NCBI GenBank assembly: GCA_025766275.1
Contig: JAFKAC010000037.1
Span: forward strand, 310,001 to 374,000
Length of the DNA: 64,000 nt
DNA from: Lactarius indigo
Taxonomy: Eukaryota > Basidiomycota > Agaricomycetes > Russulales > Russulaceae
Reading direction: 5' to 3'
Part shown: one piece after another, positions 1-64,000 of the stretch
Numbering within the stretch: the first letter of the stretch is position 1
Layout of the letters: each line of letters begins with the position of its first letter
The notes under the pieces: generated by a model
Seen by the model: the letters and a program-made list of their open reading frames with translations, nothing else
Databases searched by the model: none
Told to the model about the DNA's origin: nothing
Made by a program: the position numbers and the translations under genes

Positions 1-31
1 TACGATTTTATTGTTGAACCAATCATTGCAG

Positions 32-2547
32 TCTCGGATCCCAAAGGGTGCGCGTCCGTTGTGCTTCATCCTCTATGCGGATAAGTCGAAGCTGTCAAGT
101 TTCGGCACAGAAATGGCCTACCCAGTGATCGCACGCTGCGCGAATCTACCAGTTGAGATTCGGAATAGCAACAGCACTGGTGGTGGCCGCGTTATCGGAT
201 GGTTGCCGATTGTAAGTTTTCTCGCAGACTCAGATAGGAGATATCTAATGTTGTACTGCACTTATTCTAGGTCCCGGAAAATCCAGAGGACTCTAAGGAG
301 ACGGCATTCGTCAACTTCAAACGCGAGGTCTGGCATCGCGCGTTCCGTCGCATAATCGAATCCATCATCGAGAAATCTAAGACGGGTTGCTGGCTTCGGT
401 GTGCCGATGGCACTGACCAATTATTTTACCCTGGCATCATCATATTATCTGCCGACTATGAAGAACAGTAAGTACTTTATTCTATCACCGCCTGAATCGG
501 CTGACCCCAATGTATTAGATGCATTATGTCTCTTATCCGGGGCACTCGCGGCAAACGGCCCTGCCCGGTTTGTTTGGTCCCCGACGACGAGCTCACTGAC
601 ATTACAAGGACTTGGCCGTTGAGGTCAACGGCAGAGATGCAGAAAATCATCGTACGTGGGCGCACCCTCCCCAAGAACGTTCGCGAGAAACTTCTCATTG
701 GACATGGGCTTCGTGATATTGATGTGAGTCTCATTGATTATTTCCTCTAATAATCATGCGTAACTATGAGTTCAGAACGTGTTCTGGCTTGTCAACAATT
801 CGGACCCATATCGCGCGCTGTCCTTCGACAGGCTTCATTCAAACAATACTGGCCTATTCGGGCACCATTTGTGGCGGGAGTTCAAGGCTTTGGCTCAAAC
901 ATGGGGCGGCGCAGCGTCGAAAGTCGATCAACAGTAAGATATTTCCCGTCTTATCCAAGTCGATGTCCAAGTGCTTTATTCCTTCAGATTTGATCTCGCG
1001 CCTCGCTGGCGTGGCCTACATCACTTCCCTGCAGTGATGAAGGTGTCTTTCACGGATGGCACAAAGTTCGAGGATATATCCAAGGTGCGTCAACTATATG
1101 TGGCTTCATCGCGTCAACTGATTGACTCTGAATCGTCGGAATCACCCCAGGTTGTGGTCTTTGCCGCACATAATGTTATTCCGCAGGACAGCAAGAAAGG
1201 GTGGCAATTACTATATTGTCTACGAAGCCTGTCCATCTTAGATTTGCTCTTATCTCTCGAGGCACACACGGAGAAGACGATTCTCGCTGGGCGGAACGAA
1301 CTGAAGAAGTTTGCTGACTTCATGGAGGTACTCGTTTTTTCTTTTTTCGATGACTCCGCGGTATTGATCTACATAATAGAACTATATTCTACTATTTTCG
1401 GGATCGGCGGAAGAAGATAATGAGAAAGTCAAAGACTGGAACTTCCCTAAGATGCACGCGTTGGTCCACGGCTTCGACGATATCGAAGCGAAAGGTGCCT
1501 CACGCAATTACAACACGAAACCGAACGAGAAATTTCACGGCCCCCTCAGGAAGCTGTACTTGAATCGGACCAATTTCAAGAACGTTGTACCTCAGGTCAG
1601 TCGCATACATTATCTTTATAGTTTATTTCTGACAATTACCATTTAACATAGATCTTGAGGTACGATCATTTTGCGTTTATTTCAGCGCTAATCCGGGACC
1701 AAATCGACGAACTCGATGCGGCGGCTTCATGTCATGTGCAGACGTTGGACGACGACGACGACGTGGAGGACGCTTTGGGGAGCACACAAGAACAAGATAT
1801 TGGTCCCTCCCTTGGACCCACATTGACAGTACATGATGGCTCATCGCATCAAGGGAGAAGTACGACGTTCGATGCCGGGGCCGTTGTCCTGCGGTCGCAA
1901 CAGCCCCCAGTTACATTAAAAACTCTTGAAGGCACTAACGCTGAAAATCCGACTTTCAGAAACTTCCGTGCGAGACTCGCGACTTGGTTGACTGTTGTTC
2001 TACCCCAGTATAATTTCAGTTTCGCACCAGGCTGTACGCGCGTTGAATTTCAGGACGATGACAAGGTGAGTTTCGCATCTGATCTGGTATTTTGGCTCAT
2101 TAGCTTTTTAAGATAACGGAATACAGGTCGATGAAAGTATGCTATGAATCGAAGGTCGACTGGGAACAATATCTGGACTACCTGTATTGTAGTCCTAACT
2201 TCCATGGCCGCAAGAGATACGACTTCGTGATTCTCATGACAACAGAGGGGTTCATTTTTGCGGAACTCAAGTTTATATTTACCGTTTCAGTCGCAGAGGA
2301 CAAATACCCTATTTGCCTGGTGTGTCCCCTTGACGCATCCACGGGCCCACCGCGGGCGAAGGAAAAGGATTTGAGGCTTCGTCGTCTTCGTGCGAGGCGA
2401 TCAACGGAGTTCTTTTTTGCCCAATCAATTGTGCGCGGTGCTCCACTCATTCAGGACTTCAACAAGCATGGCGACTACCTTGTGATGGATGTCGTTGACC
2501 ACACCGGCGACCTGTTCATCCGTTGCAACGAAATATTTGGATGGTAA
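32..2547 (+). CDS. Plavaka-type transposase, 5' truncated by window edge
   Basis: This is the C-terminal part of a fungal Plavaka (CACTA/CMC-like) transposase, which acts in the nucleus to cut and join its DNA element. The first exon visible starts after an acceptor at 30-31. About eight exons splice in one frame. Family blocks seen are LYADKSKLSSFGT, YPVIARCANLP, GGGRVIGWLPIVPE, CPVCLVP (a Cys pair), DPYRALSFDRLH, RWRGLHHF, FTDGTKFEDISK, HTEKTI.AGR, NYNTKPNEKFHGPLRK, and a C-terminal MKVCYESKVDW...YDFVILMTTEGFIF segment before the stop at 2547. Introns are short (about 45-70 bases) with GT-AG ends, and the last acceptor is TTTTTAAG near 2114. No stop or frameshift interrupts the exons, so this copy may still be active if its 5' part is whole. 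The element ends were not identified. The family assignment comes from remembered motif order, not a search. Confidence 0.85.
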
Positions 2548-3247
2548 TGTATTCGCGTTTCTACATCTGGTTTATTTTGACTTATTTGGGATTACCGATT
2601 GATCAGCGTCTGGGACTGATGCGCGGGGTAAGACACATTTATGAGTTTTATCTTCCCTCTGGCTGATGCCTTTGTCGTGGCAGGCCCTCGTTGTTGCTTC
2701 AGATGTTTGCTTGTTCCGAATTGAAGTTGCATTGACAACCCCCTGACATTAACGACAATTGAAACGACGTGAGTAGTTGCCGCAGCGAACATGGGACCAG
2801 CCGCCGCCAGAGGTTTCTCCAACGGTAAGCCGAAGCCCAAAATGCGTACGTAGAACGCGATACAAGGTACCGCCTTGCGCCTGCTGGCATCTATTGCAAA
2901 CGGGGGTCCTCGCTGACCATCACTGTGCTCAACGTGCCCAAAGGCTGCATGACGCACACCCAGAATACGCATCGCACAGGTTCACCCCGCTCCCTGCCCT
3001 CCGGAGTCGGAAAGCGCATAAGGGTGTAAACGCGTGCGTATTCCGTGCCGACGATTCAAGTTTATAGACATAATATGTTCCTACTAAATCAGCCCCACCT
3101 CACACCTTCAGCCCCCTCTGGACCCCCGCGAGCGCTGCATATGTAGGTCGAACGCTTGGTTGACTGATAGTGCACCAACGATCGCGCAAGGACTACATCA
3201 AAACCAGATATCAATATCAGCGCAGGGAGACTCACTTTGTTTTTTTT
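2548..3247. other. no supported gene; 3' flank of the transposase
   Basis: About 700 bases follow the transposase stop. Short open frames exist on both strands (longest about 126 codons on minus, 2592-2972), but none shows family motifs or a spliced continuation. The stretch probably includes the subterminal part of the Plavaka element. I did not find a clear inverted repeat, because the other end of the element lies outside the window. Confidence 0.5.
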
Positions 3248-3534
3248 TCAGTACTGCGAACGGTTGCGAACACAAAACGAACACCCGCAAGGATCGTCAG
3301 GCGGCGGCGAGGGGGCGACGACGACGATGGAAGGGGCAGGGGAAGACGGCGCCGGCGAGGGGGCGGCCGCGACGGCAGCGTCGACGACTTGGCCAGACTC
3401 TAAGTGTAAGTTTTTTTTTTTTAGCTGCATCCTCTCCCTGCCAAAGGGTACTTACCGACGTCAGGCTTGACGCGCTTCTGCGGGTTGGTCGGATTCTGGT
3501 CGTTCTTTCGCTTGTTGGAAGTAGTCGGATGCAT
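3248..3534 (-). CDS. small hypothetical protein, two exons
   Basis: A minus-strand ATG at 3534 opens an Asn/Lys-rich exon (3456-3534). It ends at a good donor (GTAAGT) and joins in frame to 3248-3399 through a pyrimidine-rich, poly-T-bearing intron with acceptor TTAG. The product would be 76 residues: a basic, polar N-terminal third (KRKNDQNPTNPQKRVKPDV), then an Ala/Pro/Ser-rich middle, ending with a CxCxxC-like cysteine cluster (CGCSFC). I do not recognise it. The low-complexity middle and small size mean it could be a relic or a chance frame in GC-rich DNA. The clean splice is the main support. Confidence 0.3.
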
Positions 3535-3771
3535 GACGATGACGGATAGTTGTCAATGGATTCAGATGTTCGAGTGCCGCGCGCGGCGTTGTTTCGAGCG
3601 TTTGCGTACACGTAACAACGCCCCCAAACACAGTGCCAACGTACGTGCTCCCTTACTCACAAAATTTCTCTTTTTTTTTTTTATTATCGAATATATGCTA
3701 TCTCAACGCCAGCAGCGGTCGCAGGTGGAGCAGGACATGCTGGTAAACACGTTGTAATCATGTGACGTTCC

Positions 3772-3935
3772 CTTATAATTGTATATAATAATAGACCTTT
3801 CTCGTAATATTTTATAATTACGAATAACGCCTTCTAATTTGTTTTTAAAACCTTTATATAAGCCAAAAACGCTTTATAATTCACCTTAAAAGGGCAATTA
3901 TAAGTCGGACCGATTATAAGGCGGTCCGGAATTTT
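3772..3935. repeat. AT-rich TTATAA-repeat block with hairpin (MITE-like)
   Basis: This 160-base AT-rich island carries TTATAA-type hexamers at about 3773, 3813, 3872, 3898 and 3914. CTTATAATTG at 3772-3781 is matched by its reverse complement CAATTATAAG at 3895-3904, so the ends form a 10-bp inverted repeat. A hairpin with a 7-bp stem (CGGACCG at 3906-3912, CGGTCCG at 3922-3928) and a 9-base loop follows. It sits immediately before the point where homology to the 7TM gene family begins (3949), so it may mark the insertion or breakpoint that removed that gene's 5' part. Nothing here codes. Confidence 0.4.
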
Positions 3936-3948
3936 GCGACAATACTCA

Positions 3949-4357
3949 CAAGCCGCTGTTCACTTGGCAGTAAGTGTTGCGTCTGAATTTAGGACCGAAA
4001 CTGATAACACGTCAGGGAATGTACCCGGCAATTGTCGTCATACTCGTCAACCGAGAAGTATCAATGGACAAGACGGTGTTCAATTCAACGCTCCCCATAA
4101 CGGCCATAACCATCACCGACTTACAACAAGCCACCCAGTTCGGAGCCAGTCGTGCCGCCTCTCACCAAGTCAAGTCACTCTCCACGCTCATGACGAGCCT
4201 CCAATTTGCAGCTACGATGGGGTCCCATCCTACACGAAATTCTCTCGACCCAACCGAGTCGTTGTTGCAGGACTCCCCGGCCCCCAATTCGAGCCCAGAA
4301 TCCAGCGTTGACCCAGAGATCCAGTCAGACACCGCTACTGTAGCATCCGAGTTGTAA
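3949..4357 (+). pseudogene. 3' relic of the 7TM gene family (last exons only)
   Basis: This is the end of the seventh exon (CAAGCCGCTGTTCACTTGGCA) and its following intron, then the terminal exon coding GMYPAIVVILVNREVSMDK and a Ser/Asp-rich tail to the stop at 4357. It matches the 3' ends of the complete family members at 11.2, 14.3 and 22.5 kb. Exons 1-6 are absent; the AT-rich block at 3772-3935 takes their place. The terminal exon is still open, so the truncation looks fairly recent. Confidence 0.8.
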
Positions 4358-4546
4358 CCTTGATCCTGTTCTGATCCCGAGCTTGATCCCTGATTTTGAT
4401 CCCCTTGATCGTGACTGAGGGTGACATCCAGTCAAAGTCGCTGGCTAAGCGACAGTATGCGTTGTCACGATCAAGGTCGCGGCCATCAATCAAGGTGCAT
4501 TGGTCTAGCTAACATTCTGCATACCAACAAAACACAGTCGTGATAA
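4358..4546. repeat. duplicated intergenic block of the 7TM unit
   Basis: Non-coding sequence full of CTTGATCC/TGATCC runs, then a block (about 4441-4515) with CTAAGCGACAG, CATCAATCAAGG and GCATTGGTCTAG. The same block, in the same order, precedes 7TM loci at about 9046-9132, 10687-10760 and 13836-13916. It is therefore part of the segment that was duplicated with the genes, and may contain their promoter. Confidence 0.6.
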
Positions 4547-5300
4547 TTTTTTTTTAAAAAAAAACCATCTGTGAGTTAATGTATTCCGGGACAGTATGAC
4601 CACAAGGCCAATCACCACATTTGGAAAGCGTGGCTTCAGGTTGCAACTACGTGAGTAACAAAGTCGGTCCTCGGAGTACGAGGGCGCGAAATGGTGGGTC
4701 CATCCCAGAGGGGCCCAGAGTGGCGTGTGGTGACGAAAGAAATAATAACGACGGGCATCCGTCAAGAAGAAGCATAGTTCGTCCGTCGCAGTAAGACGAA
4801 AGGAGAAAGGCCACGGGGTGGACTGCCAGGGCCTAGGCAAGATCGTTAGTAAGTCCAATTTCAGGTTTGGAAGCCAGCCGTGCGTGTGTGATGCACTTCA
4901 TGAAGAGAAGCATCGTGTCTGTGTTCTTAAAGAAGTTGGATACTGGGGCGCCGGGGCGCATGATCATGACCCCCTGTTCCCTGTTGATGTGGGACAAGCG
5001 GGGACAGTGGCAAAAGAGATGAAGGAAGTTGCGGTGCGGTTGGGCCCATGGACGCGCGGCCTCCTTTGGTGGTTTGCGGAAGTGTAGGGTGTAGTCCACA
5101 GTGAAAGCATGCTCAACGTCAAGTTTGGAGGGCAGCCAAGGCGGCGTGGCTGTACCCATGTTTGTTTACATGGGAATGACGTGGCGTCTTGTAGCCGTAA
5201 TCCGTGCGCGGTATGATTACGGCCGTCAGGTGGGTGATGGCGAAGTTCAACGTTCGGCGCACCTTCCACTAGTACCGGGAACGAAACTCCCATGGCCTGT
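4547..5300 (-). mobile_element. probable 3' remnant of a non-LTR (LINE) retrotransposon
   Basis: Compared with the paralogous flank at 10.7-10.9 kb, about 750 bases are extra here. On the minus strand the insert reads as broken frames that together resemble the C-terminal zinc-knuckle region found after RNase H in fungal LINE reverse transcriptases (HLFCHCPRLSHINREQ followed by an aromatic-rich helix). Frames shift between pieces, so it is dead. At the minus-strand 3' end lies an oligo-T/oligo-A run (4547-4564), reminiscent of a poly(A) tail. The family call rests on a short motif and is tentative; the extra-segment comparison is by eye. Confidence 0.4.
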
Positions 5301-5994
5301 AAACCCCTCTCATAAAATCTACTCGGGTCACGGTCTTACCAACTCCTCCATGCTGTTTATTGTCGGTAGGCCCTAGCAACACTAATCACTGACACAGTCG
5401 ACGACGTGGGACGCCCGGTGCACCGCACAGCAGGAGGAGCACCAATATATTGCCACCGTATCTTGTATCATTTACTCACAGATGGGAAGCCGTGAGCTGT
5501 CATCGAGTCGGCACTTCAGCCCCAGGATATTTGAGAGAAATGCCAGTAGCCACAAGTCGAGCCACTAGTGCAGTCGCCTACCCTACGCCATCATGCCTCA
5601 GGCGTCGAGGTGATTGAAGACGAGACGTGAGTTAGCGTGTCAGGATGTTGTCACGGACAAGCCGCTGTGGAGGAATGGACACTCTCGCCCATTTCCACAC
5701 GTGCTTGTCTCTCACAGTCTTGCTCACAGTCGTCTGGCACGCCAACCTAGTTGGTGTTCTGCCCTTGGATTACTGGCAAACTGATTTGAAACATTGCGAA
5801 TGCATTTGATGACAGGATCAAGTCGTATTTTCTCGAGTCCACTGGACTCCTGGCTGTCCTGGCTATACGATACGCTGGCTGCCACGGGTTCAATGTAGGA
5901 TAAATAAGGAAGGTGAACAACTCGATCGTGTGAACCATCGATCGAGGATGGATCGGTCAACTATTCTCGCGTTTCCTGAACTCCGTCACTCCAA
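5301..5994. other. no gene; relic of a 7TM-unit promoter plus unassigned DNA
   Basis: The first 250 bases resemble the region just upstream of the complete 7TM genes (for example ACCGTATCTTGTATCAT against ACCATATCTTGGATCAT near 11,000), but no 7TM first exon follows. The remainder up to the GTPase start shows no recognised feature. Confidence 0.45.
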
Positions 5995-6906
5995 ATGCAC
6001 ATGCAACAACCCTGTCTTCAAATTCCAATGTTCCCATTCCGAGTCCTTATTGTAGGAAGGGCAAATTCAGGAAAGACGTCCATCTTACAAAGTGTCTGCA
6101 ACACAACGGAGAGCCCTATTGTTTATCGCCGAAATTATCGGGGAAAAGAGAAGGTACAAGCATTTTGTCTGGAGGCTGATCTCATTGCGGACCAGGTTAC
6201 CCTTGACCCGTCTATGGATGTCAGTGGAAATAATACTTCTCTTCTGTTGCCTCTAAATGTGCAGCCAGCGAAGCGAGCAAAGGATCGACGACGAACTTAT
6301 GTTCTCCAATCACATGGGTTATGTCTTCCATGATTCTCGTGGGATTGAGTCAGGCAGCGCAGAAGAACCTGAGATTTTTCAGGAATTCATCCGACGCAAA
6401 TGTGGAGAAAGCCAACTGCAAGACAGATTGCATGCGATATGGTTGGACTCTTCCACGTTCGCGCGTTCATGATCATGGCAACTGACGGACATATTTTGAG
6501 GTACTGCATCCCAATGGACAACCAACGACCACAGCTCGATCTTAAATATTTCAAAGACATTTGTCCTGACAAGAATGGTGCGTGGTTTCGAATGTTCGTG
6601 GCTGTATTTAACACAGTAGTTCCAAGTGCCTGTCATTGCTGTGTTTACTAAGTACGACCAATTCCGCCGAGATATCCAAATCCATTTAGAGGACTTCGGA
6701 AACCCAGACGACAATGTGTCTGATGTGACGGAGAAACTATTTCAAGAGCACTACCTGCGTCCCCTTGGTGATGATGTTAAATTCGTGCGATTAGAAAGTG
6801 GGTCCAGAATTGACAGCTGGTTTTACGCGCTGAAATTTCTTCGGTAGAAATGCACTGGAAAAATAGGCACTGCAGTGAACTTATTGAGACGACGGCAATG
6901 GCCTTA

Positions 6907-6934
6907 CAGCTGGTTCCATATCGATTGTCCCCTG
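6907..6934 (+). repeat. left terminal inverted repeat, 28 bp
   Basis: Perfect reverse complement of 8631-8658. It starts CAGCTGGTTCC and ends GTCCCCTG. A TA dinucleotide precedes it at 6905-6906. Confidence 0.95.
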
Positions 6935-8630
6935 CCATTTTGAGAACACAGTCGGACACCCAAAACTCGAGAGCGGGATTCATAATTAAGTCAAGGAAGA
7001 AATCCTCAGGAAATCAGGTTATACTGCAGAATTAGGGTTATAGAATACCTATCTCGTAACAATCAGGGTTATGGAATGGTTATCTGTTTTGCTATGCTCG
7101 GCACGTCTCAGTGCTGGCGTCCCTTCCAAGTCCCCGGATGCATTTTCGCCAGCACATCTCCAACGGTGTCACCAGCTTCCAGGTTGCAGAACAGCCACTA
7201 CAGCCACTAGTCGCTGCACTCAGGCTGTCTCCGGTCTACAGCACCTCATCCCAACATCCGTACACGAGCCCCCACCAGGAGGTCCACTGACACATTCTCA
7301 GATGCACAGCCGTGTGACACACACCCCCACTTCAGCAACTACCCGTACCCCACCTGCATGCTGCGGCACAGCCCGCAGTCAACGTTTCCCCCAGTTTGTA
7401 CCCTGGAAGCTTAGTGCAGTTCCGGCAGCGCTGCCAGTCCTTGTGCCTGGGCATGTCACATGGGTTTGGTGCATATTCGAGCACTTTTCGTGGATCCCGA
7501 GCCTGAGCCTGGCTGGTGCGCTGGTAAATGAGGCATTGGTGGTGATGACATCAGGGGCAGTGAAGTAGGTCACATTGTAGCAGCCTAAACAATTCATGTC
7601 GTAGATGGTGGTGACCATAACAGGAACGACGACTTATTACAACGACAAAGCGAGCTCCAGTCCTCAACATCACCACGTCCTATCCCTCGTGGCAGCTCTC
7701 ACCGCTGTACACAATCACCCCTCCCTGGTCTTCGAAACCTCAACATCTAAAACAAGTTTGCCACCCATTACCTCTTTGCAACGACAGCACAACTACAGGG
7801 ACACTGCTTGTACGTCTCGTCTTGGTTTCTTTCCCTTCGCATTCTCAATCAATTCTGATAGTATCCTTTCTAGCAGCTATCCACCCTCCTAGCAGGTCTG
7901 AGGCGGAGTGAGGAACGAGCACAGGCTAGAGCATAGTCTTTGTGCGAGCGTGGAGGGCGGCACGTGGCCCATCCCTTTCTTCCATGCCACCCTGTCTGTC
8001 CATTTCCTCAACCGGCTCAAAAAACCGTAACTCTTTTGTTTTCGCCCGCCCGCCAGTCCCTAGAAGTAAAAACCGCCAAAGGATCAATGAAGAAGCGGTT
8101 TTTTCTTGCGCATTAGCACGCTCTGGAGGCTTCCACCAGCCCGTTGCAGCCTCGACTCAGACACAAACCACCAAGTTTTGATTGAGAAGCACTTTGTGCT
8201 TCCGCCCGGTCTCTACTAGCCCATGTACTCTCGTATTTAATCGTTTACCGCCCCGCATTCCCTTTCGCTTTTAGTTGTTCCTAGCACGCCTGCTTGTTCC
8301 CTAATCATAATGTTTTTTCTTCGTGCCCTCTCCTGTACAGTTCATGCCGAACGTTCATGTTACCCCCTTACTCTCGTCTGGCATTGCATCCTCAGTAAGC
8401 CAAGGTAAGTGACCCACAAAGACGTTCGCGTTCCTCCTTTCGACGCGTTGAGTGTATCATTAGTAAGTTCATTGGTAATCGGTGCCTTGAAAAATCCAGC
8501 GCTTGAGAGCGATAAGTCGATGATATAAATCTTTTTTTAATTACTACAATTAATTTCTGTGCGAAAAAAAAACTCGGCAAGGTGGCGGAGATACCCATTC
8601 AAACCTCGCCTATGTCCAAAAAACGGTCAC

Positions 8631-8658
8631 CAGGGGACAATCGATATGGAACCAGCTG
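8631..8658 (-). repeat. right terminal inverted repeat, 28 bp
   Basis: Perfect reverse complement of 6907-6934. It is followed by TA at 8659-8660, after which the interrupted GTPase exon resumes. Confidence 0.95.
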
Positions 8659-8861
8659 TAAATGAGGATGTCGTCGCATTGATGTTTTTAGCCGCGCAGA
8701 GGGATGATTTAGGACTCAGTGCTGAGACAGTTTGGAACTGGTGACGCTCACTTGTCGGGATTTTTCCTCCCCAAATCCTCCACCTATGCATATCTTTGGA
8801 GAGACGCGCACAGGAACACAAACGCTCGGCAGGAAGGAGAATCTGGGAATACAAATACATA

Positions 8862-9173
8862 CTAGCAGATTAAGCTGAGGCTAACTTGGCTATATAGTTG
8901 CACACTCTATACCTCACCGTTACCACTAGTCATCGGTTATTGGCTTACCTGTCATTTCCATGATGTCGAACAGGCAGATTTCTCACTTTGTTGTGATCGG
9001 CAAGGCGCTCGGCGCTTGATTTGGCGCGCGACTTGCGGTTGTCTCGATGACTAAGCGAGAACCAGTAAGTTGAGACGTTACGGTCATGATCATGCATCAT
9101 GCACCCATGAATCAAGATGTACTGGTCTGAGGCCACCGCTGCTAACGTCATACGTGTCAAGAGCTCGCTTTGT
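8862..9173. repeat. duplicated intergenic block of the 7TM unit
   Basis: Parallels 13,670-13,920 in order and wording: TTACCTGTCA..TTCC.TGATGTC, GATGACTAAGC, GTTACGGTCATGATCA, then a CACTGGTCTG-like end. Here it leads directly into the last exons of a 7TM gene, so the body of the gene has been deleted between promoter region and tail. Confidence 0.65.
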
Positions 9174-9480
9174 ACTTGGGAGTTTATGCAATGTTTATGC
9201 TTGCAAACCGCTGTTGACTTGGCAGTAAGTGTTGCGTGACATGCGTCCGAATTTAGGACCGAAATTGATGGCATGTCAGGGAATCCACCCGGCAGTTGTC
9301 TCATACTCATCAGCTGAGAATCGTCTATGGGAAAGACACCATTTAATTCCACGTTATCTACAGCCATTGTCGACTTACATTAAGCCTCCTCCCAGTTCAG
9401 AGCCAGTCGTTCCTCTGCCAGCCAAACCAAGTCCACGCCCATGGAAAGCCTTCAATTTTCAGCCGCGATGGGGCCCCATT
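9174..9480 (+). pseudogene. degenerate 3' relic of the 7TM gene family
   Basis: ACTTGGGAGTTTATG..GCAAACCGCTGTTGACTTGGCA corresponds to the end of exon 7. It is followed by the conserved intron start GTAAGTGTTGCGT and a decayed terminal exon (GGAATCCACCCGGCAGTTGTC). Small deletions have put the terminal exon out of frame. No earlier exon is present. Confidence 0.7.
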
Positions 9481-11218
9481 TTACGCGAAGTTCCAGTAAG
9501 ACCACATCGGCAGTGTAGAATAGGCCTGCTGCGGCACCCCTTTGGGGCTACGTGATGCGTGATAACGTCTATTAACAAAATATTCCAGCTTGAGACATTC
9601 ATCAACTAATCAAACGGATTTGTAAAAGCAGATCCCCCTCGACGCACCAGTCACGCGACACCGCCCCAAGATAGAATCTAGCTCGTGCTATTGGGTGCTG
9701 GAGCGAACAGTACACTTTTTCGAGATATATGCGAGCTTGGGCTGTTGATCATCAAAGATCCGGCGCACGCACCTCTCCCGACATAAAGTGCTGTTTCCGA
9801 GTGCCGCCACGACAAGTGACACGGGTCTCAACTATGGAACATTTAAAAGGGGTTTCGGGACCACGCCACAGCTCCAGGAGGTACGTGTCCGGTTTTGCAT
9901 CTGCGCGTGGAGCAAGGGAGGGAGCCCATGCTGGCTAGAGCCGTGACTAGTCGCAGTGTGGGCCACAGGTGATGAACAACCACTCGATCGAGGTCCTATT
10001 TGGGGCTGGCACATCCATTAGAGTAAAGGCTCACCGGTCTACATGCTGGCATGATCGCGTCTCGGGTCCCACCAGTAACGGCATCTCGGACTTAGTCGGA
10101 TTTGTCTCGTGCTCGCGGGGGCGCATCCTCGGCACCGAATGGCTGTGCGACGTTTCCAAATAAAACCGAAACTGGCTGAGAGACCATATGCCAGGGGTCG
10201 AGTTTGGTGCGCACCTCGGCTCGCCTTTCGGTGCTCATCGCATTGAGGGTATTTGAGTTTCCCGCGGACACCACGGAATTGAGTAAGGTCTAAGAACGAC
10301 GGTACCCGTGTGAGTGAACCTGCCAGTGTGCGGTTGTTCTCATCAGCAAGTCGTGACAGGAAAACAAATACGCACTAACAACAGTTCACCAGTTGGTGTC
10401 GATGTGGCGTCGCCGGTTGGTATGCCACTGATCCACGTGCCAGTAAGTCATCGTATAACTCACAACAGTCAACAAGTGCCAACTTGGGCTTAAGGCGAGC
10501 GTGTTTTCCCCTTCAGTCATTTCTATCATATCGTGACTGAGGAGTACGTAAATGCTTCCTTAGCTACTCTCCACATCGCTAACATATTAACACATTACTA
10601 TAGCATCCGAGTCATGACCTTGATCCCCAGGCTTGATCCAGTCCTTGCCACTGATCGAGACTGAGCTTGACCTTCCATAAAAATTGCTGACTAAGCGACA
10701 GCACACGTTTTAGGTTACGGTCATCAAGCATCCGTCAATCAATGTGCACTGGTCTGGCGGTTAACGATCTGCATATGCCCTACACTAACAATGCACGGCC
10801 GTAGCACTTCCACTGGCTAGCAAAATTCCTTGGCCCTTTATCCCTGCTCATGAAGCCTCCTCCGGACCCTACCAATTCATCCGTGCGGCTTATTGTTGGC
10901 TTATTGTTGGCGGGTCTGACCGACACTGACAGCCATAGCCAACGAGGTGGGAGCGCATCGCATGGCGGGAGGTGCGTGCATCAATACTTTTTCACCATAT
11001 CTTGGATCATCAGACACTCGGCAATGAGGGACGCAGGTACCGAGGAAATGGGAGCCGTCATCCATCACATCATCACAGCCCGCGTCAGCCCGAGATGTTA
11101 GTTAGATTAAATGTCAGATTTATTTATAAACTGAGCAGTAGTATGCTAATTTCTACCGCCCTCTACCTTTGGTTACATTATTGGTTGGGGTCATATTCTG
11201 CGCGGGCCGCAGAATATC
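9481..11218. other. intergenic part of the duplicated 7TM unit, no gene
   Basis: The stretch 9680-10,300 resembles 12,870-13,540: both contain TTGGGTGCTG.., TTCGAG.TATATGC.AGC, a CTCACCGGTCTACA.GCTGG block and GTCGG..TTGTCTCGTG. The stretch 10,600-11,218 resembles 4340-4540 and the region before 14,346. It therefore holds the downstream region of one unit and the upstream (promoter) region of the next. No convincing coding frame is present. GGCTTATTGTT occurs as a tight direct repeat near 10,890. Confidence 0.6.
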
Positions 11219-12717
11219 ATGGTTTCCGAACTCGTCCTTCGCCAGCGTGGCATCATTCTGCTTTACCGCACTTCCAACGTTATAATTCAATCTACTGTTT
11301 ATGGCAAGTTTCATCTTCTTCGCTCTCCGATCCATTCAAACTCACACATGCTCAGGAATCTATGCATCACTTATCCCAGTCTCAATGCATATAATGATGT
11401 GAGTTACCTGTTTTCCTTCCGGACAAATCACTTCGACGGATGTGAAGGAAGAAAGGTTTACACACGACGAGCCAGAAAGTCTTGTTCTGTGTGATAGTCT
11501 TCATGTTTTCCTTGTCAACTGCGTCCCTGGCTGTCTCAATAGTGGATTTAATTACTCTCATCAAGGCCTGGTATCTCGTTACAGATCTCTCCGAGTCAAC
11601 CGGAACGAGGAGCCCCGCAGAGTCACTTCTGGTTCTATTCAACTCATTGACTGCCATTAGCGTAGGCGAATTACTCTCGTATTGTGTGTTAATAGACTCA
11701 CGAAGTAGTATGCCCTGACGGATGGCGTCGTCGTCTGGCGAGCCTGGATCATATGCCACGATGAATGCAGAAAATTACTGACAGCGCCGATCGTGATGCT
11801 CGTCTTGACGATGCGTACGTAGTCCTCCTTTTTACCGCCTCAGCCCTACGAGCGGGCCCCCTTTCCAGTCGGCGTCGTAGCGACCATCGGCATCAGGATA
11901 TTCATAAACATCGACCCTGTGAATAGAGAAGGCCGCCTTGCCGATACTATTGACGTCTTCCAGGAGATCACATTTATTTCTTCGCTTCTCACCAATATAT
12001 TGGGTACAGGAATAATATCGTTGAAAGCATGGTACGCCTAGGGTTTTTGACTATGTACAACGTTACTGATTCTTGGGCTGGCTGTCATAGGAGGTATCGA
12101 AGATGGATTGTAACGGATCTGCAACGTGTCGTGAACAAGAGGACAAAGGGGGAAAGGGTGCTGGCCCTTCTTGTGGAATCCGGTGTGCTTTATGTCTTTT
12201 CTGGCGTGCGCCTGATCTCCTGTCTAAAAAGAAAAAGGCTAATGTTTTAATCGTTTATTCCAGGCGCTGTTGGTCGCCTCATCCCTCATACATTTACCTG
12301 GATCCAACTTCGTACTCGGGAGTTTTTTCTTGCAAGCCGCTGTTCACTTGGCAGTAAGTGTTGCGTCCGAATTCAGGACCGAAGCTGACAATATGTTAGG
12401 GAATGTATCCAGTGATTGTCGTCATACTTGTCAGCCGAGAAGCGTCGATGGACAAGACACTGTTCAATTCGACCCTCCCCGTAGTCATCACCGACTTACA
12501 CCAAGCCTCCTCCCAGTTCAGGGCAAATCAGACTGCGGATCACCCAACCAAGTCCGGGTCTGCAGCAAGCTTCCAATGTGTCGCGGTGCAGGGGCCGTGC
12601 CCCGCGCGAGGTTCTCCCGACTCATCGTTATCACAGAACTCCTTGCCCTCCAATTCGAGTCTGGGAGCCGATGTTGACATTGAAATCAGGTCAGGCGATA
12701 GAGGCGACGTGGAATAG
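11219..12717 (+). CDS. seven-transmembrane hypothetical protein, family copy A (complete)
   Basis: Eight exons join in frame (11219-11303, 11356-11398, 11448-11661, 11709-11814, 11869-12031, 12091-12205, 12264-12353, 12400-12717), giving 377 residues. Hydrophobic stretches fit seven membrane helices: GIYASLIPVSMHIMM; FCVIVFMFSLSTA..IVDLIT; a segment ending VVVWRAWIIC; APIVMLVLTM..VVATIGI; ISSLLTNILGTGIISL; ALLVESGVLYVFSG..; GMYPVIVVILVS. A 90-residue polar Ser/Pro/Asp tail would be cytoplasmic. The layout resembles basidiomycete 7TM proteins grouped under domains of unknown function; receptor or ligand is unknown. Intron 1 begins with GC (GCAAGT) instead of GT. Copies B and C share every intron position. 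Confidence 0.82.
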
Positions 12718-14345
12718 GCCTGCAGGGGTATCCATTGGGGGCAACATGATGCACAATGACGAAGTAGTTATAAGTTAATTTACTTTGAAATTTACAGAGG
12801 CAGGTTTCCTTGACGCCCCAAAGTGAACCCTACCGCTACTCATGGTTCCAGGATAGAGCCCACAGGCTGTACCATTGGGTGCTGAGGCAAACGGCACACT
12901 GTTCGAGGTATATGCAAGCCTGAGCTGTTCCCTAGAGACACAGCGCACGTCCCTTTCTTTTGACCCAGAGTGCGGACCGTTACCGAGTACCGCCATGACA
13001 AATGAAGCGACACGGGTCTCATATTAAACTTAAGAGGCCAGGTCACAAGTACGATGCCGTAGCTCCAAGAGGCAGGCGTCCAGTCTTTGCGTCTGGCTGT
13101 GTAGTAACTTGAAGCCCGAGGGTGGAAACCTTTACGCCGGCTAGACTTGCGGAACAGCGGCAGAGTGAGGGTGTCGCGTCGCAAGTGGCGTAGGATCACT
13201 CGCCGATCAATGTCCTAATCGCTGAGCAGAGCCAGCACCCGCATTGGAGCGAGCGCTCACCGGTCTACACGCTGGTGTTGCAGCGCCTCGGGTCCATAAC
13301 GGCACTGCTCAGAGTCAGTCGGTCTTGTCTCGTGTTTGCAGCGTACCCTCATTTACGGAACCTTTGTTTCATCGTTCCCTGGGTCAGAGAAAATTGAGAA
13401 CGACCGCGAGACCACGGGCCGACTTGAAAGAAATCACCGAGTCTGTTGCGCACCTCCATTCGCCGAATCGCCTTGTGGTAGATATTTGGAGAAATTTGAG
13501 TCTCCCATCATGCCCTCGATCATGGACTTGCTAACAGCGCTCCTAGCGCCCCCTGTGTGTGTTTTGTGACATACGCAGCAGTTCTCATCAGTCAAGTCAT
13601 CGCCAAGTCATCACGGATAGCCTAGCTAGCGCTCGCAAATAGTATGTACTAGCAACTAGACTAGCTAGGACTGGCAGCTCTAGATAAACAATAGTCAAGG
13701 GTATACTCTATTTCACACCGTCACTGGTCACCAGTTACCTGTCAATTTCCCTGATGTCAAGTGGCAGATTGCTCACTTTTGGTATGATGCCTTGTATGAT
13801 GCAGTCCTTTGGCGCGCGCCATTCGCCGTGAAGTCGATGACTAAGCAAGGCGTGCACACCGATAATAGTTACGGCCATGATCATCATCCGTCAATCAATG
13901 CGCACTGGTCTGAAGCCATGCATGTATCCAACATTGGCACGAGCAAATTCAATTTCTGCTACACACAGCCGCGATACTCCGCTACCATTTTCGTAGCTCA
14001 GAAATGCTGCTCGGAAACCCCCCGCCACTGTCTTGCCGGCTCCTTCATGCGGCGTTTTGTTTGGAGGTCTCAACGATACTAATCAACGAGGTAGGATTGC
14101 GTCGCACAGCGGAAGGAGGGGGCGTCAATATCTATATCTGGGACCATCAGATAATGGCGTTCAGGGGTCCATCACTAGGAACGAACGTGAGCCATGATCG
14201 TCCGATATTCTAATTGTCAGGCAAGTTGTCAGGTTCATTTAAGTAGCGTTCTAAAAATGGATTCCCCCCCCCCCCCCCCCCTTTCACCTCGGTCTGCTGT
14301 ACATTATTGGTTCGGAGACATATTCTGCGCAGGCCGGAGAATATC
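12718..14345. other. intergenic DNA of the 7TM unit, with 18-base poly-C tract
   Basis: The stretch 12,830-13,540 matches the region downstream of the 9.2-kb relic. The stretch 13,670-13,920 matches 8862-9132, including the ATGATCATCATCCGTCAATC block. From 14,040 to 14,345 it matches the upstream region of copy A (CTGGGACCATCAGA, CAGGCCGGAGAATATC). An uninterrupted run of 18 C lies at 14,264-14,281, about 65 bases before the copy B start codon. No gene is supported. Confidence 0.6.
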
Positions 14346-15867
14346 ATGGTCTCCGAAAACGTCTTTCACCAGCGCAGTGTCACCCTACTTTTCCGCACCT
14401 CCAATCTCTTGATCCAATCCATTCTTTATGGTGAGTTCCGTATTCTCGTCTCCGTTCTATATTCGAGCTCATACATGCTCAGGGATATACGCATCACTTA
14501 TCCCAGTTTCGGCGTATATAATGATGTGAGTTGCCTTCTTTCTAGTAACTAACTAATCTGACCGATGTAAAGCCAGAAGGGCTTGCGCTCGCTAAGCCAG
14601 AAAGTCTTGTTCGGTGTAATAGTCTTCATGTTCTCCTTGTCAACTGCGTACCTGGTTGTCTCAATTGTGGATTTGATCATTATCATCAAGACCTGGTATC
14701 TCGTGGTAGACCCCTCTGACGTCACAAGGAGTCCTACGGAGACACTTCTAACTCTATTCAACGCATTTGCTCCTGTTAATGTTGGTGGATGGTGTTCTTC
14801 TCGCTTCGTTTGCTAAATGGGCTCACCAAAGTAGTACTCCCTGACGGATGGCGTCGTCGTCTGGAGGGCTTGGATCATATGCCGTGATGAAAGCAGAAAA
14901 CTGCTGAGAGCGCCGATTGTGATGCTCGTGCTGACAATGCGTACGTCTTTCTTTCTTCCATTTTTACCATTTGCGTCCCACCATGACGAGCGGGGCCCCT
15001 TTTCTAGTCGGTGTCCTGGCGACTATCGGCGTCAGAATATTCATAAATATCGACCCCGTGAACAGAGATAAAGGCCGCCTTGCCGATACTATCGATGTCT
15101 TCCAGGAGATTACGTTGATATCTTCACTTATCACCAACGTTCTGGGAACGGGAATAATATCGTTGAAAGCATGGTACGCCTGGCGTCTCTGGCTATGTAC
15201 AACGTTGCTGATGGGCTGCCATAGGAGGTATCGGAGGTGGATTATAACGGATCTGAAACGTGTCGTGATCAAGAGGACGAAAGCGGAAAGGGTGATGGCC
15301 CTTTTAGTAGAATCCGGCATACTCTACGTTTTTTCTGGCGTGCGCCATATCCCCTCTTTTGAAAATCGACCTTTTTGCTAATCCTTCGTTGATCCAGGCG
15401 ATGTTGGTCGCGTCGTCCCTCATACGTCTCCCTGGATCCCATTTCATACTCGGGAGTTTATACTCGCAAGCCGCAGTTCACCTAGCGGTGAGTGTTGCGT
15501 CCGATTCTCAGATCGGAACTGACAAGGTGTCAAGGGGATGTACCCAGTGATTATCGTCATAATCGTCAACCGAGAGGCGTCAATGGACAAGACGCTGTTC
15601 AATTCGACCCTCCCTGTAGTCATCACCGACTTGCAACAAGCCTCCTCCCAGTTCAGAGCCGGTGAGACCGCGGCTCGCCAGGTCAAGTCCACTGGAACGC
15701 CCATTTCTGGCCTCCAATTTCAAGTTGCGGCCACGCAGGCGCCGCATCCTGATACGCGAGATTTTCTCGACTCATCGTCATCACTGGACTCCCTGTCTTC
15801 CAGTTCAAGTTCGGTGTCCCGGGCCGATGATGACGCAGAGGTCCCATCAGAGACGGCACCGGCGTAG
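14346..15867 (+). CDS. seven-transmembrane hypothetical protein, family copy B (complete)
   Basis: Same eight-exon structure as copy A, starting MVSENVFHQRSV and ending at 15867. The helices include GIYASLIPVSAYIMI, FGVIVFMFSLSTAYLVVS, MLVLTMLGVLATIGVRIF, ISSLITNVLGTGIISL, VMALLVESGILYVFSG and GMYPVIIVIIVN. Helix three is followed by VVVWRAWIICRDE and helix five by RYRRWII, both putative loop signatures of the family. Intron 1 has a normal GTGAGT donor here, unlike copies A and C. The tail is Ser-rich (LDSSSSLDSLSSSSSS). The gene lies 1.6 kb after copy A in the same direction. Function unknown. Confidence 0.82.
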
Positions 15868-16595
15868 ATTAGGTTTGCTCTTAGTTTACTCAGTACGCGG
15901 CGAACGCGAGACGAACGCCGACAAGACGAACCGACCGAGCATATCGTTAGGGTACCCGAGAGGTCGAGGCTCCTACCCTTACTATATTGTTGACTTCTCG
16001 AACTCCGAAGAAATGGTAGTTATTTGTAGGAATAGCGGTGACGATTTGGCGGTGTACGCTACCCTGACGTATACACGTGTTGTATTTATCATGTATTCCA
16101 AGGACGAAACATATTATTTATTGAACCAGATGCACACCCAGGTGCAGAGCGTTCGCTGGACTCGTATCTCTTGGATCTAGGACGAGCACGTACCTCGAAA
16201 TTTACGGCTGCTAGCGTAGAGTTGGTACCAGGGTTAGTCTTGAACTCGCCTCAAGCGCTGCGCGGACAGCTCATAATAATACCACATAACACCAATATCG
16301 CCATTCATTCATCAATTCTCGACATAGTTGTGGGTACTCTAATCTAGCAGGGATGGTGTTCTAGCAAGAATGTACGAAATAATAAGTGGTAAGTTAGATG
16401 CAAATCTCTGAGTATGTGTAGTCGTGTCGTCATATGTAGTAATTCTCCACCCCTGGCGCCTTCCGACGCCACATCTTAAGACTGCTCCCCCCGATGTACC
16501 CCTCATCGCTCAGTCTCCACTGCGGATCTCCGACCTCCGTCACAGGGTCGCTAAAATGCAACTCCCGAGTCTGCATTATACCGTCATCATCAGTT
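15868..16595. other. intergenic, no recognised feature
   Basis: Separates copy B (plus) from the convergent FAD oxidoreductase (minus). A 172-codon plus frame continuing past the copy B stop is in another frame of that gene and shows no motif. I see nothing else. Confidence 0.5.
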
Positions 16596-17909
16596 CTAGG
16601 TCTCCAAGGGTATGTAGACAACAACCGGACGACGACTCACCAAGCCAAGTGACAAACAGATCCTCCACGGCACTTGCGAGTACTCGGACAATGCAGCGTC
16701 GGAATTCCCTGTCGCGAGGCACGCGATATTCTCTGCTACTACATGCGCGTGCTGGACGGCGCGGCGTGCCGCCTTTTGGTTCTTCGTATCTGCGACGTCG
16801 CCGATCGCAAATACGTTTGGAAATGCGGTATTGGCGAGTTGCAGAGTGGGCCGCACGGAGATGAAGCCGTCTGATGTAATGCACTCTGGTGCGAGCGTGC
16901 GTAACGGTGGAAAGGCGGGCGTGTGGCCGGTAGCATGGATCTTGGGCAGAGGTGAGGGCCGAGAGAAAGAGAAGTGTCGATGCACGTACCACCAGATCCG
17001 CGCGTAAGCAGCCCCCACTCAAGAGGTCGACATCAAACTCGGAGCCGTCTTCCGGGAAGCCATCTGTTGGAACTTTGACACGCTCGTCGAGCACCATATT
17101 GATACCGAGCTCTTCTGCGCGCGCAGAAATGAGATCGTGGAGTTTCGGGTGGAACTTGTGCATAACTCGCGATCGCGAATGTACCAGCGTGACGGATTTG
17201 GACGAGTAATAGTCTTTGATGTCTGTGGCCAGCTCTATGCCAGCAAAGTAATAAGCGCACGTTACACGATGCGCGCGAGTCACGACGCACGGACGCCAAC
17301 GGCGCCACCGCCCACGACGACGACTTTGTTTGCCCTTTCGACGCGTCGTTGGTGCCGTTGCAGAAAAGCGATGCCGTCTGCTTTTCCCTTCACATTGAGT
17401 GTACTTGGTGGTGCAGAACACGTGCCCGTCGCGATGATGAGGTACTCGTACGAGATGGGCTGGCCGCGATCGAGCTCCACGCGATCTGGGTATATGGCCG
17501 TGACGCGAGCCTGTACTACCTCCGTCGCGTCTGGAGGGAGGTCTTTGAACATGGCTGAGTAAGGGATAAACGCGCGGTGCTCAAAGCCATGCACGACGGA
17601 GTAGCGCGGAAGCGCATAGAGGTGGTGGAAGTGCGAGTGCGGCTCGACAAGGATCGTACGATAAGTCGGGTGCATCCGGGCTGCGATAAGCTCGACTGCT
17701 TTCGTACCTAGGAATGGAGGCAGATCATGAGTCACCGTTGGTTCTTTGAGTGTCACGCGATCCATAAAGTCCGAGGAGATGTATTTGTACCAAGTGGACT
17801 TACCAGCATAGCTTCCCCCGACGACTACAATGTTACCTCTCTGGTGACGGCTGCGGAGTTCAACGGAAGGCATGTCGGACGGGAGTCGGGAAGCGGTGGG
17901 GCGAGTCAA
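16596..17909 (-). CDS. AIF/FSP1-like FAD-dependent NAD(P)H oxidoreductase
   Basis: This is a Pyr_redox_2-type flavoenzyme, predicted to pass electrons from NAD(P)H through FAD to a quinone-type acceptor. The nearest named relatives are AIFM2/FSP1 and fungal AMID-like proteins. Four exons (17804-17909, 17291-17707, 16990-17234, 16596-16940) give 370 residues, the usual family length. The FAD Rossmann motif is VVVGGSYAG (residues about 28-36), the mid-chain signature is YEYLIIATGT, the NAD(P)H Rossmann motif is VVVVGGGAVGV, and the C-terminal FAD motif is NVFAIGDVADT. No signal or membrane segment is seen. The GV/QLATD junction fits fungal relatives. The frame is read through to TAG at 16596; an alternative donor near the end would change only the last residues. 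Thirteen codons before MPSVEL may be untranslated. Confidence 0.82.
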
Positions 17910-18813
17910 GTGGTGGTGAAAAGTCAGGCAACTGGTCGGATTATTTTATGGGGACGGCCATTCGGGGATTATCTAATCTGATACCCGATTCCACGGCATC
18001 GGCCGATCATTCTTCTTTCGGTTCTCAGGCCGAGTGCATCGCGTGCATTACTGACAGTGTTTCGGCTATTCGGAACAATTTGTTGGTCAGTTGACCCTCG
18101 TTCCAGTGGGGTAACGCGTCAGCCGCTCCTACTTTTGTTGCTTCTTGTCATCATCCACCCCTCATCTGTACTCCAAACTTCCGTTCTTGGGTGCAGGTGT
18201 ATTTTCACCGGCGTTTCTGAGCCTGAATGTATGTCTCATGCATGTGCTCTCTACAGCAAACGCGGAAACTTACTTGCGAACTTACTACCGGTAATCAGTC
18301 GCGGTTCATCGGCCACGGTCTGGTCATGTTGCTAAACCATTTTTCCCCTTATCATCTCCACTGCTAATACCGAGACGAATTCAAAACCAGCCTACATGGC
18401 GGAAGGAATTTGATCACGTTCCTCAGCTTGAGACCTCGGAATGAGGTAGCTTTTACTGGTTGCACATATTACCGACGCTTCTCTCGAGGAACACCGGCTT
18501 TACGGAGTTCCCGGCGGGACGAGGTGATCGAAATTTTTTTTTTTGCGTGCCGGGCACGTTTCGCTTCGAGGGGATCCGTAAGTGTATTGTCCTAGGCCGA
18601 GCCACCACGCTGAGCGCACCTGATGTCTGAGACTAGGCGCCTACTCTGTCACCCGCTTCTCCAGTGATGTCATTTGTCATTTCCCGAGATTTGTGGTGGG
18701 TCTGTCCAACCTTCATAAACCCCACCGGAGAGCCATCGTGTTTCTCCACCCGACTCGGCTGCCCCGTGTAATATTTCACTCTCTCATCTTCATTTCACGT
18801 GTCACGACCCAAC
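17910..18813. promoter_or_regulatory. divergent intergenic region between oxidoreductase and sugar transporter
   Basis: About 900 bases separate two genes that point away from each other, so both promoters must lie here. No clear TATA box or repeated operator is visible. A T-rich run (TTTTTTTTTTG, 18,536-18,546) and a CTCTC-rich stretch just before the transporter start (18,780-18,790) are the only compositional marks. Confidence 0.4.
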
Positions 18814-21045
18814 ATGGCACTATTCTATGTGTACGTCGCGTTCTATTGAATGTGTTTGATGCTCACCAGGACGTACAGTCAGGGTGTGCCCATTGGGTAC
18901 ATGGCGATCATGTTGGCTATGATTGCTTCCATGGGAGGAGTAAGATCTTCAATGTTAATTTGCCAGTGATCGACGATGCTGACATATTCGATCAGTTTAT
19001 CTTTGGTGTATGTCATCTGTGAGGGTACTCGAAATGTCCGCCTGATTGACTTTCTAGTATGACACTGGTCAAATATCCGACATTCTGCTAATGGATGACT
19101 TCCTTCTTCGTTTTGCCCAATGTGGGGTTCCCGGAGACGTGGCGACTTGTCACTTTTCCAGAGTTCGCGAAGGCCTGATTGTATCGCTGCTCTCCGTTGG
19201 AACGCTCATTGGTGCGCTCGTAGGGGCCCCGTACGTCCTTTTCTCACAATCCCTCCGTTCCAACTTTTCTGACGCTTTTCCACCAGGACCGCAGACTTCC
19301 TTGGTCGCCGCCGCGCCATGCAAATGGAGTGCCTTGTTTTCTGTGTTGGAGTGATTGTCCAGATAACTTCCAAGTCTGAGTGGGCCCAATTCTCCGTCGG
19401 CCGCCTCATTGCTGGTCTAGGAGTCGGCGCACTCTCCGCTGCAGTCCCTATGTATCAGGCAGAGACCGCGCCTCCGCAGATCCGCGGTGCGATGACGTGA
19501 GTTAATCTCGTGGTATTGGGGCTTCCGGAGCTGACTCGAGTTCACCTGTACAGCGCTACCTATCAGCTATTCATCACCCTTGGCATTCTCGTTGCCTGTT
19601 CGTTCTTTGCTTTCTTCGTTGTGTGTAGCCTGACTTTGTCCTCGTGGTATAGACTGTATTTCTATTGGCACGCGCCACATGTCCGGCTCTGGCTCGTGGC
19701 GTATGGTCGTGGGTCTCGGCTTCATCTGGCCTGCCATCTTGTCTGTCGGTATCGAGTTTATGCCCGAGTCGCCTCGATGGCTCGCGTCGCGTGGTGACCT
19801 CGACAAAGCCCAGCGCGCACTTGCCGTCGCACGTGGTATCAAGGCGTCCGAAGCGGACGCCAACTACCACCTCCGCCGTGAAGCAGAAGGTATTCGTGCG
19901 AGCATCGAGCATGAAAGGAGCGTGCGTGGCGGATGGATAGACTGCTTCCGTGTGGAGAACAAGGCGCTCTACCGCACTTTCCTCGGTGTGTGCTCTTCAT
20001 CTGGCCTTGTTGACCCGTCGAGTCTGATTTCAATCCGTATCAGGCATGTCCTTACAATCGCTGCAGCAACTCACCGGCGCAAACTACTTCTTCTATTATG
20101 GCGCAACGATCTTTACTTCCGTTGGTATCTCGGACTCTTTCGTGACGCAGATCATCCTGGGCAGCGTCAACTTTGTTTGTACTTTTGGTGGTCTGTACGT
20201 CATGGAAAAGGTACGCTAATCCGCGGTCCATTCCTTCGTTCGAAAGGATGTTGATCCGAGATAGTTTGGACGTCGTGTACCCCTTATTCTCGGAGGTCTT
20301 TGGCAGTCGGCATGGCTCCTTGTGTTTGCCATAGCTGGAACTGCCAAGGATCCATCAACGGATGAGAGTATCGGTAATCGTACGTATACCCAATTCCTCT
20401 ATCAAACCATGTACTCACTCGCTGACCACACAGTGATGATCGTTTCCGCTTGCATGTTTATCTGGGGCTTCGCAACAACTTGGGCACCGTACGTTTCTCC
20501 TTGATATCGTTCCTGTGACCCGGCAGCTGACCACGCTCGTAGGGGCATCTGGATTCTGATTGGCGAGACCTTCCCAACCCGGACGCGTGCCAAGCAGGGC
20601 GCTCTGTCGACCGCTTCCAACTGGGCCTGGAACTTCCTCATCGCGTTCTTCACGCCCTTCATCACAAGCGACATCCACTACAAATACGGCTTCATTTTTG
20701 CAGGTACGTCTCGTCGAAACCAAAGCTTTCCTAATAACAACAACACACATAGGATGCAACCTCTTCGCATCGGTCTTCGTATTTCTCTTCCTGTACGAGT
20801 CCTCCAACCTCTCGCTCGAGGCGGTCGACCAGATGTACAATGACCCCAACTGCAAGCCATGGAACTCGAGCACCTGGGCCCCGCCGGGCTACAGTAACCG
20901 GCGCGACCTGATCGAGAAGACGCGCGCTGAACAAGCGCACAGGGACGACAGAGAGGAGGCACCCATCGAGAAGGCTGCACGCCGTTCGAGCGCGACGGGC
21001 AGCGCGACGTTTCACGAACCCGCCGCCCCCAATGAAAAGGTTTGA
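18814..21045 (+). CDS. MFS sugar (hexose-type) transporter
   Basis: This is a plasma-membrane sugar:proton symporter of the MFS sugar-porter family. Hand splicing from ATG at 18814 through about ten short introns gives one frame of roughly 520 residues to TGA at 21043-21045. Signatures in order: YDTGQISD after helix 1, DFLGRRRAM (loop 2-3 G-R-R), [42 protein letters not shown] (PESPR), [16 protein letters not shown] in helix 7, [30 protein letters not shown], and [15 protein letters not shown], the C-terminal equivalent of PETKG-type motifs. All charged signature residues are present. The first exon is very short (MALFYV, donor GTACGT) and is the least certain part. The tail is long and charged. 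Substrate cannot be read from sequence; relatives include glucose/hexose carriers. Confidence 0.9.
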
Positions 21046-22508
21046 CGTTTCTGACCCACCCACCCACTCCAACGACCAATAGCTACGACAAGAGTACTAT
21101 ATAAGAGCCCACGGCAACGCCGATTTTTTAATACCCTTTTTTGTCTTTTGTTTTTGTTTTTTTCCACCTCGCTTACGATGGACCGATGCAATATGTAACT
21201 GTATCGGGCAATGAACGCCGCAATCGCACTCATACAGTACGGCCGAGCGAAAATAACTCGCAGAACATCGTAAATGCTTCTGACGACTCTTTTAAAGTTT
21301 CTCCGCCGCGCCATTCGTCTCGACCGGTCTTCGGGGACTCGGTCCTCGGAGAACGTAATGTCCGACGACTGTCGTCCTTTTGTGCAAAGCGCGGTGCTTG
21401 CGTGAAGGGCCAGCCGACCCGTGACGACGAACGACGCCTGCCATTGTTGAACTACTGATTTACCAGCCCAGGCTCATGGGCCAGAAGCTAGCCTAAGCCA
21501 GAAGTCAGAGGCCGGGTTGAGCTTGAGCTAAGGAGTGGCCCAAAGTATCTATGTTTATTCTATGCGGCAATATGTGGCTCTTAGACAGGATACTAGGTTG
21601 CAATCAAGGTTGCAAGACTTATATTTTTTTCTCGCCGCGGGAGTGCAGTGGAGTATCTTGGGCCACTCTTGGGCCCTACAGTCGCATCAAGCTCCGGGTC
21701 AATACAGTATTGTTCATCTCATCGACCAATATAAATCTGCCACTTGAGGGCCCCGTTGGAACTCCGACATGGCGTCCCACGGCGAGTGACAGTGACAAAC
21801 CCACATCTCGTGTGTTTCTGCTATTTTTTTTTCCCGTTAGATCGTCTGTTATATGTCCTCGCTGACAAGGTGTCCTCTATTATTTAAACATACAGGTGAA
21901 AATGCAGGCCACAGAAACGTCCGCCGACCGAAGTTGAGGTTCACTAGTCAGCAACATGAGCACCCCGCCCAAGTGAGGAGCCGTCTTGCTCGTTTCAACT
22001 CAAAACGTGCGCTCTTTGCACCTACCTTTTTCTGTGATTGGATGCGGAAAACTGGCAACTATGTCATACTCTGTGTGACTTGTCTTCAGTGACTTGTTGG
22101 TATTACTGTATACGGCATAAAACCCATCAGCTTCCTGTAGGATGCGTCGATGATTCGATCTTTGATTCTTATTTCTTGTCTTCTCGACTTCTCAAAGGTC
22201 TCAACCCCCGTGATATAAGGACTCGTACTCTGATGGTCCAAGCCTTAAGCTTTGGCCTTTGTGCAATCCGGCTCAAGATCCAGCCATTCCTTGCTTCACT
22301 CGACTGTCGCTCGACTAAGCGTGATCCTTTGGGTCTGCCTTCCTGTGTAAGTCAGCACTCTTTTGACTTCTGATCTGTTGCGCCTTTGTGTTGACAGCGG
22401 TTGACTTTTGTACAGACAAATCACCGACACACTTGGCTAGCGTGTCACTGACATTACTTACGCTATTGGCTAGGTTGGAGGCATAAACTACGCAGGCCGG
22501 AGAGTGTC
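21046..22508. other. intergenic, 1.46 kb without a supported gene
   Basis: The first 100 bases are the likely 3' UTR of the sugar transporter, with T-rich runs. The remainder is unique-looking until about 22,480, where CGCAGGCCGGAGAGTGTCATGG matches the sequence just before the other 7TM genes. Frames of about 100 codons near 21,141-21,458 on both strands lack motifs. Confidence 0.5.
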
Positions 22509-24024
22509 ATGGTTTCCGAAGACGTGTTTCACCAGCGTGGCATCGCGCTACTTTACCGCACCTCCAATGTCATGATTCAATCTGTTTTTTATGGCGAGTT
22601 TCGCTTTCAGGTTCTTCGCTCTCTACTCCATTCAAGCTCATCCGTGCTCAGGAATGTATGCGTCACTTATCCCAGTTTCTGTCCATGTAATGATGTGAGT
22701 GGCCCGTTTTCCTTCCGAACAAATCGCTTCGATTGATGTGAAGAGAGAAAGGTTTGCACTCGCCAAGCCAGAAAATCTTGTTCGGAATAATCGCCTTCAT
22801 GTTTTCCTTGTCAACTGCCTACCTGGCTGTCTCAATGGCGGAATTAATCCTTCTCATCAAGGCCTGGTATCTTGTTTCAGATCTTTCCGAGTCAGCCAGT
22901 ACTAGTACGAGGAGTTCCACGGAGGCAGTTCTGGTTCTATTCGGCGCCTTGGTCCCCGTGGATGATCTCACTCTCGCATTGTGTGCTAATCCCAGGTCCC
23001 ATAAAATAGAATGCCCTAATAGATGGTGTCGTTGTCTGGAGAGCCTGGGTCATATGCCATGATGAATGCAGAAAACTGTTGAGAGCACCGATTGTGACGC
23101 TTGTGTTAATGATTTGTACGTCATCCTCCTCTTTTACCATATCAGTTCCATGAGCAGACCCCTTGCCAGACGGCGTCGTAGCAACCATCGGCGTCACAAT
23201 ATTCATAAACATCGACCCCGTGAATAGAGAAGGCCGCCTTGCCAATACCATCGACGTCTTCCAGGAAATTACGTATATTTCTTCGCTTCTCACTAATAGC
23301 TTGGGTACGGGAATAATATCGTTGAAAGCGTGGTATTCCCATGATTTCTGGCTATGCACAACGTCACTGACCCTGGGACTGCCATAGGAGGTATCGAAGA
23401 TGGATCGTAGAGAACTTGCAACGTATCGCGAACAAGAGGACAAAAGCAGAAAGGCTGTTGGCCCTTATAGTGGAATCCGGTGTGTTCTATATATTTCTTA
23501 GCGTGCGCCTGATTTCCAGTTTGAAAAAAAAAAACAAAAAAAATAAATATTGATTCTTCGTTGATTCCAGGTGACGATGTTCGCAACATCCATCGTACGT
23601 TTACCTGGATCCCACCTCCCACTCGGGAGTTTATTCCTGCAAACCTCTTTTTACCTAGCGGTAAGTATTGTGTCACAAGTTAGGGCCAGAACTGATAAGA
23701 TGTCAGGGAATGTACCCATTGATTATTGTCATACTTGTCGGCCGAGACCTGACAATGGACAAGACGCTGCTCAATCCAACGCTCCCTAGAATTACCACCG
23801 ACACACAACCAGCCTCCTCCCAGTTCAGAGCAAGTCAGCCCGCTGCTTATCAGGCCATGTCCACACCCATGGCAAGCACCCAATCTGTTGCCGCGCAAAG
23901 GCCGCACATTCCGCGAGAGTCTCCCAACTCATCTCTATCACAGGACTCCCTGTCTTCTACCTCAAGCCCAGCGCCCGATGTTGAACCGGAGATCCAATTA
24001 TACGATGGAGGTACCATAGAATAG
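22509..24024 (+). CDS. seven-transmembrane hypothetical protein, family copy C
   Basis: Same order of eight exons as copies A and B, from MVSEDVFHQRGIALLYR to the stop at 24024. Helix segments include FGIIAFMFSLSTAYLAVS, VVVWRAWVICHDE, ISSLLTNSLGTGIISL and GMYPLIIVILVG. Two splice sites differ from copy B. Intron 1 starts GC (GCGAGT, 22594). The third intron's expected donor at 22964 reads GA (GTGGAT|GATCTC), so the normal site is lost. A GT six bases earlier (22958) keeps the frame and would remove two residues. The gene could therefore still work with a shifted donor, or be in early decay. Membrane helices and tail are otherwise open. Confidence 0.72.
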
Positions 24025-24640
24025 ACCTGTTATTGTATCTATTGTGGGCGTGATGATGCGAAGAAGTAAATATCCAGACTTGAGCAAAATTATGGAGGTT
24101 ATCGTTGACACCCTGCAGTGAACCCCGTCGCAAGTCACACGACACTGTCTCGAGATACTATAGAGAGGCTCGCTTGTGGCGCTATTGGGTGCCGAGGCGA
24201 GCATTATATTTTTCGAGGTGTTTACGAGCTCGAGCTGTTTCCTTAGAGACACGGCGCACTCCCCTTTCTTGACTCCGAGTCAGAGTGCGGACTGTTTGCC
24301 AACTTTGTCGCCAATTTCTAATGCCGTTTTGTTTTACGAATACTGTACCACACGACGTATTTTTACCCCAGGCTGTGTTCGCTTACGAAGAATCTCCATC
24401 ACAGGACTCTCTGTCCTCCAGCCCAAGTCCAGCGCCCGATGTTGACCTGGAGACGATAAAGACGTAGAATAGACCTGTTGTTGTATCTTGCAAAAGAAAT
24501 TTAGCAAAAACTTACGGAGGTCATCTTTGACACCCCGAAGTGAACTCCGTCGCCAGTCACTGGCACATGACAGTTTCAAGATGGAGAGGGTCGTTTGCGG
24601 TGCTATTGGGTGGTGGTGAGATCACAGCTTTTGAGATGTA
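24025..24640. repeat. downstream 7TM-unit sequence present twice in tandem
   Basis: AATAGACCTGTT.TTGTATCT..., ...GGAGGT.ATC.TTGACACCC and a ...GCTATTGGGTG end occur at 24,021-24,195 and again at 24,468-24,615. The tract repeats the region found after copy A (12,714-12,925). Between the repeats lies a terminal-exon relic (24,365-24,467). This looks like a local duplication of a gene's tail plus flank. Confidence 0.65.
24365..24467 (+). pseudogene. terminal-exon fragment of the 7TM family
   Basis: Codes SPSQDSLSSSPSPAPDVDLE, close to the tail of copy C (SLSQDSLSSTSSPAPDVEPE), then a stop. Nothing of the membrane domain is present. Confidence 0.7.
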
Positions 24641-25667
24641 TAGGCTACAGTAATGTTCTGATGATTGATTTTATTTCTCTCCGCTGTGTTGGGGAATGAC
24701 GGCAACGCATCGTGCTCGACCTGCTGTTGTTCGTTCTTCCAAATTGGATTCTGTTAAACTATAATATTGTACACCCCAAGGGCTTAGCGCTTAGGCACCA
24801 GGCACCAGGCAGGGCCACCAATCAATGCCTCAGTAAGACACTGTACCTGTCCATCGTAACTTGTTGCACAACTGCACCCGCTTCTCAGCTGCCCAGGCTC
24901 AGATCAAAAATCAGAGAGGTACAGTACACACGTTCGTTACCCCTACAACGATGTAGTTTTTGCGATTCGATAGGAATTCACCGACCCCTGAATACTACAT
25001 CGAAGTCTCCTAAAGCCTCTAGGCTCGGCGTTAGCGGACTCGCTCGCAAAATGGAATTCAAAAAAGGCGTAGGGGGGCCTGGTTACAGAAAGAAATGAAA
25101 GAAATACCTGTACCCGTTTATTTCCAGCACGTCACCGCGATCATCTCTGTTCATTACCGTTAACAGCGGCGGCGCGGCGGAGTTTGCCCCGTCGGTTATC
25201 AGCCTAGCTTGCGAGGGGGGGGGGGGGGGGCTTTTCCTTCTCTTCGTATCGGATCGGACAAGGGGGGCATATGTTTCGCGAATGCGCCGACTCGTGCAAG
25301 AACAGCAAGCTACATTGAAGGCCTGTAAGTTGTGTACGGTGATCAGAAGCGAGTGATATGAAGGCCGAATGGATATTTTTGTATACTGTAATGTGTGTAG
25401 GATATCGTTTAGGAGGAGCGGGGGCGCCCCATTGGAGAGGGGTGGGGGCGCACGCGCGCGTGTGTGTGATGAGATATCGAAGCAAGCATCGAAGCAAAGC
25501 GACGCAAGAAGGGCGGCGTAAAACGGTACGGGGGGCCGCACGCAAAAATGTATGTGCTACAAGGGTGAAAAAAAGGGTGTACAAAAAAAAGATCAACTCA
25601 AAAACGGCAAACCCAGGCAAATAAGAAAAAAGGAAACAAAAGCAGGCCAACCCTCCTCTCCCTGGGC
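24641..25667. other. intergenic with 16-base poly-G tract
   Basis: Boundary between the repeat-rich left part and the gene-dense right part. A run of 16 G at 25,215-25,230 is the main landmark. Overlapping 128-152 codon frames on either side of it have no motifs and contain the homopolymer, so I do not call them. Confidence 0.5.
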
Positions 25668-28591
25668 TCAGAACGGCCGCAGCTTGGGGACAGGCGGAGG
25701 AAGCTTCTCGGTGCCGTAAAGCGCATCCACGCGCGCGATCAAGCGTGCGCGCATACCGCGACTCCGGTCGTCGTCGACAAAGCTCGCGCGTGATTCGGTG
25801 ACCTCGCCATCATCATCGTCATCCGCGCTATCATCGCTCGCGGCGTCCGGCACGCCAAAATAATAGCTCTCGATGTCTCCGCGCGGATCGCCGCCACCTC
25901 CCGTCGACGCCGCGTACGAGTACGTGTACGTCGAGCGCTCGTCGTGCGGCGCGTCGGGCGTTCGGCGCCGCCCCGCGATAATGTCTTCGCTGCGGCCAAC
26001 CCCGCCACTGCTGCTGTTGCCGGACGGCGCGTTAAGGTAGAACTGCGCAATGTCCGGCCGGACCGACTCGTCGTCAGGCCAGTCTTGCTCGTCTTCGCGC
26101 TGTTGCTCGGGCGGTTGCGATGCCGGTGGCGTGGGGACATCCTCCGTGAGCCAAGGCAGGTCGGGCACGTCATTCTCATCAGCACCGACGTCGAGTTCAT
26201 TGTCGCCATTGTCGTTGCCATCACCGTCGCCGTTGTCGCCGTAGCTCACCTCCAGTGCGTGTGACTCTGCTTCCGAATCGGCGAGACGTGCGAGGAGCGC
26301 TTCCCGCCGAGCGCGCAAGGTGCTCTCGATAAGCCGCGATGCCTCTTCTGCGGGTAAGATACCTCGTGTTGGGAAGGGGGACTCGCGCCCACGCTTGATG
26401 TGAGGGATCTGCTGGGAAGAAAAACCGTAGGAAGGAACCTCGGGCAGTGGGCCCGTAGGGGGCGGTGAAGGTGGAGGAAGCTCGTCAAAGAAACGGGGGC
26501 GAGGGCTGGGCACTATGAAATCCGAGGATGAGATGATAGAGATATCGGATAGTGAGGGCGAGGCGCCACGTAGGAACGGGGCATTCGAGACGCTTGGCGA
26601 AGGTGTCAAGCGTGAGCGGGTTGCAGGTGAGAGGAAGGGTCTCGAGTCTGAGGGTGCAGACATGGGGGGTGCGTTGCGGAGAATGGAAGGTAGGGGCGAA
26701 GCGGAGGTAGATGACGGATTCGAATGGAGGGGAGAGGTGATAGGCAGCGAGATCTTCGGACGCAGGTGCCGCTTCTCAGGAGCAGCAGAGATTTCTGGAG
26801 GGATGGGGAACCCGCCGTCTGATGGGCTGAAGCGGGTAGAAGGCGTGAAGCGAACACCATGCTGGCGTGGAGCTCCGGCCGCTGCGGACAACTGTTCGTG
26901 CGAGGAGCCTGGTGACAAAGTACGACCCTCAGTTTCACGCGATCGAGTACGTGGGGAATCGTATGGTGCGGCTTCCCGAGGTTGCATACGAGGCGAGACA
27001 GGCGAGAACTGGACATTTTCGTGAGATGTCGAGGATGACGTGAAGTTCTCCGTGCTCATGTCTACACTTGATGGTCGGGTGGCGGTTCTCACACTATCTG
27101 ATGGTGGTGGCGGCGACCAGCCTCCCCTATAAACGGACGGGTGTGGAGTCACAGAATCATTAACGGAAGGGGGGACTGGAGAGTACGCGGCCCGAATGGA
27201 AGAAGTAGCACTCGAAAGACCAGCATCGAGCTGATCGAAGGAGACTGGACTACGCGCAAAACGATCCGCAATAGGATGATGTATCGGGGGCGGCAATGCC
27301 GGTACAGGAGGGGGGAGTGAATCGCTAGACACGGCGGCCTTACGTGATGTAGAAGGAGAGCGCGAGCCAAGACGAAAGAAAGTCTTTTTCTTCTTGACAG
27401 AGGCCTCAGAGAGATAACCACCGTCTGACAGATCAGCGTCGTCCACGTGCGCGCGAGACTTCTTTGTTAGTTTGTGATGTGTCTTCGTTGAGGTGTCGGT
27501 GACATAACCATCAGTCACCTTATCTCCTTTTTTGTCCTTCTTCTTTTTATCGGAGGATTTCTTCGTTGCATCTGATAAGTATCCGCCATCAGACACAAAA
27601 TCTGCCTCGTGTGAAGAGGTGCCGGCGTTCTTCCGATCCTTGCCCTTTTTCTTCTTCTTCGAACTGTCGCTAAGGTAACCGCCGTCGCTGTCGTACCCGT
27701 CATCCTTCCGAGCTTTGCGCAACTTTCTAGGTTGGTTTGAACGTAATGATGATGGTGCGTAGGATTGAGAGTCCTCAGATGGCGCACGTGTAAATTGTAT
27801 ATCAAGAGCGGGCGGAGGGACCACGATGGCGGGTTTAGGGGGCACAAATTGTAGTGGAGTGGCGTTCCACGGGGGTACGGATGGTGAATTTTCGTCCGAG
27901 GTTGTCGCAGATGTAGATGTCAGAGCAGGTGTTGTGAAATTCTGCAAAAGAAAGAAGGTCAGGCACCGAGAAAAACTGATACGGGCTCCAGAGTTAAAGG
28001 TGATGATCCCAGTCAATGTGCAGGCGAACCGTATCTAGAGAGCATTACGTAGCCATACGCAAAGAAAAATAGAGAAACGCAAAACATGGCACGAAATAAT
28101 AGACGCGATGGGAGGAATAGGCTTAGGGGGTCACCGAATCGAGTAACACCCCAGGCTTGTCGGAGCGAGGGGATCTCACTCCCGGACACGCGCTGTGCTC
28201 GACATCATTGTTTACCGTAAACGACGTAAAGGTGGCCGACAGAAGACCGGAACCACAGCCAAGTCGCCGCTAGACGACAGTGTGACAGCTTCTGTTCGAT
28301 CCGAAGAAGGTGATGTTCGGCAGCCGTCCGAGAAGAAAACAGTCGCAAGAAAGAGAAAAAAAAGAGGACGGGGAGGGGGAGGGGGGGACAAAGCGAAGTA
28401 GAAAAGGGGATACGTACATCAGCATCGTCTTCCTCGTCGACGGTATTGAAAATGAGATTTTCTACGGCCCGACTTGTGCCGATACCGAGCTCGAGAGCAG
28501 CATCGAGGACAGATGCGCGGAGAGTGTTTGAATCGCGGCTATATGAAGTCTCACGGAGGTTCCGCCGAGGACGGGAACCGACAAGAGCCAT
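25668..28591 (-). CDS. conserved Ser/Pro-rich protein with DGGYLSD repeats
   Basis: Exon 1 (28418-28591) codes 58 residues starting MALVGSRPRRNLRE and ends at a GTACGT donor. Exon 2 (25668-27941) follows acceptor TTTTGCAG and gives 757 more, for 815 residues in all. After about 120 residues there is a Lys-rich tract with four spaced heptads: DGGYLSD (twice intact, with a Lys run after each), DGYVTD and DGGYLSE. Then comes a long disordered Ser/Pro region with RSP/SPS sites and poly-acidic stretches near the end. No enzyme fold is seen. The N-terminus and the repeat pattern match a basidiomycete-conserved protein of unknown role as I remember it. The basic tract could be a nuclear signal or scaffold-binding region (inference). 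The intron is long for this genome (476 bases), so a missed small exon is possible. Confidence 0.75.
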
Positions 28592-29902
28592 AGCTGAATG
28601 TGAGGGAAAGAGGGTGAAAGAAGAGACGTATGTGGTTGCTGTCGCGGTGAAATTAGAAGTGAGACAAGTGGGAAATCCGAGGACGGTTCAATGTGCCAAG
28701 TTGGGGAAAGAGTGTCGCATTAAAGACGGTGCGGACTGGGGAAAATGAAAGTGAAAGAGAGGGCAAGGAACAGCCTCGAGCTGGTTGCGTGGATCAGTGA
28801 CTCAAATACAAAAAGAGAGTGAGACGGTGAACAGGTCAAGTCAAGCGGGGTACTAAATAAGGTCAAATTTAGGCGTCTACTTAATTATTCGGCGGCAACC
28901 CGTTTGGAACGGCACTTGCCGGAACACAACGTGTCATCTGTAACTCCCTCTTATGACGACATTTTCGTGCCTCGCCTCTATGCCTTCCGGTCTGTCCCCC
29001 TCCGAACAGCGCTCCTCCTGTGCTACAACCAGTACCGACCTATTCACCGGAGGACCGAGGACCACTACTGTTTTGACAGGAAAACTACGCCTAACGATGT
29101 CGGGGTTTGAAGTTCAAACGCCCCAATTTACCGTGCGCAGCATGATGTTGTTCGCGGAACCACTTCTTGCCTCCCCCCCGCGAACTCGGGCGCCGTTCCC
29201 ATGATTGCTTCAATATCGCACAATGGGTGGGGGAGCATGGGTTATACTTTCTCACGTTATGCGATGCGCCACGACATATCACCCATCACACGCCAAGCGC
29301 GGTGATGACCCCCCAGACCCCGCCTCCCGGAAGGAGGTGGCCGCGGGACCGGGTGGGGTTTTTTTTCGCACGAGCAGCAGCTCCAGTCATAAAATGTGCG
29401 AGCAGTGGAGGTGGCGGTGGCGGTGGCATGTACACGTGCGATGATCGAAGCCCGCGATAAATATACTTCTGTATCGCGACCCTTTTTACAGAGTCTGTAA
29501 AAACTGCAGCAGGCTGGGCGCGGCTATCCTAGTTACCAGTATCAGGCAGTTACCAGCGTGACTTCCGTCGCTTGTGTACCCACGACTACAAATCCACGAT
29601 ATCCACGCCGGCGTCTGTGCCACCTTCGGCGGTAGAGCTCAGCTGTGATACAGTTCGTGCATACAGAGTACCGTAATACCTTACCTGCATCGGCTTTAAA
29701 GGTCTCTCGTTTCCGCGGGTGTACAGTTCGTGTTACACTCCTTGCAGCTTCATACAATTTTCAAACCTTCAAGGGATTCCGTGGCCGTAAGCGCATATAC
29801 ACCCCTACAGGTGATCGAGATGGTACGGCTCACTAATATTAACTTACACGTCAAGTACACGGCATGTCTACCCATGTTCCTCGCCTTTACAATATGTCGG
29901 GA
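28592..29902. other. intergenic, promoter side of the Ser/Pro-rich gene and left edge of a segmental duplication
   Basis: 28,592-28,900 is the presumed promoter of the minus-strand gene. An 83-codon plus frame (28,953-29,204) has no recognised motif. A purine-rich GGTGGCGGT repeat lies at 29,406-29,428. From about 29,745 the sequence is homologous to 36,545 onward (CATACAATTTTCAAACCTTC). 29,503-29,585 also resembles 33,248-33,325 (AGCTATCC.GTTACCAGTATC). Confidence 0.5.
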
Positions 29903-31895
29903 TCACAGTTCACCGGAGCACACACCCTCTACCCACTTCACGTCGCTACGCACCGTGGTGAGATTCTCAAAGCAGTGATCAGCACGGCGTCTTCGATGCG
30001 TACCCCATCCACGGGCTCGTAGCGGAACAGCACCTCGCGATCGATAAACTCTGAGTTCCGTATCGCGGCGAGCAAATGGTGATGGAAATATATGCCTGGC
30101 TCGACCGTCTGTGGCTAGTGTCAGTAACGGTCCAGCCACCAAGTGACGTACGAAGCGAAGCCCAGGTCCAAGAGCGGAAGTGCGAGGGGAAAAAAAGATG
30201 TACCACGACCATGCCCTCCTCGAGGGGGAGCCGCAATCGCAGATACTCATAGAACTTCTCGTGTCCAGGTTCCGCACTGCTGCCGCTGCCACCACCCTGC
30301 GCGGTCGTCGGGTTATGCTCGGGGTTTGCTTGTGCTTGGTGCGTCAAGCAGGTCTAGCCCAAGCGAGTGGCCCACGCCGCGCGCTCACGCCTGCCGCAAG
30401 AAGCGTTGCCTCATCGACACACGCCCTGAAGATCCCAAGCCTCTTGAAGCTCCGCACGAGCATGCGGTGGCAAGGCAACCGTACCGCGCCCCAATGCAGG
30501 CTCAGCCTGATCACCTTGAAGGAGGCCTGAGAGGGTGTGGGGTGTAAGGACAGGATGAGCGGCAAGACTACCCACCGTTTGCATCTCGAAGAGGAGCTCG
30601 TAGATCGCGTGTGCCTCTGACGTGAATCCGCCACCGTTGCCCACGGGCAGTGTGCGCGTGACTGTAGCGGCATCAGCAACGAAAAAGCGACGCGCAATGC
30701 CACGGCGTACTGTCCGATGCGTCATTGTCCCACTCGCAGCCCGTAATCGATGAGGAGCACCTGCGGCAGCAACTCCTGCATCCCGCGTGCAGATCCGGAA
30801 CGGTCGCGTGCCGCAACGGGGCCGCTCGCAACCTCGCGATCATCGCAGTGATACGCGCGTGGACGCCGCCACGACCGGCAAGTACGCCTGATGCACGGCC
30901 CTACTCGCCATCAAGAAAGCGGGACAAAGAGAAAGAGAAAAAATGAAACGTTTGTCGCCCTTCGCGGCGGCACGACGCAACCAAGATAGCCTCCCTTCTC
31001 GACGAGCCATTTGCCCGGTAGCGTCGCCACCGTCTTGGGGGTCTGCGAGCGCGCGACGGACGACGCCGGCGCCAAGCACGCGCATGACGACCTCGTGCGC
31101 ACGCGAGAGGATCGCGTTCGCACGTCGCATGCGTGCGATCTCCATCGCGGACTTTGGTGAGGCGCGCGCGGTGCAGCACGGGGAGGAGGTACGCCGACGA
31201 TTGGCACATTGCGGGAGGGAAGGATGGGAGCGCAGGGAACCGCGCGGTCTTCGGGAGTGTGTGGACGAATGGGCTGTCGTGTGATGTGCCCGGTGTATGA
31301 ACACAAACGCCTCGCGGCTTGCTTTGGCAGTTTGGAGCGCGGCCGCGAGGGGAACTGGCGTATTGGACGTCTGTGACATCGTACGTCTCGCGCGTGACGT
31401 CGAGGGTCAGAGGCGGGACGGACCACATCAAGTCAGCCGGCTCGGCTTCTGGGATGAAGAGCGTGGTGATTGGGTCATCGCATCTGACAGATGAGGCGGT
31501 CAAGAGCAGGAGGGAGGAAGGGACAGAACAACCAGTGAGGTAGAAGAAATTGGATTCCTGCGGGTTGTGTGGACTCGGATGGGGTTACTTCGTTCAGAAT
31601 GAGCTACGCACCTGTCGAAATGACAGCTCGCGGTCCGTGTCGTTGCGATAAGGTATCACCGATCCCGCGAGAACAATGATTTGGGGCTATTTCTCGATTG
31701 AGTCTCACAGGTGGTGGGAAAAGAGTGTCAACCAATGAATCACCTTGGTCTGCTCTTCGGGAGGTAAAAGCTCAGCAAGCTTTCGGAGAGTCTTCGTGCA
31801 TGTTCTCGCGCTGATCGTTCATTTGCATCAAGGTATAAGCTAGCAGGATTTAACATTATACAGGAACCCTTACCGGGAAATGGCATTTGCAAGTC
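29903..31895 (-). pseudogene. decayed M24 metallopeptidase (Xaa-Pro peptidase/prolidase type), copy 1
   Basis: Aligned by eye with the copy at 36,706-38,866 throughout, but broken in several places. About 14 bases are missing where copy 2 codes FFPHGV, removing the metal-ligand His and shifting the frame. Eight bases are missing after IEDAVLIT near the C-terminus. The exon after FVASCRREG contains small deletions that end the frame. A G is lost in the early EHAR exon. Catalytic-region fragments remain legible ([38 protein letters not shown]). Accumulated indels in several exons show it is non-functional. Confidence 0.88.
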
Positions 31896-31929
31896 GTCTG
31901 CGAAGGACGGGTACCACGTAGATCAACGC

Positions 31930-32850
31930 GAAGAATCATGCACTGGTGATCATGTTCTGGTCTAACAAACGCCGCGCTCGCCTTTTATGACGACTGCGCC
32001 ACCTTCACTAGAACAACCATGGTCAAAGTATGCAACCCAAATCGTCATTACCATGTTCCTCTAGTGGCAATTCGCCCGTCTGTTTTCACATCCGAGTTTC
32101 TTCTCACCTAATCTGTTAGCCTTGAGCTTGAACGCTAGCTGACGATGATCTGAGGACGTATCGGCGTCGGGATGAGTGTGATTGGAACGTCTCGCAAAAG
32201 TTCTCGAGGAGGTGAGTGCTTTTAGCATCCAAGGTTCCCTACATTGGACCTTTCCCGGGCACCATACCCGAAGCGCTCAAGAAGCCAGGGCGTTCTGGGA
32301 GAGTCAATGATGAAAGTAATCTTTGCGCACGGATATTTGGCGAGGGTCAGGCAACGCGACGTAAGGTTAACCTATACTTTTCAGGTATTCCAGGTCCAAA
32401 AATGATCATTTTGGGGGCATCCGCTGAACTAATTTTACCAAAGGCTCAGGTGGCGCACCGTTTGGCGCAAATTTTCCAAGAGCGCAAGGTACTGTACGTC
32501 GATCACCTGCTTGGGTCCTTGGCGGTAGCCAGTGTCTAGGTTACTCCATTGGTCAACTCTCTTGGCAGCTAGTAGTGCGTCGAGGCTGGGGGAGTGCACA
32601 TATACTCCTCCAGATAGTGGTGCAGCTTCGGCGGCTCATCTTTCCAGGCGATAGTTCCCCGTCCTCACCTTGTGCGAACATACGGTGCCACATAGGTCTC
32701 TTGTACCTACGCCGTCGTCGCCACAAATGTTCTCTTAGCCCCGGTTTCCAGATCATCGGGATGTTTCTCACCAACATCGGGTCGCGTCCTGCCCGCATCG
32801 CGATCCTTGGCCCCCGAATATGGCAACACCCCAAGGATGGGGTCGTTACA
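31930..32850 (+). pseudogene. decayed 5' half of an NLR-like gene, copy 1
   Basis: Homologous to 39,000-40,200, in the same head-to-head position beside an M24 gene. Recognisable pieces are the N-terminal helical module (TCCAAGGTTCCCTACATTGG), the RLAQI.QER helix exon and the start of the NTPase (SRPARIAILGP). It breaks just where the P-loop should be, giving RIWQHPKDG instead of a GKT/S loop, and stops. Much of the third exon of the module is deleted, and stops interrupt others. Confidence 0.82.
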
Positions 32851-35001
32851 TAAGCCATACCCCTTGCGCGCCCTTGGGCTCTTCCGCAGTTTCTTTTGCG
32901 CTGTCTGTTGCGTGTACATCTCCAACATTCTCTGTACTTTCACGCACATCTCTTTCGTTCTCTCTGATTTCACTTTTACCTTTTCCACCGGAGATGACTG
33001 TCTCCTGTGCACACCCCGTCTGGCTGAGGGTGAAATATATGTTTGCCGTCCTTTTGCTTTCCTTGCGCAACTCTGTGATCGTGTTCACGTCACTTTTTGG
33101 CTGTCATGGATACTTGCTACCTACGTTCTTTCTGTGGGTGTGCGCGCACTCTTTCTGTCGTAGTGTACACCTTCCCACTTCTGGGGTCCAAACCGCTAGT
33201 AGTATCAGTACTAAATATCTGCAGGCAGGTGGCCCGTTTGTCTGTTAACTGTAGCAGGCAAGGCCCAGCTATCCTCGTTACCAGTATCGTTAAGTTGCCA
33301 CCGTGACATCCACCGCCTGCGTAACTTACAATAGTAGAGCAATGTTTTGAGTACGGTGAGCGGAGAGGCACGTGGTCATTTCCTTCCGCCACCTCTTCCG
33401 GGCCACCCTTTTTTCCAACCGGTTTGAAAACCGGAAGTCTTTTAGTATCCGACTGTACGGGTTGCACACTTAATTGTGACTCTCGAACTGTACAATCTAC
33501 AGTGCTAAATTTGAGTGATGGAGCCCCTGGGGCTAGAACACTCAATTTAACGCAGTTGTTAGATGTTTGGAGAAGCAGGTATGCACCTACCGAGGTTCCT
33601 TACTAGCAAAGTAGGGACAAATGACAATGTCGAAGGTCAATCAATAGAAGTTGGTTTCTCACATGTCCGTGGTTCGGTATGCTAACAGCTAGAGCGCAAC
33701 TTGCTCAGTTTGTCAACTTGAACGCAGGGAAGATCCAAGACATATGACATGGGTCGCGACCATATGTACTCGTCATTTCGCTCTCGACGAGTCCGAGCAG
33801 TTATTCTGGCTTTAGTGTCTCGCAGGACAACGGAAGCGAGCATAATCATGGGCAAACGAATAAAGAGTACAGTGTTACGCCGACGAGAGCGAATAACGAC
33901 GCGAACGCGGAGAGATGCAGGTTCCAAGTCAAACTGGGAACCCGCAGGGTAGAGGACTCAGAATACACGGGAGAGCAGACATGGACAGCAGGTGGGACTC
34001 GGGATTGCATACAGACAAGCACTTGAAGAGCTAACGGTCGTACACAGCACTTCTGCCACTTCTCCACTGCAACTGCCTACGGAAAGCAACGCTAGGCACA
34101 TCACGATAATTTCGTGGTATTCCTGATGTAGTTAATTACATTTACTCAAGCGAGAAGAGTAGATTTCTGGCGCTATAGTTATCACGAGGGCACGAAACAT
34201 CAGAAATAGCTCGGGATGGAATAGGCTCTTCTATGGAACCGTCACGGTGGCCCTTTGGAAGCCCGCTGGGTATATCGGGCAACACTTAAGCTCGAACAGA
34301 GACGGAACAGGAACCAAGCGTGATTATTTAGGCAAGAAGATCTCGTGATACGCGTATAGGAGAAAGTAAAGGAGAAAGAAGAGGAAAAAGATAAGATGAG
34401 CTTTGGGGCGGCTTTAGCAGGGGTTTATATACGGCAGTGGTTGTATTCCAAAGTCGTTGTTAGTTGTTTGTCGGCGTGAGCAGGTGATTATCGTATGAGC
34501 AGGTGATTGTGTATCGGTAAATGAGTAAGCGGTAGGCTTGCACCCTTGCAAGCGCGCTTGTCTTTGTTTATCAAACCCATTTATACCCCAGATTGGTTCT
34601 CGTGAGGGCATTCAGGTTTGTACCGGGGCCCCTTGTCCTACTCATTATAGTAGCTGCATGGTGGGGGCATTACCTTATTTGTTACGATGCGTTTGGAAGG
34701 ATAGAATTTGAACGTGCAGACGCGTGGGTTTGTTGGGGAAAAGTCCCTCCACACCTCAATTTACGAGCATGATTTACCGTTTAATTAATCACCACATTCC
34801 TGGTCTGGCGGATCCGTCTTCGCGTCCGCAGCGACTTCAAGTATCGAACATCATAACCTCCCCGGATTGGCGGTCGCCGACCTACGGGGTACCTATGCTA
34901 TAGATTTAAAAGTAAGGCGCTAGGACGCACCGAACAGGTTTATCATCCCATTTTCCCCCTCCCCCATCTCAAGTTGTCACATCCATACCGGAGATACTAC
35001 C
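32851..35001. other. 2.1 kb without a supported gene
   Basis: The stretch 32,851-33,250 contains overlapping open frames on both strands with no motif. 33,248-33,325 repeats 29,503-29,585, so similar sequences flank the first duplicated cassette. 34,460-34,510 contains GAGCAGGTGATT twice. The last 200 bases precede the terpene synthase and end in a C-rich stretch (TTCCCCCTCCCCCATCTC), likely its promoter. Confidence 0.5.
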
Positions 35002-36270
35002 ATGCCTGAGCGGTACTACATACCAAAGACCTTAGAGAATTGGAAATGGCCCCGTCGTATCAATCCACACTATGATGAGGTCCAAGAAGAGACCGCCGCA
35101 TGGATCAGAAGCTCCGGAGTATTGAGTCCACAAACCCAGGAGACTTACGACCGATACGATATTAGTATGAGCAGTTATGTTTATTAATCGAGTCCATATA
35201 CTCAGCAAGTGCGGCTAGACCTCTTGGCATCTCTCTTGTATCCGTTGCATGACAAGGGTAGGTGTCCGAGCTAGACCACATGCCACGATCAGTTCACTCT
35301 TGGTTCACAGACCGTCTACGCACTTGTTGCAAAATTATGAGCTTGGTCGTCGTCTTTGACGAATTTACCAATACGCCACGCGAGGGCGACATGCAGGTTA
35401 TGATCAGCACTATGATGGGCGTCGCGCTTAACCCATACACTCCACGCCCCAAAGGCGAATGGATCGGCGGGGAACTCGCCAGACAGTAAGTCACAATGGC
35501 GATAGCAGCATGGGGGAAACGAGTTGACGTTAGGTGCAAGGACTTGGGAGCTCACAATCAAGACAGCCAGCCAGCAGTCACTGAACCGGTTCATCAAGGC
35601 AGGTAGCGCTGGCGCTCAGGCTATGGTCCAGAAAGCTGCGGACCGGCGTCAAAAGCGCATCCGGAGCGTCGAAGAGTACTTTGAGGTCAGGAGAGACTCA
35701 ATCGGCGCCAGGCCAGCTCTCGCTCTCATCGAGTTGGATATGAATCTGCCTAAAGAAGCAGTTCAGCATCCTGTCATCGAAGAAATGACCATGTTAGCAA
35801 TTGAAATGGTCATACTTGACAACGTAAGTGCTACAAGCTTCCGCGGCTTTCTAAGGCTGATCAGCTGAGCGCCGCGCTGGCCATACTAGGATATTGCTTC
35901 ATACAACGTGGAGCAAGCACGAGGCGAGGACGGCCACAACATTATCACCGTTGTTATGCTTGAACACAAGACCGATATCCAAGGTGCCATGAACTGGGTC
36001 GACGAGCGCCACAAGGAGTTGGAGGCAAAGTTCATGGACCTGTACGAGAACAAGATCCCTAAATTTGGTGAGCCAGTGGACACGGAACTGGCTCGGTATG
36101 TGGATGGGATCGGGAACTTGGTGCGAGCCAATGTTCAGTGGAGCTTCGAATCAGAGCGATACTTCGGCAAGGAGGCCGCTGAAGTTGCAAGAACACGTTG
36201 GGTGACCCTGTTACCCAAGGAGAGCCCAGAATCCATTGATACCATGCTTGTCGACGACCCTTCGTCGTAA
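35002..36270 (+). CDS. sesquiterpene synthase (class I terpene cyclase)
   Basis: Cyclises farnesyl diphosphate (family knowledge; product unknown) and would act in the cytosol. Five exons (35002-35164, 35210-35257, 35311-35485, 35541-35823, 35890-36270) give 349 residues, normal for fungal enzymes. The Asp-rich motif region reads VVVFDEFTN; the usual fifth-position Asp is Asn here. The NSE triad is intact across an intron: NDIASYNVE. The C-terminal RY pair is present (SERYFG). The start [18 protein letters not shown] is typical. Two acceptors had to be chosen a few bases downstream of the first AG (CAGCAAG, GTGCAAG) to keep the conserved frame. No P450 or other tailoring gene is adjacent; the neighbours are peptidase and NLR copies, so this is not an evident biosynthetic cluster. 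Confidence 0.9.
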
Positions 36271-36705
36271 ACGTCGCAGTTATGGACAACGACCCTTTGT
36301 TTTTGAATTCCATCAACGTGGGGGATGCGGTGCAGAATCCCACATAACTCCGAGTCAGGATTATAGTACTAGTAGAATGTTAACAAGATTCCTGCTTCGA
36401 GTGTCCCTTCTGCATATGTGTTATAATACCTCGTCCTTTAGAAGAGCTCTTTGTAGACTTGTCGGGGCGGTCAGGCCCAGTTGGCCGGGTAGGAAGTTCG
36501 TGGATACAGTCGATTGCGTTTATTTTCAAGTTCATCATCAAGGTCATCATACAATTTCAAACCTTCGTGACTGTAAGCTTACATACGCCGTGACAGGTAA
36601 TCGGGATGGTAGATGCGGCAGCTCACAACTTGAATAGTACACTCTGTTATTACACGTCAACTACACGGCATGTCTACCCACGTTCTTCGCCTTCATATGT
36701 CGGGA
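36271..36705. other. intergenic, left edge of the second duplicated cassette
   Basis: Separates the terpene synthase (plus) from the convergent M24 gene. From about 36,545 it is homologous to 29,745-29,902 (CATGTCTACCCA.GTTC), the 3' flank of M24 copy 1. Confidence 0.5.
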
Positions 36706-38866
36706 TCACAGTTCACCAGAGCACACACCCTCTACCCACTTCACGTCGCTACGCACCGTGGTGAAATTCTCAAAGCCGTCCGAAGTGATCAGCACGACGT
36801 CCTCAATACGTACCCCGCCCACGGGCTCGTAGCGGGACAGCACCTCGTGGTCGATAAACTCTGAGTTCCGTATCGCGGCGAGCAAATGGTAATGGAAATA
36901 TATGCCTGGCTCGACCGTCTGTGGCTAGTGTCAGTAACGGTCCAGCCACCTACGAAGCAAAGCCCAGGCCGAAGAGCGGACGAGCAAGCAGGAAAGGCAA
37001 AAAAAAAAAAAAAACGATTTGAAAAAAAGACGTACCACGACCATGCCCTCCTCGAGGGGGAGCCGCAACCGCAGGTACTCGTAAAACTTCTCGTGGCTAG
37101 GCTCCGCACTGCTGCCGCTGCCACTACCCTGCGCGATCGTCGGGTTGTGCTCGGGTTTGCTTGCGCTTGGCACATCGTGCACGTCTAGTCCAAGCGAGTG
37201 ACCTACGCCGTGCGGGAAGAACGCCGCGCTCACGCCTGCTGTGAGCAGCGTCGCCTCATCGACACCGGCTCTGAATATCCCAAGCCTCTTGAAGCCCCGC
37301 ACGAGCGTGCGGTGGCACAGCAGCTGCACCGCGTCCCAATGAAGGCCCGGTCTGATTGCCTTGAAGGAGGCCTAAGGGGGAGCGAGGTGTTAGGACACGA
37401 CGAATAGCACGGAAGTGGCTGGGTACCGTTTGCATCTCGAGAACGAGCTCATAGATCGCACGTGCCTCGGGCGTGAATCTGCCACCGTTGCCCACGGGCA
37501 TCGTGCGCGTGACTGTAGCGGCATCAGCGACGAAAGAAGAGAGAGCGACGCGCAATGCCGTGACATACTGTCCGACGCATAGTTGTCCCACTCGCAGCCC
37601 GCGTCGATGAGGAGCACCTGCGGCAGCAACTCCCGCGATCCGCGTGCAAATTCGGTATCATTGGCGTGATCGTGTGCCGCAACGGGTCCCCACGCAAACT
37701 CGCGATCGTTGCAGCAATAGTGCAGCGTCGCCGCGCGCGTGGATGCCGCTACGATCGGTAGGTATGCCTGATGCACGGACCTGCGAGTCATCAGAAGCGG
37801 ACTCACTGAATGAAAGAGAGAAAAGGTGTTCACCCTTCGCGCCGGCACGACGCAACAAAGATCGCCTCGGCCTCGGCCTCCTTCTCGATGAGCCACTCTC
37901 CCGGCAGCGGGATGCGCTTCGCGTCCTGCGTGCCGTCTTGAGGGCCCGCGAGCGCGCGGCGGACGCCGGCGCCAAGCACGCGCATGACGACCTCGTGCGC
38001 GCGCGAGCTGATCGCATTCGCGTGGCGGATGTGTGCGATCTCCGCCGCGGACTTGGTCAGGCGCGCGCGATGCAGCGCGGAGAGGAGGTACGTGGACGTT
38101 TGGCGCGCTGTGGGCGGGAAGGACGGGAGCGTGGGGAACTGCGCGGTCTGCGGGAGCGTGTGGACGTGCGGGTGGACGAACATGCCACCTGTTATTGCGG
38201 CTTGGAGGTTCCCATGAGTGAATAGGCTGCTGGTTGGTCCGCCGGATGTGTGAGCGGGCGCTCTGTGCCCTGCCTTTGCAGCTTGGAGCGCGGCGGCGAG
38301 CGAGGACGCGAAGGAGCTGGTATACAAGACGTCTGTGACGTTGTACGTCTCACGTGCGGCGTCGAGGGTCGGGGGCGGGACGGACCACATCAGGTCAGCT
38401 GGCTCGGCTTCTGGGATGAAGAGCGTGAGGACGGGGTCATCGCATGTAGCAGACGAGGCAGTCAAGAGCAGGAGGGAGGAGGGGACGGAGCAGCCAGTGA
38501 GGTAGACGAAATTGGATTCCTGCGGGTTGTGTAAACTCGGGGAGGGTCACTTCGTTCAGAATGAGCTACGCACCTGTCGAAATGACAGCTCGCGATCCGT
38601 GTCGTTGCGATAAGGTGTCACCGACCCCGCGAGAACAATGATTTGGGGCTGTTTCTCGATTGAGTCTTACGGGTGGTGGAAAAAGAGGATTCGCTTAGAG
38701 TCAATCAATCACCTTTGTCTGTTCTTCGGGAGGCAAAAGCTCAGCAAGCTTTCGGAGAGTCTTCCGTGCATGTTCCTGCGCTGATCATTTGTTTGCCTTA
38801 ATCTATGAGCTAACTGAAGGATTTAATGCCCCTACCAGGATATGCCATTTGCAAGTCGTCTGTAAA
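36706..38866 (-). CDS. M24 metallopeptidase (Xaa-Pro peptidase/prolidase type), copy 2
   Basis: A dimetal aminopeptidase/dipeptidase acting on Xaa-Pro bonds (family knowledge). Six exons (38574-38666, 37834-38519, 37569-37780, 37427-37512, 37036-37371, 36706-36918) splice without a break into 541 residues. The five metal ligands sit in [38 protein letters not shown] and [10 protein letters not shown]. The N-terminal domain contains [12 protein letters not shown] and NFVYLTGC. The 5' end is unresolved. An upstream block (38713-38775) reads [19 protein letters not shown], but the GT-AG junction to the next exon is off by one base, and no in-frame ATG is found before 38,866. Either a non-obvious splice is used or this copy too has begun to decay. 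It is head-to-head with the NLR gene. Confidence 0.78.
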
Positions 38867-39037
38867 CGATGAGCGCCACGCAGATCAACGAGAGAAATGT
38901 AGATAAGTTACGTACTGGTGATCGTGTTGCGGTCTCACAAGGGGGTCAACCGTACTTGCCTTTTACGGTGTTGAGGCGATCGAACCAACTCAACCAAGAA
39001 CTCAACAGCACTTGGAACGACGACGTCGAGTCAAAAT
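38867..39037. promoter_or_regulatory. short bidirectional promoter between M24 and NLR genes
   Basis: Only about 170 bases separate the M24 5' region from the NLR start codon. The same divergent arrangement and related sequence are kept in the first, decayed cassette (31,900-32,030; ATGATCACCA, CAAAGTATGCAA against CAAAATATGCAA). A shared promoter is the simplest reading. No defined factor site is recognised. Confidence 0.45.
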
Positions 39038-42000
39038 ATGCAATCTAACTCATCTTTCTCCACCAAACCCGGGCGCAGGAAGAATCCTACTCCGTTCAAT
39101 TCGTCAGTCCGTGAGTGTGTTTATACATTCAATTTCTTTTTCGTCTAATCCGTTGGCCTTAACCGTTAGCTGACGACGATCCGGCCTCATCCAATCCGAT
39201 CGGTGGATCCACCGACGTCGCGATGAGTACGATAGAAACGTCTCTCAAAGTTCTCAAGGAGACAAGTGCTTTGGCCTCCAAGGTTCCCTTCATCGGGCCC
39301 ATCGCAGGCATCATACTCGAAGCGCTCAAGATGCGCGGTGTATGTCTCTCGCCACTTTCCTCTCCGTTTTGAGTGCTTGAGTCCTCATGAGCGGTGTGTA
39401 GGAGGTAAAACAGTTAAAGGGAGAGTGGGGCGCCGTTATGCAAAAGCTCGCCAAGGTTGGGAGCATCGTCGTCGATGTCGGAGAGTGGTATCAGGCCAAC
39501 GACATGAGCGAGGACGATCTCCCATCCGATCTACGCAACGTCCTGAAGTCCCTTCAAACGTATGTTCCATCCGCCTCCCTCTTCTCTGACCCTACTTTCT
39601 GACCGTTTCGAAGCGACTTGGACGGGATCCAAGATGTGCTGGAAGAGTGCGCAAAGGTGAAAGGAGTCCGGAGGGTCCTTTTACGCTCGGATATACTGGC
39701 GAAGGTCAAGCAATACGACGCAAAATTGACCCACGCCTTTCAAGTATTCCAGGTCCGTTTCAAAACGATCCTCCTCGACCGAACTAATTTTGCCAAAGGC
39801 CCGAGTTGCGCTTGGTAATCGTTTGGCGCAAATTGTCCAAGAGCACAGGGTTCGTCGATCACCCACTTGGGTCGTTGGTGGTAGCGGGTGTTTGATTTTT
39901 TCCAAAGGTCAATTCTCTTGCCGCAACCGCGGCTATTAACGCGAGGGCGAGGGAGCGTATGACGCATATTCCTCCGGATAGTGGCGCAGATTCAACCTAT
40001 CTTACCGAGTAAGATTCTCCCATCTTCACTCCTTGTGCGAACGCACACTGATATTTCATAGGTCTCTCGCGCCGATACCGTTCTTTGAACGTGACGCAGA
40101 GCTTGCTCAGATCATCGAGACGATTTTCGTTGACACTACGTCGCGTCCTGCCCGCATTGCAATTCTTGGCCCTGGGGGTTATGGCAAGACCACTCTCGCT
40201 CTTGCGGTGCTCGATCATCCCCGTGTTCGAGAGCACTATGGAGATGCTAGATATATGGTCGCTTGTGGATCACTTGTGTCTTCTTCGGCTCTTCTGATTC
40301 AGCTCGCAAAGACACTGGGTATCTCAAAGGAAGACTCCGATTTCTTGTGGTCTCGTACTCGTGCATCGTTGATCGCGGAGGACTGTATCGTCTGCTTTGA
40401 TAATTTTGAGTCGCCCTGGGATCAGCCCGGAGACATAAAAGCCTCCGTTGAGGACTTGCTGTCCATTATCACGGAGCTTCATCATGTCACCGTCATTATC
40501 ACTATGCGAGGCACAGAGAGGCCCGCAGGAACACAGTGGACACGACCGACCTTGGCTCCTCTGAAGACCCTTAACTCGGATGCGGTTGGTGTACCCGTCG
40601 ATTCCATCATGTTCGGGATCAAAACGTCTCTCGACAACCTTAAAGATGCAAGTCCCCTGGCGTCCAAGGTCCCTTATATCTCGCGGATCGCTGGGATGCT
40701 ACTCTATACAATCCAATTGTACGGTGTACGTGCCCCTTCACTATTTTGAGGGCTATTTCCGTTGACGATCAATAATCGTGCGATTAGGAAGTTCGACGGT
40801 TCAAAGAGGAGTGGGCGGTAGTAGCGAATAAGCTCGTCGACGTTGCGAATGTTGTTATCGGTGTCGGGAACTCGTACGAAATGCACGAGTTGGGCGAAGA
40901 AGATCTTATTGATTTGCAGACGGACGTACAGTACCTTCAAAGGTGTGTTGAGTTCATCCCGAGCACTTGTTTACATCATCTAACCCACGACTAGGGGTCT
41001 GGAGGAGATCGAAGGAATGCTCAAGGAGTGCAGCGATTACGGAAGGATCACGGTGTTACAGCGCGTGGAGGTTCAAACGAAGGTCAAACAATGCGACGAC
41101 ATATTATCACGTGCACTTGATGCCTTCCAGGTTCGTCTTCAGCCACGGCATCCTCCTCGTAGTTCATCTAATTGATCCCTGGGGGCTCGTAAACGAAGGC
41201 GCCCTCTCGTATTCGCTCTACGCAGTCTACGCAGCCTACTCAAGGCCGTGAGGTACACCGTATTTTTACTTTGAGCGGTTTTAGATTTAAGTTGATTGAC
41301 CAATCCATAGGTCAACACTGTCGCCGGCTACAAATCGTCGGATCGGATCCGTGAGTGCAACTTATGACTGACTTCCGCCCGTAGCTTATGGATGTTGGTT
41401 AGCTTTCGGTGATTCCCCTGAGGATTTTCCTGCTGCGTCGGACGCGGTTGGTGGATCTGTCGACACCATCATGTCCGCGGTCCAAACGTCTCTCGACATA
41501 CTCAAGGAGGCCAGTTCCCTGGCGTCCAAGGTCCCTTGTATCTTCTCGATTGCTGAGATGCTACTCTACGCGATCCAAGTACACAGCGTACGTGCCCTTC
41601 ACGAATTCGGGAGCCTTGTTTGTCGATGATCGATGGTCGTGTGATTAGGAGGTTCGACAGTTCAAAGAGGACTGGACGGTAGTAGTACAGAGGCTCCTCG
41701 AAGTTGCGAATATCGTCATCAGTGTCGGGAAGTCATGCGAAACCCATTGGCTGGGCGAGGAAGACCTTCCTCATTTGGAAAAGGCCTTGCAGCCCCTCCA
41801 GAAGTGCGTTGAATCCATCCCGAGCAGTTGTGTTTACTACACCTTCTGACCTACGCAAAGGAGCCTGAAAACGATCGGACGAATGCTCGAGGAATGCGCT
41901 GATTACGGAGCAATCAAGGTGTTGCAGCGCGCGGACATTCAAACGAAGGTCAAACAATGCGACAGCATGTTATCGCATGAACTCCATATCTTCCAGGTTC

Positions 42001-44366
42001 GTCCGAACTATAGTATCCTCCTCGCCGTTCGTCTGATCAATCCCCCTGGGTTCGAAGACAAAGTTGGCTCTTCATATACACTTTACGCAGCTTATTCAGC
42101 TTATCCAAAGCCGACCGGTACACTCCATTTCTTCTCTGAGAGGTTTTAGTTAATCTATCAATCCTTAGGTCAACGCTGTCGCCGTCGCCGTCAGCTCGTC
42201 AGCGGCGGGATCCACTGGGAACATTACGTAAGTCCATCTCTGCGCCTTTTCTTGTCCATTAGGTCCTCATATGTCTCGCCTAGGACTGTGTTGTCCAAGG
42301 CGCCCAAACCATCGGCACCCCAATTATTCTTTGGACGTGATCCCGAGCTTAATCAGATCCTCGACATGATTTTCGGGCCTCGTCCTGCTCGCATCGCCAT
42401 CTTGGGACCCGGTGGTTGTGGGAAGACTACTCTTGCGAACGCGGTGCTCGCCCATCGTCGCATTCGTGAGCGCTTTGGTGACGCGAGATATTTCGTCGCC
42501 TGTGAATCCGCCACTACGTCCGCCGACCTCTTGGTCGAGCTCGTGAAGGCTCTAGGCCTGTTAGACGCCGGCGACGCATCTTGGTCCCATATAAAGACCT
42601 CGCTGACGAAGAAGAAGTGTATAATCTGTCTCGATAACTTTGAGTCGCCTTGGGACCAGGCCGCTGAGATACGACATTCAGTCGAAGACCTGCTCTCCAA
42701 GATTACGTCGCTGCGCGACATCACAGTGCTTGTTACCATGCGTGGCACTGAGAGGCCCGATCGGACCCACTGGACACAGCCTGCTCTAGCTCCGTTGAAG
42801 ATCCTTGATAATCACGCGGCTCAAGTAGCCCGGCAGCGTATTGCCAATAAATTTGATAGCTCCGCTAAGCAACTTATCGCGGCAGTAAGCAATGTTTCGT
42901 TTGCGGTCAACGTGTTGGCTCACTGCGCTCAGGCCACGTCGTCGCCTGCGTTGTTGTTGAAGGAGTGGAAAGGAAAGTACACCCGGCTTGTTCAAAGGGA
43001 TCGTTCCCATAGACTCTCAAACTTGGAGTCCTCTATCCAGCTCTCTCTTAATAGCAAACGGATGAGAGATAATCCCGCGGCTAGGCAGTTACTTGGCGTG
43101 CTAAGCGTGCTCCCGGACGGCATTCACACGGAACTTCTGGACAAATTTAAAGGTGTACTCGACATCGACATTCTATCGTGTCTGCGCGTCCTCCAGAAAT
43201 GTAGCCTTGTTGAAGTTACCACAGAGAGATATCGAAGTCTTTCCATTATCCGTCACTTTTGCCTCAGTCAGGGCCTTCTGCTACCAAGGCACGAAGAGCT
43301 ATTAAACAATTTTTACATCGCTCTGGCGATGACACATAGATATCAAGCAGGCTGTTATGATTATGCGGAGATGGTGCTAGAGGCAAATAACACCAAGGCT
43401 ACCCTGTCTAGACTTTTGAAGTCAAACTATCAGGATCAATCCATGCTTGTCAATGCTGTTCTGATATTTGTCAACTTCTGCATGAACATTGGAGACTACA
43501 GTGATCAGCTGCTGGATGGAGCCATCAAATTTATACAGCAAAATCATCTTTCCATATCATTGGAAATAGGCTGTCTTCAGCACTGGGGAAGACTCCTTTA
43601 CCGCACACATGATTTAGAAAATGCCAAACTCAAGTTACAAGCAGCAGAGGTACTTTGCTTGTCAAGTTTAAATCATAACAAGATTTTGCATGCCAAGATT
43701 TTAAGAGATCTTGGTGACATCTACCTTGATCAAGGGGCAACAATTGGAGCAGAAGCTGTATTTCAAACAGCTTTGCAATTGTCTGGGGCAGCCAATGATG
43801 CCTTAGAACAAGGAAATTGTTATTTCAAACTTGGGGGCATATATATGATGCTCCAGAGATTACAAGAAGCTAGTGCTGCCTACAGTAAAGCCTTGGAGTT
43901 TCATAAGGCCCTTGATGATAATGTTGGCCAAGGAAGTGATCATAGGGGGCTGGGTGATATCCAGCTACAGCTGCAGAAGTTCAATGATGCAGAAGCCTCC
44001 TATCAAAAGGCCCTGGAATTTGACAAAGCGGCCAACTCTGTGCGGGGCCAAGCAAAGGATTTTAAAGCACTAGGAAATACTTATCTACAGAAAGATAAGT
44101 TAGACGAAGCCGAAGCCTTTTTCGATAACGCTCTTATGCTTTATAAGGCCATAAACTCTTTGTCGGGTCAAGGCAATACATTATATGACTTGGCCAAAAT
44201 ATATTTAAAGAGGTCGCGGCTGGAGGACGCTAGGACGGCAATCGAAAGGGCACTGGACATGCATAAACAAGCACAAGATAAGGCGGGAGAGAAGATGGAT
44301 CGGAGGCTGCTGGATGAGATCCTATCTCGGGACGGCGTACTTGTTGCTGATGGGGAGAGGCAATAA
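39038..44366 (+). CDS. multi-module NLR-like protein: 3 MLKL-NTD-like bundles, partial NTPase, NB-ARC, TPR
   Basis: Fifteen exons splice in one frame to 1,434 residues: 39038-39110, 39170-39339, 39402-39559, 39614-39752, 39799-39849, 39908-40008, 40062-40725, 40788-40942, 40995-41130, 41311-41350, 41403-41587, 41649-41803, 41861-41996, 42169-42227, 42284-44366. Residues about 40-197 form a helical module (SALASKVPFIGPIAGI, EVKQLKGEWGAV, ILAKVKQYD) like the MLKL N-terminal bundle found in Agaricomycete proteins. Residues 231-405 carry a P-loop (GPGGYGKTT, 267-275) and Walker B (IVCFDN) but no ARC. Two further helical modules follow (about 406-549, 563-721). Then comes a second P-loop (GPGGCGKTT, 782-790), Walker B (IICLDN), TMRGTERP, a winged-helix-like part and about six TPRs (about 1165-1415). 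Paired exons in modules 2 and 3 have equal lengths (155/155, 136/136). Three separate genes remain possible. Function in incompatibility or cell death is inference. Confidence 0.8.
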
Positions 44367-44563
44367 GGCATATAACAAGTTCGTGAAGCACTAATAGTAA
44401 GTTGATGTAACAGTAGCAGGTATGCGGTAGTCGTCAATGACTCGTCATGAGTGTCTTTGGCTCGTACTAGTATTGGTACAACAGCAGAACTCGATTGCGG
44501 TTCGTCGTTGTCATCACTCGGGCTAATGTGGCGTTGGAAAGGCGCCTGATGAAATCAGCTCAT

Positions 44564-45600
44564 TTAGGCTCGGGACCGCAACAGATAGAGAAGGCCCGAA
44601 CGGCAATGCGACGCAATAAATGACTCCGCGAATGACTCATTGGTATGGCAAAGAAATCGCGGAGGCGAGGAAGCGAGCGAGGCAGGCTGGCCAAGTTCGC
44701 CTGCGTACCATGACACCACGTCTTCGTCCTGTTCTTCGTCTCCCGTATCAGAGAACGGCGCGATCGTGAACTCGAACGCGCTTGCGTCGGAGGTGAGCAG
44801 CATGGGCGTAGGCTTGGTGATCACGAGCGGGTAGATCTGCACACGCTGGGTTGCGGGGGCCTTGGGGAGCTGGGGGCTGGAGCCAAGGCCCGGCCACTCG
44901 TCATCGGACATGAGCGGCGTTATGGAGATGTCGCTGCTGGAGCAGGCGGATATGCTGGTGAGTGAGGGAGTTGGAGGGCGTGTGCGAGGCGGGGACTGTG
45001 GTCGTTCATCGCGTGAGCGGGTGGGCCTAGGAGGTGTCGTCACGATGCTGCTAGACTTGGCGAGAGGAGCGAGTCGCTGACGGACGAGGCCGACACGGTG
45101 ATGTTGGTAAAGATGTCGAAGGCACTCAAGTACATAGACTGGTGCTTTTGCTTGGCAGGTGTAGAACCAGGCACGTCGAGAGTTGCAGCGTGGAGGAAAT
45201 CTTAGTCGAAGGCAAAGTGGTCTTTGCCGTGGCAACTGCAGCGCTTCTCGCTGGGAGAAACAGAGGGAGGCGTGGGAGGAAAGCTGACGAGACAGAAGAC
45301 GAGGGGGAGGGGGAAGAGAAAGCCTCACTCTCCAGAGATCTCAGGGAGGGCAAAGAGACGGTTGGTACATCTTGAGCCTGAGGCCTGAGGGTTGAGCAAG
45401 GAAGGATAGGGATCCCGCCAAATTCAAGGCCTACAGATTGGTCGAAAAGAAACTCGAATGTGTAAACACACGAATCGTAGACTGCTGTTGAAGGGGCAGA
45501 AAGTATCATGGGCACGGACACGGTGAAAAAAGACGATTTTGGTTGCATACCTTGTCGGACTCGACATTGCTGTTCCAGGCAACTGCTGGTGAGGATGGGA
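44564..45600 (-). CDS. hypothetical Ser/Pro-rich protein, frames not joined
   Basis: Three protein-like segments on minus lie in different frames: CVYTFEFLFDQSVGLEFGG with a Ser/Pro stretch (from about 45,480), KQKHQSMYLSAFDIFTNITV (about 45,140), and PPRPTRSRDE...SDDEWPGLGSS...DVVSWYAGELG ending at 44564. A donor at about 45,552 (GTATGC) could feed the first. No intron of realistic length joins the second and third; the only phase-matching choice would be 17 bases. It may be a gene with a frameshift, or my exon borders may be wrong. I do not recognise the product. Confidence 0.35.
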
Positions 45601-45689
45601 CTTTGGTGAGGTAGCTCAATCGCCGTAAAAGGTAAGTGCGCCTGATCCCCTTCTACCGGAACACGTTCACCAGTAAGTTACAGTACGTG

Positions 45690-46240
45690 GCGCTCACCGT
45701 TTTCAGTGTATCCTGGTAGGGACATTATACTAGATCCTTCAGCTGGCTCATACTTCAATGCATACGAACAATCGGTGCAGGAACATGCACGGGAGCGGCA
45801 CTCTCCAACTCTCCGGGAGCTGCTGAGCTTTTACCTCCGGCAGAGCAGACCAAGGTGATTGCTAATGACTGTACAGTAAGCAAATTTCCTTCTTCCAATA
45901 CCCGTAAGACTCAATCGAGAAACAGCTCTTCTCGCGGGGTCAGTGACATGGCGACATCCTATCGCAACAACGTGAACCGCGAACTGAGGCTATCATTTCG
46001 GCAAGTGTGTAGCCCCTCCAAACGAGTCTACACAACTCGCAGGTACTTAAATCCAATTTCTTCTACCTCACTAGCTGCTCCATCCCCCTGCTCTTGACCG
46101 CGTCATCTACCAGATCCGACGTCCCAGTCACCACGCTCGTCTTACCAGCTGACCCGGCTGACCTAGTGTGGACCCACCCTCGATTCTCAACGCCGCGCGC
46201 AAGACTCAGGGTGTCACAGACGTCCTGAATCCCTCCCCCG
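45690..46240 (+). pseudogene. M24 metallopeptidase fragment, copy 3 (inverted)
   Basis: Plus-strand sequence homologous to the 5' half of the minus-strand M24 copies: GAACATGCACGG.AG...CTCCGGGAGCTGCTGAGCTTTTACCTCC, ACTCAATCGAGAAACAGC, CGCAACAACGTGAACCGCGAACTG, then AATTTCTTCTACCTCACTAGCTGCTCC (FFYLTSCS) and a shortened PADPADLVW segment. Frames are broken and no catalytic half is present. It lies in opposite orientation to the other two copies and marks the right edge of the duplicated region. Confidence 0.78.
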
Positions 46241-46804
46241 CCCCCGCCCCCGCCCCTGTGTGTACGTTGTTCGAAATTATTATTCCACGTACACCGCCAC
46301 GCACACCACCTCCTCCTCGACACGTGGTCTGTCTTTGACCCCTTCGCAGGCCCACGCAGCACCGGCAGCACCGCTACCAGCACCGGCGCAGCGGAGCTCT
46401 CGCCCGCACTTCCGCACACGGTCGACTCGAAGTATGACCCCGTAGAGCTCATCGTGGACTACGCCACCTCTCCCTCCGCGCAAACGTCGCTCTCTTCCTC
46501 CATCTCGCCCTCACTCTCTTTCTTCCTCCGCGAAGATGACTGGACAACGATTCGGAGTACTGGCCCAGCGAGGGAAACTTCGCTCGCGCAGGTCCTGCTC
46601 TATCATCGCAGCTCTCACGACAATTCCGGCGCTAATGGGGAAGGCGCTGGCGCTGGTACGTGTGTGCGCTCAGAGTCGGACCATGAAGAAGCAGATACGG
46701 AGCAGTTTGCAGCGCAAACCGAACCCGCTCCTTTTCTTGCGGTAGACATTGTATTTATACCCATATATTTGTATATGCATACAGTACTTGAACCTTCCTC
46801 TTAG
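46241..46804 (+). CDS. possible small gene or gene fragment
   Basis: After a CCCCCGCCCCCGCC tract, an acceptor (CTTCGCAG at about 46,347) opens a frame through VDSKYDPVELIVDYA, a Ser-rich stretch, FFLREDDWTTIRS and an acidic tail to TAG at 46804. Composition is protein-like, but no family is recognised, the 5' part is unclear and it directly follows a pseudogene. It could be a relic. Confidence 0.25.
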   Translation, partial: PPPPPLCVRCSKLLFHVHRHAHHLLLDTWSVFDPFAGPRSTGSTATSTGAAELSPALPHTVDSKYDPVELIVDYATSPSAQTSLSSSISPSLSFFLREDDWTTIRSTGPARETSLAQVLLYHRSSHDNSGANGEGAGAGTCVRSESDHEEADTEQFAAQTEPAPFLAVDIVFIPIYLYMHTVLEPSS

Positions 46805-47020
46805 TATTACGACTAACTACGTCTAACCCCTTCCTTTAATCCATTGTTGTATCTCAAATTCACACCATGCAAAATGCGCGATGGTTTCCTTGTCGATGTA
46901 GAGATCACACGACTTGACGTTCCATATCCTCAGAACAGTGGATCAATAATATATCGTGCATGTGATAGATGTGTTGCTATGAAAGTGAGAATTACAAACT
47001 ACGCCCCATCTATAAACGCA

Positions 47021-48310
47021 TTACAGGCACGACTCGCGCCTCGCAGCAGCGCGCTTGAGCAGCCATGCAATATTTTCGTACACGACGAACATGACGCACG
47101 TCCCAGGAAGCACACGCACGAGGTTCGTAGCCAGGCCGCGATAGAACCCCGCAAGGCCCTCATGCGTCCACGTGTGGACAATCGTCGACGTGATCGTGCG
47201 ATGGTGCGTGCGCGCCAACGCTGAGTCGTCCTACATACGCTTAAGCAAGTTTGTGACGCGCGCGAGAAAGACACGCACCTGTATGCGCGAACGGACGACC
47301 TGGTACGGGTACGTCGCGCACAGCGCGCCGAGCTTCGACGTGCCAGACATGACCGTATACGCCGTATTGGACTTTCCATAGGTTCAGGTCGGGTCGGGTT
47401 CGCGCAGAAGGAGCAGACGTACCAGCTTCTCGTCGTCCGTCGTCCACGCGCGCCCGAGCTTTGCGACGCGCCGCCGCTTGCGCTCGAACGCCCAGTTCTT
47501 CATCTTCTCATATGTCATGAACTGCAACGCGCCGTTGCTCACGCCGACTGGCGCGAGCCACGTCCCGCGATAGAGCCCGCCCCAACCCTCGTCGCGGAAT
47601 ATCGCGCGGAGCCCGCCTGCAAGGCGGACCCGCCAATCAGTAAAATAAAATAAAAACCAAAAACCAAAAAGACAGACAGCGAACGCACTCCGAAGCCCCC
47701 GGTGCGCTGCGGGAGAGTTGGCCGGCGCGGTGAACGTCCGGACTTTTACCACCCAGATCGGGGTTGTAAGAATGGCCGTCACGGCACCTTGACAGAGTTC
47801 GTGACCGTGAGGGGTGTTGGGAGAAAAAAGGGAATAGAATGCGAACTCGCTTCGGCGGAAAAGAGTAAGTCTGGCGCGTTGACGGTCGCGCGGCGCTTGA
47901 GCTGATTGTAGCTGTGGGTTCGCAGGTTCAGCCCGGAGGAGAGGAGATAGAAAGACGAGACGCACAAGAGAAAGTAGAGGCCCCAGCTGCTCGCATTACC
48001 CGTGATGTTCGGGCTCAGACCGCGATACAGACCGCGCCAGCCCTCGCTGGCACGGATGTCGCGCAGGACGTACCAGATGCCGCGTCCGATGCCGCCCTCG
48101 GGCCCGCGCGTAGACACCTGGAACTTGACCTTGAGCAGGTCGAGCGGGTTCATGCAGAGCACGGCGACAGTGCCCGCGCCGATTCCAGCGAATGCGTGGT
48201 CCTGAAAAACGCAGTGAGGGCGACCATGAATTACATGAGTTATGATGCATGATTGCGCACGATAGCATGTGTCGGGAAGAAGCTCGGTTGGGAGAATGGA
48301 TTCGGGTGGA
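47021..48310 (-). CDS. mitochondrial carrier, FAD/folate (FLX1/SLC25A32) type
   Basis: An inner-mitochondrial-membrane carrier, most like the FAD/folate branch. About seven exons splice in frame. The three carrier repeats show MNPLDLLKVKFQ, TPIWVVKVR (PIW is typical of this branch) and YPYQVVRSRIQ. Each repeat is followed by the second signature: EGWRGLYRGLSPNI.GN, EGWGGLYRGTWLAP and EGLAGFYRGLATNLVRVLP. SSWGLYFLFYNQLK closes repeat 1. The stop is at 47021. Introns are 45-70 bases with GT-AG ends. The first exon codes HPNPFSQPSFFPTHAI and joins DHAFAGIGAGTVAVL in frame, but no in-frame ATG is visible upstream before a stop. The ATG at about 48,314 is in another frame, so a tiny upstream exon or a start-loss must be assumed. 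Substrate is inferred. Confidence 0.85.
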
Positions 48311-48640
48311 CATAAGCAGCTACTACGCTTGTCTTTTTGAGAGTTTACAGTAAGACCCTCGCTAGCGTTGTCGACGACGACCCGCGGGTACTGAGTGACT
48401 AGTGACTGGGGTGAGCTACGACTGCTCCCCGGTACAGTAGCGACAGTTCTCGTTATGAAAGCAGATAACGTGATTTTGTTGCACCTTCCATTCTGGGAGA
48501 GATCCTCCTCTGTAGAGTCGCTACTGACGTTGACGTAGTGACACGTCCGTTACCATCACTTTCATGACCGACCGCAACTGATAGATCGATACCATCCATC
48601 ATCTTATTCCTCTGTAATCTATCACGCTTCCCGCAAGTCT
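48311..48640. promoter_or_regulatory. divergent intergenic region between carrier and cch1
   Basis: About 330 bases with both genes pointing outwards. No TATA box or repeat is evident. Pyrimidine-rich stretches (TTCCTCTGTAATCTATC) precede the cch1 start. The carrier's missing first exon would have to lie here. Confidence 0.4.
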
Positions 48641-51600
48641 ATGGACGGCGCGCAGCATTCCACTCACAGTTCTACCTCTTCGGCAGTAGAACTCCCCGTC
48701 ACCTCAGCTGGCATCGGACCAAGTTCTCCCTCGCTGGTACCCTCTGGTGACAGCCGCAACAGCTTCACCAGGCGCCGACTCAGCTGGGGAAGAGTCGAGT
48801 CTGGACAAGATCCTCTCTACCCTGGTTCAGATTTGTCCGCCATGAACAACGCTGGTCCTTCGTCCCGTCCCAGCTTGTCTTCACAACCCGCCCCCACTTA
48901 CGCTATCGATGACGACCCGTTCATGTCTCCCACACAACTGGATAGGTTTCGTGTCTCGACGGCGACCTCGGACTACGGCGTTGAGCCGTTCGTCTACACG
49001 AACCACCCCCGCGCGGGTGCTTCCACCACATCCCTCATTTCCTCGCGTCGCCAGTCCAGTACGTCTACATTCGACGACTCGACTCACCTCACTGCCAACA
49101 TGTCCTCCGAGCCGACTGATGGGGGCAATTGGCGAACCGATTCAGAGAACTCTGCCGCGGCCACCCCACGTACGCGACGCCGTACGCAGCGCTACAGTGC
49201 GGAGCTCTCCCCCCTCTCTCGCTCTGGAACGACCATCAAATCGATCTCCCAGGGACTTCGCCGCATCTCGGTGCGTGTTGTCAACTTTGCCAGTTCCAGC
49301 ATCGAAGACGAGGACCATGTACGCTTGGGGAGCGACGATGGCGAGGAGCGGGTCATAGAGGGTGACAACGAAGGGGGAGAGAAAGCAGATGAACCCCTTC
49401 CGGAATCGGGAAGTGTCCTTCCCTTGCGCGGACGCACGCTCGGGTTCTTTGGGTCGACCAGTCGCGTCCGACTCGCGATGTACAATTTTCTAATATTCTC
49501 GTGCGTGGCTTTTCTATTCGACGCGCGCAGCGCACCTGACCGCCGCATAGGTGGACAGAAATTACTATTCTCTGTTCAATTTTCCTTTACGCTATTTTGC
49601 TGACCATTCAAGCCTCTCGCACCGTCACGCTCTCAGACCCGAACGCAGCGCCACCGCGCGTACTTGGCTTCTTCCAGACATGGGAGGACTATATTATATT
49701 CTCCCTTTTTGTGTTATTCAGGTATGTTGTCGAAAGCTCCACTGTTGGGCTTCCTCTTTCGTGTTGACATGTTGCACAGCCTTGAAGCATTTTCACGAAT
49801 GTGCGTCTCCGGTCTCATCCTCGACCCCGAAGTTCCTGTCCATGCCATCTTCACGTCTCCTTTCTCGACCGACCATTCGATTCGTTCTGTGTCAACCGCG
49901 CCCGCTGTTCGCTCCGCTGCCACCTCCCCTACTCACCCAACCGCGAACCTTGGCCGCAAAGGCACACTCCTCCACCGCCTCCGCAGTTTCTACGGGAACG
50001 CCTCCCGGCCCTTCGCACTTTCCGGCTTCTCTTCCAGATACGACCCGCCCGCGCCCTTAAGCGATGCCTCCGCTGCCGCATCGAGCGCAACTCTTGTCAA
50101 TTCGGTACCCCTGGCGCGAAAGCGCGCCGACACCAGCGCGACTCTTCTGGAGAAGACATCGTCTTCATCTTCGACGGTTTTGACAGCTACGACCCCGTAC
50201 ACCACGCCCGCTCAGGAAACGCTCGCGTTGCCTTTTCAATTTAGCATGCGCCTCGCGCGCGATGTCACGCGCCGCAACCTGCCATACCTTCGCCACAGCT
50301 GGACGCGAATCGATGCGATTGCCGTGATCGCATTCTGGATCACTTTCGTCCTGGCGCAGACTGGTGCCGAGCGCGGGCGGTACCACATCGGTATATTCCG
50401 CGCGCTCAGCGTCTTGCGGACTGCTAGGCTACTCACGATCACGTCCGGCACGACGGTGAGTGCTGCATCACGCGGTTTGATTGGCGGGCGGACGTATCGA
50501 TCGAGAAGCTCACGACGTCGTCGTCACTGTGTTCTTTTATTTGCAGACCATCATGCGCTCGCTCAAGACCGCGCGCCCGCTCCTTGCCAGCGTGGCATAT
50601 TTCGTGCTTTTCGCGATGGCCCTATTTTCGTATGTCCCATCCCTGTGTTTGATGAACGGGTCTACTTACTTTTATGGTTGAGCTGACGGCTTATTTCTCG
50701 TCAGGATCATCGGCATTCAGACGTTCAAGGGCTCGCTCCGCCGGTCGTGCTACTTAGAGCCGACCCTTGGCGAGCCAGAGACCCAGCTCAGCCAATCGTG
50801 CGGGGGGTACATCGACCCGGATAACTTCACTGTGATGCCGTACATCACGCAAGGCGGACGGAATGTTACCATCAAGGGATACATCTGTCCGGTCGGCCAG
50901 ATTTGCAAGGTTCGTCAGCGGTTTTACCTGCTATCGACTCGAATGACCGAAGATCCTCAAATTTAATTTAGGAGGCCGATAATCCTCAAGGTAACATCGA
51001 GAGCTTTGACACAATTTACTTTGCTGCTCTCCAAGTGTTTATCGTGGCGTCCGCCAACGGGGTCAGTCGACGCGTCTTTACTGACTACCCTATACTGATT
51101 TATGTCAGTGGTCGTCGCTGATGTACTCCATGATCGACGCCGAATTCTTCATTTCTTGCTTTTTTTTCATAATTTGTATTGTCGTGCTAAATTTTTGGCT
51201 CATCAACCTGTTCGTCGCTGTGATCACCAACACGTTCTCAGCTATCAGGGAGGAAACACAAAAGAGCGCGTTTAGCGCTTCTCCGTGAGTTTCCGTTGCG
51301 CATTTGTTCTCATACAACTCAGTAAATGGTATATTTAGTCTTCAGCCCATCGTTGACGAGCAAGATGAGGCGTGGGCTGCCGGAGTGGACGGCCGTCGCC
51401 GTGCAGCACGCAGAAATCCTGTCCGGGACCTATATGAACACATCCGTTGGTGTTGGGTCGCTCTCGCTCTCGCTTCGCTTGTCTTGCAAGCGACGCGCGA
51501 GGTAGATATCACCCCGACCCACCAACAGATCCTCAACATTGGCGAGTTAGTGCTCACTATCGCGTTCGACGTCGAGATCGCAGTGCGAATCGTCGCCCAT

Positions 51601-54600
51601 CTACCGGATTGGCGAAGCTTCTTCGTACAGGGCAACAACTACCTCGACCTCGTGCTCGCGATTGGCTCCACGGTCATCCAGATCCCCATGGTGCACGACT
51701 CTCCAGCGTACCCCTGGCTGACGATTTTCCAGCTCGCACGTTTCTACCGCGTAATCCTCGAGATCCCGCGCATGAAGCCGCTGCTACTGTCCGTGTTTGG
51801 AAATATGCACGGCCTAGCCAACATGTCTCTCTTCCTCATTCTCGTCAATTACCTTGCCGCGCTCTTTGCTACGCAGCTCCTACGCGGCGACCTTCAGAGC
51901 AGCGAAGCCATGAACTTTGGGCAGATTTTTACTTCGTTCTTGGCTATCTACCAGATCTTCTCGTCCGAGAACTGGACGAACGTCCTCTACAGCTCTGCGA
52001 TGGCGGAGATACCCCTCGGGCAGTCGTGGGTCGTCGTCATCTTCATTGTAGGGTGGTTCTTCTTCGCGAACTGTGCGTCACCGTCTACTTTTCCGGCACG
52101 TCTATCACGATTGCTGACTAGAGAGACCCGTAGTCATCGTGCTACAAATGTTCATTGCCGTCATTAACGAGAACTTCAGCGTCGCCGAGGAGGCCAAACG
52201 CAGTCAGCAGGCGAGCCTCTACTTCCGAACGCAGGAACCCGACAAGCACAGGTCGGCATGGGTACGCAAGCTCAATCCATACCGATGGTTTAGACCCTCT
52301 CCGCGGGCCATCGTCGTAGAGAATCTCCCTTCGAATCTCGTTCTGCCGATGCAGAAGACCCTCGTGCAAGACTACGGCCTCCCAGTACCCGAGCGCCGGC
52401 CCACCCGCGTGAGTCCTTTTCCAAGTCCCCTGATCCCATCTACAGGCCCTGTCTAATCATGTGTCCTGTGGAGCGCAGGTCCGTACAACTGGAAGCAGGG
52501 GACGCGTACGACATGTCACGAACAAGTCACTTAGTATACTGCAGAGGTTGTTCATCGGCGACACGCAGTCGGATGACGTACCCCTCACTACTCTGCGACA
52601 CGCCCGCAAGCAAAGTACCACGCTGCAGAATTCCACCGATGAGGACACAGATGGGCACCTGTGAGTTAATATCTTTATTCGCGTCACTTTCCAATTATCG
52701 AGCGTACCGTTAGTGATCTTCTTGCGGCCATCAATAACGAGGCGGCGATGGCAGAAGAGGTTAACGACGCCTTGGACGAGCGCCGAGCTATAAAGGCCGA
52801 CTTTATTCGCGACCACCCTTCGTACGACAAGACGTTCTGGATCTTTTCTCAAAAAAATGTCGTGCGGCGGTTCTGCCAGACGCTCGTCCGGCCCGCGGGT
52901 GGCGACCGTATATTTGGACGGCCTCCATCGAAGATCGCGCACATCATCTTCCAGCTCGTCTTGTTGCTGACCGTCATCGGCGGAATCGTTGTCGAGTCGA
53001 TCGCCACGCCCGTCTATCGCCGCAATTACTACCTGGAACACGGGCGTGTGCGCGGTTCCTGGTTCGATATGGCCGAGTCTGCATTTGGACTGACGCTGCT
53101 GATGGAATTTGTCATCAAAGTCGTCGCGGACGGGTTCAGTTTCACCCCTAACGCGTACGTGCGGAGTATCTGGAACGTCCTTGACTTCTTCATCATGGCC
53201 GGCCTCCTGGTGAATGTCACGACTGGCCTAATTTTTATCGGCGGTCTCAGCCGCTTCACGCGTGCACTCAAGGCGTTGCGCGCTCTCAAGCTGATCACGC
53301 TGATCGAGAAGATGCGCTCGACGTTCGAGTCGTTGATCATCTCAGGCATCACGCGGATCCTCGACGCCGCCTTGCTCGCCATCCTCTACATGATCCCGTA
53401 CGCAGTCTGGGGTCTAAACATCTTCGCGGGCTTGACGAACCAGTGTAACGACGGGGACGCGTCTGGGCTCACCGATTGCATCAATGAGTACAATGTGAGC
53501 GTCGTCGGCGATGCTGGTGCGTTTCCGTTCCCCGTCCCGCGCGTCTGGGCGAACCCGTCGCCATCTACGACTTTCTCTTTTGATTCCTTCCGCGCGTCGC
53601 TCCTCATCCTCTTTGAGATCGTCTCTCTCGAGGGATGGATCGACGTCATGGGTGTCGTGACGAGCATCACCGGGCCGAATCAGCAGCCGCAGACCAACGC
53701 GTCGCAGGTCAACGCCATCTTCTTTGTGATATACAACCTTCTCGGTGGCGTTGTCATCCTCACGTTGTTCGTCAGGTGAGTTTCCCGCCCAGGCACGAGA
53801 TCCCACGTCTGTGCTTTAAACTGACTATTCGTGTGGCTAGTATCATCATCGGAAACTTTAGCGCGAAAACGGGAACTGCCCTGCTCACGCAGCCCCAACG
53901 AGAGTGGATCGACCTCCAAAAGCTGATCAAGCGCCAGCGGCCGTCTAAGCGGCCAAAAACGCGGCCGACATGGAGGGTCAGGGCATGGTGCTTCGACCGT
54001 GCTGTATACAAGCACGGCTGGTGGTCGCGGATGATGACGGTGCTGTTCACCGTCCATATTATCGCGCTCATGTGAGTATCCCTCTGCCTTCCTAACAAAG
54101 AGCATTTTCCAAGGCTAACTTTCAAATCTTCAGGACGCAGACGTTTTCTCCGCAAACCTTCGCAGATGATTTCCGAAGTAAGCCACCGACAGTGTTCGGA
54201 GAGTTTTACTGATCGGCCCGGGCTTCCGGCTACGCAGACGATTTCTTCCTGTTCATAACCATCGTGTACGCCATCGACATCCTCGTGCGCTTCTACGGAC
54301 TGGGCTGGCGGAGCTTCCGCGCCAACGGCTGGAACATTTTCGACGTCATCGTTGCTTCGGGCAGCTTGATCACGTCCGTCTCTGTTCGGATCGGCGTCAG
54401 TGGTTATGTTATCGACCAACTACAAAAGCTTTTTTTGGTCAGCATTGCATTCAAGTTAGTACAACGGATGAACAACTTGAACAAGCTGTTCAAGACCGCC
54501 GTGTATGCTCCTCTGCTTAATTAATATGTCCTTGTCTGCTGTCGCTAACTCTCACTGTCCACTCATTTGCAGAGCCAGTCTACCCGTCATCTTGAGTCTC

Positions 54601-56537
54601 CTTTCGCTTTGGCTCGTCTTGTTCATCTTCTTTTCCATCCTTTTCGTGGAGGTCTTCGGTCTGACCAAGTGGAACACGGCCGAAGCCCGCAATCAAAACT
54701 ACTCGTCAATGAGCAACGCGCTTGTGATGCTTGCGTTCATGACTTCGGGGTGCGTACTTCTGTGTCTTATTGTAGCGCGCTCCTTACCTGACTGCCGCCG
54801 AACATTCAGCGAAGGGTGGAATCAATATATGCATGACTAGTGAGTTTTTTTTGTTACAGCGCTCACCTTTTCTCTTTCTTTCGTCTAACCACGCTTGTAG
54901 CGCCACCACCTATCCCAAATGTACTATTTCATCGTCGACCGAACAAGACTCCGATTGCGGGAGCGTTGGTTGGGCCTACACGCTTTTCATAGCATGGAAT
55001 ATTCTTAGCATGGTGGGTCGTTCCATCTTCTCTGTCCTATGTCTTAATGACCAGCTCGCTTTAGTACATCTTCGTAAACATGTTTACTGGTGAGTTATAT
55101 TCCCACCCTTTCGGTGTACTCCTGTGCTCATGCCACAAATAGGTGTGGTAGTCGAAAGTTTTTCGTACGTATACCAGACCACGGGGGGCGCCAAAGCAGT
55201 CACGCGAGAGGAGATGCGCGCTTTTAAGAAAGTCTGGGCAGAATTCGCGAATCAGAAGACGGGATTTTTGGAACGCCCACAGTTTGTTCCATTTTTCAGG
55301 GTGAGCGCTGCGCTTCTCTTCTCGCCGTCGTCATCGTCTTCCTACCACTATTAATGCTTAATCATATAGAAACTAGGCGGTATCTTCGAAGTCCGCATCT
55401 ATCCAACAGAATTTAGTGTCCAAAACATCTTGGCGACCTGTACAGATAAAGGTGATCGCGACTACCCTGACAATAAGTCCACGCACGGGGTCAACCTCAG
55501 GTTACTGAACACTACATTGTCGACAATCGATTATGCGGCTATTCGCAAACGCCGAAAACTCTTCAGTCGTCTATACCACGAAGCAATCATCACTCACCAA
55601 CACGGAAAAGGCATATCGTTCACTAACATGCTGCTACTGTTAGCCCACCACAAATTAATTGTTGACAAGGAGGCCCTGATGTAAGTCCCATTGGATGAGC
55701 ATCCCGCCGGATGATATTGTGTCTGACATGGCGGTGGATAGTTTGAAGGACCTCGTCGTCCGAACCGGAACTAACGGGCTCGTCACAGACCTTGTCAACC
55801 TCGACCACGTGAGGTCAATGTTGAAGACTATCTCCTACCGCCGGCGCTTCGTGGCGATGCGACAGCAAGCTCACGCCGCGGCCTCTGACCACGGTACGAT
55901 CACCTCCTCACCGGTCACGTGACACTGATTTAATCGTCTCACCCCCCCCTCCCACTGGCAGACGTGCCCGAGATTATCGTCGTCGATGACGTCCCGTCCA
56001 CTCCGCCGCCCTTGCCCATGAGTAGTCGTGACATCACCTCCGCCAGGCGACACTCGGCCGGTTTTAGCTGGATTGAGCCTGAGACACCAACGCGGCACGA
56101 CCAATCCGGCCCGTCCGACTTCTCGCCTCTCGGCGGCAGCATAGGCAGCAGCAGCGGTGGACTCCGTCGCGCGGACCGCCGGGAGAGCGACATGAGCGCA
56201 CTTTCGGCTGACCTCGGACTGCGCTATACGTACGTACCACGGCCTCTTTGCCACGAGGTCCCGGTTTCTCGACGCTGACTGGCGAATCGACTCTCGTCCT
56301 TTTTTTTTTTTTTTCACTTGCTTGCAGGCGCGACTTGTCTGCGTTCCGCGATTCCACGTCATTCTCGGTCGACGATGATCACGACGTGCTCGCATCAATA
56401 CAGAATTCGTCGTGGGGAGGTGGGTTTTAGTTTCCTCCCTCTCTTGAGGAGCGCGCGCGGGGGTTTGCTGATCGGGTTTCATTTATGCAGCGATGATGCT
56501 GGAAGCGGAGGAAGAGGAGCAAAAGGAGAGACGGTGA
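48641..56537 (+). CDS. cch1: voltage-gated calcium channel alpha subunit, Cch1 type
   Basis: The high-affinity Ca2+ channel of the plasma membrane, normally working with Mid1. Many exons splice in frame, from [11 protein letters not shown] through a long Ser-rich cytoplasmic start, four six-helix repeats and an acidic tail to TGA at 56535-56537 (roughly 2,100 residues). Pore loops: repeat I VASANGWSSL (about 51,050), [38 protein letters not shown], so the selectivity ring reads N/E/E/E. S4-like segments are [12 protein letters not shown] (I) and [15 protein letters not shown] (III); repeat IV has a weakly charged one. The C-terminus has the EF-hand-like [15 protein letters not shown]...VPFFRKLGG seen in Cav channels. 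C-terminal exons end ...DHDV, ...[16 protein letters not shown]. The start is the first ATG of the open N-terminal exon. No break was found. Confidence 0.93.
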
Positions 56538-56966
56538 TCGCAGACACCTCCCATTACCTGTCCTCCCCCCTTCCCCGAATCCCCAGACAAGGAGCGTCCA
56601 CTTCAAGCAAAACGACCATCTCGACAGTCTGACCAAAGCAGCACTTTGCTTGGACATCCTTTGATTTCTTTTTCTCTTCTGGGTTCTTCAGTGCTTTCTT
56701 ACCTTGTCGCTTATATATATTTATATTAGACCCGCAATCTGTACTGCACTCATTGTTGTTTACATCGGCCCTCATTACCAAGCAGTAAATGCACGGATAA
56801 TCCAGTAATTTTATCTAGATGACGACGATGGCGATGACGAGGACATGAATTGACTAGCGGTGAACGGTTGTTAACTACGCTCAGAAATCAAATGCACATG
56901 CAAAGTAATGGATACATTGGCCCTACTTACACAGACGAGAGAACACGGTGACAAAAAAAAGGAAGT
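56538..56966. other. short convergent 3' region of cch1 and eIF3a
   Basis: About 430 bases between two stops on opposite strands, AT-rich in the middle (TTATATATATTTATATTAGA at about 56,710). This would hold both 3' ends and poly(A) signals. No gene is supported. Confidence 0.6.
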
Positions 56967-59900
56967 CTACTGCTGCCCCCGCAACCTCGAAGGCTTCCAC
57001 ACGTTCTTCGGAGCTTGGAACCCATCGTCCTTGTTCTCCACCTTCTTCTGCTGTTCGTCGTGTGCTCCAGACGAAGGAGCGGGAGCACCACCCGTCGTAG
57101 GTGCAGCGCTCCTTGCCTGCTCGCGAGCACGCCAGCCCGTCGCGGCGGCTCCACCACGACCAAACAGCCTGGGCGGGCCGGCGGGAGGCGCGGGGCTTTC
57201 AGAACGCGGGGGCGTGCGAGCTGGTGGAGCGGCGGCGGCGGCGACAGCAGACGGAGGGCCACCGCGACGCCACGCGCCCTCGGATACCGGTGTCGGTGCA
57301 GAAGCGGCGGCGGCAGGTGGTTGTTTGCGCCGCTCCTCCGCTCTCCGTAATGCCTCTTCCTCGCGCTGCTGCTGCAGCCTGATGACCTCGAGGTCCGCCG
57401 CGCGCCGTCGTTCGCGTTCCTCGCGCACGCGCACAGCCTCTGCTTCTGCCTCGCGCTTTGCGGCTTCTTCCTCTGCAACCCTGCGTTCTTCCTCTGTTTC
57501 GGGGAGAAAGGAGGCGTGTCAACCATATTCAGAATGACGGTGGTTCGTTGATCACGGGACAACGCACGCTCTCGCTCGATCTGCTCGGCCTCCTCTTTTT
57601 TGCGGCGATCGCGTTCTATCTCGTCCTGTCGCCTGCGCTCTTCCTCGCGCGCATTGAGTAACGCAGTGCGACGCTTCTCCTTTTCCTCCTCGATTTTCGC
57701 CTCCGCGACAGCCTGCTTACGCTTGTACTCGTCGCTGCGCTTCTCGAGGATGATCGCCTTGCGCGTTTCGAACTCTGGGAGTATGCGCGAGAGGCGCTTC
57801 TTCGTCTCCAGATTGCGCTTGTGGTCGAGTCGCGCGGCGTCGATGCGATCTTTCTGGACCCGCTCGAATGTCGCACGGTCACTCGCTTGCTGCAGCTCAT
57901 AGTCCTTTGCGAGTAAGGGCCGCTCCTCTTGGCGGTATGCGCGCTCGGTGTGGTCAATCCGCTTGGAAATGACACGTAGCCGTGCCTCGCGCTCCTTCTT
58001 CTCCTTCTCGAGTTGCTCCACCTGGAGCCGCATCAGGCTGTCCGTGTTCAGGTTTTCGACGTCCTGTAATACGATGTCATACAATCCGATCGACACAAAT
58101 CTATCAAGACTCACATCAATATCAACTTTAAGATTGCCACGCTCCCGAAGGCTTTGGGCAAGCTGGCGTGCTTCCTCGTTCCTGCGCTGCTGGATTTCTG
58201 CGCGCGCGCGTTCGATCTCGCGTCTACGTGCGTCCTCCATAGCTCGCCGAGTCTCGTCAAACTTGGCCAGACGCGACTCTTCCGACCGACGGCTCTGCTC
58301 CTCCTTCTCCTTCCTCGCAGCGAGCTCCGAAAGTAGCTCGCGCCGACGGGCGACGATCGCGCGGCGTAATTGTAGGGCCTTGCGTTCTGCGTCGGCAGCA
58401 GTGACCAGGGCGGCGACGCGGGCGCGTTGCTCTTCGGCCGAGGGCACAGGTGGGGGGTCGAGGATTGCGAGAGCGTGATTTAGCGCATTGGCGATGCTAC
58501 TGAGACGAGTGCGTACGAGCGACGCGGCCGAAGGTTGGACGACAATCCCGTGCGTAGAAGAGGAGGCCACGTGTGTATCGTCAAGGCCAGAAAAAGGGTC
58601 ATCGACAAACTCAAGAGTACCAGACGCGTGATCTACGCGGACGTTGAGCTCGCCCGCGTGGGTCCCGCGCATGATGTACGCCTCGATCTGCTCTGGCTCG
58701 TATATCGCTGGGTCTCCACCACCCTCAGCGATCGCCTCTCTCAAAGGCTGAAGAAGGGAAAGTAAATTTTCGATGGTGATGGACGAGTAAACTTGCGCCA
58801 GTTGCGAAATCAATCGCGAAAGGAGGGCACGTTGCAGTAGTGGTAGATACGGCGCGTAGGAGGTGTCTTCGGAAAGGGCACGAAAGAGTGGGGCTACTTC
58901 GATGCAGAGCGTCAAGGGATCGAAGGTCACCTCAAGTATATTGTAAAGCGATCGGATATTCTCTGACGCAAGTTTCAGCACATTACGCGAGAGCTGTAGT
59001 CGGTCAGAAAGGCGCTAACGTATTGGAGACTATTGATACTCACCGCATCCTTCAGAAGGCCCGCCCTGGTCGGCGTCTTGGATAGCCCAAGCAGCGACGT
59101 CAGACGCCCTGTCCTACCCTTGACCTCCTCTACAGACTCCTCACCCTTTTGGTTGACGGGAACCGCGAGCGCGCTGACGAGAACCTGGCCAGCAAGTCTG
59201 CTAAGTTCTTCTTCGGACTTGCCGCCGATGGTGGTGGTCACGGCATAGAACTTCCCCCACGCGGCGGCATGGTATAGTGCGTTGCCACTCATTAGGAAGA
59301 TCTTGGTAAGCTTCTCATAGTAGTTGGCCATCATTGCTGGACGGGGCGCCTTTTTTGCCATAATCAAGAGATTGTGGACATCTTCCACAGAGCGGAAGGC
59401 CTCCTGCCATAACTCGAGCTCCACGGAAGTGTTGAGTTGCGCAAAGCGAGCGTCGAGGTAATGCTGAAGAGTATCGGGGTCCTGGAGGTTAATGGCGTGT
59501 GACTGGTGCGCATACTTTGCAACATTGGAAAGGTGAAGGCGCAGTGTCTCGCATAGACGTCGAAATTCGACCTTTCGTTGATGCTTTAAGCAAAACTGGA
59601 ACGCTTGTTGTGCGATTTGCTATCGATGGCGTGCGGAGGATTTAGAGCGTCAGATAACGGCACAAGTAGTCAAAAGGAATGCGGCGTACATGGTAAATGA
59701 CTTGCAAGCGCGCGTTATTTTTGAGCGTCTCCAGCGCGGTGCGATAGCTTTCCCACAAAAACTTGAGCCACGGGGTGACGAGCGCGCGATCAGTTCGATC
59801 CCTGCTCTGATCGCCGCTGACGGCGCCGAGTAGTATGCTTTCTGGCGTCTCTGTTGCTTCGAGGTCGTCGACGTCTGCCGCGGCGTCCGCGGCGGCCTTC

Positions 59901-60226
59901 TCCGCCTTTTCTTGGGCCTCCTGGAGCTTTGCATCGGCGAGGCTGACAAACTTTTGGATGACGACTTCGATCGAGCCGACGCTCGTATTTTGGGCGGTAT
60001 TCTTGTATTGCATGAGACCCTCTTTTGCGACCCGGCCCTTGCGCATCTCGACACAGAGTTCGACGAAGCGTATCATTATGGGTTCAAGTGACGCTAAGGG
60101 GGTTGTTCGGAAGCGCTTTGAGGAAAACATCTCCGTGAATGATTGCAACGCTGCGTGCGACTGTCCGACGGAGACAAGACCCTCCGCCTGCTTGAGGATC
60201 GTCTCTGGTTTTGTCATGGGTGCCAT
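56967..60226 (-). CDS. TIF32: translation initiation factor 3 subunit A
   Basis: eIF3a, the large scaffold of eIF3 on the 40S ribosomal subunit in the cytosol. Four exons (59690-60226, 59044-59619, 57539-58993, 56967-57491) give 1,030 residues, the normal fungal length. It starts MAPMTKPETILKQAEGLV, the usual N-terminus. The TPR/PCI part includes AFQFCLKHQRKVEFRRLCE, NLQDPDTLQHYLDARFAQL, ELWQEAFRSVEDVHNLL and the PCI end QVYSSITIENLLSLL. The C-terminal half is a very long charged coiled coil (EERRRQDEIERDRRKKEE), ending with a basic low-complexity tail, DDGFQAPKNVWKPSRLRGQQ. The last acceptor needs the second AG (CAGAG|GAAG) to keep frame. GC-rich repeats in the coiled coil create long spurious frames on the other strand. 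Confidence 0.95.
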
Positions 60227-60441
60227 GTTGGGAGTCCTACGCAGAGTTGTTCAGACGACTCAGAGGTGGGTGTATGCGTTACGTACGAGATGTAGGCGGG
60301 GAGGGAATGTATGCGGTTGCTCGCAGTAGGGCCCAATTGCAAGCGACGGAAAACAATTACAGGGTCGGTAAGATGATTCACAATTAAGGTTTCTAATTTG
60401 GGCTCCGAATCGATATAGTACTATATTTGTGATGGATACAT

Positions 60442-61518
60442 CAACCAACCATACTTCGTTTACGTCCTCTCAATCGGACTGACCAGCACGAGATGCCAGT
60501 GGATCAATATTGAACCCGAATTTGCACCGGCAACAACTCACCATCTTCTAGCCTCCTTCCGATCGCCGACCATTCCTTTCCCATCTTCCTCTTGTATGCA
60601 TCAAGTACAGAAGAAAATAATGGCTCAGATTCCGGATGAGTTGAAGCGAACGCGCGCTCCAACACGTATAGGTCTACAGCTTTGTCTTCTGCTAGCGTAG
60701 ATGTATAAGCCAGTCCAAAGTCAATGAGAACCTAATCGCTGAGTTGAAAGGGTGTTTGACGACGGAACAACGTTTGCGTACTAGTTGGTATGCACCTGGA
60801 GAATTCATCATAGAGGATGGATGTCGCAGCATCATGTTTGACGTCGTCAGGTCCCCATGGATGATGTCTGCAATATGCATCTTCGCTATCTCAGTACCCA
60901 CCATAACCATCAACGCATCTAGTTGAGATCGAGAAATGACTATGACTGCCCAGGAGCGATGGATAAGATAACACATACCTTTTGATACTCTATAATCGGC
61001 AAATAAATCTTCATCTTCAACGTGTGCCACGTCCGAGTCTTCCTCACGATATGTTTCCTCGCCTTCACTCCCCGACCCGAGGAAAGACCGAACACTCTTC
61101 CCATCAACCCATTCAATACCTAGCGCACCACTCGCCGCATCTACGAAGCGTAGCCCGGGCACGCTAACGCCGCACCTGTTACGACAATTTTCTCAACCGA
61201 CACCTCTGGAAGGGCCAACTCAATTGCACACCGGAGACATCGCACGAGCGCACGAGCTTCTCCGGCGACGCGCGCACGCGTCAAAGTCGCATCCAGCGCA
61301 GCGTGGCGATATTGCTTTGAAAACCGGTACTTGAGCAATACAGGTTCGCCCCCTGCGTGCAGGGTCGTGCGATAGACCTTCTGCAAGCGCCAATGAGAAG
61401 ATCCCGGGATATAGTTAGAGCGAATGGTACTTGCTGCTTCTGCGCCCTGAGAGATAAGCGCAGATGAACATACGAGGGCGACAGTTGGAGAAGAACTGGG
61501 CAAGGGCAGCGAGGCCAT
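60442..61518 (-). CDS. BUD32: Bud32/PRPK atypical kinase of the KEOPS complex
   Basis: A small Rio-like kinase/ATPase needed with Kae1 for tRNA t6A synthesis, and linked to telomere maintenance. Exons splice in frame from MASLPLPSSSPTVAL at 61518. The sequence has an early Lys-containing strand (GGEPVLLKYRFSKQYRH), the ARALVRCL helix, GIEWVDGKSV, the catalytic loop HGDLTTSNMM, the metal-binding LIDFGLAYT, DKAVDLYVLERAFAS.H, and the diagnostic C-terminus RLRGRKRSMVG before TGA at 60442. An acidic insert (SEGEETYREEDSDVAHVEDED) lies before the catalytic loop and is longer than in yeast. The last exon is only about 35 bases. The gene lies just upstream of eIF3a on the same strand, with about 215 bases between. 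Confidence 0.93.
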
Positions 61519-61859
61519 GATGACGGCTCGGATTAGGCAGTTAAGGCAGTCTCGCGGGCTGAGTCACCGGCCATGGCCACCGCCGGCGGTACGAATGGAA
61601 TAACCTTTTCCCTGAACAAGCATTTTGATTGGACGCTGGGCAGCTGATAACCACACTCTCCCTCAGGCTCGTAGTTTCCATGCCGCATGCCAAAATTTCA
61701 AGATTCGGAGTAACAATTCCTTTCTACAGGAAAGGAGACGAATCATCGATTTGCGGCGTGGAAACTCGAGAAGGCAGCGCTCGCGACAATTTCGTTTATA
61801 AGGTCCCTTCTGAGGACTGACCCCATTCCCGTTTAAACACTGGCTCCCCTAGGGCACGC
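61519..61859. promoter_or_regulatory. divergent region between BUD32 and the MFS gene
   Basis: About 340 bases with both genes leading outwards. No specific element is recognised. Confidence 0.4.
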
Positions 61860-63324
61860 ATGGGCTCCCGCTCTCGAGCTCAGGTAGAGTGCAGTGAGAA
61901 GCGTGTCGCATCAGACGCGTTCGTTGAGGTCAAACCGACCTCCTCGGTCACCCCGGAGTCCCAGTCTCCACCGCAATCCCACATCTCAGTCGTACCAGAT
62001 GGCGGATTGCTCGCAAAGCTCCAGGTGTTAGCCTGCTTTTTCGTACTCATGAATACATGGTACGCTCGATGCCAACAATTAGTCTGGTGCCGGACTGACG
62101 CAACTCGCATTCAGGGGTATCGTTAACACCTTCGGGGCGTACCAGTCCTTTTATGAGGTCGACCTTCTTAGCTCGCACTCTCCATCTGCCATCTCGTGGA
62201 TTGGCTCCATTCAGGCCTTCCTGCTTTTCATTGTCAGCGTTCTCACGGGACCCATTTTCGACGCTGGTTACATCCGCGCCCTCCTCGGCGTGGGATCGTT
62301 TCTTGTCATTCTCGGCATAATGATGACCAGCCTGGTGGAGCAATACTACCAGGCCCTCCTTACCCAAAGCGTCTGCATCGGCCTCGGCGCAGGCATGATG
62401 TTCGTACCCAGCGTCTCCATCGTGTCCACCTATTTCGACAAGCACCGTTCATTTGCCATCGGTGTCAGTGCCAGCGGTAGCAGTATCGGTGAGTAGCGGG
62501 CAGTGGCGTTTACTTGCACATGCATGCTGACGGTGTCGTCTCCCCCGCTCCCCATTCGTTTATTAGGCGGGATAATCTACCCGACCATATTCCACGAGCT
62601 GCAACCGAGGATCGGCTTCGGCTGGGCGACTCGCGTCATTGGTCTCATCGCACTCGTTACCCTCGGCATCGCCAATGTCGTCACGCGCCAGCGCGTCGTG
62701 CCTACGACCCGCCGCAAGCTTTTCGACGTCTCGGCGCTGCGTGAGCCGCCCTTCATCTTCTGCGCGTTGGGGTTCTGCTTTGGCTTCATCGGCGTCTACA
62801 ACCCCTTCTTCTACATCACGACCTTCGCGCTCTCCAAGACCGGCGCGAGCTCGACCCTCGCCTTCTATTTCGTGCCTATCCTCAACGCCGCCTCTGTTTT
62901 TGGCCGCCTCGCACCTACCGCGCTTGCGGACCGTGTAGGCACACTTAACACCACCATCCCGTGCGCCCTTATCTGCGGCGTACTCGCCCTCGCGTGGACC
63001 GCCGTGCACAGCACCGGCGCCCTCCTCGCCTTTGCGCTCCTCTACGGCTTCTTCTCCGGCTCGTTCGTCACGCTCCCCCCGAGCACGCTGGTCGAGCTCT
63101 CACCGGACCTCAGCAAGGTCGGCACACGCATCGGCATGGGCTTCGGCGTCTCCGGCCTCGGCGTGCTCGTCGGCTCCCCCGTTGGCGGCGCCCTCCTCAA
63201 CTTCCATACGGGCCAATTTGTCCACATGCAGGTATTCTGCGCAGTCACTATGTTCGTCGCATGTGCGATGCTCGTCGTGGCACGAGTAGCAAAGTCCGGC
63301 CTTGTCGTGATTACCAAGGCTTAG
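61860..63324 (+). CDS. MFS monocarboxylate transporter-like permease
   Basis: A membrane permease of the fungal monocarboxylate/riboflavin-transporter-like MFS branch; substrate unknown. Three exons (61860-62059, 62115-62488, 62567-63324) give 443 residues. A 45-residue polar start ends in VPDGGLLAKLQVLACFFVL, the D-G-G signature at helix 1 of this family. Then come NTFGAYQSFY, SWIGSIQAFLLF, LTGPIFDAGY, a central GVSASGSSIGGIIYP, FVPILNAASVFGRLAP and GTRIGMGFGVSGLGVLVGSPVGGAL. About twelve hydrophobic helices are visible. Both introns are short with standard ends. The frame is open and undamaged. Confidence 0.9.
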
Positions 63325-63813
63325 ATTTCGATCGCGATGACGCGCGGGATCTGTCTCGGGCTCACTCGGGCGCCGTGAGTCTCTATCGGTTCACGCGTGA
63401 TAAGCAACTAATTATAATCGTGTTTAGTGGCCTCGGGGTGACATGGTGCGGTATCTCGAGTTACTGCCTCTGTTTCTCTGGCGCTTCAAAAAAAAAAGGT
63501 AATGGATCTAATTTGTGATAATTAAGATGACGAAAAAGTGTTCGACGAATGAGTAGTACCACGCGAAGGCACGAATTGCCGACGTTTTGCATTTCGGTTA
63601 ATATGGCATGTCGAGACGGTCGCAGGAATGGATACAATGTAGATGGGAACCCCCAGATCAGCTATCAAAGATCCTACTGCGGGACCAATTTTTGCATAGA
63701 GCTCCGGTTAAACTCGTACCGTCCTGACGCCCTTTGGCGTGTGAACGGAGACAAGGACAAAACTCATCAGAACCAGTCACGGTCGTAGGCAAAGCCGCGG
63801 ACAAAATTAGTTG
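63325..63813. other. intergenic, no gene supported
   Basis: Convergent 3' regions of the MFS gene and the partial minus-strand gene. A run of A lies at 63,488-63,497. A 79-codon plus frame lacks any motif. Confidence 0.5.
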
Positions 63814-63998
63814 CTAAGAGGTAGGTCTCTTACAAAGAAGCCCGCCGTCGAAGTCTACATAAACAAGCCCAAAGCGAGGAGCAAAATCGAGTGTATCCAA
63901 AGGGGTCGGTACAAGTGGATTGTAATGTGCTGGGCTTCAGCATTATCCATCAATGGGTGCGGCAGCGATTGGTCGTAACTTACGAGATATCCCAGCGC
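63814..63998 (-). CDS. 3' end of a possible GH1 glycosidase, cut by window edge
   Basis: A minus frame is open from the window edge to TAG at 63814. It includes DTLDFAPRFGLVYVDFD, resembling the C-terminal RFGLVYVD(Y/F) strand of GH1 beta-glucosidases. A donor-like GTAAGT near 63,978 suggests part of the frame may be intronic. The expected Lys/Arg-Pro-Lys-x-Ser-Ala end is not clear; the end reads CKRPTS. Family membership rests on one motif. Confidence 0.4.
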
Positions 63999-64000
63999 CT

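Follow-up and report, generated by a model that had tools for sequence, protein, structure and literature searches.

Background

Among the described systems closest to the gene reported here are the plant receptors of the TNTNL/TTNL type, to which Arabidopsis RPP2A belongs, and RPP2a works in resistance according to the available part of its source (PMC3782705). In basidiomycetes the nearest are the BaMLKL NLRs, and the available part of PMC9815663 also mentions two-domain N-termini such as C2-Goodbye. For Aspergillus fumigatus, the accessible portion of PMC11138114 describes het genes under ancient balancing selection, among them hetE, a NACHT-ankyrin gene. Basidiomycete somatic incompatibility is poorly understood, its models being drawn from ascomycetes (PMC8229728, in the part available). 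Tandem bundle NLRs in fungi were not found in the open-licence literature, and the available parts of PMC12258605 and PMC4986451 yielded nothing relevant for the terms used.

The window analysed here is the whole 64,000-nucleotide stretch from Lactarius indigo, a member of the Russulales, although a sequence-only reading of the same DNA had wrongly placed it among the Polyporales. It contains a gene, here called gene A, whose modules follow each other in the order bundle M1, half NTPase, M2, M3, NB-ARC, and TPR. We propose that gene A is genuine, a chimeric fungal NLR produced by two-step unequal recombination, residing at a diverged locus with a putative immune or allorecognition role, and we give this reading a probability of about 0.5. 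If it is true, gene A is a fungal counterpart of the plant tandem NLRs that unites bundle heads of two NLR lineages. The NBD lobe, retained without ARC, lends itself to testing how a lobe of this kind functions by itself, and the locus is compact, has two extreme allelic forms of which one is near another species' gene, and can be tested directly.

Results

The earlier gene model was reproduced: all 14 introns of gene A are GT-AG, and the frame stays open for a product of 1,434 aa. The elements of the model are as follows.

39038..44366, + strand: gene A, complete reading frame (15 exons, 14 introns, 1,434 aa)
39038-39110, 39170-39339, 39402-39559, 39614-39752, 39799-39849, + strand: exons 1-5
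39908-40008, 40062-40725, 40788-40942, 40995-41130, 41311-41350, + strand: exons 6-10
41403-41587, 41649-41803, 41861-41996, 42169-42227, 42284-44366, + strand: exons 11-15
39799..39849, + strand: small exon (ARVALGNRLAQIVQEHR), the same in P0086 and P0087 and of similar form in P0085 and P0089
41199..41252, + strand: optional small exon after M2 (18 codons, GT-AG)
42058..42117, + strand: optional small exon after M3 (20 codons), used in P0001
41471..41473, + strand: ATG used as start in public model P0001 (853 aa)
42885..42932, + strand: 48-bp stretch spanning the GLPL motif, spliced out as an intron in P0001

Omission of the 17-codon exon 39799-39849 gives a variant with 13 introns and 1,417 aa, and inclusion of the small exons 41199-41252 and 42058-42117 gives one with 16 introns and 1,472 aa whose frame is open too. 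The residues of the L. indigo public model P0001 match gene A, and its start codon is the M3 methionine, so that the public annotation divides gene A. Rfam (at gathering thresholds) and ARAGORN gave no match over the window.

The modules were located as listed below.

39202..39752, + strand: bundle module M1 (aa 36-180), lineage alpha
40069..40596, + strand: half NTPase, an NBD lobe (aa 234-409) that has Walker A (GPGGYGKT) and Walker B but lacks ARC
40591..41130, + strand: bundle module M2 (aa 408 to about 549), lineage beta
41450..41996, + strand: bundle module M3, lineage beta
42312..43046, + strand: second NBD and NB-ARC (Pfam NB-ARC match, 746-978 in 1,417-aa numbering)
43731..44270, + strand: TPR region (Pfam TPR_MalT match)

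P-loop and Walker B motifs are found in both NTPase parts and TPR repeats at the C-terminus, and the Pfam matches to NB-ARC (8.7e-15) and TPR_12 (3.5e-21) are over the cut-off. The half NTPase stops shortly past its TMRG motif, and the extra P-loop NTPase without ARC that had been read from the sequence keeps its Walker A and B. Profile scores are 247, 246, and 257 bits for the three bundles and 335 and 328 bits for the two NTPase parts, values that are circular because gene A and its allele themselves supplied the modules for the profiles; the Pfam matches and the protein matches given below are independent of them. By lineage comparison M1 comes from another NLR lineage (alpha) than M2 and M3 (beta), which corrects the earlier reading.

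In protein searches 7991, 7995, and 2058 candidates were scored, of which 84, 120 of 272, and 10 were listed. Among these listed matches, 66 of 166 proteins have an M match above 20 bits before an NTPase part or between two of them, in the architectures M-NB, M-NB-M, and M-M-NB, and in 13 more the NTPase or bundle match is split. The M-M-NTPase protein P0093, from Russula vinacea, could be a separately arisen tandem or an artefact of gene modelling. P0092, P0104, and P0047 were discarded as double-bundle proteins, since in each of them gaps or missing pieces break one module into two hits. A second fused locus was also discarded: on C243 and C2 two bundle modules are separated by about 1.7 kb, with no NTPase match above 25 bits between them and only an NTPase remnant behind the second module. 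Further bundle clusters of the L. indigo genome are on C168, C226, C270, and C117.

The claim that the modules are helical bundles was supported by AlphaFold2 models of the relatives P0085 and P0169, in which each module has five helices, in keeping with the four-helix bundle and extra first helix of BaMLKL, and the bundles and lobe come out as folded domains (mean pLDDT 69.3 and 70.5, respectively). The link to MLKL is a putative one, by fold class and literature. Foldseek with the bundle returned plant NLR coiled-coil domains as best chains, none with a significant E-value, and Pfam DUF7032 passed its cut-off of 27 bits with the whole protein (31.0 bits) but not with single modules (M1 21.6 bits, M3 16.6 bits, M2 no match). 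MLKL chains were absent among the fold matches listed for the bundle, which leaves room for kinship, and RPW8 matched M1 with E 0.027.

The join of lobe and M2 (junction 1) lies within exon 40062-40725.

40570..40620, + strand: junction 1, lobe to M2

The same join occurs in the C268 allele, P0085, and P0089, that is, in the other L. indigo haplotype, L. pseudohatsudake, and L. quietus, three species in all, and fusion 1 is therefore old. Between haplotypes dN/dS is 0.17 for M1, 0.45 for the lobe, and 0.49 for M2, and the synonymous excess, on rounded counts, is significant in each. A chance open frame was ruled out for fusion 1, with the join inside one exon in three species and dN/dS below 1.

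Haplotype divergence is the most informative feature of the locus. Gene A and A', its allele in the presumed partner nucleus, are 0.765-0.899 identical in the six comparison windows of the gene, while the remaining 150 between the haplotypes have a minimum of 0.917 and a median of 0.982; strong local allele divergence, as at a het locus, is thus present. Since the alleles of the two nuclei are very unlike, the locus is a candidate self/non-self recognition gene. The architecture of A' is M-NTPase-M-NTPase-tail, without TPR. In the tree, A clusters with P0085 of L. pseudohatsudake (100/99) and A' falls outside; grouping A with A' was rejected at p-AU 0.003 in a test made after the tree was known and with one foreign allele, and the test let an M2 clade of A, A', and P0085 stand (p 0.21). 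The locus exists in two deeply diverged forms of different architecture, which are probably kept by balancing selection, as those of an immune or allorecognition gene would be.

The divergence could also reflect non-allelic conversion or copy turnover, in which case A and A' would in effect be paralogues at one place. We regard this as a tentative alternative of some weight, given the repeat-rich surroundings of the NLR cluster, where a stretch resembling the left flank occurs elsewhere on both haplotypes, an inverted piece lies at the right, and inverted repeats bound a 28-kb tract that surrounds gene B, and given a comparison that consists of one dikaryon and one foreign protein. Two observations speak against it: A, A', and the left flank form a single collinear block (C223 344543-351323 and C268 136806-143478), and haplotype identity drops stepwise toward the gene, from 0.964 in the comparison window at 38001 to 0.765.

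The sequence behind M2 is a copy of a neighbouring complete NLR, joined in phase within a 40-bp exon.

41311..41350, + strand: chimeric exon (40 bp) at junction 2, acceptor side similar to the M2 linker exon of allele A'

The donor side of this exon resembles exon 1 of gene B, whose donor and intron are retained, and the last exon has a dN/dS of 0.31 against gene B. In-phase joining by itself has a chance of one in three. The M2-M3 join (fusion 2) is found only in the haplotype of the window. The sequence-only reading had taken the head of one NLR, an N-terminal module, and a complete NLR to be fused in one polypeptide; the fusion holds at the sequence level, recast as two events of different age. 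A single transcript would then span junction 2. In the reading that follows the public annotation, M1, the lobe, and M2 would instead form a short protein of their own, and a second gene would encode the complete NLR from the M3 methionine (41471). This is suggested by the start of P0001 at 41471, by several relatives' models that begin at the same methionine (e.g., P0014, P0015, and P0017), and by the L. pseudohatsudake public model P0085, which terminates shortly past M2, but we consider it less likely, because the gene B start codon (ATGTCTGTAATCC) and the region upstream of it are missing at junction 2 and the acceptor and donor of exon 41311-41350 are each homologous to a sister-gene site, in phase.

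Two near-invariant residues are altered in the 3' half. Helix 1 of M3 has GAG (Glu) at 41555-41557, where the relatives have Gly in 67/73 and Glu in 0/73, and the GLPL Pro, present in 98/98 relatives, is Ser in gene A, which thus departs from an NB-ARC TPR NLR with an intact ARC. The GLPL change lowers the claim of normal NB-ARC regulation, not that of NLR descent; judged from the sequence, both changes would speak for loss of function in this half. They also make three equal effectors unlikely. That gene A is recombination debris heading to a pseudogene, with an open frame that is young or lucky, is improbable: these changes and the neighbours B and B', which have a common frameshift in the bundle and run into stops ahead of the NTPase, fit such a fate, but dN/dS is well below 1 in every part tested, fusion 1 is common to three species, and 1,434 codons are free of stops.

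Discussion

In the two-step origin that we propose for gene A, a lineage-alpha head (M1 and the NBD lobe) would long ago have been fused to M2, a bundle taken from a lineage-beta NLR, and an almost complete copy of a beta NLR related to gene B would later have been attached behind M2 in this haplotype, both by unequal recombination inside the NLR cluster. In the product, the TPR part may detect a partner, after which the NB-ARC would oligomerise and bring the bundles together at the membrane to permeabilise it, the mode of action put forward for HeLo/MLKL/RPW8 domains. M1, the bundle under strongest constraint, would be the likeliest executioner, the lobe and M2 may supply interfaces, and M3 and the GLPL latch would be partly decayed. 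The sequence itself shows the frame, the splice sites, the modules, the sharing of fusion 1, the divergence, and alleles that are not sisters; a single transcript across junction 2, bundle activity, membrane killing, cell death, balancing selection, and allorecognition are inferred. More speculative, and in our view rather doubtful, is that this basidiomycete locus governs somatic incompatibility or polices the dikaryon and has trans-species alleles of differing architecture, a tethered killer-bundle array with NTPase lobe and TPR sensor versus a sensor-less M-NTPase-M-NTPase form, in which the products of both nuclei would co-assemble via shared heads and the outcome would be set by the alleles that meet.

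Like the A. fumigatus genes hetA, hetC, hetD, and hetE, gene A shows allele divergence whose narrow footprint covers a single gene, and as the A. fumigatus het alleles are common to several species, so gene A groups with P0085 of L. pseudohatsudake; the A. fumigatus genes were mapped genetically and three were expression-tested, whereas the present case, from a basidiomycete, covers two haplotypes and a single foreign sequence (comparisons with the available part of PMC11138114). With the BaMLKL NLRs, as described in the accessible part of PMC9815663, gene A shares a predicted bundle head with an extra first helix, an NTPase, and superstructure repeats, but it has three bundles and an extra NBD lobe in place of one head per NLR. 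The plant TNTNL receptors are the closest precedent for gene A. In both, a single gene encodes a complete NLR preceded by a repeat of the N-terminal signalling domain and NTPase (PMC3782705 and PMC2175511, in the parts available), in gene A at the sequence level and with the public model P0001 splitting it; the plant receptors carry TIR domains and LRRs, whereas gene A is fungal and carries helical bundles and TPRs.

Results

Gene model and haplotypes

The sequence-only reading had described positions 39038..44366 (+ strand) as one NLR-like gene (gene A), and its model was reproduced here, with 14 introns, all GT-AG, and a single frame of 1,434 residues. The profiles that set the module bounds were built from these same genes, while the Pfam NB-ARC and TPR matches are independent.

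Modules of gene A (1,434-aa model)
M1, residues 36-181, bundle module
NBD lobe, residues 234-409, half NTPase without ARC
M2, residues 408-553, bundle module
M3, residues 579-725, bundle module
Second NBD, residues 751-923, followed by ARC and TPR

Omission of the 17-codon exon 39799-39849 leaves 13 introns and 1,417 residues, and the product of this exon has a similar form in the public proteins P0085, P0086, P0087 and P0089. Addition of two small exons, behind M2 and M3, also keeps the frame (16 introns, 1,472 aa).

The genome, of 90 Mb, is assembled in 291 contigs, and the window covers bases 310001-374000 of one of these, C223 (Lactarius is a member of the Russulales). A second contig, C268 (283,221 bases), is collinear with it across tens of kilobases at approximately 95-98% identity, and we infer that the two represent both nuclear haplotypes of one dikaryon. 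C268 carries A', the counterpart of gene A; gene B is an NLR neighbouring gene A on C223, and B' its C268 allele.

Flanking and neighbouring features
37256-38546, minus strand, immediately to the left of gene A: fragments resembling aminopeptidase P, with the AMP_N match above its cut-off and the Peptidase_M24 match under it
Left flank of gene A: similar stretches elsewhere on C223 and C268, plus an inverted segment to the right of gene A
C223 358446-386183 / C268 156279-183987: 28-kb tract around gene B, haplotypes 98% identical, inverted repeats of ~1.6 kb at its ends
C223 ~376.1-379.2 kb (L009): gene B, NB-ARC-TPR exon still open
C268 ~174.0-177.0 kb (L011): gene B', two more one-base insertions in the NB-ARC-TPR exon

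Fusion 1, NBD lobe to M2

The NBD lobe runs into M2 within exon 40062-40725, a join that does not depend on splice prediction. The order bundle-NTPase-bundle was found in three of the 166 proteins examined, and the join lies at about the same place in all four sequences (gene A and these three), each with Walker A as GxxxxGKT.

Public proteins with bundle-NTPase-bundle
P0085, L. pseudohatsudake, 566 aa
P0087, L. indigo (C268), public model ends inside second bundle
P0089, L. quietus, public model ends inside second bundle

Fusion 1 is old. Since it is present in both A and A', the selection measured there postdates it: dN/dS between A and A' is 0.17 in M1, 0.45 in the NBD lobe and 0.49 in M2, with a significant synonymous excess (on rounded counts, p = 3e-8, 3e-4 and 2e-3, respectively). 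The TMRG Arg is Gln in A'.

Fusion 2, M2 to M3

Fusion 2, in the 40-bp exon 41311-41350, was seen only on the C223 haplotype. Positions 41347-44466 match gene B' (C268 173971-177082) at 91%, and at the amino-acid level the last exon of gene A shares 90% identity with gene B on C223. The opening of gene B ahead of its first donor is ATGTCTGTAATCC, and P0002 of L. hengduanensis has a similar start (MSLIPFGD). At the junction in gene A, the start codon of gene B and its upstream sequence are missing and its donor and intron are retained; the acceptor side is the counterpart of the A' M2 linker exon, and the 40-bp exon is therefore an in-phase chimera of two sister-gene exons. The alternative is two genes instead of one: the public L. 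indigo protein P0001, which matches the 3' half, begins at the M3 methionine (41471), and this is counted against a single gene A.

Allele A' and haplotype divergence

A' has ten exons and 893 aa in the order M1-NBD-M2-NBD and then a tail, with no match to ARC-TPR in the 9.9 kb read on C268; the haplotypes are therefore unlike in architecture as well as sequence. The tail (L010:6072-7195, on C268) has at least 92 matching places in the genome, itself included, and is another domain capture at the gene A locus. One match is an incomplete 708-aa frame in the stretch L036, in which Pfam DUF6535 (9e-34, from a search of the first 277 residues) precedes the matching part; the family of such frames in L. 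indigo is large.

Among 156 aligned 500-bp windows (unaligned stretches left out), the six from 38501 to 41500 have 0.765-0.899 identity between haplotypes, and the remaining 150 have a minimum of 0.917 and a median of 0.982. The region behind gene A, 42 to 48.5 kb, is without a simple counterpart on the other haplotype. In the tree of M1 and lobe, A groups with P0085 (100/99) and A' falls outside; constraining A and A' together was rejected (p-AU 0.003, in a test made after the tree was inspected). M2 of A likewise groups with P0085 (99/97), and the test did not reject an M2 clade uniting A and A' with P0085 (p = 0.21). M1 alone discriminates little: the identity of A is 88% with A' and 89% with P0085. 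The pattern would fit trans-species alleles, in a sample of one foreign sequence; with this sample, A and A' could also be paralogues.

Two NLR lineages

The tree of bundles places M1 in one NLR lineage (alpha), together with P0086 and P0009 of L. quietus; M2 and M3 belong to another (beta), alongside P0002, P0005, P0011, P0015 and P0130. P0009, P0089 and P0015 all lie on 46,132-base L. quietus contigs, and thus the alpha, fused and beta genes are probably located together in that species. M1 has at least 93 exon matches in the genome; bundle exons are clustered on many contigs (C168, C226, C270, C117, C243, C2, C215, C110), and no NTPase was found between two isolated bundle modules on C243 and C2. 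The public model of P0093 (Russula vinacea, 744 aa) has two bundle modules ahead of one NTPase, possibly an independent tandem case.

Signs of decay

Gene A carries Ser at the GLPL proline, a position occupied by Pro in 98 of the 98 relatives with a residue there; in M3 helix 1, gene A has Glu, found in 0 of 73 relatives (Gly in 67). The in-frame 48-bp GLPL stretch 42885-42932, with a GTAAGC donor gained relative to gene B, is cut out as an intron in P0001, possibly a new intron or a model error. The MHD-like His is Leu, which says little about decay because Leu is common (28 of 87 aligned relatives). Genes B and B' have a common frameshift in the bundle exon, with stops before the NTPase under homologous splicing. 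Of the 12 genome matches to the last exon of gene A, no close one other than gene A itself was seen to continue in frame from a bundle.

Discussion

In the working that we propose, TPR would be the sensor and NB-ARC would drive assembly, bringing up to three bundles per subunit to the membrane. M1 may be the likeliest active bundle because of its constraint, and the NBD lobe could either supply a contact that depends on nucleotide or allow the A and A' proteins to come together. Among known systems, passages of PMC3782705 and PMC2175511 describe TNTNL and TTNL receptors in plants and report RPP2A as functional, and narrow, trans-species divergence is described for fungal het genes in PMC11138114.
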